Source of the DNA: Powellomyces hirtus
Lineage: Eukaryota; Chytridiomycota; Chytridiomycetes; Spizellomycetales; Powellomycetaceae
Reading direction: 5' to 3'
NCBI GenBank assembly: GCA_025526995.1
Contig: JAHLKG010000010.1
Coordinates: forward strand, 868,001-932,000
Length of the DNA stretch: 64,000 nucleotides
Part shown: positions 1-64,000 of the stretch, piece after piece
Position numbering within the stretch: the stretch's first letter is position 1
How the letters are laid out: each line of letters starts with the position of its first letter
Notes under the pieces: model-generated
Seen by the model: only the letters and a program-made list of their open reading frames with translations
Told to the model about the DNA's origin: nothing
The model's database searches: none
Position numbers and translations under genes: made by a program

Positions 1-3000
1 ATGTGTTCCTGTTGCATCAAGGAGCTGTCATTAGCCGTACGAAATATCAACTATTCAACCGCACTTGATCATACCAGTCGAAGTCCAAACTCGGATGGTA
101 CCGTCTTTCGACGCTGTGAGGATGACATTGTGGACGTTGGCATAGTTGACGCTATTGACGGGGGCATCAGTGAATTCGTTTGCTACGTATCCTATGCACC
201 CATATTACCTGGATATACTCTGTAGATGGGCTCGCCAGGTATTTTTCATGATGCACACGGATTCCAGGTTCTCCGTTATCAGATTGTTGACGTTGATAGC
301 AAACACCTATTTGAGCGGTTGAGGATTCGGTATTCACAGAGTTTTGATCTCACGGGCCTTACATACCCTAACGTGACCTTTGGACCCGCCCACTATCAGC
401 AGATTTCCATCCGAGCTGATAGCCATGGTCGCCAGTCCCTCGTCTTTCGTTACCTGGCAGTTCATCTCTCGCGGACATTCTCAATACGTTTCTCGTGAAG
501 GCAATGTACCGCTGCCCTTACACATACCTCGTATAACATGGTACCGTCGTACGTATCCCAGAATCTCAGGCACCCGTCAGCGTGACAAGATACGAGCGGG
601 CCAATGCGGCTCATCCGTTTGTCGGTGGTGGGCAGGAAGATGATCTTTTCGATGGGTTTTTCTTCTTTGCTTCGTAAGTCAAGGAACGGCTCGCTTAGTG
701 TCATTTTCATGTAGCCTGATGGGTGTGATTTAGTAACGACGGTTTTTGACAGCGGTAGGTAGGTAGAGTAAAATGACGCTTTCGTACCAGATTCCAAACT
801 CCAGATTACAATGATTCCGTCAACACTGCTTGTTGCGAGCATACTCGGAGGTCGGAACGCCACGGAGGAAATATCATCTTGATGGCTAGTGTTATGAGAT
901 CGTAAATGCCATTGCACATACAGTGGATGTGCAACTGTCAAGCGAGATGCTTACCCTTTATGAGCGGTCGAGCCAGTCCCTTGCATGATCCTCACGGGCT
1001 TTGCTTCAAAGTGACCCGGATCATCGAGGAATATCATGACTTTTCTATCCCACCCGACTGCAACGATGAAACGATTTGCTCCCTAAAAATTGAAGAAGAT
1101 TGAGCATGGCCGTTATGTGACCAGGTAGAAGTTTTAGTGTACCATCTCAACGTAAAGCACGTCCGTCGCTTCGGTGGTATTGTCCTTCATCATCTTTCGC
1201 AAAATTTGGCCGTTGTTGAAGTTCCACATCTTAAACCCCAGATTTGTTTAGTCGCAAGCGTATATAGAAGGGAATGGTGGTGCGATACGTACTTTGATGA
1301 TACCATCTCGGCTTCCAGTGATTAGTCGGCGTCCAGAGCGGTCAAAGCACATGGCTGTGATTTCCAATTTCTGTGAATTTAAGATGTAGGGGGTTAGCCG
1401 ATAACAAGAAGGCAAGGCGACTCTTTCAAAGACTACGTACGCCGTGGGCATTGTGGAAAGAGAAGGCTCTTTCTCCTGAGGCAAGATCCCAGATGCAAAC
1501 TGTGCCATCCTGAGCTCCGCTCACGACCTGTGTGGGGTCCAGATTAGTTTCTCGCACATAACCTTGCGTAGAATATGCATGGTGGTTACCTGATGAAAGT
1601 TTTCGTTGAACATAGCAGCAACAACACCTGCATTGTGGCTCCGCGATAGCGCATGTTTGAATGTTTTATAAAGCTGAAAATGTCGTTAGTGTGTATGCTC
1701 GTCTCATAGTGCTCTAGAGACTTTTGACGTACCGGCCACGTTTGCAGCTTGTCACTCCCGAGCACCAATTGCCCATTGACTTGATCAAAAAAGATGACCG
1801 AGATGAGCTCGTCTACTTTCTGAGGTACCTTCTCGGCAAGAGTCTGCAAACAATTCAAACTGCGGGCGTTCCACACTTTGATCACCTAATGGAACGGAAT
1901 GTCAATGTTCCAATTATTTATCAACCCACGGATTAAATATATACGCACCCTGTCTTCCGACAAGCTAATGATGTGACCCTCATCATGATTGATGCTAATG
2001 TTGACAATCGCCGCGCTATGGCCATGAAGCGTTCCTGCAGGTTTGGACAGAACGTACGGATTCCAAAGGCGACTGTGGTAGGAAACAAAAGGAAAGTCAC
2101 GTCCTAGCGGGTGTGAGATGGCGTTTTGTGCACGTTGAGGAAGCACGTAGACGTACATGATCTTATCCCGTCCGCCCGTCACTAAGAAACTGGGTCGTCG
2201 ACAGAACTCAAAGCATTTGATGCCTTTCGGGACGTTGACGTAACGGATGCTTTTGCGTTCGAGGTCGCCGATAATTAACGATCGCACGCTTTCGGGCGCA
2301 CAGGAAATGAAGGCGTTGATTTCGGGGTAGTATTGGACTTTGACGACCCAGTCATTGTGGATCTTTCTCTATGAAGGCCGCATAATGTGAGAAACGGAGT
2401 CTTGGCTGCGTTTACAGGGCGCGTTTGCTCTGTACCCGAGAGAAGGACGCGTTGTATTTCTTCAGACTCTCTCTCCGGCTCAGTTTTGCCGGTGTCAGTT
2501 CTTCGCCTCCTTCGTTTTCGGTAATGAACTTTCGCGTGAATGTCAAGACGTTCACGTATCCGCCATCATCGCCGAATAAGATAAAGTCTCTTTCTTCGTC
2601 CATATGTCCTATACAATGGGATTCTTCCATGAGTAGCAGTTTGGGATCATAGATGAGGGAAAGTGACGAACCTCCATACGCGAGACACAACGGGCTGTTT
2701 TCTAGCTGGCCCAAAGTGATGATGAGTCGTGGCTTTATGGACATGATGTCGTAGACGCAAAAGCTGAAGACATTGCATATCAACACGCTGTCAAACCGAA
2801 ATTTTTAATTCAATGCTTTCTTACTGTCTGTCATCGGTGATGGTAACCAATCGATTGTGATCCGTCAGGTACAGCGAGTCCGAGACCCACGAGACTCGAC
2901 TGAAATCCTTAGCCGGAATAACTCGCTGGAGCTTCAAATTCTGCGCCCAAAAGCACACGGTGCCATCTCGGCTGACACTGATATATTTCCGCTCTTTCGG

Positions 3001-3693
3001 TATATAATCAATCCGCCGTATCGTTTCCTTATGCGGTGAATTAAACAGCTTCTTGATGCGTTCATCGAAGATACTGTGCTAGGGATGTATGTCACCGTCA
3101 TGAGGTGCGAGTGTCGAAACGAAAATGGATACTGGGCAAGTTTACCGCTTCACTGTTGTCGAGAGCCCCCGTCATCATGTAGGTTGAGAATTCGTCCCAG
3201 TCCACTGATCCGTCTGAGTTGGCGTCGATTTTCATGAAGAGCATCGTCATTTGATCATATGTCAGGTTTCCGCCAACAACTTGGCCAAAGACTTCGCGAA
3301 ACTGATGAATCCAGTTGGTGAGGTTCCTATGATTTCGGCGGTTTGATTGCTGCATCGTACCTTGTCGATATCGAATCCGGTACTTCCGTCTTCGTTCTCG
3401 TGGCTTTGGAACAGAACCATCAACTGTTCGAAATGGTTCATGTTCATATATTGCTGAACATCAACATTCATCCCACTTCTATTCGGCTAGACATCTTAGG
3501 TTTAAGGCTTGCATGATAGTCATGGAGGCCATCACATACTTGTCTTTTGTTGCTGTTCCCGCTGCTTCGCCAACGCTCTCCGACGCTGGGTTGCAGGAGA
3601 AAAGTAAGTAAGTGGCAAACGCTTATGCATGATACTGTCACAGGCAGTACCTGTGCCCGCAGAGTTGCCTCTCGTGGCATTTGTGTTCTCCAT
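1..3693 (-). CDS. EF-hand plus WD40-repeat protein (WDR49/WDR64-like), partial
   Basis: Minus-strand, multi-exon gene whose 3' end lies outside the window. The first in-frame ATG of the N-terminal exon is at 3693; the open frame extends to 3777 but only from a TTG. After a low-complexity N-terminus the exons near 3,100-3,480 encode an EF-hand region with a canonical calcium loop (DANSDGSVDWDE). The exons from about 2,790 down to 1 encode many WD40-type blades, for example around 2,412-2,786, 1,886-2,287 and 462-941. EF-hands followed by a long WD40 array is the arrangement of WDR49/WDR64 proteins, which are associated with ciliated cells; a flagellar role is inference. Exon borders were not resolved one by one. 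It diverges from the next gene across about 100-160 bp, suggesting a shared bidirectional promoter. Confidence 0.75.
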
Positions 3694-3785
3694 TGTATGT
3701 GCGATTATGTGTGGTAGCTCTATCGTTGTGCGACGGTTATTGGTGGCAAAACTTTTGACTCTCCATAGATCTCTCAAATGACAGT

Positions 3786-6029
3786 ATGTGGCTGCTTACG
3801 CGGTTGAAGCGCGCCCGTCATTTTCCAACTTTTGCCCAATCTGTCAAAAAACTGACAATGGGAGATGGACTGCTGAGCTCTCCTTACTTGAGGTCATCCC
3901 GATCCGCACCCAAATATGGAGCCAGTCTGAAAGGCACAACAAGGGGTTCTCCTGCTGCTGGAGCCTCCGCCTTGGAGAGAGCACATGCTTTCTTGCGCGG
4001 AGATAGTTCCTCTCTAGCTGGAGGCCAGCCCTCCCCTGCTACGTCAAAACACGCCTCCCTTCGCAAAGCTCTGAAACTACCGCCAGACAGCAGTGACGCG
4101 GATTCTCAGCAAGATGAAGATGCGGGGACGGATTCTGCGGATGAGCTTCAGGAGTACCTATCTAAGCTTGCCAAGAAAAAGGTATCCGACAAGGGGTCAG
4201 CGCGGAACACACCAACTAGGGTTGCATCACCACCGCCCCGAGCATCTCCCAGACCGTCTAAGTCTGCGTATTTAAAGAGACCAGTCACTGCTCCGGCAGC
4301 ACAGGCGGCACATAGGATACCGTCAGTAAAAGTTTCGGGGCCTAGCAAATTGACCGAGAACATCGCTCCGAGCACTCCATCCCTGCTCCGAATGAAATCC
4401 TTCTCTCGCCTCAAATCCCGCGCGGAACTTCAGTCCGAAAGTGGTGGAGAAGAAGATCTTAAGACAGATGACAGCTCCATTGGCAGTGACTTTGAGAGCT
4501 TTCTGAAGAGTCCTGAAAAACGTTCTGGCATGCCGGCGAGGGAGCAGACTACCAGCACCAGCGCGCCCACTCGCCTGGCGTTTGCAGAGCGGAGCGGGAC
4601 TCCCAGCCCTCGTATAGAGTTGCCGAAACCCAAGTCACAAACCTCGCTTCTCAGCCATCAAGCGAGTGCGAAAGCGTCTCCTCGCATCCAGTCTCCCTTG
4701 ACGTCTGGGATTACGGGTGATTATTTCGGCGGTGTTAACCGGCTCAAAGATCTGGCAGTGTCCGCGGGTCAAAACGATGGGGCACACCTGCTGCCATCCT
4801 CACGTGCGGCAACTCCAGCAGTGCCTGAAGAGGTGGACCGGGAGAGTTCAGGGCAACAAAGTGAACCGGATGAGCAATCACAGAGCACGCTGCCAACTGA
4901 GGTTCCTGGGGTCCATAAAGCACCAGCATCAGGATTATCCAATAGGGAACAATCCAATTCTGTAGAAAGCATGACGCCGAAAGTCCATTCCCGTAAACCA
5001 TCTCTATCGCGGACGCCACGGCACTCTGTCAGTGGTGGGCATAGCAAATTCTTGACCGTCGCAGATCTTGGTGAGACAAACGTCAACACCAAGACACATC
5101 GGCCCGCAAGCCCATCGCGCACCACAGCAAGGGTACATCCGGAAGACACCAATGCCCTCCCTTCATCTGGAAGACGACCCGTTTCCCCGCAAGCCTCGCC
5201 ATTGTTTACTCCTTCCGACTCGCATCCTGCTCCCAATGGTCACCCAGCATCCTTCCAATATCCGCAGCATTATCAAATGCCACAGCAGTTACAGCAACCA
5301 GGACCTCCTGCCGTACCACCAAACCATAGCAATCAAGGGCCAAATAATCAATACCTTTTCCCGCCGGGCTATCCATTCTATTCGTTTCCAGTGCAATACT
5401 CCTATCCACCACCTCCTCCACCGTATCCTGCATGGGGTCCGTCGCCATATCAAGCGAAACATACGTGCAGCAGGTGCGAAAGCTCTTCCGAGACACGGTC
5501 TGAGACACGGTCTGAGACATCTGAGCAGAAAAGAGAACGCAGACACCGACGGAAAAAAGAACATCGTGAAAAGGCAACGGGCGAGCACAAACGGAAAAGC
5601 CAGAGAAGATCAAAACATCGATCGCATGATGTCCCTTTCGACGCGCTTCCAGTGCCACCATCCATTCCACTCGGTAAGTCTAGCTCCTTTGTAGTTCACA
5701 ATGTGAGGCGTGCTCATCGCATTCTAACTCCTGTAGATCCCAATCTCGCATTTCTGCATAGTTTGATGTCGAACCATTTAGCGTATATCAAATCGTTTGT
5801 CGGGGCCCACTTTGCAGCCGCCGACGCTGTCGAGGGGCACAAGCGGAGGTACGTGACGCTGCAGGATACGAAACAGGTAGGGGTATTTCGAGACAGCTAC
5901 AAATGTTAGGCAGGTCTCAATCTGCTCACCCATCTGTCTAACTTCTAGTACCTCGAGGAGCACAAGAGAAAAATCATGACAATGGAAGAAGCTATAAAGA
6001 AGGTTGAGGAGGAAGATGGCCCAATCTGA
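3786..6029 (+). CDS. Disordered protein with C19orf44/DUF4614-like C-terminus
   Basis: Three exons: 3786-5673, 5737-5876 and 5949-6029. The introns are 5674-5736 (63 nt, in frame, branch-like CTAAC before the acceptor) and 5877-5948. Most of the roughly 710-residue product is low complexity: Ser/Pro-rich, then a Pro/Tyr-rich stretch near residues 490-560, then an Arg/Lys/His/Glu-rich segment. The conserved-looking part is the last 70 residues, where a helical segment is followed by YVTLQDTKQ and, after the second intron, YLEEHKRKIMTMEEAIKKVE. From memory this matches the C-terminal pattern of C19orf44 (DUF4614), a family without a defined function. The start is ambiguous: ATG 3786 gives a short basic leader, and the in-frame ATG at 3858 (MGDGLLSSPYL) is an equally plausible start. 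Confidence 0.65.
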
Positions 6030-6273
6030 CACATTTGGTCCATCCAATCTGGAGTTTCTGCAATAGTTTCTATGATCCAAAGTGTGTAACTAAGTCTTTG
6101 TGATTTTCGCAAATGGGATTGACAGTAAAGAAGGAAAATGGTTGGAGAAGTATGATATATTCAACCATCAAGACCAAAACGTAATAGGTCTGATGACCTT
6201 CGCCACAAGCGGCGGGAAATAAGTATGTACAGAAAGTGAAGCGGGCAGTAGTGAAACACATTGGGCTGTGAAT

Positions 6274-6624
6274 CTACCGAGCGCCTTCGGTGCAGATGTC
6301 CTGGACTTGTATTGTCGGATCAGCGAAAGCGACGGTTGGCACGTCTTCGATAAGTCCTTCGCTTTCCACTCGTATTCTCGTCTGGGCACCCGTTCTGACA
6401 CCCCATGGGTATCGAGGTGCCGGTTCAGCAGCTGCCGCCACCTGAGCGGGGCGTACTGAGGCGAGGACGTCGGCGGCTGACACGATTCGGGGCTGACCTG
6501 GCTTGGAGTCGGAGGTGTTGAGGAGAGTTGCTGAGACCATTGTTGCGTTGTGGTGGAGAATAGATAAGGGAGTTGCGGGTGGTCTTTGCACGGAGGAGTT
6601 TAGTATGATTTTGCCCAAAGACAT
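6274..6624 (-). CDS. Small hypothetical protein, possibly 5' exon of a longer gene
   Basis: ATG-initiated 116-codon frame on the minus strand in the 1.4-kb gap between the DUF4614-like gene and kinesin-5. The product is Ala/Pro/Val-rich with no motif I recognise. The frame ends in a TAG that overlaps a possible splice donor (GTAGAT), so it may be the first exon of a spliced gene reaching toward 6,030. It could also be chance. The rest of 6,030-7,438 holds only T-rich and GTTT-rich low-complexity sequence and the presumed kinesin promoter. Confidence 0.3.
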   Translation of the reverse strand: MSLGKIILNSSVQRPPATPLSILHHNATMVSATLLNTSDSKPGQPRIVSAADVLASVRPAQVAAAAEPAPRYPWGVRTGAQTRIRVESEGLIEDVPTVAFADPTIQVQDICTEGAR

Positions 6625-7438
6625 GTGGAGTTCAGATCATGGAAGTTGTTTGTTGGACGGGGGGGAAACCAACATGGCGTTGTCTATTTAACTTTTTTTT
6701 TTCCCAAACCGGCCAGCAGTTTGTGTTTTTGACAAGCGACAGAATTGAGTGACGTCTGTTTGCACCGTAAACCTGGTTCTCGGTATCAATATGTTACCAG
6801 CATGATGTCATCAACCCAACCGTCGTACTGTATTTATCCATTCATTTGACAGTCACGTGGACTGTTACTGATGACGGCCGGAGCGACTGACCTCTTTTGT
6901 TTTTGAGTTACGGGTTCACTTTCATAGAATATGCGGTAGCCACTGGCGTTTGTTTGTTTGTTGGTTTGCTTGTTTGTTTCCACAAAGGTTTATGGGGGCT
7001 TGTTCTCTGTCGACACTGGCAGGTGGTATTACGTAGTAGTTTCTAGCAAGACAGGCGCTCCTCTTGTCACCTTGCATTGTCGCTGTTTCTGTCCCGCTGA
7101 GCACCATTATGCTTGCAAAACGGAAATCGTTTTCGCACACGGATTGGGGCGTTCAAGAACAACAATCAATTTGCTGCCTGCCTTGGCCTTTGGATGCTCT
7201 TGGATAACTTTTCGCAGGTGGCGCAGCTTTTGATAAAGAGTCCGAAACCGCGGACAATGAATAACGCGCAAGTGTTCATGCGACCGGGCTGGAAGGTGAA
7301 CCGACAGTAGGAGGCCGTCCCAAGACTACTACAAAAGCATCGTCTTTCTCACAAGCGATAACAAACGCAAAGGAGAGCAGTCTGTGTTCATCAGAACTTT
7401 AAAAACAGGACCTGCCAGCTTTTCCGGTTCCCCTTTGA

Positions 7439-12045
<4,607 letters not shown>

Positions 12046-12302
12046 ACAGAAAACAAACATTTCGTATAGACACCATACGTTTCGTTGTGTGTTTCAGAGA
12101 AATATGTATCTATTTAAATCATGATTGGGGAATATATGTACAGCAGTCGGGGGCTGCAACAGGTTAAGTAGGGGGTATGTATGCATGTGTATATATATAT
12201 ATATGGTACAGTTGAATGCCAGGAGGGCTTCGATTGTGGTCTTTTGCATGTCTTGAGGGATGCGGAGAATCCATCTTGATGATGCTGTTGGGAGTCTTCC
12301 GA

Positions 12303-13718
12303 CTAGGCGCAAGTCGGGGTTGAATTTTGGGGTTGGGCCTCTTCAGGCACGGTGGGGTCATATTTGCTAGACGGGTAAATTCGATGTCTGAAAGAGCGGA
12401 TATGGGCTTCCGTGTATCCATCCAGCAAAGCCTGTTCGATCCGCTTGTCAAGGCGGTCTCTGCCCGGAGTCTCAGAACGGCCAGGACCATCCGTTCCATC
12501 TTGGTCGCCGTACTCGTCATCAACGTCCGTGTCTCCTTCTCCATCCGGGTCTTCACCCGCGTCTTCGACTTGGCCCGCATGCAGTCTGGCAATGTGCAGT
12601 TTGGCTTTCTGAATGCGTTGGTCAATCTTGTGTCGCTTGCGGGCCGCGTGCGCAAAGGCGGGTGGGACGAGACTTCGTTTCAGCTTGTTGGTCGTGACAG
12701 ATTCAGTGGGCAAAGACGGGCTGAGGGTGTCCAAAGAGGAGAGTGAAGGCGCGGATGCTGATGATGATGGGTCCGACTCGTCATGTTCCCGAGCGAGTGC
12801 CAAGAGGAGCTCGGGGAGAGTTTTGTAGAAAACGGCGGCCTTCTTAGAGAGGTCGCCAAGAAAGGGGAACGCTTCAGAACATTTGACCAGCATCTCCTTC
12901 AGTTCCTTGTAGCGCCAGGCGAGATTGCGGCGTCCGGCACCAATGATGCCGGCAATTTCGCGGTGGACGGGCTCCCCGGCCTTTTTGCGCATCTGAGCTT
13001 CGTACGAAAGACAGAACGCTGCGCCTTCGAGGGCGCCCGCGAATCGGCCAATCTCGAGCGAGGCGCGTTTGGCAAAGATTAATATGAGATGGCCGTCTCG
13101 ATAGAGATGTTCTGAGCGTTCTTTGGAAGGTGGTCCCCCGTACGTGAATTCTTCGCACAGCCGGGGGAGGTAGGTGTCGAGTTCGTACGTGGCGGGTGCA
13201 GGGCTTGGGAATGTCACTCTCGGGCCATCTGAGCGAAACTTTCGAATCTCGTTCAAACCCTTCAGCAGCTCACCCTTGTCGATATCAAACTCTCTCAATA
13301 GATCGGGCACGTACACCACCGCACTTTGCGCACGTGCGACAGTCAATGTACACGCCGCTATTCTCCGCCGCTTGCAATTGCCTGCAACGCGCATCCCACT
13401 GTGGGTCGCCCAGAACATGTCCAACACCTGCGCTCGGAACGTGTATAGCTTCAGAGCCGTGAGCACGTCCAGGACGTACGTGTGGGTGGTAAATGTATCA
13501 CTTCGCAGTTCGTCGGGGTTCTTGGTCAACACATAACGCCCCGGTTCGCTGCGAACCTCCGCCCGGCGATCGACCCGGTGTTCGGGATACCACTCATCGT
13601 GCAGGTTGGCGCTGCTTTCCCAGGCTGCGACAAAGAGGTGTCCGCAACTGGTGCAGACAACAGTGCCGGTGCGGTCGCCGGTGTCTTCCGGTGAAGGGGA
13701 ACTGCAGCAGGGTTCCAT
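12303..13718 (-). CDS. Divergent TFIIB-fold (TFIIB/BRF-like) protein
   Basis: Single exon, 471 residues, ATG at 13718. The N-terminus resembles a TFIIB-type zinc ribbon: Cys residues at positions 4-5, then VVCTSCGHLF. The first knuckle is CC rather than the usual CxxC. Two cyclin-like helical regions follow: around residues 70-160 (with CKRRRIAACTLTVARAQ, a match to the RIAAACLYIACR pattern of cyclin repeats) and around 190-300 (with REIAGIIGAGRRNLAWRYKE). The tail is acidic and Ser-rich. TFIIB-family proteins recruit RNA polymerases to promoters. Which paralogue this is (BRF2-like, or a fungal-specific TFIIB-related protein) cannot be decided here. It converges on kinesin-5 with about 257 bp between, including a short AT-dinucleotide run near 12,190-12,205. 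Confidence 0.6.
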   Translation of the reverse strand: MEPCCSSPSPEDTGDRTGTVVCTSCGHLFVAAWESSANLHDEWYPEHRVDRRAEVRSEPGRYVLTKNPDELRSDTFTTHTYVLDVLTALKLYTFRAQVLDMFWATHSGMRVAGNCKRRRIAACTLTVARAQSAVVYVPDLLREFDIDKGELLKGLNEIRKFRSDGPRVTFPSPAPATYELDTYLPRLCEEFTYGGPPSKERSEHLYRDGHLILIFAKRASLEIGRFAGALEGAAFCLSYEAQMRKKAGEPVHREIAGIIGAGRRNLAWRYKELKEMLVKCSEAFPFLGDLSKKAAVFYKTLPELLLALAREHDESDPSSSASAPSLSSLDTLSPSLPTESVTTNKLKRSLVPPAFAHAARKRHKIDQRIQKAKLHIARLHAGQVEDAGEDPDGEGDTDVDDEYGDQDGTDGPGRSETPGRDRLDKRIEQALLDGYTEAHIRSFRHRIYPSSKYDPTVPEEAQPQNSTPTCA

Positions 13719-14114
13719 TTTCTGTGACTATCGATGGGGAAGGAAAACTTGGAATAATCCGGCCTCGTGTTGTAGACAACGGGGTAGAGAGGGAAAGTGC
13801 CCACCCCGCTTCAACCCTGGGGAGCACAGTGTCAACCGTGCCTAACTACTGGTGGGTATATGTACGCTAACTAGTGATGTTGTTGTGTTGTTGTGTGTAA
13901 TGAATGGCGATCACCGCGCTGAACTGCGGGCAATAGTTTGATGGGAACTTTGCACATGGGTTTGTGTCGCTTGCATAAACAGGCCCATGTGACTAAATCT
14001 GTAATTCTCACGCGAAGACTTCCGAATTTCCCAAATTGACAAATCTGCTTGTTCTTTCAGTTGCTCCTAATTTGCCTCATCTGCATACACATCAACCCAC
14101 ATAACGCACACGTC
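13719..14114. promoter_or_regulatory. Divergent promoter region, TFIIB-like gene / thiolase
   Basis: 396 bp between two divergent start codons. It contains TTG/GTT-rich and pyrimidine-rich stretches just upstream of the thiolase ATG. I see no ORF, RNA gene or specific operator. Confidence 0.4.
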
Positions 14115-15700
14115 ATGTCCGCAAGACTCGCAAAGAACATTTACATTGGTATGTTGGCAGTCGTTCATCGTTTTTCTGAGGGAGCATTGGGTCCCTAAAA
14201 CGTGCGTTGCTTTCATTCTCTCGTAACTAGTTGCTGCTAAGCGAACAGTAAGTCATAGAAGCCTTTGAATTGTTTATTGTTGTGTCCTACTTTGCTGATG
14301 AACATGTGTTATTCCACAGCCGTTTGGTGCGTTCGGAGGAAAGCTCGCCGGCTTTTCCGCCACTGAGCTTGGAGGTCTCGCGTCCATTGCGGCCGTGAAG
14401 GAACTCGGCTCGGGTGTCAACGTCGACTCTGTCATTTACGGAAACGTTCTCCAAACCTCTGCCGGTATGTGAACGTTGTTCGGGTGTAAACTTTTTCTCA
14501 GTTAGCCGACGTCCTGCAATTTTTAAGATGCCGCCTATCTCGCCCGCCACGTCGGCCACCGCGCGAAACTGCCCATTGAATCTCCTGCCCTCACCATCAA
14601 CCGTCTGTGTGGATCCGGTTTCCAGTCCGTCATCAACGGTGCTCAGGAGATTCTGTTGGGAGAGGCTGAGGTAGTGCTGACAGGAGGAACGGAGAGCATG
14701 TCTCAGGCTCCTTACGCCGTCCGTGGTATCCGCTCCGGAACTAGATACGGTGTCGAGTAAGTTGATTATTAATCCTTATTCGCTTATTGGAAAAGTGAGG
14801 CTAATGAGCAACGCCTTGCCGCTCGCTACTAGCATCAAGATGGAGGACACCCTTGCGGCCGCTTTGGTTGACAGCTACCCTGAGCGCGTCCCTATGGGCA
14901 TCACGGGCGAGAACCTCGCCAAGATGTACAAGGTCACCCGACAAGACTGCGATGAGTTTGCTCTGCAATCGCAGCAGCGATGGGCCAAGGCCAATGCGGC
15001 CGGCGTTTTCGATGCTGAAATCGCCCCCGTTGAAATCAAGACGCGAAAGGGCACCGAGACCTTCACCACCGATGAGCACCCGCGACCCCAGACCACGATG
15101 GAGACCCTCGGGAAGCTGCCGTCGGTTTTCATCAAGGGAACCGGAACAGTTACCGCTGGGTACGTATATCTTCTCCAGCTCTGTGTAGCCTCACATCTTT
15201 GGTCACCGCTTGCATGTGCTGACTTTGTGAATCTCTCTCCCCATTCTTGCAGAAACGCTTCCGGTATCTGTGACGGAGCCGCGTCCCTGATTGTTGCGAG
15301 CGAGGACTCTGTCAAGAGGAACAATCTGAAGCCCCTTGCTCGCCTCGTCAGCTGGGCCTACACGGGTGTCGACCCCAACATCATGGGTATCGGCCCGGTC
15401 AGTGCCGTCAACGCGGCTTTGAAAAAGGCCGGTCTGACTCTCAAGGACATGGACATTATTGAGCTGAACGAGGCGTTTGCTGCTCAGTTTATTGCCGTTG
15501 AGCGTGAGCTTGGCCTCGACCGCGCAAAGACCAACATGAGCGGCGGTGCCATTGCCCTGGGTCACCCGCTCGGAGCGTCCGGTGCGCGTATCACTGCCCA
15601 CTTGGCCCACCAGCTGCAGCGCACAAAAGCGCGTTACGCCCTGGGAACCGCTTGCATTGGAGGAGGTCAAGGAATTGCTCTGATCTTGGAGCGTGCTTAG
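14115..15700 (+). CDS. Mitochondrial-type 3-ketoacyl-CoA thiolase (ACAA2-like)
   Basis: Six exons: 14115-14148, 14231-14247, 14320-14464, 14528-14756, 14833-15159 and 15253-15700, all GT-AG. Exon 2 is a 17-nt microexon coding inside IYIVAAKRTPFG. Family residues are present: nucleophilic Cys in NRLCGSGFQS, NEAFA, GHPLG, and the second Cys in ACIGGGQG. The pattern IMGIGPVSAVNAALKKAG with NASGICDGAA matches mitochondrial ACAA2 better than peroxisomal thiolases or cytosolic acetoacetyl-CoA thiolase, from memory of the family. It catalyses thiolytic cleavage of 3-ketoacyl-CoA in fatty-acid beta-oxidation. The N-terminus is basic (MSARLAKN) and could act as an uncleaved mitochondrial signal; no PTS1 is seen. 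Confidence 0.93.
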
Positions 15701-16245
15701 AAGAATATGAATCATTTTGATCTCCAGCTTTTTATTTTTAAATCACAGGTTAGCTTGATAGCACCCAGGCGTTGCACTTTTCCACAACTATCATATAATG
15801 TATTTGATTATGATATGATGGGCATAGCACAATTCACGTGTCGATTGCTTTGATTCCCTTTTTTTATTTCCTTTCACCCCTTCAGATGCGTTGCGACTAG
15901 ACACAAGAAATACAACTATATACCCCGCTTCGATAGAGCAGAGACGAGAGACGAAGGGAAGGAAAGATAGCTATACATACAGAGATAACCATTGCAGTGG
16001 GGGGGAAGGACAGATATGAAAGATGCATAGTGTGAATTTGCCGCTATCGCTGAGCAGAGGGGCAAACTTGTGGGGGTTGTGGCGGTGATTCCGCGAGCTA
16101 GTGTCTTCCACGGGATGGGGGAAAACAGACCGGAACAGGTATCTCGAGAAGATGACTTTTGGGGGGCGAGCGTGTCAGTCCCCCGCTGATGTGGATTTTT
16201 TTGATGCTTTTTCGTTTTTTTCGTCTATTTACAGACTTTCCAGAC
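15701..16245. other. Convergent intergenic region, thiolase / ISU
   Basis: Contains the 3' ends of two convergent genes, with A/T-rich stretches near 15,720-15,870 fit for 3' processing, purine-rich and G-rich low-complexity sequence. I see no gene; an open frame at 16,098-16,328 (-) has no family signal. Confidence 0.5.
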
Positions 16246-16818
16246 TTAGGCGGCGAGGGGCTTAAGACCTCTGGCAGCCCGTTTTGCTTGCCAGTCTTTG
16301 ACGGCGGATTTGATGGCGTCCTCGGCAAGCACTAGAGCAGGAAAGAATGAGACGTGAGGTTAGAACCCAGGATTGTTAACAGGGAACGCATTGGTAGGCA
16401 TACTTGAGCAATGAAGCTTGACAGGCGGCAACGACAACTCCTTTGCGATTTCCGTGTTTTTGATCTTTGCAGCATCCCAAACCTTCAAGCCCTTGATTTT
16501 CTCGGTGGCCAAGGAACTGCTCGCGATTGCGGATCCACAGCCAAACGTCTTGAACTTGACCTGCTGGATCTCGCCCGTGACTTCGTCGACCATAATCTGG
16601 AGCTTCATGACGTCGCCGCACGCGGGGGCGCCGACGAGACCCGTGCCGACGTTGGGGTCGCTTTTGAGCAGGGAGCCGACATTGCGCGGGCGTTCGTAGT
16701 GGTCGATTACTTTTTCGTGGTAGGAGCGCACATGGGGTGGTGTTGGTCGCAGGGTGCGGGCGGCAGCGGCGGCGGCAGTGGATGTGCGCAGAGTGGATTT
16801 GAGTGTTGTGAGAAACAT
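16246..16818 (-). CDS. Mitochondrial Fe-S cluster assembly scaffold ISU/ISCU
   Basis: Two exons: 16818-16404 and 16331-16246, with a 72-nt intron between; the product is 166 residues. An Ala/Arg/Thr-rich presequence typical of mitochondrial import precedes YHEKVIDHYERPRNVGSL. The three cluster-ligand cysteines are all present: PACGDVMKL, TFGCGSAIASSS and, across the splice junction, LHCSMLAEDA. The Hsp70-binding motif LPPVK is intact and the end is RAARGLKPLAA. ISU receives sulfur from Nfs1/Isd11 and builds [2Fe-2S] clusters in the matrix. The length matches ISCU orthologues. The gene is divergent from the DNAJC3-like gene. Confidence 0.95.
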
Positions 16819-17578
16819 TGGGAAAGGCGAGGAGGGTATGTAGGTTTGTGTGGTGTGAAAGGAAGAGAGAGCAGTGTTTATCCGATAACAACTGTCGGAT
16901 TTCTTCAGAACGGATTGATCCAGAGTCTACGATGGGTGGTGAGGGTGGGTGATGCGAGTGGGTGATGCGAGTGTGGGTGGTTTGTGATGAGTTTCGAAAA
17001 GAGACTTTGGCAGTGGTTGATATCGACAGATTGCGTGTTGGTTGAGACGGAGGACGACGAACAAGCAGCCGAGCGAGCAGCCGGAAGGGGAAGATAGATG
17101 TGTTAGAAATGGATGTTACCGGTGCATCGGTTAGATGACAGCGGATGACAAAAGAAAGGCCTCAGTCAGTCAGACTACTCGGATGGACGGAAGGAGGAAT
17201 GAAGGAAGGAAGGCGCAACCACAGTCTTCCCATCCATCTATCGTACTCATTCACTTGTCCTTTTAGAGAGATGATATTGTGGCTAATCGGCTTTCAACCG
17301 GCCGGAACTCGCAGCCAATCAATCATGATGCTAGATGAAGGAGGATTACCGCATGCACGTGTTTTGGAACCTACATGTAGGTTGAGTGCTGACTGCATCC
17401 AGATCCATCCAGGTCAATCCATCAGCGAATCAGCTTTTGACGCGCCTGCATCGCCTAGAAATAGGCGTCAAGGGGAGCCACACCGTTTCCCATTCCCAGT
17501 TGTCACCCTCTCTCTCTCTCCCCGCAACACACCTGGACACTTTCCCCCCCCCCCCCCCCCCCCACAGCAAAAACCATC
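16819..17578. promoter_or_regulatory. Divergent promoter region with CAGT repeats and poly-C tract
   Basis: 760 bp between ISU (-) and the DNAJC3-like gene (+). A short CAGT tetranucleotide run lies near 17,163-17,175. A pure C run of about 19 nt (near 17,544-17,562) ends some 17 nt before the DNAJC3 start codon, directly after a TCTC-rich stretch. I see no ORF with support. Confidence 0.45.
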
Positions 17579-19250
17579 ATGCGAAACGTCGTAATGGTTC
17601 TGTTCTCGCACTTCCTAGTGTGTCTGCTGGCTGCAGTCTCCGTCCATGCCGCCACCGTCGCCACTCAGACGCTCCTCGACGAAGCCAAAGCCCACATTGC
17701 CGCCGGACGCTACAATGCCGCCCTGGACAGTTTCGACGCGGCTCTCGGCCAAAACCCAGACGACCACCTCACCCTGTTCCGCCGCGCAACCGTCTATCTG
17801 TCTCTGGGACGAACAGCGGCTGCGGTCCGCGATTTCGACAAAGTGTTGAACCTGAAGCCTGGTCACCAACGAGCGCTGTTTCAACGCGCGAAATTGCTGG
17901 CGAAACAGGGGTCTATCGATGCTGCTATCAAAGATCTGAACGAGTATGTGGGGCTGAACGCCAACGATGCGGAAGCCAAGGAACTGCTGGCTGCTTACCA
18001 CGAAGCATGGGAAGCGAGCAAGCTGGCAGGACAGCTCGTGGCGTCCAAGCAGTACGAGGAGGCCATCGCCCCACTATCCACTGCCCTCCTTGAGATGCCC
18101 TACTCGACGACCCTCCGTGCCCTCCGAGCCGAGTGCTACCTCAAAACCAATGTCAAAGAAATGGCCATCGCAGACTTGACCCGGATAACACAGATCGAAC
18201 CCGATAACACTGGTATCCTGATGCAGCTGGCCCAGCTGCACCTCGAAATCGGCGAACTGACCGGAGCACTCACCAACGTCAAAGAATGTCTTCGTCTCGA
18301 CCAGGACCACAAAGAGTGCAAAAAGGTGTTCCGACAGGTCAAGAAGCTGGAAAAGTCGATCAAGGCCGCAGAGGACGCTCTCAACTCGCGCAAATACAGG
18401 GCGGCCATCAAGAAGCTAAACGAACAGCAACCAACGGTCATTGCGCAAGTCGAAGCGTATGGAGCTCAGGCCACAACCCTGCGAAAGCGGATTTACGACA
18501 TTTTGTGCAAAGCGCACGCGGAGGCAAAGGATGCGGCCAACACGGTTCAGTGGTGTGGAAAGGTGATTGAGATTGATGGGGAAAATGTTGATGCTCTGGT
18601 GTACCGAGCGGAAGCCAGAATGGACATGGAGATGTATGAGGATGGTAAGAAGACGCAAGAAAATAACGAACGCGTTTCACATCGAGTTGGACCGCTGACT
18701 GCCCTATTCTCTGATTCTCTGCAGCGATGCGAGACTTTCAAGCAGCGTCGCAACACGGCAACTCCCAGCGGATACAGCAGGGGCACCAGAAAGCGCAACG
18801 GCTGCACCAGCAGGCCTCCCGCAAAGACTATTACAAGATTCTCGGCGTGCCCCGCACAGCCTCGAAAACCGAGATTCGGAAAGCGTACCGGAAACTGACG
18901 CAGCAGTGGCATCCGGACAAGTACAATGGCGATCTGCCGAAAGAAGCCGTGGAGAAGAAGATGGGAGAGCTCAATGAAGCGTACACGACGCTCAACGACG
19001 ATGCCCTTCGCGCACGAGTCGATAATGGGGAAGATCCAAATGTGAGTTTTCGCCCCGTCCTCTTTCTTTTATTTCCTTCCAGTGTTTTTGGTGTTGACAA
19101 GCTTCTGCACACAAGGACGCGAATGCGGGACAAGGAGGCCATCCATTCCACGGCAGCCCGTTCTTCCAGCAGGGAGGCGGGTTCCCGTTCCAGTTCCAGC
19201 AGGGCCATGGCGGCGGATCACCATTTCAGTTTAAATTCAACTTTAACTAG
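17579..19250 (+). CDS. ER-lumenal TPR/J-domain co-chaperone, DNAJC3/p58IPK-like
   Basis: Three exons: 17579-18644, 18725-19041 and 19116-19250. A hydrophobic signal peptide ([20 protein letters not shown]) is followed by roughly nine TPR-type helix pairs. A J domain in exon 2 starts with [13 protein letters not shown] and carries HPD in [11 protein letters not shown] Gly/Phe-rich tail ends PFQFKFNFN. This is the layout of DNAJC3, which binds unfolded clients with its TPRs and delivers them to BiP in the ER lumen. The tail has no HDEL/KDEL, as is usual for DNAJC3. A poly-C run lies just upstream of the ATG. Confidence 0.92.
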
Positions 19251-19553
19251 TAGACACGGGGACCGTTGCTGTAGCCCATACCTGTATTCTAAAAATCACT
19301 GCTTGGGTATTATATTATATCCATGGGGAGTAATTCGCGAGTGGATGCCAAATGTAGGACGATGGCCAAGTGACGTTTTCCTTTCCCACGTTTGGATCTA
19401 TTCCTATGAGCGACTATATCGATATGTCGAAACTTCCAATTACAACGTACGTCTTGCACGAGTGAGTGACACGCCCTTTCTCTCTGTTCCCCTGCTGCTC
19501 GCTTTCGTTTTGACAGCGGCTGCTGCACTGGATAATGCGTGCTCGTCCCAGAC
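19251..19553. other. Tandem intergenic spacer between two J-domain genes
   Basis: About 300 bp, AT-richer than the flanks, holding the DNAJC3 3' end and the promoter of the next gene, with a pyrimidine-rich block near 19,470-19,510. No other feature seen. Confidence 0.4.
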
Positions 19554-20975
19554 ATGGAACGTGACATACATTCCCACTCAACAACACACTCAGTTTGCAC
19601 AAACACCCACGATACCCTCCCACAAACAGCTGTCCCCGCCGACCTGAACCCCGAGGACGCCAGTGTCATTCGCAACATTCTTGCCAACGAAGACTTTTAC
19701 GCCAGGCTCGGGGTAGACAGGAATGCAACAACACAGCAAATCAGAAGAGCATACTTACGACGAAGCAAGGTAAGACCCTCTCGTTTTCCATTCGTGTTGG
19801 TTTCTCCTTTGGTTCTTGCTTCCTTCTGCTACGCCTGTTCTTTGCGCATGCGTGGCACCTGTCAAAAGAGAAACACACAACTGTTTTCCCACGCCCGCTA
19901 CATGCACCCAGTTCTGACGTCTGTCGCTTTCCCCCCTCAAACCACGCTACCCTCGAAACTCCTAAAAACAAAAACAAACTTACCATCAGATCTGCCATCC
20001 GGATAGACAAAGTCATCCGAGTGCAAAGGAAGCCTGTGAGTCCTGCCGAAACCTCCTCGCTTCCCTATGCCAAGCGGCCGCCCACCTTTTTCGTGCCTTG
20101 ATGAGCTCATTCGAATTCTCTTGGACCTTTATAGTTCAGCGTATGTTATAGGAGCGATATCCTTTCTCCCCCCTTTCTCGCGTGAAAACAAAAACCGCAG
20201 ACACCTGAAGTTCCAACCTTCACCTTGCAAACATATCATCAGGTTTGAGCACCGCGTACACTACCCTCTCCGAACCACTCAATCGCCGCCAATACGACCT
20301 TTTTGGACGAGCCGTGGACGGTTCCGAACACACGTTTGCCGATGCTCTGCAGAAGGTACCTTCAACAGAGGGGGGCAGAGAGCGCCTATTTATATATAAA
20401 CGGGAAAGGACATTGGCTTCTTACACCGATCTCCTCATTCTTGTACAGGTATTCGATGAGTTCATGGAAGGCCAGTATGATACCCTCATGGCTTTGGTAG
20501 ATCAGATCCAGAGGTAGGCGTGGGTCTCATCGTAACGGATGATGAGAAGGATGCCAGGGGGATTGATCACATCTCATCGTTCGGAAACAGTCTGAATCCA
20601 GAGTTACATATCAACAAAGAAGGCGCTCGGTAAGGACCCCCGCCCATTGCGTCCTTGTTCGACTGCGTTTGCATTGCCACTCATCACGTATCCTTGACCC
20701 ACAACAGCTTTGTCTTGTCCTCCATGCGCGAGTTCTGTCTATGGAGTGGGAAATGCTGGGGCGCTGCAAAATTTGAGCTGATATACCTCTACGAGATCCA
20801 CCTCGACATCCAAGCGCTCTCCTATTTTGATTTCAAAGGTCGACTGATGAAAACCGCGGCGCTATCGAAAGGCCTCATCACCCTCATGGCCAAAATGGTC
20901 CCCGCGGGCAACCTCATCATGGAGGAATCGCTGCCCACCATTGAGCGAGTCGAAATGTACATGTTTAATTTGTGA
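19554..20975 (+). CDS. J-domain (DnaJ) protein, type not assigned
   Basis: Multi-exon gene; the first in-frame ATG is at 19554. The J domain begins [18 protein letters not shown]. After an intron of about 220 bp, HPD appears in [14 protein letters not shown], and after another intron helix IV reads [18 protein letters not shown]. The C-terminal part has [20 protein letters not shown] and ends with a compact domain ([20 protein letters not shown], then [13 protein letters not shown]). That arrangement loosely recalls the DnaJ-X region of Caj1/Djp1-type proteins, but I am not sure. J proteins stimulate Hsp70 ATPase. No signal peptide is seen, so it is likely cytosolic. Intron sizes are uneven (about 60-230 bp). 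Confidence 0.75.
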
Positions 20976-21082
20976 ATAAAATGTAAATAGTTTTTTTGAA
21001 GACGATGGAAGAGTACCACACACTGGCTATGAATGATATCAGCTCCTCTGTCTCATCTATATATCGAATATTGCCTACGGGA

Positions 21083-22161
21083 TCACTTTGCGATACTATC
21101 CGCGTTGGATTCCCCAACCATCCTCCTCATCTTGGCCACGCTCTCGTTCAAATCCCTGACCTGCACCTCCAATATCCCCAGCCTGATGCTCAACCGTTTC
21201 CTATACTCGATATCCCACGCATTCAGCATCGGGCTCGTCCAATCCGGCATATCCACATTCGCATTGATCATGTCGCGAGCCCACACGAACGCGTCACCCA
21301 GCGGATCGAGTTCTTTCTTTGGTGGAGCGGGCAAGTGCGACTCGGGCCGCGTAATGTCCATTTCCCAGAATCGTGCCAGCGACCATTCTCGCGGTGGTGG
21401 GTCGCCGGACCGGATGGCGTCGTCGCGCAGACGCTGTTTGAGACCTTCGCGCAACCGGTATTGCCGCCCGAGGAGGTACGCGGTTTGACCGCCGCATGCC
21501 AGCATGGCGTACATCAGTGACCCGGCTATCATCGCTTTCGGACCGCCTGGAAAAAAAAAGAGAGCGCACACACAAAAAAAGACAAGTGGGGGTTAGACAC
21601 AAGAGAAAAGACACACACAATCCCCCCCCCCCCCGCGTGGTGATATGGTATCAGCCGCCTGTCACATTTCACAATCCATCTATACGTACGCCACAACAGC
21701 CCCAACCCCGCTCCGACGACCGCTCCGGACGCGATACTCGCAATAATCTCGTCCTTGTTGCGCATCCGGTAGCTGTCGGTCTGGGTATGCGCGTTCTGGG
21801 CGTAGCGGTAATGCAGCACGCCTTCTCTCAGGGCTAATAAAAACCACCCCCAAAAAAAAAGGAAAACACAGTTAAATCCCATAAAAATGCGCATTTTGTT
21901 TTTGTTTTGTTTTCTTTTGCTTTGTTTTTCTTTACCGAAAAAGGGACCTGCAACCACCACCCAATTCGCACCCATGCCGAACGCCCACGCCAGCCGGCTC
22001 TGCCCCCGAGCCGCGGCCAGGAGCGCACCCAGTGCCGAGCCCGTGACGCCCGAGGCCGCTGTGGCTTGCAGCACGAACTGGGTCGAATTCCGCGCAGGTG
22101 CGGGGGAGAGGTGCCGTGGTGGTGGTGGTGCGGTCGTTAGTTGTGAAGGTGGTGATGACAT
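21083..22161 (-). CDS. Tim17/Tim22/Tim23-family membrane protein
   Basis: Three exons on the minus strand, ATG at 22161; introns lie near 21,840-21,940 and 21,550-21,690. The hydrophobic core has the family's Gly-rich helices: SGVTGSALGALLAAARGQ, then AFGMGANWVVVAGPFF, then ASIASGAVVGAGLGLLWR, and a fourth helix with AGSLMYAMLACGGQT. An amphipathic, charged C-terminal part of about 120 residues follows. This is the topology of the mitochondrial Tim17/22/23/PMP24 superfamily. The long C-terminal extension argues against Tim17, Tim22 or Tim23 themselves and for one of the accessory relatives in fungi. Location in the mitochondrial inner membrane is inferred from the family. One intron contains a poly-C run (near 21,622-21,634). 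Confidence 0.7.
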
Positions 22162-23621
22162 TGTGGGCGAAATGTGAATCTTTTAGGGGGAATGGCACCG
22201 CTGTCAGTTTTGGGACGGTTGACGGGCCGTCTTCGGCGCTGGCGCAGCATGTACACGTGTGTGTAACTAACTAACACGCAATATCCTGTCAATACCACAT
22301 GCCGTCAATTACTCCACTCACAGTTTTTACCGGACAGCTACGGTAGTTAGGGTAGATAGCACATCAACTCAGTATAGACCCTGCGAAACTAATCAACGGT
22401 GAGGGGGTACCCGGGAACCTGGAGTAGATGTGAAAGAGGATTGGAAAGATCTTGGGGTCTTGGCAATTCCTTTGAGCTAGCCCTGACATGCGCGAACAAA
22501 ATGGCGGTTTGACAATATTCTACGCCCTCGCATTCCTCAGCCCCCTTTATCCCAACCAAATGATTCTCAAAAACTAAAACAATCTTTCACACACCCACCA
22601 ATTTTCCTCGCCGACACCCGTTCGCGTTTGCCATCCCACAGCTCTATCGAGCTAGCCAACCGTGCACCCCCCCCCCCCTCCCTATCTTCAAGACAGTTCC
22701 ACCCAACCGTGCGTCTTCTTCCCCGACTCCTTTGTCACATGTCTTTCCGTGCTCAGAGTATCATCCATCAAAGCGATGCGAGCGTGACGCATGTCCTCGT
22801 CAAACTCAGTATATATTATCCGTCATCAGGGGTTTCACATGAACCGCATCGCCACACATCTGTCTCGAGCCTGTTCTCCCATCCTGTTCTGCGTTTGCAC
22901 ATTGTGAATCATACTGCAGTTGGAGACACCCTGTAATCTTGAAAAATAAACATGAACGGGGTCTGCGGTGCATGCAGTGCAATCAGCCACAAGATGAATC
23001 CTTCATCGGCCGCTTGTTCGCACACATCCACTCCATATATAAAGTTCTAGCCTGGTCACCATCTGGCGATGCGTGAGCTCTGCATCACGTGATGCGGGCG
23101 GTGTCGAGTCAGGATCTGAAATCTATGGCGGGGCGGTGTATTATGTGCTGACAGGGGCGGGTGCAGGCCTTTTGTGAGAGGTGGGGGGGGGGGGAAGTGA
23201 TTGGTATTCACTAGCACATTGTGTTTTCCCGCGTTACCTCTCTTCCTTTGTGGTGATCCGTGTCCGATCACGCTGATGGGCATGTCTCGCAAAGGGGCGC
23301 AAAGGGGCGCAATGCGACAGTGGAAGCCCAGAATCTATGATGCAGTATTTTGAATTGACGTGTTTCATGCGCATGAGGTGTTGAAGGATTAGTTAGCTCT
23401 GGAATTTCATCTATCTATCTATTCCAACTTTGGCAAAGACCCAATACCATTTGCACAACAACCTCGAAGATCTATCCCCGTGTCTTGGACGGAGTCGCGC
23501 TGGCGTTTTGCCTGCTTGCGTAACGTGGCTCAGATGTGGCTTGGCGAAAATGTTCTTCCCCGCATGCCCGTCCTCACTGTCAAAAAAATGTATATGTGTG
23601 CTGATGGTTTGATCTTGCACC
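22162..23621. other. 1.46-kb divergent intergenic region, no gene recognised
   Basis: Holds the promoters of the Tim17-like (-) and the five-exon hypothetical gene (+). It contains a C run near 22,666-22,677, a G run near 23,186-23,197 and a local duplication AAAGGGGCGC near 23,293-23,312. Open frames here are short and carry no recognisable motif. Confidence 0.4.
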
Positions 23622-24980
23622 ATGCGATACGGCTATCGACGCACCCACCCCGCGGGGTCCACCACGCACATTCCCCGACCCTGGGACCAGATCGGGCAAG
23701 TCTTTCTCGCTGGTCGGGATCCCAGCGCCCTCCCTACCACCCACCCCCGCGCGGGCCGCCCCACCCGACTGTCCACCGAGCTGGCCATCACAGGCACCAG
23801 CATTTCCAAAACCCGGCTACACGCGCAACTCGACCGGCATCGCGAAGCGACAACGATAACAGCAGCAGCAGAAGAGGAGCAGCACACTGCGTCGTGTGCG
23901 TCGCCGACTCCGAGCTTTGTCGGCAGTTTGGCGTCGAGTGAGGCGTCGGACGTGTATAACGATGTGCATGATTTGTCCCGGACTTTGTGGGAGGTGAGAC
24001 AATGCGGCACTCTCGATTTTGGCCCCAATCGCACAGACGCGATGAGAATAGAGTGTTGTTCTTTCCGCGCCCAATGTTTTTTTACGATTGACATCATTCA
24101 ATGTTCACATGTCTCAAATCTCCCATCTCGTACGCAGAAAGCAAAGTACGATGCCCACATGCGGGACACCATTCAATCTCACCTCCCCTCAGACCACATC
24201 ACCGACGCATACCAACTTTACGACGAATCCATCGACGCGCTCTACAGGTACCCCCCCCCCCCCCCGCGCTCACCCCTCACACACACTTAAATCTAACCCT
24301 CCCCCCACGCCCAGATGGCACCTACCCGACCCCCCGCCCTCGATCCTCGTCCGGGCCTCGCACAACCTTGGCGCGCACCAGCCCCGCACGCGCGACCGCC
24401 GGGCGCTGGACCCCGACGTGCTGCAAACGCCGATGGACGGAATGGACCCGTTTCTGTATTTGGAGGACCAGAAGGCGGTGCTGAAGCGCGAGGAGAAGAA
24501 GCTGTTGGTCGCGCGGTGGGCCGAGGTGTGGGTAAGTGGCAGTTGTGGCGCGAGGGAAAAAAGTGAACAGCGGGGGAAGAGGAGGGGGCAGAGGAAACCC
24601 AGTGCCAGCGTGGATTAAATGTCTTGTTTGTTTGTGCCATCTGCTTCAGGAGAATGTACGGCCGCCACAACCCTACTGGTATGAAATGCGGAGCGCCGAC
24701 TTTCACCTGGAAGCGCGAAGAGCTATTGAGTTGGATCAAAGCCCAGGTAAATCAAACAAAGCCGAGTTTCTGTACAGTTTTGAGCCGCTCCCGTAGATGT
24801 GCGCGGCGGGAGGGGGGGAAGGGGGAGAGTACGTGGGATCCGAATGCTCATCTGTTTATTGTTGTAGAACGTCAGCACATTGAAGCCCACGTTCGCAACC
24901 AGTTGGTCGATCTGTACCGTACAGTGACCATGGACGGTCGCGTGGTCAATGCCGCACGGACATTTGGACGACGATACTGA
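23622..24980 (+). CDS. Unrecognised five-exon protein, 302 residues
   Basis: Exons 23622-23993, 24138-24247, 24315-24531, 24650-24746 and 24868-24980 join in phase through GT-AG introns. The N-terminus reads MRYGYRRTHPAGSTTHIPRP and is basic. The middle is rich in Ala/Thr/Ser. The second half is highly charged with WHLPDPPPSILVRASHNLG, MDPFLYLEDQKAV, PPQPYWYEMRSADFHLEARR and a basic C-terminus ending ARTFGRRY. The basic ends and conserved-looking aromatic motifs would fit a small mitochondrial or ribosome-associated protein, but I do not recognise the family. The second intron starts with a poly-C run. Confidence 0.6.
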
Positions 24981-25238
24981 TTGGGCGCAAAAGGTGCAGG
25001 CAGACGCGGCAGAGACGGGATAGGAGGCTGGATGCAATACGGGAAGAAAACGGAAGACCAGAATGTGTGTCAATTATGTATACTAGTCTTTGCTACAGAA
25101 AAAAAAATCAAATCAGATCTACAAGATTGTGTAGGGAAGCGATGTGTGATTAATGGGTGTTTTTGTGGGTGAGTTTGTTGTCCGGCGGCTTTTTTGTGTG
25201 TGCGCGTGTGTGTGTTTGTAGTTTCTTTTTTTGCATGT

Positions 25239-26633
25239 CTAGCTTGGAACGTAGTTGAAGAGGTAGCTGATGCTTTCGCCATTGTGTGTTCTTCGCGCGG
25301 CTTCGGCAAAGGTGGCTGAAACGTCGATCGTGTCGAGTTTGGGGCATAGCAGCTTTTTGTCCTCGTGGGGGATGGTGTTGGTCTGAGAGGTGAGAAGAGA
25401 GGAATGAGTCTTCCGAATGAGGTAACGCTTTGGTCCCCTCCACATATGGCACGTACCACAACCACTCGTTCCAGCACCGAGTTGTTGATGACGTCGATGG
25501 CCTTACCGGACAACACTAATGACGAATTTAGGTGAGTTTCCCATCCAATCTCCAAACATCACACATTTGGTCACATACCAGCGTGGGTCACCATAGCATA
25601 TACTTTGTTGGCTCCATTTTCTTTCAGGACTTTGGCGGCGAGACCCAGCGTTCCACATGTGTCGGCCATATCGTCAACGAGAATGCAGTCGCGTCCTTTC
25701 ACGTCACCGACCAAAACCATGCGAGACACTTCGTTGGCCTTCTTTCGCTCTTTGTGGATCAAGGCAAACTCAAGATCAAGCTTGTCCGCGATGGCCGTGG
25801 CTCTGACATAGCGACAACGGCATGTAATTAGCCAACGGCGTTGCCAAGTTGGTCTGCGCCATGGAAAGAGCTGGTCCATGTGATTTACCTCTTGGCACCT
25901 CCGGCATCTGGGGATACGATGACCACATTCTTGTAGTCGTCAATATTGTCACGGATGTACTTGAGTGTACTCGGTTCCGCATACAAGTTGTCCACCGGGA
26001 TGTTGAAGAACCCTTGAATCTGCGAAGCATGCAGGTCCATCGTAATGACATGATTTGCTCCAGCCACTGTCAACATGTTGGCCACCAGTTTGGCGGTGAT
26101 GGGCGCTCGGGACTTGTCCTTCTTGTCTTGTCGCGCGTAAGGGAAGCAGGGAACAACTGCTGTGATGCGCCGCGCGGAGGCAGTTTTGCAGGCGTTGATC
26201 ATGATGAGCAGTTCCATGAGATGGTCGTTGATCTCGCCGCAGCCCGATTGTATAATGAAGACGTCTTCGTCACGCACTGTTTTACAAAAACACCAGATGG
26301 GTCGGGAATTGCAGTGAGAGGCAAATGCAGCGCCATGGTCAGCGAACGCTCCAGACAAGTGCAGTCATGCGGCCAAAGGGGGAGCTGTCACTTGCCTGAC
26401 TCTCCGATGGTAACCGAGGTTTCTTGGTTCGAGTACTTGAGCACGACGCATTTTGCCAGTTCAAGCCCGAGACGCCTAAGTAAAACAGGACGAGTAAGTG
26501 CCTGTGGCATACAGGCCCTTACACATCATGCCTGCCCTTCCTTCCCCAAGGTTGGGTCATAGACTTACTTTGCGACCAGCCTGGCAAATTCGATATGGGA
26601 GTTGCCCGCAAATATCTTGATTGAGTTGGACAT
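25239..26633 (-). CDS. Ribose-phosphate pyrophosphokinase (PRPP synthetase)
   Basis: Minus-strand multi-exon gene, ATG at 26633 ([13 protein letters not shown]) and stop at 25241-25239. Family hallmarks in order: [52 protein letters not shown] (ATP site), [33 protein letters not shown], and the PRPP-binding loop [13 protein letters not shown]. The last exon encodes [20 protein letters not shown] and ends YLFNYVPS. It converts ribose-5-phosphate and ATP to PRPP, the precursor for purines, pyrimidines, His, Trp and NAD. It has no large insertion of the kind found in some fungal Prs1/Prs5 paralogues, so it looks like a catalytic PRS2/3/4-type subunit. No disruption was seen. Confidence 0.93.
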
Positions 26634-27124
26634 TGTGGGGGTGTTGGGGGGTTGAAGTGCAAATGCAACTGATAGATCTTTTTGTCCCAAACTTCCCTTT
26701 CACACGCGTTTCTCCTGTACCAAGTCACGTGTAGGATAAGCCACGCGCCACGGACTTTAAAGAGACTTATCGACTGAATGGGGAGCTGCAGCCACGCCGC
26801 GAAATGTCCTAACATCAGAAACGCACGGTAGAGATCCGCCAAAGGGCGTTTGCAATTCACCGGAAGCACGGAGGAGGTTGTTCGATGGTTTTTGAGAAAA
26901 GTCTCTTGTTTGAACGGTTTGATTTCAGGCCGACTGCGGAGATTCGAGAGTGTCCCAAGAAGTTCTTTAAAACTCCCCATCCTCTCGGCAATCTGTGCCG
27001 ACCTCATCCGCACAGCTCATTCCTCGGCTTGATGTCGTTGTAACGTTTCTGCCCGGGCTTTGACCCGCCTTGTCGTCTCCAGCTCGAAAAGACGGGATTT
27101 TAGTGCGGTGGTGGTTGCTTGCAT
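26519..27124 (-). pseudogene. Possible decayed or spurious minus-strand gene with in-frame TGA
   Basis: From ATG 27124 a 35-codon coiled-coil-like stretch (SRLFELETTRRVKARAETL) meets a TGA near 27,019. The same frame then continues open through RSAQIAERMGSFKELLGTL and beyond, overlapping the PRPP synthetase start. The composition before and after the TGA looks coding-like, but I recognise no family. It could be a pseudogene, an upstream frame or chance. Confidence 0.2.
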
Positions 27125-27508
27125 GTTCTGGAGATATGGGGAAGATGTTGATGTTGAGAAGTTGGAGAAGCGGGGTTTGTTCCGGTAGAGAAAGTGGGCT
27201 GTGGAAGGTTAGGTATTTTTCTCTTTCTCGCAAGCAAACAGAAAGGGCAAGAAAAAGGAACAAGCAAAGGTTTTGGATAGGGATAGGGAAAGGACTAGGG
27301 AGAAAATCACATATTCACCTAGCCAATTGATAGAGTCAAACTGATCTACCCGGCTTACCGGGCTGTGGAGAAAGTCCCTCCATAGCACCCTCTTCACCAA
27401 CCAGCTTGTCTCCTTCCCCAACCCCATCTCCATCACCCACTTTATCCCGACTCGGCAAAAGTCCCGGTCCGCACCCTCCCAAAGCCCTTCCCCTTCTCAA
27501 CCAATCCC

Positions 27509-27832
27509 CTATGCCAATCCTACATCAGGGACGTTCAGAAAGTCATTGGCAAGAGCCCGTATAGCCATTTCCCGGATTTCATCGTCCAGATGAGTTCTTG
27601 GCCAGGATTCTCGGCCTCGGTCTATTGTGTGTGTAAAGTCTTCATCATTGGTGTTGGGCGATTTGTTTGATGAAGGGGGTTGCGCGGAGACGACTGGCCT
27701 CTTGCGGTGCAACTTGGCAATATCGCCGACCCGTTTACCCAATTTTCTCGCCTTCCTAGCAATGCCACGAAAAAAAGTTCCTTTCACATTAGCGTGCAGA
27801 GACTCCTTGTCAAAATGGATGTACTGTTCCAA
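27509..27832 (-). CDS. Hypothetical C-terminal exon
   Basis: Open frame without an ATG start. It is preceded on its strand by a T-rich tract and an AG acceptor (GAACAG), so it looks like a terminal exon. The product is basic then acidic, including GIARKARKLGKRVGDIAKLH and DDEIREMAIRALANDFLN. No family recognised and no convincing upstream exon found. Confidence 0.25.
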   Translation of the reverse strand: MEQYIHFDKESLHANVKGTFFRGIARKARKLGKRVGDIAKLHRKRPVVSAQPPSSNKSPNTNDEDFTHTIDRGRESWPRTHLDDEIREMAIRALANDFLNVPDVGLA

Positions 27833-27959
27833 TACGAGAACAGAAAAAAAAAGGGAAAATGGCGATCAGAGGGATTGCTGGTATTGCTGGTGTCCCAGCA
27901 TTGTACGATTGACATGACATGGACCGCTCCACAAAAGAGTGATGTAAATTCTATCGCGA

Positions 27960-29152
27960 AACTGGGGTACGACAGCAGCCAGAGTGGAAAACATGGGAAC
28001 TTTATTTAAGGAAGTAACTAGTTTAAAGACAATACACATAGAAACCGCATATCACCAACCGTAGACTATCAAAGCATACCAGCACGACGCCAACCAGAAG
28101 CGCGAAATCTTGAATGGACCCCTCTGCATCACTCGCCGAGAGCGGCGAGCCGTGGGGCTTGGGACCCACAGCGCTGCATTAGCCCTCCGTGTGCCATCTC
28201 AGGGCTGACGTGCCAAGTGACACGCCGATAGGATCGAGCTGATCCCATCTTCGAGATGGCGTTTGTGTGCGCCTGGCGGATATTGATGCTGACGAGGATA
28301 AAGAAAATCAGTATAGACAATACCACCTGGGGCCATCGGGGATTACCAACAAGAGACTCGAAGCCAGACGTCCGTCATGCGCAGGTTTTGATAGATCGTG
28401 TGCAGTTGTCATGGAGAGGTGCAATTGAGACACGGTGTTCGGCGTCCCGTGCGATGCCGTCCGTCAAGATCCTCAATGGCTGGATATAAGCCTTACGACC
28501 CCTACTAACGTAATCAACTTCCGCCCACTGATCCCATCAAGATCCTCCACAAAAACCTTTTACGGTTGCATGAGAGGCCGTAAGGTCCTGCTCCCAAGAT
28601 CCTCCGACATTCTAGCCATACGGCTCAGGATACATTGGACACCAAGGGACGCTGGCTTACTAAGCTTGTCTCATCGCGGTTGTAGCAGATTGACGCTTCA
28701 GACACCAAGACGCGGAGGAGAGATTGGAAGCGATCTACGTGTTGGGCATCAACAGCCACGTTGGACAACAAGACGGCAAGGCACGCTGAAGAGGAAAGAA
28801 GGGAACGGAAGATCGTCAGGGCCTTGTGAGCCAGATGTGGGCAGACGAACAGTATTCTCCTCACCTAATGGACGCAGCTGCGGTTACAGGCGGGTAAGTG
28901 TGCAGGGTATTGTGCATCCTGCTCGAGACGACGGAGAGGTTGGCAGCGTCGATTGGACTAAACTCGCGATTGGTGCTTGCGGTCACTGCCGGTTTTGGTG
29001 ATGATGTTCGAAGAGGACACAGAACTCGCGAGTGCTGCTTGCGGTCGGTCACTGCCGGGTTGATGATGATGTTTGTGGTGGATAGATGATGGGGGGAAGC
29101 GCGAGAGGGCTCTTTTTATAAGGGGCAGGCAACTGCGAGGGCATAGACGCGT
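27960..29152. other. Gene-poor stretch with a local duplication
   Basis: No supported gene. A unit of about 50 bp beginning near ACTCGCG occurs at about 28,971-29,018 and again at 29,022-29,072 with a few differences. CAAGATCC-type words recur near 28,460-28,600. This fits decayed sequence between host genes and the retroelement. Confidence 0.35.
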
Positions 29153-30339
29153 AATGAGTGGATCGATCCGGGCAGAACCAATTCTCAGGACGAGTCAAAG
29201 GAAGATATCAAAGATTCAAAGTTTGACAAGTACGGCAAAAACTCGCTAGAAAATGTCGGCACTAGCAACGAAGAACTGCGTCTCTTCATAGATGAGTTGG
29301 AAAAGGATGCATCCGTCACCCTCAAAGAAAAGAGGCAACTTCGAAACAAGATATCCGCTAGGCATTTCAGAATCCGACGCGAAGAGAACACGTCACGAAC
29401 CTTGAAGAAGTGCAGAGTTTGAGGCAGGAGAATGGCAGGCTGGTTCAGCGGGCTGCTGGTTTTGAACAGGAAAACGCGGCATTGAAACAAGATTTGGACA
29501 TGTTGAAGGGTATGCTCGAGAGATTACTGGTCGACACCAACAAAAACACCAACATCAAATTCGAAAGTGGTCCTCTGCCGCTCGAGCAGCATGCACTTGG
29601 GCATGTGGCGGTAACCCCACCAGCATTGGAAGATCCGGCTATGAAGTTTGCACCCGTTAAGCTCCGTCTACAACAATAGATGGGTGCTGTCACTGCCAAT
29701 GGCGTTCCCACAAGCAGTGTCCCTCATCCGGTGGACGAAAACAGCAAACCGGACACCTCATCATCAAACACTGGCGAATCACAAGCCGCCAATATCCATC
29801 CGGCCCTCAATAACAGCAACGTCACTGCGCCTGCATCAGCAGTTGCTCCTCGTCGGATATCTCCTACATGCAGTCCAGCTCAACCTTTTGGCCAAATCCA
29901 CCCCGGCCGCGGGCTGACACAAGTCCACTCTGTTATCATCCACAATGTCTCTCATCCTCTCGTCAAACCCATCCATCACCACCACCATCAACTTGCGTCT
30001 CTCAACAGCGATGCGAAGGCCTTCATACATGTTGTCGGACTCGTGTCATCGTCCCTCACTAAATCAATAATCCTTCCTCGAACGACGACCTCTACCACAC
30101 CTCCTCCCCTTCTGATGGGATATCCCTCTGATACTGGAGTCGACCTTCCACCCGCCAACGCTACCATTCCCCGCAGACGCCGTCGGCGATCGCGCCACGG
30201 TACGGAACGTGCCCTACGTGCGGCCTATGAGTCGCTCAAACTGGGACGAAGACAACAGGATGATGATGTGGAGTCTGAAAAAGGGGTTCCTGCCATTGCC
30301 ATTTTGGCGATGAGTGGGGTTGTTAGGGTTGTCGTCTAA
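29153..30339 (+). pseudogene. bZIP transcription factor pseudogene
   Basis: The frame opens at 29153 without an ATG. It encodes an acidic leader (EELRLFIDELEKDASV) and a bZIP basic region (KEKRQLRNKISARHFRIRR). At about 29,381-29,388 the frame shifts by two extra bases within a GA-rich run; the zipper (EEVQSLRQENGRLV, then NAALKQDLDMLKGMLE) lies in the next frame. A TAG at 29677-29679 then interrupts this frame, which stays open to 30339 with a Ser/Pro/Thr-rich tail and an Arg-rich block (PRRRRRRSRHG). Missing start, frameshift and stop together indicate a dead gene; an assembly error could explain the frameshift but not all three. A functional relative would bind DNA as a dimer through this domain. 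Confidence 0.6.
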
Positions 30340-30836
30340 GTGTCGTATTGTTGTGGATCATCTCCCATATACGGGAAGGAGCACGGATGGTAAGGGGACA
30401 TGTATGCCATTTCTTTTGTTGTGAGAAAAACGATGTGAAAAATATTTGTGTAACATGTATGATGAGTAGGAATAAATAGTACGAAATATAACTCATATCA
30501 AGTACATTCAGTCCTATACAGAGGTCATTCACCGAATGGTCCACCAAGAAAAGACCCAGAAAACAAGGATAACGTGAGCACAATCCAAGTTGCGTAACGA
30601 CTGCAGTGGCGCGCTTAATGATGCGCCACATGGCTGATGTCATCGGAGCGCCATTTGTGATGTGGGATGTGATGGATGATCATGTTGCTTTCTTCCCCCA
30701 AACTCTGATTGCCATTTGCCTTTATTTCCTTTTCTCAAGTTGGATCAAAATTCCACAAACTCCTACACAGATGGGAATACTGAATCTCCCTTTCTTACAC
30801 TGCATCCAACCAGCAATTTTCTCCTCACCGTCGACA
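30340..30836. other. Intergenic sequence left of the retroelement insertion
   Basis: About 500 bp, moderately AT-rich, with no supported gene or repeat. The chromovirus inserted at its right edge. Confidence 0.4.
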
Positions 30837-30841
30837 ATGAT

Positions 30842-31116
30842 TGTAATGAGGCGTGGCTCGCCAACCTAAGCCTAGACACGCGTCGGGAAGGACCCCGCGT
30901 GAGATGGATGCTAGCGTCAGCATCCCGAAGGGTACTAGACCTCAGGGATGGCCACGGATGGCCATCACGTGACCGGGACCGCCTCGCGGTCCAGAAGAAA
31001 AGTAGGAATACTCAGACGAGGGCGTATTCAAGACTTAGAGATCTTACAGTAGAACTAGACATAGGGAATTCCCGAATAGAAGACTAGACTCTGGCAATGG
31101 ACCTAGTATTATTACA
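30842..31116 (+). repeat. 5' LTR, 275 bp
   Basis: Begins TGTAATGAGGCG and ends GTATTATTACA, with a 6-bp terminal inversion TGTAAT/ATTACA. It differs from the 3' LTR by one A/C and two C/T substitutions, all in the right half. Confidence 0.97.
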
Positions 31117-31131
31117 TGGTAGCACCACCCC
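31117..31131 (+). other. Putative primer-binding site
   Basis: TGGTAGCACCACCCC follows the 5' LTR directly; the leading TGG pairs with a tRNA 3' CCA. I could not assign the primer tRNA from memory. Confidence 0.6.
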
Positions 31132-31144
31132 GTAGACGACAACA

Positions 31145-32371
31145 ATGGCACGTAGCACCAGGAACAGCCCAATGGCAGGGGAAAGCCCAGCAGTAGGAGA
31201 ACCCGAAGTCAACACACCGACCGACAACCCCGTCATAATGTTGGCTGCACAATTGGCGGAGACCCAACGCCTACTGCAGGAACAGATTGCAATGGGAGAG
31301 GCACGCTTTGCCACCCTTCTTTCAAGGATTCCAACTCCAGTCCAACCGACAGCTGCAACACCGCACGTCGACATCATCCTGGCGGAAGAAAACCGAGCAC
31401 GAATGCAAGCCGAGAAGGAACGCCACAAGAACCTTTGCAAGCAGCTGACACACTTCAACGGAAAAGGGAACAGTGAAGAAATGGTGTCGAAGGTCGATGA
31501 GTTCTTGAAGGTCCACACGCACTACCTTGAGGCAACCGACTTCAGGACGGACCACCGGGACGTCGACCACATCTCGGGGTACCTCAAGCAGACTGCCGAC
31601 GAGTGGTGGCAAATGCTCAGAGATGCCGGCGACCTGCTCACAACATTGGAAGAGTTCACAAGGACACTCCGCACCCGCTTCTATCCCGCCAACTTACGAA
31701 ACCTCGCAGAGGCAAAGATGAAGTGGCTGGTTTTCACTAATAGCATATCGGAATACATCGCCAAGTTCAATACCCTTCGGGCCCAGATCGCAACGCTTGA
31801 CGATAAGGAGCGACTTACCCCACGGCAAGAGCGCGACTACTTCTTGACCGGATTCTCAACCAACCATGTCGGCCAGCGCATTCGAGACCACTGCTATGCC
31901 GCGATCATGAGGAACAACGGCGCTGAGATTCCGATCACCGAGCTACAGAACGAAGCCCTGTTATGCTACAAAATTCGAGGCTATGCAGACGACCTCGCAC
32001 GGGTGACCCCCGACGGGAGAAGACGTCAGTACGCTGCAGTCCAGCCAGCCCAGGTCCACCGAGGGAACTATCAAACACGAGAACGGGGGCGCCACACACC
32101 CTATGGCTCAGGCCGTCCCACACGCGGTATGGACAACTACCAAGGGACTTCACACCGTGAGCGCACCATCTACAATGAACGCTGGGAGCGCAACGAATGC
32201 TTCAATTGCGGGGGCAACGGGCACTACGCCCGTGGGTGCCCAGCAAGTAAAGGCAAAGCCGGTGAGCATAGGACGTTCGCTGCCCCTGTAGAGATCACTG
32301 AAGGGTCCGGAGACGAGGCGGTCAGCGACGGGGGCTCAGTCAACAGCTCGGATTTTTGCTTCGGGTGCTGA
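31145..32371 (+). CDS. gag: Retrotransposon Gag with CCHC knuckle
   Basis: 408 codons from ATG 31145, uninterrupted. The central capsid-like region includes FNGKGNSEEMVSKVDEFL, DEWWQMLRDAGDLL and FYPANLRNLAEAKMKWL, typical of Ty3/gypsy retrotransposon gag. Near the C-terminus a zinc knuckle CFNCGGNGHYARGC (C-x2-C-x4-H-x4-C) would bind the genomic RNA. The end overlaps pol, which lies in the -1 frame. A run of five T (GATTTTTGC, near 32,351-32,359) in the overlap is a possible slip site for -1 frameshifting. Confidence 0.93.
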   Translation: MARSTRNSPMAGESPAVGEPEVNTPTDNPVIMLAAQLAETQRLLQEQIAMGEARFATLLSRIPTPVQPTAATPHVDIILAEENRARMQAEKERHKNLCKQLTHFNGKGNSEEMVSKVDEFLKVHTHYLEATDFRTDHRDVDHISGYLKQTADEWWQMLRDAGDLLTTLEEFTRTLRTRFYPANLRNLAEAKMKWLVFTNSISEYIAKFNTLRAQIATLDDKERLTPRQERDYFLTGFSTNHVGQRIRDHCYAAIMRNNGAEIPITELQNEALLCYKIRGYADDLARVTPDGRRRQYAAVQPAQVHRGNYQTRERGRHTPYGSGRPTRGMDNYQGTSHRERTIYNERWERNECFNCGGNGHYARGCPASKGKAGEHRTFAAPVEITEGSGDEAVSDGGSVNSSDFCFGC

Positions 32372-35300
32372 ACGCTTGCACCGTCTCAGTACCCCAACCC
32401 CGGATGCAAGACAAGATCCCCACGGACAGACCGGGACTCCGCATTCACAGGAAGACATTTGTGGTCCACGGGAAGGTACAAGGGCACTTTGCCCGCATCC
32501 TAATCGATACCGGATGTAACACCCTGATTATCAGCGACACTTGGGCCGCCAAACACAGCCTCCGGACCTACACCTCTCCAACTCCGCTGGAGGTCCGGTG
32601 GGACGACAGAGCGGGAAACTACGGGGCAACAAAGATGACCTGTGGGGACCTCTTGGTGTTCACCGAGGAGAAGATCACCTACCGGGAGGATACCGTACTG
32701 TTCATGGTCACGCCGATCAGGGTCGATGCCATACTGGGCTTGCCATTCATATTGGGGCTGGACGTCCGAGGGCTCTTCGACCAAGGGGGCTTTCCAACGA
32801 TGACGTTCTACCACAACGGCCAGACCCTCAGCCTTCAAGCCAAATCGACCAACCGCCATTGGGAAGCACCGTCCGCGTGCGCCGCCCGCCTACTCTCCCC
32901 ACGAGAGGTACGGCCCCGCAGATTCCAGCCGGCAAAGCCAGCACTCAATGCAGAGGGAATCTACACGGCCAAGCAATGGAAACGCTTGATGAAGAAGGGC
33001 GAGATCACTGGAGTTTTCGAGGTACACATCGTAGATGCAATTCCAGTTGCAGAGGCTCAATTCGTACGGACGGTCGACGCCAAGAAAAGGGCAATCTTGG
33101 AGGAACGACACCACACCAACATTGAAGCCAAGGCGGCAGATCAAGAGGACCCGCTAGAGGCGCTGGCAGCCGACCATCCACTCCGACTGACCCTAGAGAA
33201 ATACGTCACGACGCTATTCACCAAGCAGTCAGGCATGCCTCCGGACCGAGGCGAGGACAATTTCACCATTCGGCTCAAACCCGGCTCGAAACCCGTGATG
33301 CAGCCACTCCGGCATTTGAGCCCTGACGAACTGGACGAGCTCGGCCAGCAGATGCAGCGTTTAATGGACAAGGGTTGGATCTCACACTCTTGCAGTCCGT
33401 GGGGCGCGCCCGTCCTATTTGCCCCAAAGAAGGACGGCGGCCTACGCTGCTGCATTGACTACCGGGCACTGAACAAGATGACTCACAAGGATGCCACGTC
33501 ACTTCCGAACCTCTCGGAGCTGCGCGACAGGCTTGTCAACATGCGGGTATTCACCGCGATTGACATCCGCGACGCGTACCACTGCATCATGATGCGACCA
33601 AAAGATAGGGAGAAAACAGCGTTCCGAACACGTTTTGGACATTTCAAATACAATGTTCTACCTTTCGGCTTAATTAATGCACCTGCTACATTCCAGCGAC
33701 TAACCAACAAACTCTTGGGCAACAAGTACAACGCCTACGTGATCTCATACCTCGACGATATTCTCATATTCAGCACCGACATGAGTTCGCACATTCAGCA
33801 CGTCGACGAGGTCCTCAAGACCTTGGCGGAACATCGTCTCCACATCAAACCCAGCAAATGTCAATGGGCGGTTGACAAAGTCGAGTTCTGCGGCCACCGA
33901 GTCGGCAAGGATGGCCTGAGTATCGCCCCCTCCAAGGTGACTGCGGTCCGGGAACGACCTCGCCCGACCAACTCCCTGGAGCTCCTTAGCTTCATGGGCC
34001 TCGTCAACTATGTCAAGGAATACATCCCCAAGTATGCACAGATTGCCCTACCACTAACGCATCTGCAATCCGGCAACCGCCCATGGCAGTGGGGTGACGA
34101 GGAAGATCGAGCGTTCAATCGCTTAAAGGAATTATTCTCCTCGGCATCCACCCTAGCGTACTTCGACCCGGCGCTTGACACCTACTTGTTCACGGACGCA
34201 TCGGGCTATGCCTACGGCAGATGGCTGGCACAGCCGGCCGCAGGGGATTTCCCATACCCTCATCCACTACCTACCACCAAATCAGGCTTGGCTAACCTTC
34301 CACAACTTCGCCCGGTGACATACTACTCCCGCAAGATGCAACCCGCCGAGACCCGATACCCCGTACATGAACAAGAACTGCTGGGGCTGGTCAAATCCAT
34401 ACGCGCCAACCGCCATTACCTCATCGGCCGCCCTTTCCGTGCTTTTGTCGACCACAAATCCCTGATCTACCTTCAGGAACAACCCCACCTGTCACGTCGC
34501 CAAGCGGGCTGGGTCGAGTTCCTCCAACAGTTTGATTTCTCAGTGGAATACCTCCCCGGCACATGGAACTCGATCGCCGACTTCCTAAGTCGCGATCCGA
34601 CTTACGCCCCCAAGTGTGCGACCTGCCAGGCCAAGATCGACGTGGTCACCGCCATTGTGCAACCGGAGATAACCGCAACGACGCACATGCCGACCGATGC
34701 GGACTGGACCCGAGCGCTCGCATCCGATGATTTTGGCCAAAACATCCTACTAACCCTTGACGGCCCACAGGAGAACCTGTCCGGCCATGCGCGCCGATTC
34801 CGGGCAGTGGACACCCCTCCGGACTGATTCTTGATGTACCACAACCGTCGGTACGTCCCCGACAGTCTACGGGGGCCACTTCTTCAGACCCATCACGACT
34901 CCCTTGCGAACGGCGGCCACTCCAGTGTACAACGGATGCTTGCCAAACTTCTGGAGTCGTACTATTGGCCTCACATGGAGCGTGATGTGTACCAATATGT
35001 CCGCACTTGCCCTACATGCCAACGTCACAAGCGCGCCGCACCGATCGGCTTCCTCCGCAGCTTACCGATCCCCGACACTCGTTGGCAACAAATCGGCATG
35101 GATATATTCTTCCCCACATCAGGCTCTAAGGGGGGGGGAACCTCGGGTAGAGCCCGACGTGACGAAGAACCCTTCGCACCACACCGGCGAGAGACTGACC
35201 AAAACGGCGGACGCCGTACTCCTCATCGTTGACTATCTTTCATGCCGCGTGATACTTCTACCTACTAACACACGCGCTACAGCTCAGGAGACGGCTCAAC

Positions 35301-36270
35301 TCTTTCTGGAACAGGCATTCCGCCACACGGGGTTACCCCACACCATCGTGAGCGATCGGGACCTCAAGTGGCTATCAGAATTCTGGAGGTACCTGATGCG
35401 GGCACTCGACGTCAAGCAGGAACTCTCGTCGGCACGACACCAACAGACCGACGGCAAGGCGGAGAACGCCATCAAGATGATCAAGGGAATCATGGGCCCC
35501 TATCTTGACTATGCCGGCTCCAACTGGAAGAGTTTACTCCCCACCCTCGAGTACAACTACAACTGAACGCCGCAGATGTCGACGGGACTATCCCCTTTCG
35601 AGATTGACCTAGGCCGCGTTCCCCGAGACCGAACCAATGGGTAGCACCTAACCCCGGGGAGATGATAAGGCAATTGGCACAAACCGCCGTGGAGAGACGG
35701 ATTAAGGAATTTGCCGATGTGAGTCGCATCATGCAGCAACGGCTCCGAGACGCACAGGACCAGCAGGCAAAGTACTACGACCGCAAGAAGCACGCGGAAG
35801 CATACCGAGAGGGTGACAAGGTCTTACTTCATTGCGAGGGTATCGCGATTACCAGCGTCACCATAAGGAACAAAAAGCTGGCTGAGCAATGGATTGGGCC
35901 ATTCACAGTACGCGGCAAGGGCCCGCATCCTGACACCTACGAGCTCGAACTACCCAAGGAGTTCACCGGGTTGCACCCAGTCTTTCATGTCAGCATTCTG
36001 AGACGTTACCATGACCCGGGCGGTACCCCGTACAGACAGGTCACCGTCCTGCCTGAGCCCGAGGAGGACGAAGACAGTCAGGAGACCTACCAAGTGGACA
36101 AGATCCTAAATGCCAGATGGCACAGGAACACCGAGCAGTTCTTAGTCAAGTGGACAGGTTACGACAACACTCAGAACACGTGGGAGCCGTATGCACACAC
36201 GACCGCACTGGAAGAATGGCTCCGGGAACACCCCGGAGAGGACCGCGGCCAAAGGCTAGCAGCCAGGTGA
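32356..36270 (+). pseudogene. pol: Retrotransposon Pol: PR-RT-RH intact, integrase disrupted, chromodomain
   Basis: Open from 32356 (no ATG; -1 relative to gag) to a TGA at 34825. Seen in order: aspartic protease LIDTGCNTLII; RT with FTAIDIRDAYHCIMM, LPFGLINAPATFQRL and catalytic ISYLDDILIF; RNase H with FTDASGYAYGRW and YPVHEQELLGLVKSI. After the TGA the same frame resumes with an HHCC integrase zinc region (HHDSLANGGHSSVQRM, CPTCQRHK). A run of about nine to ten G near 35,131-35,140 changes the frame. The DDE core (LLIVDYLS, IVSDRDLKWL, DGKAENAIKM) follows in the new frame to another TGA at 35564, and a further frame change leads to the C-terminal part (35662-36270). That part carries a chromodomain (YQVDKILNARW, LVKWTGYDNTQNTWEP). 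Four lesions confined to the integrase make this copy defective. Confidence 0.9.
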
Positions 36271-36358
36271 CGTAAGAGAACCTAGATAGCGAGCTGTACC
36301 GTAAATTAACAAGAGAGATGCTACTTGAGGTAAAGGACATTATAGGGCGAGATTCCGG

Positions 36359-37056
36359 CATCGTTGGACGATGGCTGAAGGCTGCTGGGCAGCATACCTC
36401 ACTGGGTGAGATGCCGGGATCGCTGGGCAATGAGCCGACGGCTTGCCGATGCAAGGTGACCGGCACCAGATTTGCATGGCAGCGTACCTCGAGACCTGCG
36501 GGGACCATGGCCGTGGTACGTACCTACGCAAAGGGGAAGAGAAGGGCTTCGGCCAAGATACCGGCATCGTTTGACGATGGGCCGAAGGCCGCTGAGCGGC
36601 ATACCTCACTGGGTGAGAAGGGTGATGCTGGACATCGACCAGCTTGCCGATGCAAGGTGACCGGCACCAGATTTGCATGGCAGCGTACCTCGAGACCTGC
36701 GGGGACCATGGCCGCAGTACATACCCACGCAAAGGGGAAGAGAAGGGCTTTGGCCAAGATACCGGCATTGTTTGACGATGGGCCGAAGGTCGCTGGGCGA
36801 CATACCTTGCTGGGCGAGATGCCGGGATTGCTGGGCGATGAGCCGAAGACTGCGAGGCAGTAGACCTCACGAAGTGAGATTCCAGCATCGTTGGACGATG
36901 GCCGAAGGCTGCTGGGCAGCATACCTCGCTGGGCGAGATGCCGGGATCGCTGGGCAATGAGCCGAAGACTGCGAGGCAGTAGACCTCACTAGGTGAGATA
37001 CCGGCATCGTTGGACAATGGCCGGGGAACCGCTGGGCGGTCTTCCCAACGGGGAAG
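36359..37056. repeat. Array of about 20 short hairpins with co-varying stems
   Basis: Between pol and the antisense gene, short inverted repeats with 5-bp stems and 3-5-nt loops occur back to back. Three classes alternate with fixed linkers such as GCCGAAG. Class a stems: GCTGC/GCAGC (36381-36393, 36908-36920), GCCGC/GCGGC (36588-36600), GTCGC/GCGAC (36789-36801), ACTGC/GCAGT (36849-36861, 36968-36980), ACCGC/GCGGT (37028-37040). Class b: CTCAC/GTGAG (36398, 36605, 36866, 36985), CTTGC/GCGAG (36806), CTCGC/GCGAG (36925). Class c: CATCG/CGATG (36359, 36565, 36886), CATTG/CGATG (36766). The array ends with CTTCCC/GGGAAG (37041-37056). A block of about 200 bp, including the hairpin CTTGC-CGAT-GCAAG, is duplicated (from 36441 and 36642). 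Stems change on both sides while pairing is kept. Confidence 0.85.
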
Positions 37057-37287
37057 TGTGATGCAGGGCATCTACCATGAGCACCATAGCCGGGAAGAAG
37101 CCGAGTGACATTGGACACAGCGGACGCATACGAAATGCTACAAGGCTCAAGGGAGCACAGCGATGAGAAGGCAAGTACAGCGATGAGATTTTGGTACTGA
37201 ATTTGATTACGGCCCGGAGGCCAGGCCCCAAGGGAGCAACAGACAACAATCGAAAGTATATACAAGAAAGAGGGGGGGGAGAACTAA

Positions 37288-38030
37288 TCAACCAATCTTG
37301 GTGAAGGAGAATTGGCACCGATTGCCATGGCACCGGTCGCCCAACCCGCACCGGAGGGGGGTGTAATTTGCCACGTTCATCTCGCTGCGAAGAGAGCTGA
37401 GTTAGTCAGGTAAGACAGCAGCAGGCCGAAGAGTACTACTTACGCGCGGACGTGGCCCATGCAGTGGAGATGGTTGCATGGAAACATGCGGAGGTCCACC
37501 CCGACATGGTTGCAGCCAGCGAACTGGCACCCGGCGGGGATGGCCGCAAAGAAGAGGACCCGGCCGCGGTGGGGGGCGCCGCACGTCAACTGGCCCTGAG
37601 GGCCGTTGTTCTGGAAAGCAAAGGAACAAAGGAACCACACCGTTAGGAAGGCATCAGGCCGCCCCTCGGCGAAAGGAGAACATACCGTGTTGTTGGCCGC
37701 CGCCACGATGCAGGGCCGGCACACCAGATGGTGGCATTCCAACGTGAACATCTTGCCCTTGCGGAAAAGATGGCACTTCCAGCAAGCGGACCAGTCGGCC
37801 GACCCCTCGGGGGTGGACTTTTCATGGACCGAAGGGTCCTGTAGATAACAAAGGAAGACGGGCACCATGAGACGAGTTGCCACACCCGAGGATGAGCCCC
37901 AACCCCGACTTACCCGAGCGGGCTGGGCCCGCTTGGTTGCGCCTTTCGCAAGTTGTTGGGCGGGCCGGCGCTTGCCCATGGTGGTGGTGGTGTCGGGAGG
38001 GGGAGGAGAGTTGTTGGGGGTGTCAGCCAT
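37288..38030 (-). CDS. Antisense four-exon Cys/His-rich (RING-like) protein inside the retroelement
   Basis: ATG at 38030 on the strand opposite to gag-pol. Exons 38030-37914, 37838-37686, 37610-37444 and 37384-37288 join through three GT-AG introns (75, 75 and 59 nt) into 177 uninterrupted codons ending in TGA. Exon 1 is Pro/Thr-rich then basic. Exon 2 carries CWKCHLFRKGKMF, then LECHHLVCRPC. Exon 3 carries LTCGAPHRG, AGCQFAGCNHV and FPCNHLHCMGH. Exon 4 carries RCGLGDRCHGNRC. The spacing resembles a RING or related cross-brace zinc fold, but I recognise no exact family. A (GT)n tract (about 38,033-38,073) lies just upstream of its ATG as leader or promoter. Such introns survive retrotransposition because they are not spliced from the sense RNA. 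The function is unknown. Confidence 0.75.
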
Positions 38031-38073
38031 GGTGTGTGTGTGTGCGTGTGTGTGCGTATGTGTGTGTGTGTGG

Positions 38074-38480
38074 TGTGAGTTCGTCGAGCTACAAAGAAGA
38101 GAAGAGTGAGAGGGGGAGATTCAACGGGCAGTGCCTTTTAAAGGCTCGATCTGCCTGGGAACACTCGGAAATTCAGGTGTTAGTGTTTCATCCCCTACGG
38201 AGCGCAGCAGATGTTACTTATCGAAATCCGCATGGAGGAAGCTACTCGTGATTCATCTAGGGCCACTGCGAAGAGAGAAATAGACTTTCCGACGACTTCA
38301 CGCACCACGAAGGGCGGAGACTACCCGCCGGAGACTACCACGACGCGACCCGCACCAGGGCCGCCTCCCCAGCCTCATCTTCCCACAACCACGTCAGCAT
38401 CCGTTAACCCGATGCCGCCCGGCTTAGGCAAGCTTCGCCTCGCTGAAGAGATTCAAGCCTAAGAGATAGTAGCAAATCTA
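38074..38480. other. Spacer between antisense gene and 3' LTR
   Basis: About 400 bp, presumed promoter of the antisense gene. It contains an 83-codon sense frame (38211-38462) rich in Pro/Thr/Arg without a motif; I regard it as unsupported. Confidence 0.4.
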
Positions 38481-38487
38481 AGGGGGG
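38481..38487 (+). other. Polypurine tract
   Basis: AGGGGGG immediately precedes the 3' LTR, in the place expected for the plus-strand primer of reverse transcription. Confidence 0.75.
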
Positions 38488-38762
38488 TGTAATGAGGCGT
38501 GGCTCGCCAACCTAAGCCTAGACACGCGTCGGGAAGGACCCCGCGTGAGATGGATGCTAGCGTCAGCATCCCGAAGGGTACTAGACCTCAGGGATGGCCA
38601 CGGATGGCCATCACGTGACCGGGACCGCCTCGCGGTCCAGAAGAAAAGTAGGAATACTCCGACGAGGGCGTATTCAAGACTTAGAGATCTTACAGTAGAA
38701 CTAGACATAGGGAATTCTCGAATAGAAGACTAGACTCTGGCAACGGACCTAGTATTATTACA
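38488..38762 (+). repeat. 3' LTR, 275 bp
   Basis: Same length and ends as the 5' LTR with three substitutions; followed by the target duplication ATGAT at 38763-38767. Confidence 0.97.
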
Positions 38763-39141
38763 ATGATGCAGCGTTTCCGCAACCTAAAGTTGCTATCATC
38801 TTGGAACAATATTTTTCTACCAATCCAATCTCAATCAACAATTCAGTCATAGAATGCATTCAAAATCGCGCAATTCACATTCAACCTGAGAGCTGAAGGA
38901 ATGTTCTGTGTTTAAGCCGTGATGGATAATAAAGCAGTGACCTTGTCCTATTTATCACTATTGCTACCTGTCTTAGGCATGTGACAGGTTTTGTGATGGG
39001 AAAAAAGGGACTGAGTTTGGGGAATAGAGTTGAACTTGGTATAGTTCAGATTCACAACATGTAGGTGTCAACTATTGAATCCATTTTAAGATTTTAAAAG
39101 CTCACTCAGGGGATTTCAACCTGTAACTTATGAGCATTCCC

Positions 39142-39698
39142 CTACTCAAGAAACGATCGAAACAAAAACAATGTCACCACAGAATTCCAAATTGCCCAAT
39201 CCCAAAACTCTGTCACCGTGTGCACAGTTTCTTTGGTGATCCAGTAAAACTCAGAGTGCACCTGCCCACACTGGCAGGTGATACATTCCTGAAACTGTAC
39301 AATCATCTGTTTCATGGCAGTATCATAAATGCCAATGCTATCTGCAATATGGTCTGAGACCATTGAGTGGTCAACCTCAACTTTGCAGATTCCTGTTTCA
39401 AGTGACTCTGGCCAATTTTGCACATCATTGTGCTCACTGCTAAAGTCTACTCTGATGTTGAATGAACTTGTCAAAGTCTGCAAAATCATGTGACAACAGG
39501 TGAGCTCATACTGATACTTATCCAAAAATTACAATGGCACATACTGGTTTGTGAATCCATAAAAAAATGTTTTCCGTCAATCTTTCTGTTCTTGTTCAGA
39601 AACATTTGGGCAAGGTTTGCAGAGGTTTGACGTTTAAATCCATTAAAACGCCAATGACTTTCACTCAGCATCTGCTGCAGGCGACTGATCCAATTCAA
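39142..39698 (-). pseudogene. Relic ORFs, possible decayed transposon protein
   Basis: Two adjacent minus-strand frames (39,486-39,698 and 39,142-39,525) overlap in different frames. They encode Cys/Trp/His-containing sequence such as WRFNGFKRQTSANLAQMF, CITCQCGQVHSEFYW and TVTEFWDWAIWNSVV. Base composition differs from host genes. No family can be named; a degenerated transposase or accessory protein is a guess. Confidence 0.3.
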
Positions 39699-39970
39699 AT
39701 CATTATTTCATTACTTTTCTTGATGCTTTAAATTGCCTTTAGAATTAAGTATTTCATTCATAATAATAAAAAATGAGTTAATATTATTTTTATATGATTT
39801 GTTTTCATTATTGTGGCTATTCTTATTTAATTTATATTCTTTTTTTATTAATATTTTTTGTATAGATATTTTGCATTCAGTGTAAAAATTATACGCATTA
39901 CTAAAAGTTGAATAAAGTGCCAAAATTCTTGTGTTATAATTAAAATTAGTTGGATCATTAATTAAAACAA

Positions 39971-40225
39971 CTGTAATTGAGTAATCAGTTATACCATAAA
40001 TTACTGTTATTTTAAATGGTTTATGAACCCGACTGGAAGCATATAAATGTGGATTAAAATATTATAATTATGTTATAGGTAGAATTAATTGCTACATTAT
40101 CTAAAACATCTGTAATTGAGTGATCAGTTATCTCATATTTTGCTATTATTATAGATGGTACATGAATCTGACTGGAAGGATATGAATGTGGATTAATATA
40201 TCATGATTGAATAAGTTATTGTACA
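39971..40225. repeat. Diverged direct repeat, period about 139 bp
   Basis: CTGTAATTGAGT occurs at 39971 and at 40110. After each copy follow matching words in the same order: ATCAGTTAT, TACTGTTATT versus TGCTATTATT, ATGGTTTATGAACCCGACTG versus ATGGTACATGAATCTGACTG, and ATGTGGATTAA. About 100 bp align with moderate divergence, an old tandem duplication. Confidence 0.65.
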
Positions 40226-40740
40226 AAGAAACACCGCTATTTTATGATAAAAATAACATTATTGATTTCAAATAATCACTTGTATCCTCCAACTTGCTTA
40301 TTTCATGCTATGTTTTACCAAAAATGTTTATTATTTTTAAATTTTTAATATCTTTGTTTGTGTATGAGAGTTGCAAGTTGGTGCGCTGAAGAGTAATCCT
40401 TTAGATGGCTAGGTGTAAATAGACAAATAGCGAAGAGCAAAAGGTAGTGTATTGTCGATAGTACAATAAGTTTTTCTTAAATCTTTCCCAAAGCAGGGGT
40501 TGGGAGTAAGGAGCCACTGGGCTTGAAAACAAAAAGGGAAAATGTAAGGTGTCTATGTTTCAAGGCGGAAAAAGTATATTTCAAGTTTTGGATTGGTGGG
40601 TAAGTTGAGCAAGTGAAAAGTCGGAGAAGAAAAAAAACAAAGATAGTTTTTCAAGTATGAGTTGTGGTGTATTGTGGATGCTGATTTTTCCCAGGAGGTA
40701 CTTTTTTTTCCGTTATATATGAGAGTCTTTAACTCCGAGT

Positions 40741-41386
40741 CTCTAACTAACTTGTGAAAAACGGGGAGATGATCTGAAGATCTATGGCAGTGTATGTAAG
40801 ATGGCCGTCATGACATATTTATATATATATCTATACTTGACACATTTTTCTGCTAGTAAAAAGCCATATCCCAAGTTAAGGCAGACGCACCTCATAAGCA
40901 ATTACTCAATCCCTCATAAAAAACATCTCCACAAGTTTCAGCTCTGTCAGCATACCCCCGCAATGCATAGCCGCACTGTCCAGATACACTGCCCGCTGCA
41001 CTGCCATAGATCCCTAGATCATCTCCCCGTTCTTCACAAATTAACTAGAGCCATCAGGCCATAGAATCTCATATAAAAAGGGAAGGAAAGTTCCTCCCGG
41101 ATAGAGACATCATCTCATAAAATACATTGAATCCGCACATCAAAAACAACTACCTCCTTTCCTCTCTTTTCATTCTCCCTCTCGCTCGCCTTCTACTACA
41201 CCCAAAAACTCCTCCCGCCTTGAAACACAGGCTCCTCACAATGTAGCGGCAATGCAGCTGTGCAATACGGAGACTGTTGAGGATGCTTACAAAGCTGAGA
41301 CTTGTGAACAGGTTTGCTTATGTAAGATTATGGTAATCGCCTATGAGGTGCATCTGTCTTAATTTGGGATATGGCTTTTTACCAGC
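40741..41386. repeat. Nested inverted repeats of a ~200-bp unit
   Basis: The unit at about 40,852-41,050 (starting GCTAGTAAAAAGCC, ending TTAACTAGAG) matches flanking sequence in reverse. 40,741-40,800 is the reverse complement of its right end (40,999-41,050), and 41,240-41,386 is the reverse complement of its left part (40,852-40,990), at roughly 80-90% by eye. Together the two flanks would make one inverted copy split by a second copy. Confidence 0.7.
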
Positions 41387-42199
41387 CGAATAAGTAAGTA
41401 TAAGTGTATGCCTTTTTATGGCCATCTCACAAAGAAAACAACAGCAGCTTTAGAACAAAGAAAAATGAAAGAGCTGTGTAAATGAACGTAAATGAACGGG
41501 TCGCAAAAGCCCTAATGTCATAATGCAAAGAAAGCAATAGAAATCAGGTGACAACTCTGCTATCAAAGATGTGTGGTGGTAGAAGATTAATCATGGAACC
41601 GTGTGCCATTTAAGACGCATAGGTGGCACAGTTTGTAGGTAGCAGAGTGATGAAAATAGCCATGTACCATTCAAAAAAGTGTGGATGGCACAGCACAATA
41701 GTGTCCAAGATAGAAGAATAGTCGCAAAGGAATAAAGGCTTCTGAGTGACCGGCCGGAGCTCCTTGGTATCACAACGATGAGTTGGATCAGTGGCCTGCA
41801 ACAGCGTCCTCCAAGTAGGGAAGTACGGAGAGGGCTACTTTGTACATTGCATGCTGAATGACCAAGTTTGGACATTCAGTGTGCTTGTTTGGATAGTGCG
41901 TACATTGCAACATAATGAACTTTACCTGATGGAGCGGGCACAGACAGTATGTGCAGTTTGATTGTTTATAGCACAAGATGGCGCAGGGAGTGTCCATCTG
42001 CAAATTGAAACCTTTGTATGGCAGACGAGAGCGGCAAGCTAGAGTAACACTTCTGGGTTGATTGATTATCAGCGGTAGTCTCAACACTTCATCACTCACA
42101 AGAGACACCCTTGACGGTGGCCTTCGGCATGTCAAAGATGGGTACTCGAAGATGGGAACGTTCGAATTCAAGGGTAAACAAACCCATGTTATGTCATCC

Positions 42200-42273
42200 G
42201 GTCTCTTGGTGTAGTTGGTTATCACATCTGTCTAACACACAGAAGGGCGCCAGTTCGAACCTGGCAGAGACCA
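42200..42273 (+). tRNA. tRNA-Val(AAC)
   Basis: 74 nt. Acceptor stem GGTCTCT/AGAGACC with discriminator A; D-arm with AGTTGG; anticodon stem-loop TCTGT-CTAACAC-ACAGA (anticodon AAC); T-arm GCCAG-TTCGAAC-CTGGC. No intron. It lies between the AT-rich repeat region and the SDF2-like gene. Confidence 0.92.
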
Positions 42274-42858
42274 CAATCGTCCACATTTTGTGGGGGTTTC
42301 GCAAATGATGAGATACGTTGTTTCCTTTGGCTGGATGATATCAATGATTATATCCACACTTTCGCTAGATAAATCTTCTGATGCGAAACTCGCTCCGCTT
42401 TTGGCGATGAGGCACGGGATATTGACATTATCGTCAACCTGCAAAGCTCCAGAGTCAATATTCTTTTTGACATGTTTTTTTGGACACTTTTTGGTGATGC
42501 CCTCTATGATGTATTGGGAACACATATCCTCTACCTCTGTTATATGATGTCTTCCCACGAACTGCATTTGCGACGAGTGAGCATGCTTGGCTCAGGGAAC
42601 TCTGTCTATGCCGTGCCCATCTGCATCATCAGTTTAAGACGGGGCACCGGTCGTTGACACTACGAAAGGCACGCTAACACCGCAATAACCGGAGTAACTG
42701 TTGAAGCGCCTCGCAGCAGTCTCGAACCAGAATGATGGCCAGCGCTTGAACGCAATGACCAAGTGAGGCTTGAAGAACACGCAGCACGCGCAACGTGTCC
42801 CTGCGCAGCACACTCGGCACAAAGTGATCTCTCTCCGCCATCCCACGCCCCGCCAAAA
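42274..42858. other. Spacer between tRNA-Val and the SDF2-like gene
   Basis: 585 bp. Open frames on both strands (for example 42,290-42,547 +) carry no recognisable motif. Contains the SDF2-like promoter. Confidence 0.4.
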
Positions 42859-44065
42859 ATGACATTCTCCATCCTGTCCGTCTCCCTGCTTCTGATATGT
42901 CTGGCTGCACGGGTAACAGCCGACCAGCATGCTTTTGTGCTGGAAGAGGAATTCAAGCATGTCTCGTGCGCGAGCGCTGTTAAGCTCGCGCATAAGAGAA
43001 TGGGATGTCGGTTGCATTCGGTATGTGGAAACGCACAGAGACAAGGTGGCAGATCATGATTGAGGGGCGATGCTGATGAAAGTCGTTGCGGTTTTTGCGT
43101 GCTTAGCTGGGAATAACATACGGAACTGGAAGGTATTGAACCATCCGCCCCTTCTGTTGGGGAGCGTATGAGATGTAGGCGACGCTTTTTGACCTTGTTT
43201 TTTCTATACAGCGGTCAACAAGCCATCACATGTCTCCCAGCCGCCGACGACCCGGGCAGCTACTTTATCGTGCGGGGTGCGTATGGCACCCCCGACTGTC
43301 CGCGAGGGTAAGTTGGCAGGTCCCCCACAAACAACCTGCCATAGTCTCTAAAAACAACCGTGTCACTTCTAGGAAACCTATCCCTTGCGACTCTATCATC
43401 CGACTCTTTGTAAGAAAAGCTGCCCTATATGAGATTCCTGCCCTGCCACGTCGGAAGTCAGGCACTCACCCCAAAATGCTCTTCTTCCTCATCCCCGAAT
43501 CACACAGCACCAGGGAACCAAAAAGCACCTGCACAGTCATGCCGCCCATAAATCGCCACTTTCAAAGAACCAGGAAGTGTCCGCGTATGACCATCAGGAT
43601 AAAGGTAATGCGTGGAGAGAGACGACACCACTGTCGCTGAAACGTGGTGGATTGGTACTAAAAATTTGGCTTGTCGTAGGCGATGATTGGAAACTGGTGT
43701 GTGATCAGCGCAGTGATAAATTCTGGACGCGAGAGAGCCCCGTTAAACTCCGTACGTGCAAATTGTTTTCTGATCGTAGTAGCTCAAAGCGTCAATCTGA
43801 CATTGTGCACTGCAAATACCCCCTGCAGAACACGTCGAGACCGGAAAGTATCTTGGCGCTACAGCCGGTAATACGTACCAGATCAAACCCCCAGGTAAGG
43901 GATGAAAGCCCCCCCGGTCCCATCCGTCGTCTCGATGGATGAATGAACGTTTTGGAACTGATGTTGGAAACGGCAGGCCAAATTGAAGTTTATGCCTCGG
44001 GAAGCTCTGGCGCAGATCAGACGTGGATAGCACAGGAAGGCATCTACTTTGGAGCCCCGGAATAG
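42859..44065 (+). CDS. SDF2-like MIR-domain ER protein
   Basis: Eight exons: 42859-43020, 43107-43132 (26-nt microexon), 43212-43307, 43373-43409, 43508-43604, 43680-43751, 43829-43894 and 43977-44065. The signal peptide (FSILSVSLLLICLAARVTA) is followed by MIR repeats: VSCASAVKLAHKRMGCRLHS, GITYGTGSGQQAITC, KPIPCDSIIRLF, KKHLHSHAAHKSPLS, QEVSAYDHQDKGDDWKLVCD, KLQHVETGKYLGATAGNTY and SGSSGADQTWIAQEGIYF. SDF2/SDF2L1 proteins are lumenal ER quality-control factors related to the MIR part of O-mannosyltransferases, often in complex with an ER J protein. No HDEL-type signal is seen at the C-terminus (FGAPE). Every junction keeps frame, which supports the model. Confidence 0.9.
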
Positions 44066-44340
44066 ACTGCCAGGTTGCACCGCCGCTCTGCCGCTCATCG
44101 ATCAAGTCCATATCTCTTTCCTCGCATCCACTGCCCCCCCCCCCCCCCCCCCCCCCACGCCAACGTAAAGGGCTTTGTTTCTTTGTGCCCCGTGGACTGA
44201 GCAAGCTCACTCAGAAAGAATGAGGACCCGCATATGGAAAAAAATGAAGCTCTATTTGGCCGCACCACGTATACAATACAGCGATCCCCTACTTCCTCTG
44301 TTTTCGAGTTTTCGTGTGTGTGTCTGTCTCGAACTATTTG
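44066..44340. other. Convergent spacer with poly-C tract
   Basis: 275 bp between the ends of the SDF2-like and PP2A-B genes; includes a pure C run of about 25 nt at 44,132-44,156. Confidence 0.5.
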
Positions 44341-46266
44341 CTATTGTTGAAACAGGAACAGGTTGTTGGTGGCTGCCAGTGCTATGGTGTTTTCTTGTGG
44401 GTGCCACGACGCATGCAAAATCTTCTTTGTGAAATCGGCCGTCTCGGCCATGCCCACGTCTTCGGCGCGGTTCTTTTTGCCAAATGCCGACACCACCGGC
44501 TTGTTTTTTGTCGACCCGACCTTTTTCGCTTTGAAAGCGCTCTTGTCGGCTTGCAGAGGAATGTCGTTGCCAGTCTCGAGATCGTACACGTGAAAGTAGT
44601 TGTTGTAGGATCCCGTCAACACATTCCTGAAAACAAAGAGGTGTGAGTCCAAAAGCCGCAGAGAGCGGTGCGCGTCGCCCTTGAAGGCTCAGGAATGCCG
44701 GCAATACGTACTTTCCGTCGCCGCTGAAGGTACACTCAAACTTGTCGAAAATGCAGTCATTCTCGTACAGATCGCAGAGTTTGCTCTTCAGCTGGTTGTG
44801 TATTTGTATGGTTTGAATCGGTTTGGACTCCATGTTCATGTCCCAGATTTTAAGTGTTAGATAGTCCCGAGACAGGATATAGCGTCCATCACGACTGAAC
44901 TTCAGGTCGGATATTGAGGAGATGATTTCCGAGAAGAACGATTTGCTTTGCGGGTCCTCCTCCTCCTCGAACACTAAGAGTTGGGATGGCCGCGCGTGAG
45001 ATACACGAGAACACCCCGAGAATAAACTAGCAACTGCTGGGGAAGGCATAGCTATGTGTACTTACGTTTCGCATACTGGTCGCACAACGCGGCAGTTCGC
45101 ATATCGTTCAGTTTAATGGTGCCCTTACTGCTGCTGTACACAAACAGGTTGCAGTGTGAAGGGTGGAACTCGGACGCGGTGATGACTTCGGTCAGCTCTT
45201 CCATATTCACCGGCTTGATGTCGACGACATCTGTTATAATTATGTTCCGTTAGGTGGCTTCTACGCAAAAAAACATGGGATGCTGCTTCGCGTTTGCGAA
45301 CCGCGCGCAAGTGAGATCACTCACTAAAGCTCTGATCCGAAACATTAAGGTTCCACAGATTGATTCGCAGATCGTCGGCCGACAGATATGTCTCGCCGTC
45401 CGAGTTTACCGAGATGGAATTGATATGGTAGGCGTGGGCATTCTGGTAAATCTTCCGGGGGACTGCGGCAATCATGGTATCGTGGTGGATCAGTCTCGGA
45501 AGTTTGAGGCTAGACTTCAACATTGCTCCTCCACGCGCTGGTGTGGCGTCGGTGGGAACATTCGTTTCGGAAACCACCTTCAATGATTTTTCAAACACCT
45601 TCCACAGTTTGATGGTTTTGTCTGCCAATAAGACACTTTAATACATATGTGTGTGTGTGCGCGCCCGCGCGAAAAGAACGCGGCAGACACATCATGGAAC
45701 ATTGTGTGAGGAAATGTACCATTGGTGGACAATAAAAAGTGCGCCGCGTTCTGCTTTTTGCACCATCGGATTTTGTTGATCTTTTCCTCAATTTCCAAAC
45801 TCTTGAGGTAATCGAATTCCGGCTCATGCGACTGAAATTCTGTATAGAACTTGTATTCACAGCCCTTCTTCTACAAGACCGAACACAAGGATCAGGAACC
45901 CGCGCGTTTTTTTTCATTTGTCGCACAGAGCAGCCTTTGCGAAAGCTTACCCCTTCGTTCCGTTCAAACAGCACTATCCGTCCGCCCTTATCACCGGTGG
46001 CAAGGAAATCGCCCGAAGTGTCGAACTCTACCGCCGAAATGATGTCCGCTGTAAGGATAAACCACGGCGCGTTAGAGCCAGCACGATTGGCGAGGAACGG
46101 GGCACATTCCGCTCCTGCCTCGGACTCGGGAACACTCCCAAATATCTCCTGACGCGATGCGCGAATCTCATAGGCCTGCGCCCACAGTACCTTCTGTGAC
46201 ATCGTCAACGTCGCCCTTGTCTCCAAAACACTGAGCAAACCGCCATCCACCGTCTGGGTCGGCCAT
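44341..46266 (-). CDS. Protein phosphatase 2A regulatory subunit B (PR55/Cdc55)
   Basis: Multi-exon minus-strand gene. Exon 1 is 46266-46191 and starts [18 protein letters not shown]; exon 2 starts at 46048 with [20 protein letters not shown]. Later exons give [139 protein letters not shown] and [19 protein letters not shown]. The end [13 protein letters not shown] matches the family. This seven-bladed WD40 subunit directs PP2A to substrates in mitotic exit and morphogenesis. The exons cover the whole PR55 length with no lesion seen. Confidence 0.95.
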
Positions 46267-46723
46267 AGCAGCGACGCGGGGGGAAGTAAGAGGACTGTTG
46301 TGTAGCGGGGGGCGGGAAAGGTCGAGCCTTGCAGTTTGTATGCGGCGGGGTGTGGCTGCTGTGCGGGGCAGCAAGCAGGCTTGGGAGCGAGCGTATGGGG
46401 TTTCTTCGTTTGAGATGAGGCGGGTGGCAAATTAGGAGAGTTTTGAGATGACGGGAGCGCTTTGGGACCCTTCTTCTTGGGCTCTGGTCAGTCAGTCAGT
46501 CAGTCGAAAGTGTTAAAGCGAAGGAGACTTTGACCATTCATTCATGCATTCGATCCATCCATCCCGGATGTAGTATATCCCATATGTGGTATTAAACTAA
46601 ATATAGCAGAGTGTTGCAAAGAGATTCACGTGACAGAAAGAGAGAGACTATTGACTGGATGTAGGTGGACATGCGCAAGAGACTATCGATTACTATCATT
46701 TGAGAGAAGCGATTATTGAGAGA
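46267..46723. other. Spacer left of the Harbinger-like element
   Basis: About 460 bp: presumed PP2A-B promoter with a CAGT tetranucleotide run at about 46,488-46,505, then sequence rich in GAGA words. No gene seen. Confidence 0.4.
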
Positions 46724-46730
46724 CTCTCAT

Positions 46731-46747
46731 TAGGGAGTTTCAAACAT
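46731..46747 (+). repeat. Left terminal inverted repeat
   Basis: TAGGGAGTTTCAAACAT; perfect inverse of 52221-52237. An 11-bp direct repeat TATTGAGAGAC also sits at 46714-46724 and 52236-52246, just at or outside the ends. Confidence 0.85.
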
Positions 46748-47036
46748 GAGATGAAACGCGATTTTTTCCCCACAAACGAAAGGATTTTTCGTCGCCAATG
46801 AATTGACGAATACCGGGTAGAGGGTATTTGTAGCTACATCGGAGAGCTCTGATAGGCTCCCGCAAAATCGGGCATCTTTCAGTGTCTCAATTCATCGTTC
46901 GCAACCTGCGACTCCAGAGGTGCTTTTTGCTCCATTTCAACGTCGAAACTCATGCTAGCAACCCTGTTGCCACGTTGATAAGCATCTTACGGCATCCCTT
47001 CCTCTCGTTGACCTTCCTTCTGTCCGCACTGACTCC

Positions 47037-48319
47037 ATGCCCACACTTAGCAAGCGAAAACAAGTCCTACAGCAACTGAAAGTTCTTCTCGTCGGCCGCA
47101 TCATCTGTGACCTCCTCTGCAGCGACTCGGACGATGATACTAGCAGCAGCGACGATGCTAGCATCAGCGACACCAGCACCAGCAGCAGCAGCAGCAGTGA
47201 CGAGCTCGAGAATGCATACGCTCTCATTGCTTCACAACGCTACTTGGCCCCCAGAGATACCGTGCCGAAGCAAGAGTCATACCTTGAGCTGCTCCTCCGT
47301 GTCGACGAGAAGCGGTGGCGGAACCAGGTCCGCATGACAAGACCGGCCTTTGAGACGCTACTAGCTCTGTTGGCCGATGACCCCATCTTTCACAACAACT
47401 CCCGTTGCCCTCAGGAACCCGTTTCGTTGCAACTCATCGTCACCTTGTCGCGATTTGGGCAGTCAGGCACTGGTGCGCGCGTTGGGAAGATAGCTAGATG
47501 CTGGGGAATATCGGAAGGCAGCGTCCAAGACTACACTCTCCGTGCATTGTGGCTCTTTTGCGGCATAAGAGCAAGTTGATCTGCTGGCCTTCACCCGCGG
47601 AGCGCATAGCCGTTGCTTCAAGGATCGAGGCTGCTAGTTACTTCCCTTCCTGTGTCGGCTTTGTAGACGGGACACATATCAAACTCTATCAGAAGCCCTC
47701 AAAGTCGGGAGAGGACTACTTCAACAGGAAGAAAACCTACTCGTTCAATGCCATGATTGTCAACGACGACCAGAAGAGGATCCGCTACACATCCTTTGGG
47801 TTTTGCGGGAGTGCACATGACAGCCGTGTCATGGCCAGCACTGATCTAGGCACTAACCCTGGTCGGTACTTTGCTCAGGGAGAGTACATCATCGGCGATA
47901 GTGCTTACGCAAATGGTCAAAACGTCGTAACTAGCTACAAACAACCCCTGGCAGCACATCCGTCGAATGCTCGCTTCAACTATCGGATTGCCAAGCTCCG
48001 GATATGCAATGAGCACTGCATTGGCATGCTGAAGGGCCGATTTCCTAGCTTGCGTGAGCTCCCAGTGCAAGTTGGGGAGGAAAGATCAGTAATGCGGGCC
48101 ACGGCATGGTTTGAGGCATGCTGCATGCTGCACAACATGTTGCTAGAGGATGGATGGGACGAATCATGGAGTGTGGCGGCCGACGAAGATGGTGATGCAG
48201 AGGGCAGAGGGTTAGCAGCATCAGCAGGGGCTAGCGAGAAGCGGCAGCAGATTAGAGATTATGTGCTGAGGAAGTTAGATGAGGAAGAAGGGGCTTTGGG
48301 GATGGCAATAATAAAGTGA
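47037..48319 (+). pseudogene. Harbinger-type DDE transposase, one frameshift
   Basis: From ATG 47037 one frame runs to 47579 with a Ser/Asp-rich leader and a helix-turn-helix-like region (QLIVTLSRFGQSGTGARVGK, CWGISEGSVQDYT). The second frame (to 48319) carries the catalytic part: HKSKLICWPSPAERIAVASR, first Asp in CVGFVDGTHIKLYQKP, second in YIIGDSAYANGQNVVTSYK, Glu in RICNEHCIGMLKGRFPSLRE. The two frames are offset by one base near 47,545, consistent with a single-base loss. It would be a HARBI1-like transposase (DDE_Tnp_4) cutting at the TIRs. As written this copy cannot make the full protein unless the offset is a sequencing error. Confidence 0.85.
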
Positions 48320-48392
48320 TTTGTTTGCAAGTTCAGATACAGATATGCCTTATATGCAATCCATCCCCCCTCCCAGCTCGCTGGTATTGCTA

Positions 48393-48510
48393 GCGTTGCT
48401 GCTGCTACTGCTTCTTTTGCTGCTTCTTTTGCTGCTTCTTTTGCTACTGCTGTTGTTGCTACTGCTTCTGTTGCTTCTGCTGTTGTTGCTACTGCTGTTG
48501 TTGCTACTTG
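48393..48510. repeat. Imperfect CTG/CTT trinucleotide microsatellite
   Basis: Repeats of TTGCTGCTTCTTTTG and TTGCTACTGCTGTTG type between the transposase 3' end and the 3' end of the antisense acidic ORF. Confidence 0.8.
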
Positions 48511-49247
48511 TCCTCATCCTCATTCTCGTCCTCATCCTCATCGTCATCCTCTGCCCTGTCGTCCAAGAACTCCAGGTCAAAGGGGGTGGGGAGCTCTTCC
48601 TCTGACGGGAGCTCTTCGTCCTCCCCGAACAGCTCCTCACCCTCACCCTCACTCTCCTCCTCCTCTTCCTCCTCCTCATCGGAGGGAACGTCTTCATACT
48701 CGTCCTCATCCTTCTCCTTCCTGATCACATCTCGCACACCCTGAAGGTGTGCAGCTGCCGCGGCGAGGACGGACGGCGGGGCCTGGTGTTCCCTCACAAA
48801 ATCACGCAGCGCTAGCGCTGCGTGCAGGTCGGTCCCCTCGTCTTCATCGACGGGCAGCAAAGGCAGCAGGCTGGCCACGCCAGCTAGCATGCGCAGGTTG
48901 GACAAGGGGTCCTCCTGCGATGCGAGGAGGACAGGAGAGGCAGCCTTAACTTGCTGCTTGTACTTCCTCGGCGCACTCACCTTGGCAGGCTTTGGCCCGC
49001 CGCCCCCCCCAGCCTTCCTCTTCGAAAGGTCCTGCTTCTGCCACCTCACCCCACATCCTCCGCACCGGAACCCATACCCTAGGTTCCCCCGCCGCCAGTA
49101 CTTTCCGTCCCAGACTTTCCCACATCTCTCGCAGAATGTGCGGGGTTCAGTGGGGGCGGGTGAGACTCGGGTGGGCGAAAGGGGGGGCGAAGGAGAGGGG
49201 GAGCGCTCTGGCTGGTTGTTGTTGTCGGGCGGAGGGGGGGGGAGCAC
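48504..49247 (-). CDS. Acidic zinc-finger ORF of the Harbinger-like element
   Basis: 247-codon minus-strand frame without an ATG at its 5' end (first codon GTG; an upstream TAG closes the frame), so a short upstream exon is likely. Product: Pro/Ser-rich start, a four-Cys zinc motif (CERCGKVWDGKYWRRG, then CGGCGVRW), a Lys/Pro linker, a Leu/Ala-rich helical region (ALRDFVREHQAPPSVLAAAA), then a long Asp/Glu tail. The ORF is intact over its full length although the neighbouring transposase is frameshifted. The function is unknown; DNA or RNA binding through the zinc motif is a guess. Confidence 0.5.
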   Translation of the reverse strand: MLPPPPPDNNNQPERSPSPSPPLSPTRVSPAPTEPRTFCERCGKVWDGKYWRRGNLGYGFRCGGCGVRWQKQDLSKRKAGGGGGPKPAKVSAPRKYKQQVKAASPVLLASQEDPLSNLRMLAGVASLLPLLPVDEDEGTDLHAALALRDFVREHQAPPSVLAAAAAHLQGVRDVIRKEKDEDEYEDVPSDEEEEEEEESEGEGEELFGEDEELPSEEELPTPFDLEFLDDRAEDDDEDEDENEDEDK

Positions 49248-49260
49248 CGGCAGCTAGCAT

Positions 49261-49470
49261 TGTGAGTGAGTGATTGAATGAGTGATTGAATGAGTGATTG
49301 AATGAGTGAGTGAGTGAGTAAGTGAGTGAGTGAGTGAGTGAGACAGCGATTGAGTGAGCGATTGAATGAGCGATTGAATGAGTGAGACAGCGATTGAGTG
49401 AGCGATTGAATGAGTGAGTGATCGAGTGAGTGAGTGAGTGAGTGAGTGAGTGAGTGAGTGAGTGAGTGTG
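49261..49470. repeat. GTGA/TTGAATGA tetranucleotide microsatellite
   Basis: About 210 bp of GTGAGTGAGT and GATTGAATGAGT words on the + strand, located between the 5' ends of the divergent zinc-finger ORF and methyltransferase-like ORF. Confidence 0.9.
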
Positions 49471-49653
49471 TGTGGGAGAGAGAGAGTGAGACAGCAGGCT
49501 TTTCCGATAGTTCAAATTTCAAGCGCTGGAATTTCGACAGTGAGTGACAGCACTCAGCGCGCAACTGGAGAGTGACTCAGCGCGCGCCTGTCAAAGTTGT
49601 GACGTCCCCCGACTTCTTGCGATGTCACTCACAACAACAGACGCCGGCTAGCT

Positions 49654-50646
49654 ATGCTGGACTCGTCAAATACAATATCCAGCCTTGAGCGAGCCGAGGA
49701 CGAGATTGACCCAGCCTTTCTGGCCAAGGAACAACCAAATCACGGAGCTTGGGTCAGAACCGTCTGCGCCGTCACTTCGATTGTCCGACTCCGGCTTTGG
49801 AAACCTCTATACCCCAGCCTAGCAGCATATGCCAGGCAGCGCTGGAGTCGTACAGGCTCGACCCTGTACAGCCTGGCCACAGCTGGAGATGTTTTTGAGG
49901 CTTTGCGATCCGAACTGCCCGAGGCAGAGTGGCCCCGGGGTTTGCGGAATTGTTTGGCGCTTTCGAAAGAGTGCAAAGAGCGAGGAATTCCCATACTCGA
50001 GGCATGGAAGACTTGTCTGCGAGCATCTGGAGGCGCAGGGGAGGTTGTATCCGGCACAATTCCTGGGCTGCTAGACGACACGGAGGAAGCGGCCGAATCT
50101 TCCCCAGCACACTCGCCTGAGCCTGAAACCATCCTTTCTCGTTTGCGCCCTCGCAAACGTCTTGCCAACCCGTCCAGCAGCTCTGAAAATGAGGACGCAT
50201 TGCCAACACCCTCACCCGCTGCTAGCAACCGATTCCGCACGTCCCGGACAGCGGAGGGCGATCGCACCAACGAAAATGAGTACAACACGCCGCGATGGCT
50301 TGCAAACCTTGTCAACCGATTCTTTCCCCTCCTGGATCTCGACGCTGCATCCAACCCCGAGAGTTACATTCGCTCATCGATGACTTACGGGCTCCAGATG
50401 GACGGCTCATTCATCAACGCCTTGAGGCTAGCAGAGTGGACTGTCTCCCATCCTCGTTGCGCACCGACGAAGGCCAGCACAGTATACATAAATCCACCGT
50501 CCGTCTATGTCACCCAGAATCAAGCCGCCGACGACTCCACAAAGGAGCGTTGGCTCATTCCCAAGTTCGTTGATAAGTTGCTAGAAGAGTTAGACTCCGG
50601 CCGGGTCGATGAAGCACTACTCCTTCTTCCCCTCGACCCGTCTTGA
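49654..50646 (+). CDS. Phage-type DNA N6-adenine methyltransferase-like protein in the transposon
   Basis: 330 codons from ATG 49654. Residues 1-190 are helical, then Ser/Pro-rich and unrecognised. The second half reads like the Dam (phage N6-adenine methyltransferase) family: EYNTPRWLANLVNRFFPLLD, LDLDAASNPESY, an acceptor-motif equivalent VYINPPSVYV, then KFVDKLLEELDSGRVDEALL and LLLPLDPS. In that family D/NPPY/W is the catalytic motif and the DLDxAS segment lies near the cofactor site; here the aromatic residue after NPP is Ser. The frame stops where the family normally continues for some tens of residues, so the gene may be spliced or truncated. Whether it methylates DNA is unknown. Confidence 0.6.
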   Translation: MLDSSNTISSLERAEDEIDPAFLAKEQPNHGAWVRTVCAVTSIVRLRLWKPLYPSLAAYARQRWSRTGSTLYSLATAGDVFEALRSELPEAEWPRGLRNCLALSKECKERGIPILEAWKTCLRASGGAGEVVSGTIPGLLDDTEEAAESSPAHSPEPETILSRLRPRKRLANPSSSSENEDALPTPSPAASNRFRTSRTAEGDRTNENEYNTPRWLANLVNRFFPLLDLDAASNPESYIRSSMTYGLQMDGSFINALRLAEWTVSHPRCAPTKASTVYINPPSVYVTQNQAADDSTKERWLIPKFVDKLLEELDSGRVDEALLLLPLDPS

Positions 50647-50712
50647 AGATGGTGTTGAAACATCTACGGGCGCTCCCTGATATGTCAGTTCAACAAATCT
50701 CTCATCTTCAAG

Positions 50713-50925
50713 ATGACCGAAGCCGCTAAGAGTCGCTATCAGGCCCGATCTAACGCAAAGGTCAGGCTAGAGCAGCCGAGGACTGACGCGGTGCCCCGAG
50801 CAATGTATTACCTGCGAGGGAGGGATTGTGCTAGCAACGTTGCTTCCCGTCACCGTGCGTTTGCCGATATCTTCGGGGATCATGGATATATTGCCGGGTA
50901 CAACACACTTGTATTTGAAGGATGA
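50713..50925 (+). CDS. Small ORF, possible 3' exon of the methyltransferase-like gene
   Basis: 70 codons with ATG, preceded by CATCTTCAAG, which could be a splice acceptor. Product includes MYYLRGRDCASNV and ending GYIAGYNTLVFEG. The LRGR-like segment and final VF-x-G resemble the end of Dam-family enzymes, but I could not find an in-frame intron linking it to the upstream ORF. Confidence 0.3.
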   Translation: MTEAAKSRYQARSNAKVRLEQPRTDAVPRAMYYLRGRDCASNVASRHRAFADIFGDHGYIAGYNTLVFEG

Positions 50926-50975
50926 ATATATTTGAAGGATGAATATGAAGACAGGGAGGCATATATTTGCTAAGA

Positions 50976-51974
50976 CTAGATGGCCTCGTTGTTTTGGGAT
51001 GCCAAAGATCTCTGAGACTGGGCACGAGCGAGCTCCAACTGCAAGCGCAGCAGCTCAACTTGACGTTGATGGGCGTCAGCCGCCTCCTGCCTAGCTAGCC
51101 TCTCCGATTCCATCCGAGCCTCAAACTCCCTCTTCCTCAGCTCAAACTCCTTGTTCTGAAGTTCCAGCTTTGCCATATCTTTCTGAGCCTTTGCGCGGTC
51201 CTTTGCCGCCCTTTGAGCGTTCTTCTCACTCATGTTGGCCTCGATGACAGACGAGAGGTCAGCCCTTCGCTTGCTAGCAGATGAGAGGCCGACGTCTGTG
51301 CTTGATCGACTATGCTTCCGTGTCACGAGAGGTGTCCGGCTTGAAAAATCATCGTCAACAGGAGGGACATCCTCTGGCTCGCTTTCATCGCTCAGGGCTG
51401 CCAGAATCTCCGGGCAGGAGTTGGAGCTGCTAGAGTGATCCCTCTCAGATCGCTGACTGAGCTCGTCTGCTAGAAGCAAGCCCTGTTGCAAGCTCTCGTC
51501 TTCGACACCTCCCGCCTGGCTAAGGAACAGAGGGCGGTTCCCTGCCCTGTTGCCAAAATGACCTTCCAACATATCGTAGTACTTGAACTTCGACAGCACC
51601 TTCTCCTTGATCGCTGATATCCCCATCATCTCTTCAATCGATGTCAAGCCCTCGCCCGTCGTTGCTAGATACGCCTCGGCCTCCCAAAACTTCCTTTCCC
51701 ATTCCTGGATCTTCATCTTAATACTCTGGACGCTCTTCGTCGACCTGCGCCGTGCTAGATACTCTTGTATCCCTTGAGCGATCTTGATCTTCGTATCCCC
51801 GGTTGATGCCATCTTGCCGTCAGCGACAGGCCTCCCTGAGTTTTTCCATTTGACGTAGTTACCCGGGGTGGTGAGCCAGTCAGCGAGGAGGGCCTCATCC
51901 TGCAACGTCCATCGATTGTACTTCAGATTGGCGCCGCCGGTGTCGACGGTCGTTGCGGGAGATGGGCTTTGCAT
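50976..51974 (-). CDS. Myb/SANT-like DNA-binding protein of the Harbinger-like element
   Basis: 332 codons, ATG at 51974, no interruption. The N-terminal third is a Myb/SANT-like trihelix: YNRWTLQDEALLADWLTTPG, NYVKWKNSG, then IAQGIQEYLARRRSTKSV with KIQEWERKFWEAEAYL. A Ser-rich middle and a long Arg/Glu/Ala coiled coil (about 240-320) follow. PIF/Harbinger elements normally encode such a partner, which binds subterminal DNA and brings the transposase into the nucleus. It is transcribed toward the methyltransferase-like ORF. Confidence 0.8.
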   Translation of the reverse strand: MQSPSPATTVDTGGANLKYNRWTLQDEALLADWLTTPGNYVKWKNSGRPVADGKMASTGDTKIKIAQGIQEYLARRRSTKSVQSIKMKIQEWERKFWEAEAYLATTGEGLTSIEEMMGISAIKEKVLSKFKYYDMLEGHFGNRAGNRPLFLSQAGGVEDESLQQGLLLADELSQRSERDHSSSSNSCPEILAALSDESEPEDVPPVDDDFSSRTPLVTRKHSRSSTDVGLSSASKRRADLSSVIEANMSEKNAQRAAKDRAKAQKDMAKLELQNKEFELRKREFEARMESERLARQEAADAHQRQVELLRLQLELARAQSQRSLASQNNEAI

Positions 51975-52220
51975 GCCTAGATGGTCGAGATGGGTTTTGT
52001 TTGGTTAGGCGCAGCGCGCAGACAGGACAGGCGTTGAAACTCACTGGATTCGTCGTGCTTTTCAACGTCGAAACAAATGCGGCCGTTCAAACCTCAACCA
52101 CCATTCATCGTCTGTGCGACGGCATGCTAGCTCGCTCATTGGCTGGCCACAAGCGAACACAAAAGCGCAGCATTTTGTGTAATATTCAGGGTGTGGACGT
52201 TAAGGGCAAATATTCGATTT

Positions 52221-52237
52221 ATGTTTGAAACTCCCTA
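52221..52237 (-). repeat. Right terminal inverted repeat
   Basis: ATGTTTGAAACTCCCTA, inverse of the left end. Confidence 0.85.
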
Positions 52238-52318
52238 TTGAGAGACGATTGACGAATGTGTCCCACTAGATATAGGTCGAGAGACGAGTCCAGCGAGAAT
52301 CAATCAAGTTGACATCCA

Positions 52319-52966
52319 TTGCCCCAAAGTGTGAGAAAAGACAAGGAGCCATCTGCGCGACTATTGTTGGAACACCAGATGAGCATGGCATGTGAACGAC
52401 GTTCCTATATCGATGCTAACGTGGCATCCAGAAACCTGCGTCAGATGGTTCTTGCTCTGACATACAAGGCATCCGATACTACAGCTCTCCATTGCTATAC
52501 GGATGCTGATTGGGCTTCTGATCCCAATACCCGCCATTCCACTTCCGGCTACTGTTTTCTCTTATCAGGAGCTGTCATCCATTGGCGATCTACCAAGCAG
52601 ACCTGCATTGCTCTCTCTTCTACTGAGTCTGAGTACATAGCTGCTGCTACTGCTGGGCAAGAAACTCTCTGGTTCTCACGTCTCATGGCCCAAATCCGTC
52701 CAGACCTTCCCAAGGCTCCAACTATTGTCCATATGGACAGTGCTAGTGCACGTCTATTGGCTCACCGGGATACAAATTCCAGACGCACCAAACACATTGA
52801 CATAAGCTACCACGCCATTCGGGACTGGATTCATCAGGAAGAACTTATCCTACAACCAATTGCCGGCACAGACAACTTGGCTGACGTCTTCACTAAAGCC
52901 ATTGGCAACCCACGATTCACGGTTTTTCGGGATCAACTTGGGCTATCGTTATTGTCTATCGCATGA
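52319..52966 (+). pseudogene. Ty1/copia RNase H relic
   Basis: Only the C-terminal RNase H part of a copia Pol is present: HCYTDADWASDPNTRHSTSG, VIHWRSTKQTCIALSSTESE, TKHIDISYHAIRDWI, NLADVFTKAIG, then TAG-free coding to TGA at 52964. No start codon, RT, integrase or gag precedes it; the sequence before about 52,390 no longer matches. It lies 80 bp right of the Harbinger-like element. No LTR was recognised on either side. Confidence 0.85.
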
Positions 52967-53718
52967 CTATATGGCAGTACCTATCTATTTGGGCCTTCCA
53001 TAATGCTCAATCGCCCTGCCAGTCGTCCCAGGCATCCCTATGACCCCCATGAATCTATCACCGCCTTTACTGTTCACCGGTTCCGCTCCATGGACGTTCT
53101 TAGACGAAAAAGACCAGAGAACCCTATGCCTAAGTTGCACCTTCAGTGCATACTCTGGGTATCGAAATATCCAATCTCCAATCGTTCCTTCATCTTCAAC
53201 ACAAATGGGAGATATACATGTCCCCTCCGATGTGGTTGCGACTCCGGATTCCAGAGGGTTGAGCGCCCAATAACGATGTGATCGGAAGGCTTGTGTCTAC
53301 CTATACCGTGGATTGACAGGATCCTCCGTGATTGGCTAAGCATTCATCTGCGCGCTTTAACAGTGTCTGTTTACCATTTGCGTTTTTGATGCCCTTTCCT
53401 ATCTCAATTGTAACTGAAACACTCATCCCGCATACAGAGTCATAGAGAGTTGAGCACTACACATATGGATATACAAAAACGGAAAAGGTATCAGCTCTGG
53501 TGGCAACACTCTTCATGAGGACCAATGCCTGGAAAAAAAGCTTAATGTCTAAATCAAAGAGCAGCAGAAAAAGCCGCCAAAGATCTGCACGCCAACTTTT
53601 GGCCTGATGTCGATCCGACTCTGCATGGCACAGATGTGAAATCCGGCGCAGAAGATGCTGAAATGTAAATTTGCTCTCGCTACCTTGACGCTTCATTTAT
53701 TGTGGCTGACAAATGCAA
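52967..53718. other. Spacer between copia relic and TTC6-like gene
   Basis: About 750 bp. Possible remainder of the copia 3' end and the 5' region of the TTC6-like gene. A reading frame at about 53,550-53,650 (AEKAAKDLHANFWPDVDP) could be its first coding exon, but no ATG was found in frame. Confidence 0.35.
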
Positions 53719-56700
53719 TAATACAGTTCTGCAGCCGACGCCATTCCGAAAGTGAGCCATTTGGGACAGGTCAGCAAACGGTTTCGGCCACCAAACCGGT
53801 TGCGAACGTCCAGATTGCAAAAACCACCCAAAACTACTGGTCAGAAGTTTGTCAAAGCGGATCTGCCGATTCATCGTCCCCAACCTGGTTCCACCGGCGT
53901 ATTGCCTTCCGCTGTTGCGAAAGACGCAGCAGTCGGATCACTCCATCAACCACATGAGACGTTCGGTCGCGAGTTAACTGGACGAGTTCCAGCACTGCCA
54001 CAGAAGGACTCGAGCGCTCGCGAGAGCGCAGGCCCGTCGTTGGATGTTATACTGATTGGCCACAGAGTCCACACTCTACCAAATAGAGATAGATGTGGTG
54101 TGGAAGCGGCGTCTACCATAACCGAGGAGGACCAAAAAGATATGAGCTCACACTCATCTGGGCGGAGTATCACGACAAAGAACATCGATGCATTGAGCCA
54201 CAAGGCACCTTTCAGGGAGCAACCAACGCAGATGGAACCCATGATAGTCGATGCGGTTCTGAAATCTACGGAGAAAGCAGAATCGCCTCCAGAGACTCCA
54301 AATTTCAGCTCTTTCGCTGACGTAGATGTGATTGTCCGCAAATATACCGCTCTCGTTCAGGCTCGATCGCGGCAGCTACGGGATTACACTAGTGATTCGA
54401 GCTCATCCCTTGAACCAAGGAGAAGTGAGACCGCCTCAAATCAAAAATATGACGGCGAGTTTGATGTTTCTGAGCATGGTAGCCACGCATCAAATGTTTT
54501 ACGCATTGGAACCGTCCGACAACTAATAGTGCGTCTGTGTAGATCATAGCCATCCGGATCTTTCCGACAGCCGATGTAACTGTTGCCTTGATAATACACC
54601 AACGCCTCTGACTGTAAAAGGTCTACATGCGCACGGATCACTCCCTCGGCCAGATCCGGTGCATTCGTCGGTGGGAAGCGTGCAAAAAGAGGTGTTTATG
54701 GAGCCGGAAATGGTCGTTTTGGTTGGCAAAAAGAACCATAGCCGCCCTTTCCACGATGGTCAAATTCCAGCTCTAGAAATCAAACTCGAACCAATTCCTG
54801 CAAAGAAGCCAGCTGTGCAGGATAGTCCCGATATGGCAGAGGAAGAGGACGACGTGGCGCTTTTACATATCTCATCGTACAAAGGACCACTCGCAGTGCA
54901 CTTTGAGGAGGAGACCCCACAGGTATCAATAGAAGATTTGGTGACCACATCCAACTTTGACATATCGTGGATGGAACCGGGTAGGTTGTCCTCTCATTGC
55001 GAAAGGCAAGGTATTGTTCAAACTCGGTGGTTGTCTGACGTTTCCGTCATCACAGCCAGGCAAGAAATGGTCGTCACAAGCTTAAAAGCTGTGATGCAAA
55101 ATCGTCAGAGCAAACGTAGAAAGATGGAAAGAGGCGGGCTCACATCTGTGGAAACTCCAAAGACCTTCTCGTTTGCAAAATTTCATGCCTTGCAAGAGTC
55201 ACATGAGCATCCGCGGGGAAGGCCCAGAGCTCCAACGCCCTTGCTGGAAAGTGTTCCAATGTCCCCCGCTGTCTCAACTCCAACTGATGGGAAACAGCTG
55301 TATGTGGAGACGTTGGAAGATCTTCGCCGGGTAGAAAGCATGCTAGATGACAGTGTGGCTCTTGACGAGCAGATAGGACAGTCTCTGCAGGTGTGTGTAT
55401 ACTGTTGCACGAGCGGAGATGGTTCTGCGATTGATCATTGAAAATAGCTCACAGGTCGAATAATGCCGATCGAGCGCATCCCTGTTGCAGCTGGGTCCAT
55501 GGCCTTGGGGATGAGTTGGACGCCGGCGCAACCTACCCTGTCTTCTCCTGCGCGCGCTTATGGGCATCTGCGCTCTGTGCCAGTAACCCCGCAGGTATGT
55601 TGCAAGAGGCATCTGTATTTGAATCAGCACACAAGCTAACGCCTCGGTACAGAGGCCCAGCCGCGGATCGCGGAAAGAGCCCATGGTGAAAATCGTGGAG
55701 CCTGAAGCAGACGAATCCAATCCCCAACCACTCCACATCCCCACCATCTCCACCCCCTCGCTTCGTAACACACCGTCAATGACCCTCAGCTTCACACGTA
55801 TTGCAGGCGTCTCGCAATCAGAAACTCTCGATGAGAGCGAGAGCTTTTCCAATCAATTGGTAGACTCGTGGGTCAATCCCGACCATCTGTATTCTGTCTC
55901 GCCTTTCAACGAGCCATCCAGCTTTCCTCTTGATACGACGTTGGCAGTCATCAATGATAACACTCAACCCGAGACGACGGGAGAGGAAGATGATGATGTG
56001 TTTCCCTTGTTTGAGAACGACGGAAATGACGAAAACGATGTGGACTTGAGTCTAGTTGATAGGGGTACTCCGACGTCCCTGTGGGATACTGACCCTTTAC
56101 CAGAGGATGCGGACGATCAGATGGCAACTGCTGAGAGCGATGTACATGAAGTCAAACTCGTGTCAGATGATTGGCAGCAACAAGGAGGTGAAGACCAACC
56201 TCTAACAGCCGAGGGACAGCCAGTCGAGCTTGTTGAGACAGAAAAAGCAGAGGTGGCGACCACATCACTAGACGACGAAAATGTTGCCCAAGTGTTGCGT
56301 ACGACGGATGTGGCGGTCGATCTGACTCAACCAAACGTGGTGGTTGCGCCGGACTTTCAAATAACCATAGAAGCCCCAGATGTACCAAGAACTGAAACGG
56401 GAACAAGAAGGAGTTCACGTTTGACCACGCCTAGGCCGTCAGATGGCGAAAAGCGCAGACTCATCTCTCGCCGCAATTCGAGAGTGCAGGCCTCGTCACG
56501 GCCCACCACGTCAACCAGGCCTCGAAGCGCGCCAGACAAAGCACGACCTCCCCTGACGTCTAGCAAGGGCCCTCGATACGGGGATCGACAGGGTAGAAAG
56601 TCAATGACGCCCACAACACCTGTGCCTCCGAAAGAGTTTATTGATGTAAAGGCTCAGACGGCCCCAATGGTCCATAAAGTCCCTCTTGTCAAGAGAGATG

Positions 56701-59700
56701 CCAGGAACAATCATGCTGCTCCTCTTCCGCCTGCGACAGCACCTGCTTTGATTCTCCCGCCGCCATTACCGACAGAAAAACTCCTGGTCGAAAAGGACAA
56801 GAAATTATCGGAAGAAAATGTCCTGAGCTCGAGTCACGATTCTGAAAGCGAGTCAGATGACTCGTCGGACGATAGTGACGACCTCCCCATCTTGACCCGT
56901 AGAGGAGTCCCAGATGTGTCCAAAGTGCTATGCACTTTCAAATCGTCCATCCCCGCGGCCAATGCGACCACCATTCCCCCCGAACAGGGCGAAGCGCTCT
57001 ACAAGCGCATCCACCATCTAGACCGACGCCGCGCGACCATGACCGCCGAGGAACGGGCGCGCTACCCCGTGTTTTTGGAGACGGGCGAAGAGGAGTCACT
57101 TACGGCGATAAGCCCTGAGAAGCGCGAGCATGAGATTGAGACTCTCACGCAGACGATAAACGAGTCTGATGTCCCGATACCGGCTAATTTGCGTCGTCGC
57201 GGATTCTTCCTGGGCCAGAAAGGAGAGTACACGCTGGCATTGGCAGATTTCAACAAGTCGCTTGAATATGGTAAAATATCGCCCATATCGTACCTTTCCC
57301 CAACCCCGCTTATGTTATGACTGAATCTATGAATCATCTACAAAGACCCATTCAACTCGGACGCACTCTGGTATCGACATCAGTTAAACCTGCTGTTTGG
57401 AGACGTGCAAGCGGCATTGCGCGATCTGGATGGGATCACGGATACCAACCGCCAACACCTGGGCGCATTCCAGACCAAAGGGCGGTTGTATCAAGAGCTA
57501 GGTAATTGGCTTGGTTGTTGGGGGTTTTTTTTTATGACCAAGCTGGGGCGATATTGACCTCTGCCATGTATCAGGCGCTGTCAAAATGGCTGTGGTGAAC
57601 TACTCCCAGGTCATCAAGCTCAAACCCCACGATGCGGATGCTTATTTCCAACGGGCGGCGCTATTCGAGCAAGAGAATGTAATGAAATCACTGCACTCTT
57701 GCTTCATCACCCCATAATTTGACTGTTTCTTCCCGCTGCAGGAAATGGTATACGCCAACGAGGACTATAAGATGGTCAGGTCTCTCGACCCGACCAATGG
57801 TCCCGCGATACGAAATTTGGCAGTGTACAGTTTTCAACGGCGCCTATGGACAGACTCGGGGGATGCATTTACGCGACTCATCTCTCTGAACCCGAATGAT
57901 GTGGAGGCCTATGTGTATCGGGCTAGAGCTCAGGCTGAGCTCGGAAAATGGGAAGAGGCACTTGTTGACTTAACGACTGCTGTGAAGATCAGCCCCTCGG
58001 AACCAACCGTGTTCTTTCATCGAGCATCACTGTTGCGGAAGCGCAATCCGTTCAAAGCAATTGAAGATTACAGTCTTGTTCTGCTGCTGGACGATACCAT
58101 GCTTTCGGTGGATGCATATTACCAGCGTGGTAAGATAAGAGTGGTTGATAATCAGCCACGTTTGTAAAACTAATCTGCTTCTCGTATTGCATCGGTCTCC
58201 CCTAGCTCTTTTGTATTACACATTGCAGCAAAACGAGTGTGCCGTCGCGGATCTGCAAACAGGTACGCTACTGACTGCCGATGACCTTGGCGGTACCCTA
58301 TCCCGCATGGCGACTGATGTTTGCGTCCTCCGTTCAGTGATTCGCATGGCACCGTCCAGAGCTCAAGCGCATCTGACACTCGGGATCCTCTACATGCGCT
58401 ACTTTAACGACCTTGAAGAAGCACTAAACTGTTTCAACCAATGCCTTTCCATCAGTACGTGGGTCATTCCATGATTGGCCGTCATTCCGTCGCATTAATT
58501 GTGGTGTCTCCTCAGAACCGACCCAGACATTTGGATATCTTTGTCGCGGGGACCTGTATCAAATGATGGAGAAACATCTCCGCACCAACGAGTGGGCTCT
58601 CAACACGCACAAGGTTCGCAAACGCGTCAAGACAGCTGGCAAATACCGGGACGCCGAACCCGTCGAGCTGTCGGGAGCAGCGATTCTCGAGCATTATGTT
58701 GAATTGGGCATCAAGGAGTATAGTAGAGCCATTCATATTGCGCCGTACAACCACGTTCTGTACCTGTATCGTGGCAAGCTGTTGTTGAATTTGGGGTATG
58801 CCCTGATGACGAGCCCGTTTGATGATCAAAATGGGAATGTCCTCATCTGTTGTCTGCTTTTTTTAGACGAATGAGAGAAGCCACATATGACTTCCAGACT
58901 GCGTTTGAACTGAACGCCGAGATAGCACAGACGTTCATGCAACGCGCGCTCGTCCTATCCTTCCAGCGCAAATACGCGCAGATTATTGAAGAGTTCAACA
59001 AGAAGAGCAGGCTCGAAACCATCGAAGACGCCCAGCTGTTCATCTTGGTAGCCAAAGCACGCATCAGCGGAGGAGATCACGAAGGCGCACTCCGAAACCT
59101 CGGCGAGGCGCTTAAATTCAACAAGCGAGAACCCGAAGTGTACCTGCTCCGCGGGATCTGTTACGAGAGACTCCGCGATTGGCCCAATGCTATTAAAGAG
59201 TTCACGCCTTGCATTCATCTCAACCCGGGATTCTCTAAGGCACATTACCATCGTGGACTGTGTAAACTGCATTTGGCGGACGATCAGGGAATTTTGGATC
59301 TGGGTAAGGCGATCAAGCTGGATCCGGACTATTTTGATGCGTATATTACTCGCGCAAGTTATTATCAGACCAAAGGTAAGATCCCCGGCCGTTGTGAGTG
59401 TACAAGCCTTGAAGGAAGAAGGGGGACTTTGCTGAGTCTTTTACGGAAAAGCTGAATACAGCTTGGCCATCGAGGATTGCAATGAAGCCCTGAGAGTCGA
59501 GCCCACTAGTATCCGTGCGTACTTGCTACGTGGGGCATGCAACTGCCGGCTCTTGTCCTACGATCTGGCTCTGGCCGATTTCACCAAAGCCATCACAATC
59601 GATAGAGTGAGTGGCGCGCGGCTCTCTGACAGTCCTTTTGTTCTGTCTGGGCGATGAAAGGCTAACTGAAGGTGTCTCTCCACCTCAGACGGCACATTTT

Positions 59701-61478
59701 GCGTTCTACAATCGCGCCGTGACCTACCAGCTGATGAAGGAGTACGAAAATGCCGTCAAGGACTACAGCATCGTGATGCTACTTTGTAACGACTCCGTAA
59801 GTGACGGTGAAGCTCCCACCGTACATTCTTTCTAGAATGCTAAAAAGTGAAACTCCGTAGAACGCCTATCGGAATCGCGGTCTCATCTACTGGAAACAAG
59901 GGGACACGGAAAATGCCCTCCTGGATCTCATCGCAGCTCGAGATGCCTTCCCGGAAGACTCGACACTTGCGGCTCTGCTAGGAGTCTGTCTGCAGACGCT
60001 TGGACGGCTGGATGAGTCCATTGAACAGTTTTGCTCGGTATGTATCATGACCAAGTCCTTGGCGACGGCAGAGTCATCTTCTGATAGACTGTTACATCAG
60101 GCCATCAAACTCAACGGATCCATGCGCGAAGCCTTTATTGCTCGCGGAAATGTACACGCCCAGAAAGGCGACGTTCGCAGCGCGAGGAAGGATTACCTTA
60201 GAGTACTTCACATGGATCCACAGTGCACTGAGGCGCTGGTCAACATGGCGTATACACTGCAAGGAGAGGGGCGACGCAAAAAGGTACCTGTTATGGTGAA
60301 CTGGCTGCATTCCCTGTCTCTCACTGACAAACGTACTTTACTGGTATGCATCAGGCATATGATATGTTCACCATGGCTCTGCACATCGACCCGCACTGCA
60401 TGGCCGCGTTGGAAGGCCGAGCTGTCATTCAGTTTACCAGGAGCAACTACTTTGGAGCGCTCATAGACATCTGCAAGGCATTGGTACATATCACTGGAAG
60501 CTCTGCATTGAGCCATCTGATGCTGAGTCACGCTCTCGTTACATCAAACAGGCACTTGACAATAAAAACCCGGAATACCTCACGAACCGGGGAGTTGTCT
60601 ACCAAGCTCTAGGCGACAATGTATCCGCCATGCAAAGCTACAAGGTATGAACCAGGTGTTGCCGTTTTCCGTTGATGCGCTGATATTAAAAGGGTGGGGG
60701 TTGTGGTGGCCGCAAATAGCTGGCTCTCAAAGCAGATCCGAATTACGCCCATGCGCACTTGAACGAAGCCAACATGTATTTCTCGCAAAGAAAGTGGGAA
60801 GAAGCGCTGGGCCGTTACAACAAGGTACATCCCCAGCATTCCACCTTATCTGGCATGTCTGACCTTACCTTTTCTAGACACTGACATTGGCCCCAGCCGC
60901 CGTTTCTGCGTATTTGAATCGGGGCATCACCAAGGCTATGCTGCAAGGTGAGATGACGTCTCATTAACATTGCAGATAGGGATATACCTACTGACCTCGT
61001 GTGTGAAATTGCCAGACTTGCCCGGCGCGTTGGAAGATTTCAACACTGCAGGGCAGCTGAACCCGTCCATTCCCGAGACATTCTACAACAGAGCACACGT
61101 TTTGCAGCTCATGGGTACGAGATGTCTCTCCCATGTGACGACCAAGTTTGCAGCAGAGTCGGGAAGCAAGCTCACCCCGTATCATTTTTCTTCCTTTTCT
61201 TTCGCAGGTCGGCAGCAAGAAGCGGAAGGAGACTACACAACCATTCTCAAACTCTCACCGTTCGATAGCATGGTTTACAACAAGCGAGGCACAGTGTACG
61301 TATGCTGCACACAGGGATGTATTGCCATCCGAATCCGATTCCCATTCTAATATTGCCTATCTCTTGTTGCAGTCGCGGTCACCGCGCAGATATGATGGGG
61401 GCCATGGAAGACTTTGCCATGGCCATTGCTCAAGAAGACAACTGGGCCAGCGGTGGTGTGGCAGTCGCTGCGAACTAA
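53719..61478 (+). CDS. Large TPR protein, TTC6-like
   Basis: About 20 exons; the start is unresolved. The first clear coding block opens after an acceptor near 53,718 and runs to about 54,540 with no early ATG, so an upstream exon is expected. The N-terminal half (to about 57,150) is disordered, with Ser/Asp/Glu runs such as DSESESDDSSDDSDD and basic patches. From about 57,180 on, TPR units follow one another: LRRRGFFLGQKGEYTLALAD, VEAYVYRARAQAELGKWEEA, PEVYLLRGICYERLRDWPNA, AFYNRAVTYQLMKEYENAVK, ETFYNRAHVLQLMG. The last exon reads MMGAMEDFAMAIAQEDNWAS and ends VAVAAN with TAA at 61476-61478. A disordered leader plus 15-20 TPRs fits TTC6; a role in flagella is inference. Confidence 0.75.
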
Positions 61479-61688
61479 GTTCTCCGCAGGCGCGATGGTG
61501 CATAAGGTTCAACCCTTGCCTGTGTGTGCACAAACCCTTGCCAGCGGGCCGGAAACGTTATGGGCGAGTAATGTGTAGATCATCTTTCAATCCATGTTAT
61601 ATAATTATACAGTTCCAAAATTGCGGCCGTGGGTCGGCCTGGATCTCCATCTTCCATGAATATTTGCAAATACCCTGATCGTGCAGCT
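61479..61688. other. Convergent spacer
   Basis: 210 bp between the TTC6-like and SH3 genes, with AT-rich sequence near 61,590-61,615; nothing else seen. Confidence 0.4.
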
Positions 61689-62729
61689 TCAACTCCGTGC
61701 TTGGACAAACGACTTGGGAAAGATTCCCGACTGGCCCCGAAACGTTCCTCTAAACCAATTTTCGTCGACTGGTCAAACGAGAGAAGAGTTGAGTGACTGG
61801 TTACCAGACTCTTCACGAAAGGAGACAACCAAATCACCTTCTTCTGTGACTACGACAATGTCTCCCTTGGCGAATCCCAAGTCTCCTTCTTCGGCTGGTA
61901 CATGATCTTCTATAGCGACGACCGTTTTGCGTCCGGCAGGCCGCGCGGCTACTGGCGGTGGTGCTACAGCTGCAACTGCCACCGGAGCAGCGGCTTTTAG
62001 AGCAGAGTATTGTATCTTGGGCATGGACGGCGATTTATGGAGGGTATTCGGACCAGAGGCGCTATTCACCGCTTTCTTGTAAACAGTGGATTGGACAATG
62101 GGAGTGATGACAGGTGTAACGGAGCGCGAGTCGGGTGGAGTGGCGATTTGATGAGATGTATGGGAGGGAAGCCGCCGCGGAAGCGACGGTGCTGTCGGTG
62201 GTGATCCGTTCAAAGCCTTTGCCATCGCGGGACTGCCTGTTGTGGATAAGCTGGCGCTGCGCAAAAGTTGCGATCCGAACTGTTGTTGTTGCGAACCGAA
62301 TGGCGTCCGGGCGGGCATTGGCGGTGCGTACGAGGGTATAGGTTCGGGTTCCGGGCCGGCTCTTGATTTGTCACTGAAATTCGGGTGCTTGTGACTTTCA
62401 GGCTTGATGTCCATTCCATTGACGGACATTGTATTCAATACAACTGATAAGGTTTGCTGTGATATCCAACCTCGTTCCGTCAGCGCTATTGGGAGAGACA
62501 TGTTTGTCAGTCAGAATATACAGACCCAACAATTTTCAGTGTTGCTCCTCTCTATAGAGACCCTCTATCAGAATTCTTTGAGCTGTCACGGAGCCGTACC
62601 TCCAAGATTAATTCTCAGCCTGTCGAGCACATGCTGCCTGAATTCCGCATTGGCCGGCTGACTCAAGTCGCTCAAGTCCGTAGCCTTCTTTTTCGTCTTT
62701 TTGTTGACCGTTTTTAATTTGGAGAGCAT
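61689..62729 (-). CDS. SH3-domain protein, Lsb1/Pin3-like
   Basis: Three exons: 62729-62600, 62485-61838 and 61768-61689, giving 285 residues. The N-terminus is basic (MLSKLKTVNKKTKKKA), then a helical motif VLDRLRINLGALTERGWISQ crosses the first splice. A Ser/Pro/Ala-rich linker follows, and the C-terminus is an SH3 domain: VVAIEDHVPAEEGDLGFAKG, DIVVVTEEVDENWFRGTF and RGQSGIFPKSFVQARS. The short N-terminal motif before the linker recalls yeast Lsb1/Pin3-type Las17-binding proteins, which tune actin nucleation at endocytic sites; that assignment is tentative. Six copies of a GACT-type tetranucleotide lie directly upstream of the ATG. Confidence 0.8.
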
Positions 62730-64000
62730 GACTGACTGACTGACTGACTGACTGACTAGACTGTTTAGGGCACTTGTGGTGTATTTATGTGTGAGAGTTA
62801 AAATTGGAAATAAAATGCAAAATGTTTCGGCAAGGAATGACGGGAACTGGGATGTGTTCGGAATTCGAAAGCCTGGAAACTTTGAGTTTGCGCGCTTGCT
62901 TAGTCAGTGCTGCGATCGAGATGACATGCCCAATGCCACATCAAACAAACATATTCTATTGACCATCAACAAGCAATGTTGTGAAGCCACCACTAGCATT
63001 CAGAAAAGAATATAACGCTTGTACAGACCCCCTCGTAGTACAAGTTCATGTTTGGAGGTTGAAAGCCAGCGTCAGCGGCCAAAGTTCGTGGCGGGCGCGG
63101 TATGGATTGACGAAAGCGCAGCTTGCACCGGAGGGTGAGTACAAGCAGTACTATACTGGCACATCATACAAATACAGCGAACTTGATTTTGAAGCGCTGA
63201 TGAGCGAACCATCATCACAATCACTGTGTCTGTGGCGGCCTCACATTTTGAACAGCTTTCTTGGTGTGGCCTGTGCCTGATACTCCCTCGATTATGCCAA
63301 TACATAACTGATGCTGCAAAAGAAATGTGCCACACAAAAACGCAACAGCACATCGCAGGATGTGCGTAGCGCACCAATTGCCAGCTGATCGTATCCAAGC
63401 GGTAAAAATTGTAACTTATACACGAGCATCCCTTTCTACATCGATGGTAGATGCATCGCCAGGGTAGATGGTGTTGGTATGGTGACTCTTCATCAAGATT
63501 AACGTCCTCTTCATCAAAGATTTGCTCAGCCGCTTGTCCGGCTCGTTGCCAAGATTGCGCTCCTTTTGTTGGAGATCGTTCGACTGGCACTGTTCGTGAA
63601 GGGACGGAAGACTTATAGTTGTGAAGGCTTTACAGTGAGAGAATGATTTGAATGTAGTTCTCAGAGCTCATAACCTAGAATCTAGAATCTAGAATCTATT
63701 GTAAGGATTCGCTTTGAGGGCGACGTCCTCAATATTCCAACACCCGCTTCATAGCTTCAATCTGCTCTTCACTTGCCCATTGTTCTCACTCATTTTTACC
63801 GTAATAAACTGTAGGGAAAGAATTTAATTTGGTGCAGTGTTCATATTTGACCATTTTCAGTGGGTCCTCAAAGATACCGACTTTTACAACCACTGGTGAG
63901 TTTGTGGTTAACAGTCAAAGTGTGGAGGAGTCAACAATTTGAAAATCGACACTAAACAAAAGTGCTACCATCTTCAGATGTGAGAATATGAGTATCCAGA
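62730..64000. other. Terminal stretch without a supported gene
   Basis: Starts with an ACTG repeat run (62,730-62,756). A minus-strand open stretch at about 63,400-63,625 (KGAQSWQRAGQAAEQIF, DEEDVNLDEESPY) is coding-like and could be an exon of a gene entering from the right; no start or family is evident. A triple TCTAGAA repeat lies near 63,677-63,701. Confidence 0.35.

Follow-up and report, generated by a model that had tools for sequence, protein, structure and literature searches.

Between pol and the 3' LTR of a retrotransposon of the chytrid Powellomyces hirtus stands a series of short hairpins whose two arms vary while staying complementary, and this raises the question of whether the pairing itself has been kept by selection, whether it could instead stem from arm-to-arm repair or from mutation bias, and what such an array might do for the element. 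The stretch analysed here (the window) comprises 64,000 nucleotides of contig JAHLKG010000010.1 (positions 868,001 to 932,000 of the forward strand), and coordinates are counted from its first letter.

The retrotransposon carrying the array lies wholly inside the window (30842-38762). Self-BLAST delineates its 5' LTR (30842..31116, TG...CA), immediately followed by a primer-binding-site-like TGG, and a polypurine tract recognised in the sequence (AAGGGGGG, 38480..38487) stands ahead of the 3' LTR (38488..38762); the LTRs measure 275 bp, are 98.9% identical to each other by self-BLAST, and are flanked by the target-site duplication ATGAT at 30837-30841 and 38763-38767. On the same forward strand lie gag (31145..32371; Retrotrans_gag and a CCHC zinc knuckle by Pfam) and pol (32356..36270), the latter divided in the window copy among three separate open frames, namely protease-like/RT/RNase H, integrase, and SH3-like plus chromodomain; long unbroken pol frames are present in other copies of the element. 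Pfam recovers the order gag, RT and RNase H, then integrase and a C-terminal chromodomain (E 2.6e-11), the protease and integrase matches falling under its cut-offs. Both the LTRs with their target-site duplication and this domain order place the element among the Ty3/gypsy chromodomain elements (chromoviruses), and the closest P. hirtus pol proteins among the matches listed share 79-89% identity over 37-78% of the query. Separately, a G-rich tract followed by TGTAAT at 37354-37366 resembles the polypurine-tract/LTR junction at 38480-38495 and, judging by this resemblance, may be what is left of a former 3' end.

The array, an unstranded feature at 36349..37072, occupies the gap between pol and the 3' LTR and is built from three-hairpin units of about 60 bp, with two spacer blocks between them. 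The window copy has about 22 in-register hairpins of 13 nt (a 5-bp stem and a 3-nt loop). Perfect ones number 15 within 36359-37056, whereas 1000 dinucleotide shuffles yield 0.69 on average and never more than 4. Allowing loops of 3-5 nt raises the count in the same interval to 21 (three of them a second reading of hairpin 1), as compared with a shuffle mean of 2.2 and maximum of 10; a single mismatch is present in six further in-register hairpins, and just past the interval, at 37060-37072, comes a perfect GATGC-AGG-GCATC. A 59-nt unit with three hairpins is similarly far from chance, since 200,000 mononucleotide shuffles produced no case with three hairpins and 142 cases with two. Hence, the original prediction of some 20 short-stem hairpins is borne out, as are all seven of the arm pairs it quoted. 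The hairpins are not all back to back, as it had described them, but are split by the two spacer blocks, each of about 130 bp.

In order along the window, a degenerate hairpin (CTACT TGA GGTAA, 36321..36333) precedes the array; the census contains its perfect form, CTACC TGG GGTAG, as 2 of 92 hits, and the diverged stretch L094 shows that form too. The array then presents ATCGT.TGG.ACGAT, GCTGC.TGG.GCAGC, CTCAC.TGG.GTGAG and the singly mismatched ATCGC.TGG.GCAAT (36360..36431), and continues with the first spacer block (36432..36564, which includes CTTGC.CGAT.GCAAG), with ATCGT.TTG.ACGAT, GCCGC.TGA.GCGGC (at 36588) and CTCAC.TGG.GTGAG (36566..36617), and with GATGC.TGG.ACATC (one mismatch) plus the second spacer block (36624..36766). 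Census hits for the perfect GATGC.TGG.GCATC number 55, and those for the form in the window 4. Next, at 36767..37018, 13 hairpins follow one another without interruption and make up about four units; five of the 13 have one mismatch. The array closes with ACCGC.TGG.GCGGT, CTTCCC.AACG.GGGAAG and GATGC.AGG.GCATC (37028..37072). The spacer blocks themselves (36432-36564 and 36637-36766) are 96% alike, have 78 matching stretches in the genome, and are absent from some copies (e.g., L088 and L096). A coding role for the array was considered and judged unlikely because unit lengths of 59 or 60 bases shift the frame; long open frames nonetheless cross it on both strands. A search of 36200-37450 against Rfam 15 returned no match at the gathering score, the one match being at chance level (E 0.4; 19.6 bits against a cut-off of 71), and a 17-base piece of the array matched six viral contigs, which is taken to be near chance.

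Searching the 29.3-Mb genome (60 contigs) with the array yielded at least 88 matching stretches, 40 of 103 candidates having been scored. The stretches compared comprise 40 arrays, 50 more that were mostly picked for lying next to a copy of the antisense gene described below, and 20 from diverged families, which stand outside the unit counts. The unit pattern gave 932 matches in the first 90 loci; 388 with more than two mismatches in a stem were dropped, 352 of these being register slips of kept units and 36 other losses. The 544 units that were kept (332 distinct sequences) come from 86 of the 90 loci, at 1 to 11 per locus, with none recovered at L074, L075, L092 and L101. The shortest of the 40 arrays measures 764 bases and the longest 1081, with lengths that often differ by increments of roughly one unit. 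Within the unit, the three hairpins share one format and differ in their arms: hairpin 1 has ATCGT/ACGAT or ATCGC/GCGAT; hairpin 2 has GCTGC, GCCGC, GTCGC or ACTGC with their complements, and ACCGC/GCGGT at the array end; and hairpin 3 has CTCAC/GTGAG or CTCGC/GCGAG. The commonest loops are TGG, TTG, GAG, TAG and AAG, and a fourth kind of hairpin, GATGC/GCATC, carries the loops AGG, TGG, CGG, TCA or AAG.

Evidence on selection for pairing comes from the 17 unit types that recur in at least 4 loci each, out of the 332 distinct sequences, and that are taken to be ancestral. Of their 15 stem pairs 8 are invariant and 7 vary, and six of these seven change on both sides only (UA/CG, GC/AU, CG/UA, UA/CG, CG/UA and AU/GC), with no one-sided variant; pair 3 of hairpin 1 is the sole variable pair with one-sided or unpaired variants. 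Shuffles give 3.6 such both-sided pairs on average, and 6 of 500 get to six. Pairing holds in 99.6% of 255 cells, a percentage that the filtering on stem mismatches makes somewhat too high, as against 93.3% after shuffling and 13.7-50.4% with the partner slid, and the covariation score is 0.288 as compared with 0.155 and 0.018-0.084, respectively. The number of further standard pair types shows no excess (7 against 10.5 in shuffles, all 500 of which reach 7). The controls were a shuffle, a slide and a spanning tree applied to units from one genome, and the shuffle figures ignore relatedness, such that related sequences may exceed them without any structure. On the spanning tree of the 17 types, both-sided changes number 7 and one-sided changes 4, with a site-weighted null for the former averaging 0.86 and reaching at most 5 in 1000 trials. 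The excess persists with 24 types found in at least 3 loci (7 both-sided against 1.06, maximum 4) and with 82 types in at least 2 (10 against 2.0, maximum 8), and is gone among all 332 distinct units, most of them decayed (7 against a null mean of 4.06 and maximum of 11). As the excess fades when rarer units enter the tree, covariation is confined to the recurrent types; further, the units are related through duplication, and so the independent events are few (about 6).

Hence, compensatory change, which had been put forward as a signature of selection on pairing, is supported for the recurrent types (7 against 0.86), and its excess disappears in the full set of 332 (7 against 4.06). One of its supposed components, namely conserved loops and linkers between changing arms, is contradicted by the per-site rates: on the spanning tree of all 332 units stems change 9.03, loops 8.67 and linkers 9.0 times per site, and the corresponding figures for the 17 commonest types are 0.60, 0.78 and 0.55. 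The idea of the loops as the conserved part was dropped on these rates. With these revisions, selection on pairing is the most probable of the explanations for the stems, and we assign it a rough probability of 0.48, its rivals being template-switch repair and mutation bias.

The second of these rivals is best weighed against the manner in which single copies decay. Across the 544 units, TpCpG is where the single-arm changes of hairpin 1 concentrate: its two CpGs have 97 and 92 on their outer side and 18 and 27 on the other, and these sums (189 against 45) put C-to-T at TpCpG about fourfold above the opposite side of that CpG. As the arms are reverse complements, the same mutation context strikes both partners, and the bias falls equally on paired positions. 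At the hypermutable pair 3 of hairpin 1 double changes (TA) number 18, where 16.3 are expected under independence, which is no covariation, and at pair 3 of hairpin 3 (CTCGC types) there are 9 where 6.9 are expected; the single-arm variants look like neutral decay. This decay at TpCpG, as seen in these stems, is possibly a case of context-dependent deamination in a chytrid. On this basis one could propose that CpG-type sites mutate symmetrically and that chance double mutants then spread by duplication, with no constraint on pairing. In keeping with such an account, every both-sided change that separates recurrent types is a transition, and the covariation excess vanishes among all distinct units; mutation bias can contribute on account of these transitions and of the contexts shared by reverse-complement arms. 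However, pairs 1 and 2 of hairpin 2 are non-CpG in the listed types and are nearly all-or-none; pair 1, for example, is GC in 348 of the 544 units, AT in 183, GT in 7, AC in none and otherwise in 6, and the compensated pairs as a group are similarly near all-or-none across these units. The both-sided changes also exceed a null that is itself site-weighted, and the common format of three hairpins with unlike arms would be left unexplained. As a whole account, mutation bias with duplication hence appears distinctly unlikely.

The other rival is mechanical: if reverse transcription or replication switched templates at short inverted repeats, one arm would be copied onto the other and pairing thereby maintained without selection. 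Such switching is reported to create and maintain RNA hairpins, which resemble those of the array in their compensatory changes within short stems (PMC8794818); its described marks are multiple compensatory changes, stem extension, loop changes and loop inversion. The almost purely Watson-Crick pairing of the recurrent stems, and the few intermediates at compensated pairs, would be expected from it. However, whereas simultaneous multiple changes are enriched and some loops inverted in the hairpins of that paper, the recurrent arm types of each stem are joined here, by eye, through single-pair steps, and the stems stop where the flanks no longer match (for hairpin 1 an extra C-G pair is possible, and a further stem past a bulged G). 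Inverted loops, the clearest footprint of the process, number 0 of 1632 when scored as the reverse complement of any of the five commonest loop types; odd loops outside the 1632 are TCA in two GATGC/GCATC census hits and one CAA in the upstream hairpin. This argument is a modest one, since inversions are reported as very rare, and since isolated compensatory changes are also described as uninformative (PMC8794818), template switching remains a serious rival. Repair of this kind, which the original prediction had itself offered, is accordingly retained as an alternative, though one we consider somewhat unlikely and whose loop-inversion footprint did not appear among the 1632 loops.

Selection on pairing directs attention to the molecule that folds, and here the neighbouring gene is relevant. 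An antisense accessory gene (37440..38030, reverse strand), with a weak RING/C3HC4 match under the Pfam cut-offs, has its 3' end toward the array and ends about 370 bases from it, which would place the array, by position, in the presumed 3' untranslated part of both convergent transcripts, i.e., those of pol and of the antisense gene. Nine antisense genes, those intact among the ten best matches, show dN 0.050, dS 0.131 and dN/dS 0.38, with dN<dS in 35 of 36 pairs. The gene has 153 matching stretches in the genome, many beside Ty3/gypsy arrays, and 46 of the 50 stretches chosen mostly beside its copies contain an array match. The gene also exists in a diverged form (about 34-48% identical), which adjoins arrays that are mostly still 85-92% alike; L101 lacks an array. 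Up to about 37242 several of the copies that carry the diverged gene are a good match to the main family, past that point a poor one, and the drop in similarity suggests module exchange by recombination. The array was also considered as the place where the two antisense-gene subfamilies recombined, an idea dropped because homology appears to run about 180 bp past it. The sole database relative found for the antisense protein is a 91% identical "oncoid" in a 21-kb record named "Powellomyces chytrid fungus MELD virus 1"; given the 153 stretches and their frequent Ty3/gypsy neighbours, the viral label may stem from a retroelement in that contig. No relative of the protein was found among the viral contigs searched, and no polinton-type polymerase was found in the genome, the control genomes being equally without a match.

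Folding predictions distinguish the strands. The fold z-score of the window array is -3.97 for sense and -6.22 for antisense (20 shuffles each), and that of a two-unit stretch is -1.77 and -3.64 (200 shuffles). Mean pair probability over 18 common units is 0.90 on the antisense and 0.72 on the sense strand, against 0.69 and 0.57 in a control with the unpaired letters shuffled. The antisense strand has the higher pair probability in 36 of 36 comparisons (6 of the 86 arrays, three hairpin classes, both span limits), and in the same six arrays the sense strand at longer spans often favours other pairings. On either strand the unit has a fold of lower energy than the three-hairpin structure (-22.1 against -14.9 kcal/mol for sense; -23.6 against -14.1 kcal/mol for antisense). 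Taken together, the predictions point to the antisense RNA or the minus-strand cDNA as the likelier molecule to fold. Wobble intermediates show no strand bias, 37 being wobbles in the sense and 30 in the antisense strand when summed over the six compensated pairs. A function at the DNA level, either as palindromes bound by a dimeric DNA-binding protein or as sites of recombination or strand transfer in minus-strand cDNA, would fit the arrayed palindromic sites, the presence of the antisense sequence in minus-strand cDNA, and the formation of hairpins on both strands of the 18 common units under DNA parameters (0.85-0.95). However, a site for a DNA-bound dimer is expected to keep its arm sequence, which here differs between hairpins and covaries, and the boundary between antisense-gene subfamilies appears past the array and not inside it; we regard this possibility as very improbable.

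The hairpin format persists in diverged copies of the element, about 60-73% identical in protein at the pol end. Counted over the best 700 bases, perfect hairpins number 11 in L110, 9 each in L094 and L095, and 6 in L109, with a shuffle maximum of 3 for each of L109, L110 and L111; retention of the format is clear in L110 and less so in L109 and L094. In L111, whose pol gives a first match at 47% and a second at 73% over part, the 4 perfect hairpins are a slight excess over that maximum. Seventeen other stretches, 16 from distant Ty3/gypsy copies at 37-42% identity and one (L112) beside a 76% fragment, show at most 4 hairpins per 700 bases, within the shuffle range. As the 16 more distant copies lack an excess and L111 has only a slight one, the array is not needed by this type of element and is instead a feature of one branch.

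The original prediction had also held the array to be no known part of Ty3/gypsy elements. As to additional antisense genes in fungal retrotransposons, Zhao et al. in 2011 reportedly described one, brtn, in Boty/BcGypsy1 of Botrytis. The window element is likewise a fungal retrotransposon with an additional antisense gene; the Botrytis work is cited in PMC7264820 and PMC8365987, the former of which also reviews antisense genes. In plants, Retand elements of Ty3/gypsy have a long gap between pol and the 3' LTR with antisense ORFs, as in the window element, and about half of them bear tandem-repeat arrays there, of reportedly unknown function (PMC11963269). Unlike the window element with its Chromo domain, Retand belongs to a non-chromovirus lineage, with an antisense TRP28 protein; TRP28 is not among the Pfam matches of the weakly RING-like window antisense ORF at E up to 0.1. 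Membership in Retand was considered and rejected on these Pfam matches. Short tandem repeats of variable monomer sequence and length likewise occur inside Ogre/Tat elements downstream of gag-pol, and these are described as hypervariable and as a source of satellites; compensating stems, as found in the array, are absent from that description as far as the accessible text goes (PMC7004042). The word "hairpin" has no occurrence in the main text of PMC11963269, nor in PMC3248453, and a limited check of the open-licence literature found no paper that combined hairpins or stem-loops with retrotransposons. The claim of novelty was hence too strong with respect to repeats and antisense genes, and holds up better for the hairpin design: it is this design, and not tandem repeats or an antisense gene in the gap, that looks unusual.

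If selection on pairing is the correct reading, the array would be a structural module, amplified in tandem, that works as single-stranded nucleic acid. Selection would have kept its stems paired in the transposing lineage, with base pairs probably swapped one at a time through tolerated wobbles, and individual copies would then decay without sign of pairing constraint. The hairpins could serve as a multivalent binding platform on the element RNA, for Gag or for the RING-like protein encoded in antisense, and might act in packaging or stability; the presumed 3' untranslated region of the antisense mRNA would be the strand with the best predicted hairpins, and the sense genomic RNA would carry the same array. 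In a more elaborate version, a self-encoded RNA-protein circuit, the hairpin array at the end of the antisense mRNA would be recognised by the RING-like protein or Gag through its shape and not its sequence, such that the arms may drift freely while pairing holds and packaging or silencing would be controlled where the sense and antisense transcripts converge; we consider this version quite improbable.

Many elements have tandem repeats between pol and the 3' LTR, with a function reported as unknown (PMC11963269), and as a countable and variable hairpin module with compensating arms, the array makes the question of what repeats in this gap do a testable one. It also offers a natural test of selection against template-switch repair and mutation bias as the source of compensatory change, with the dead copies of the element as a built-in neutral control.
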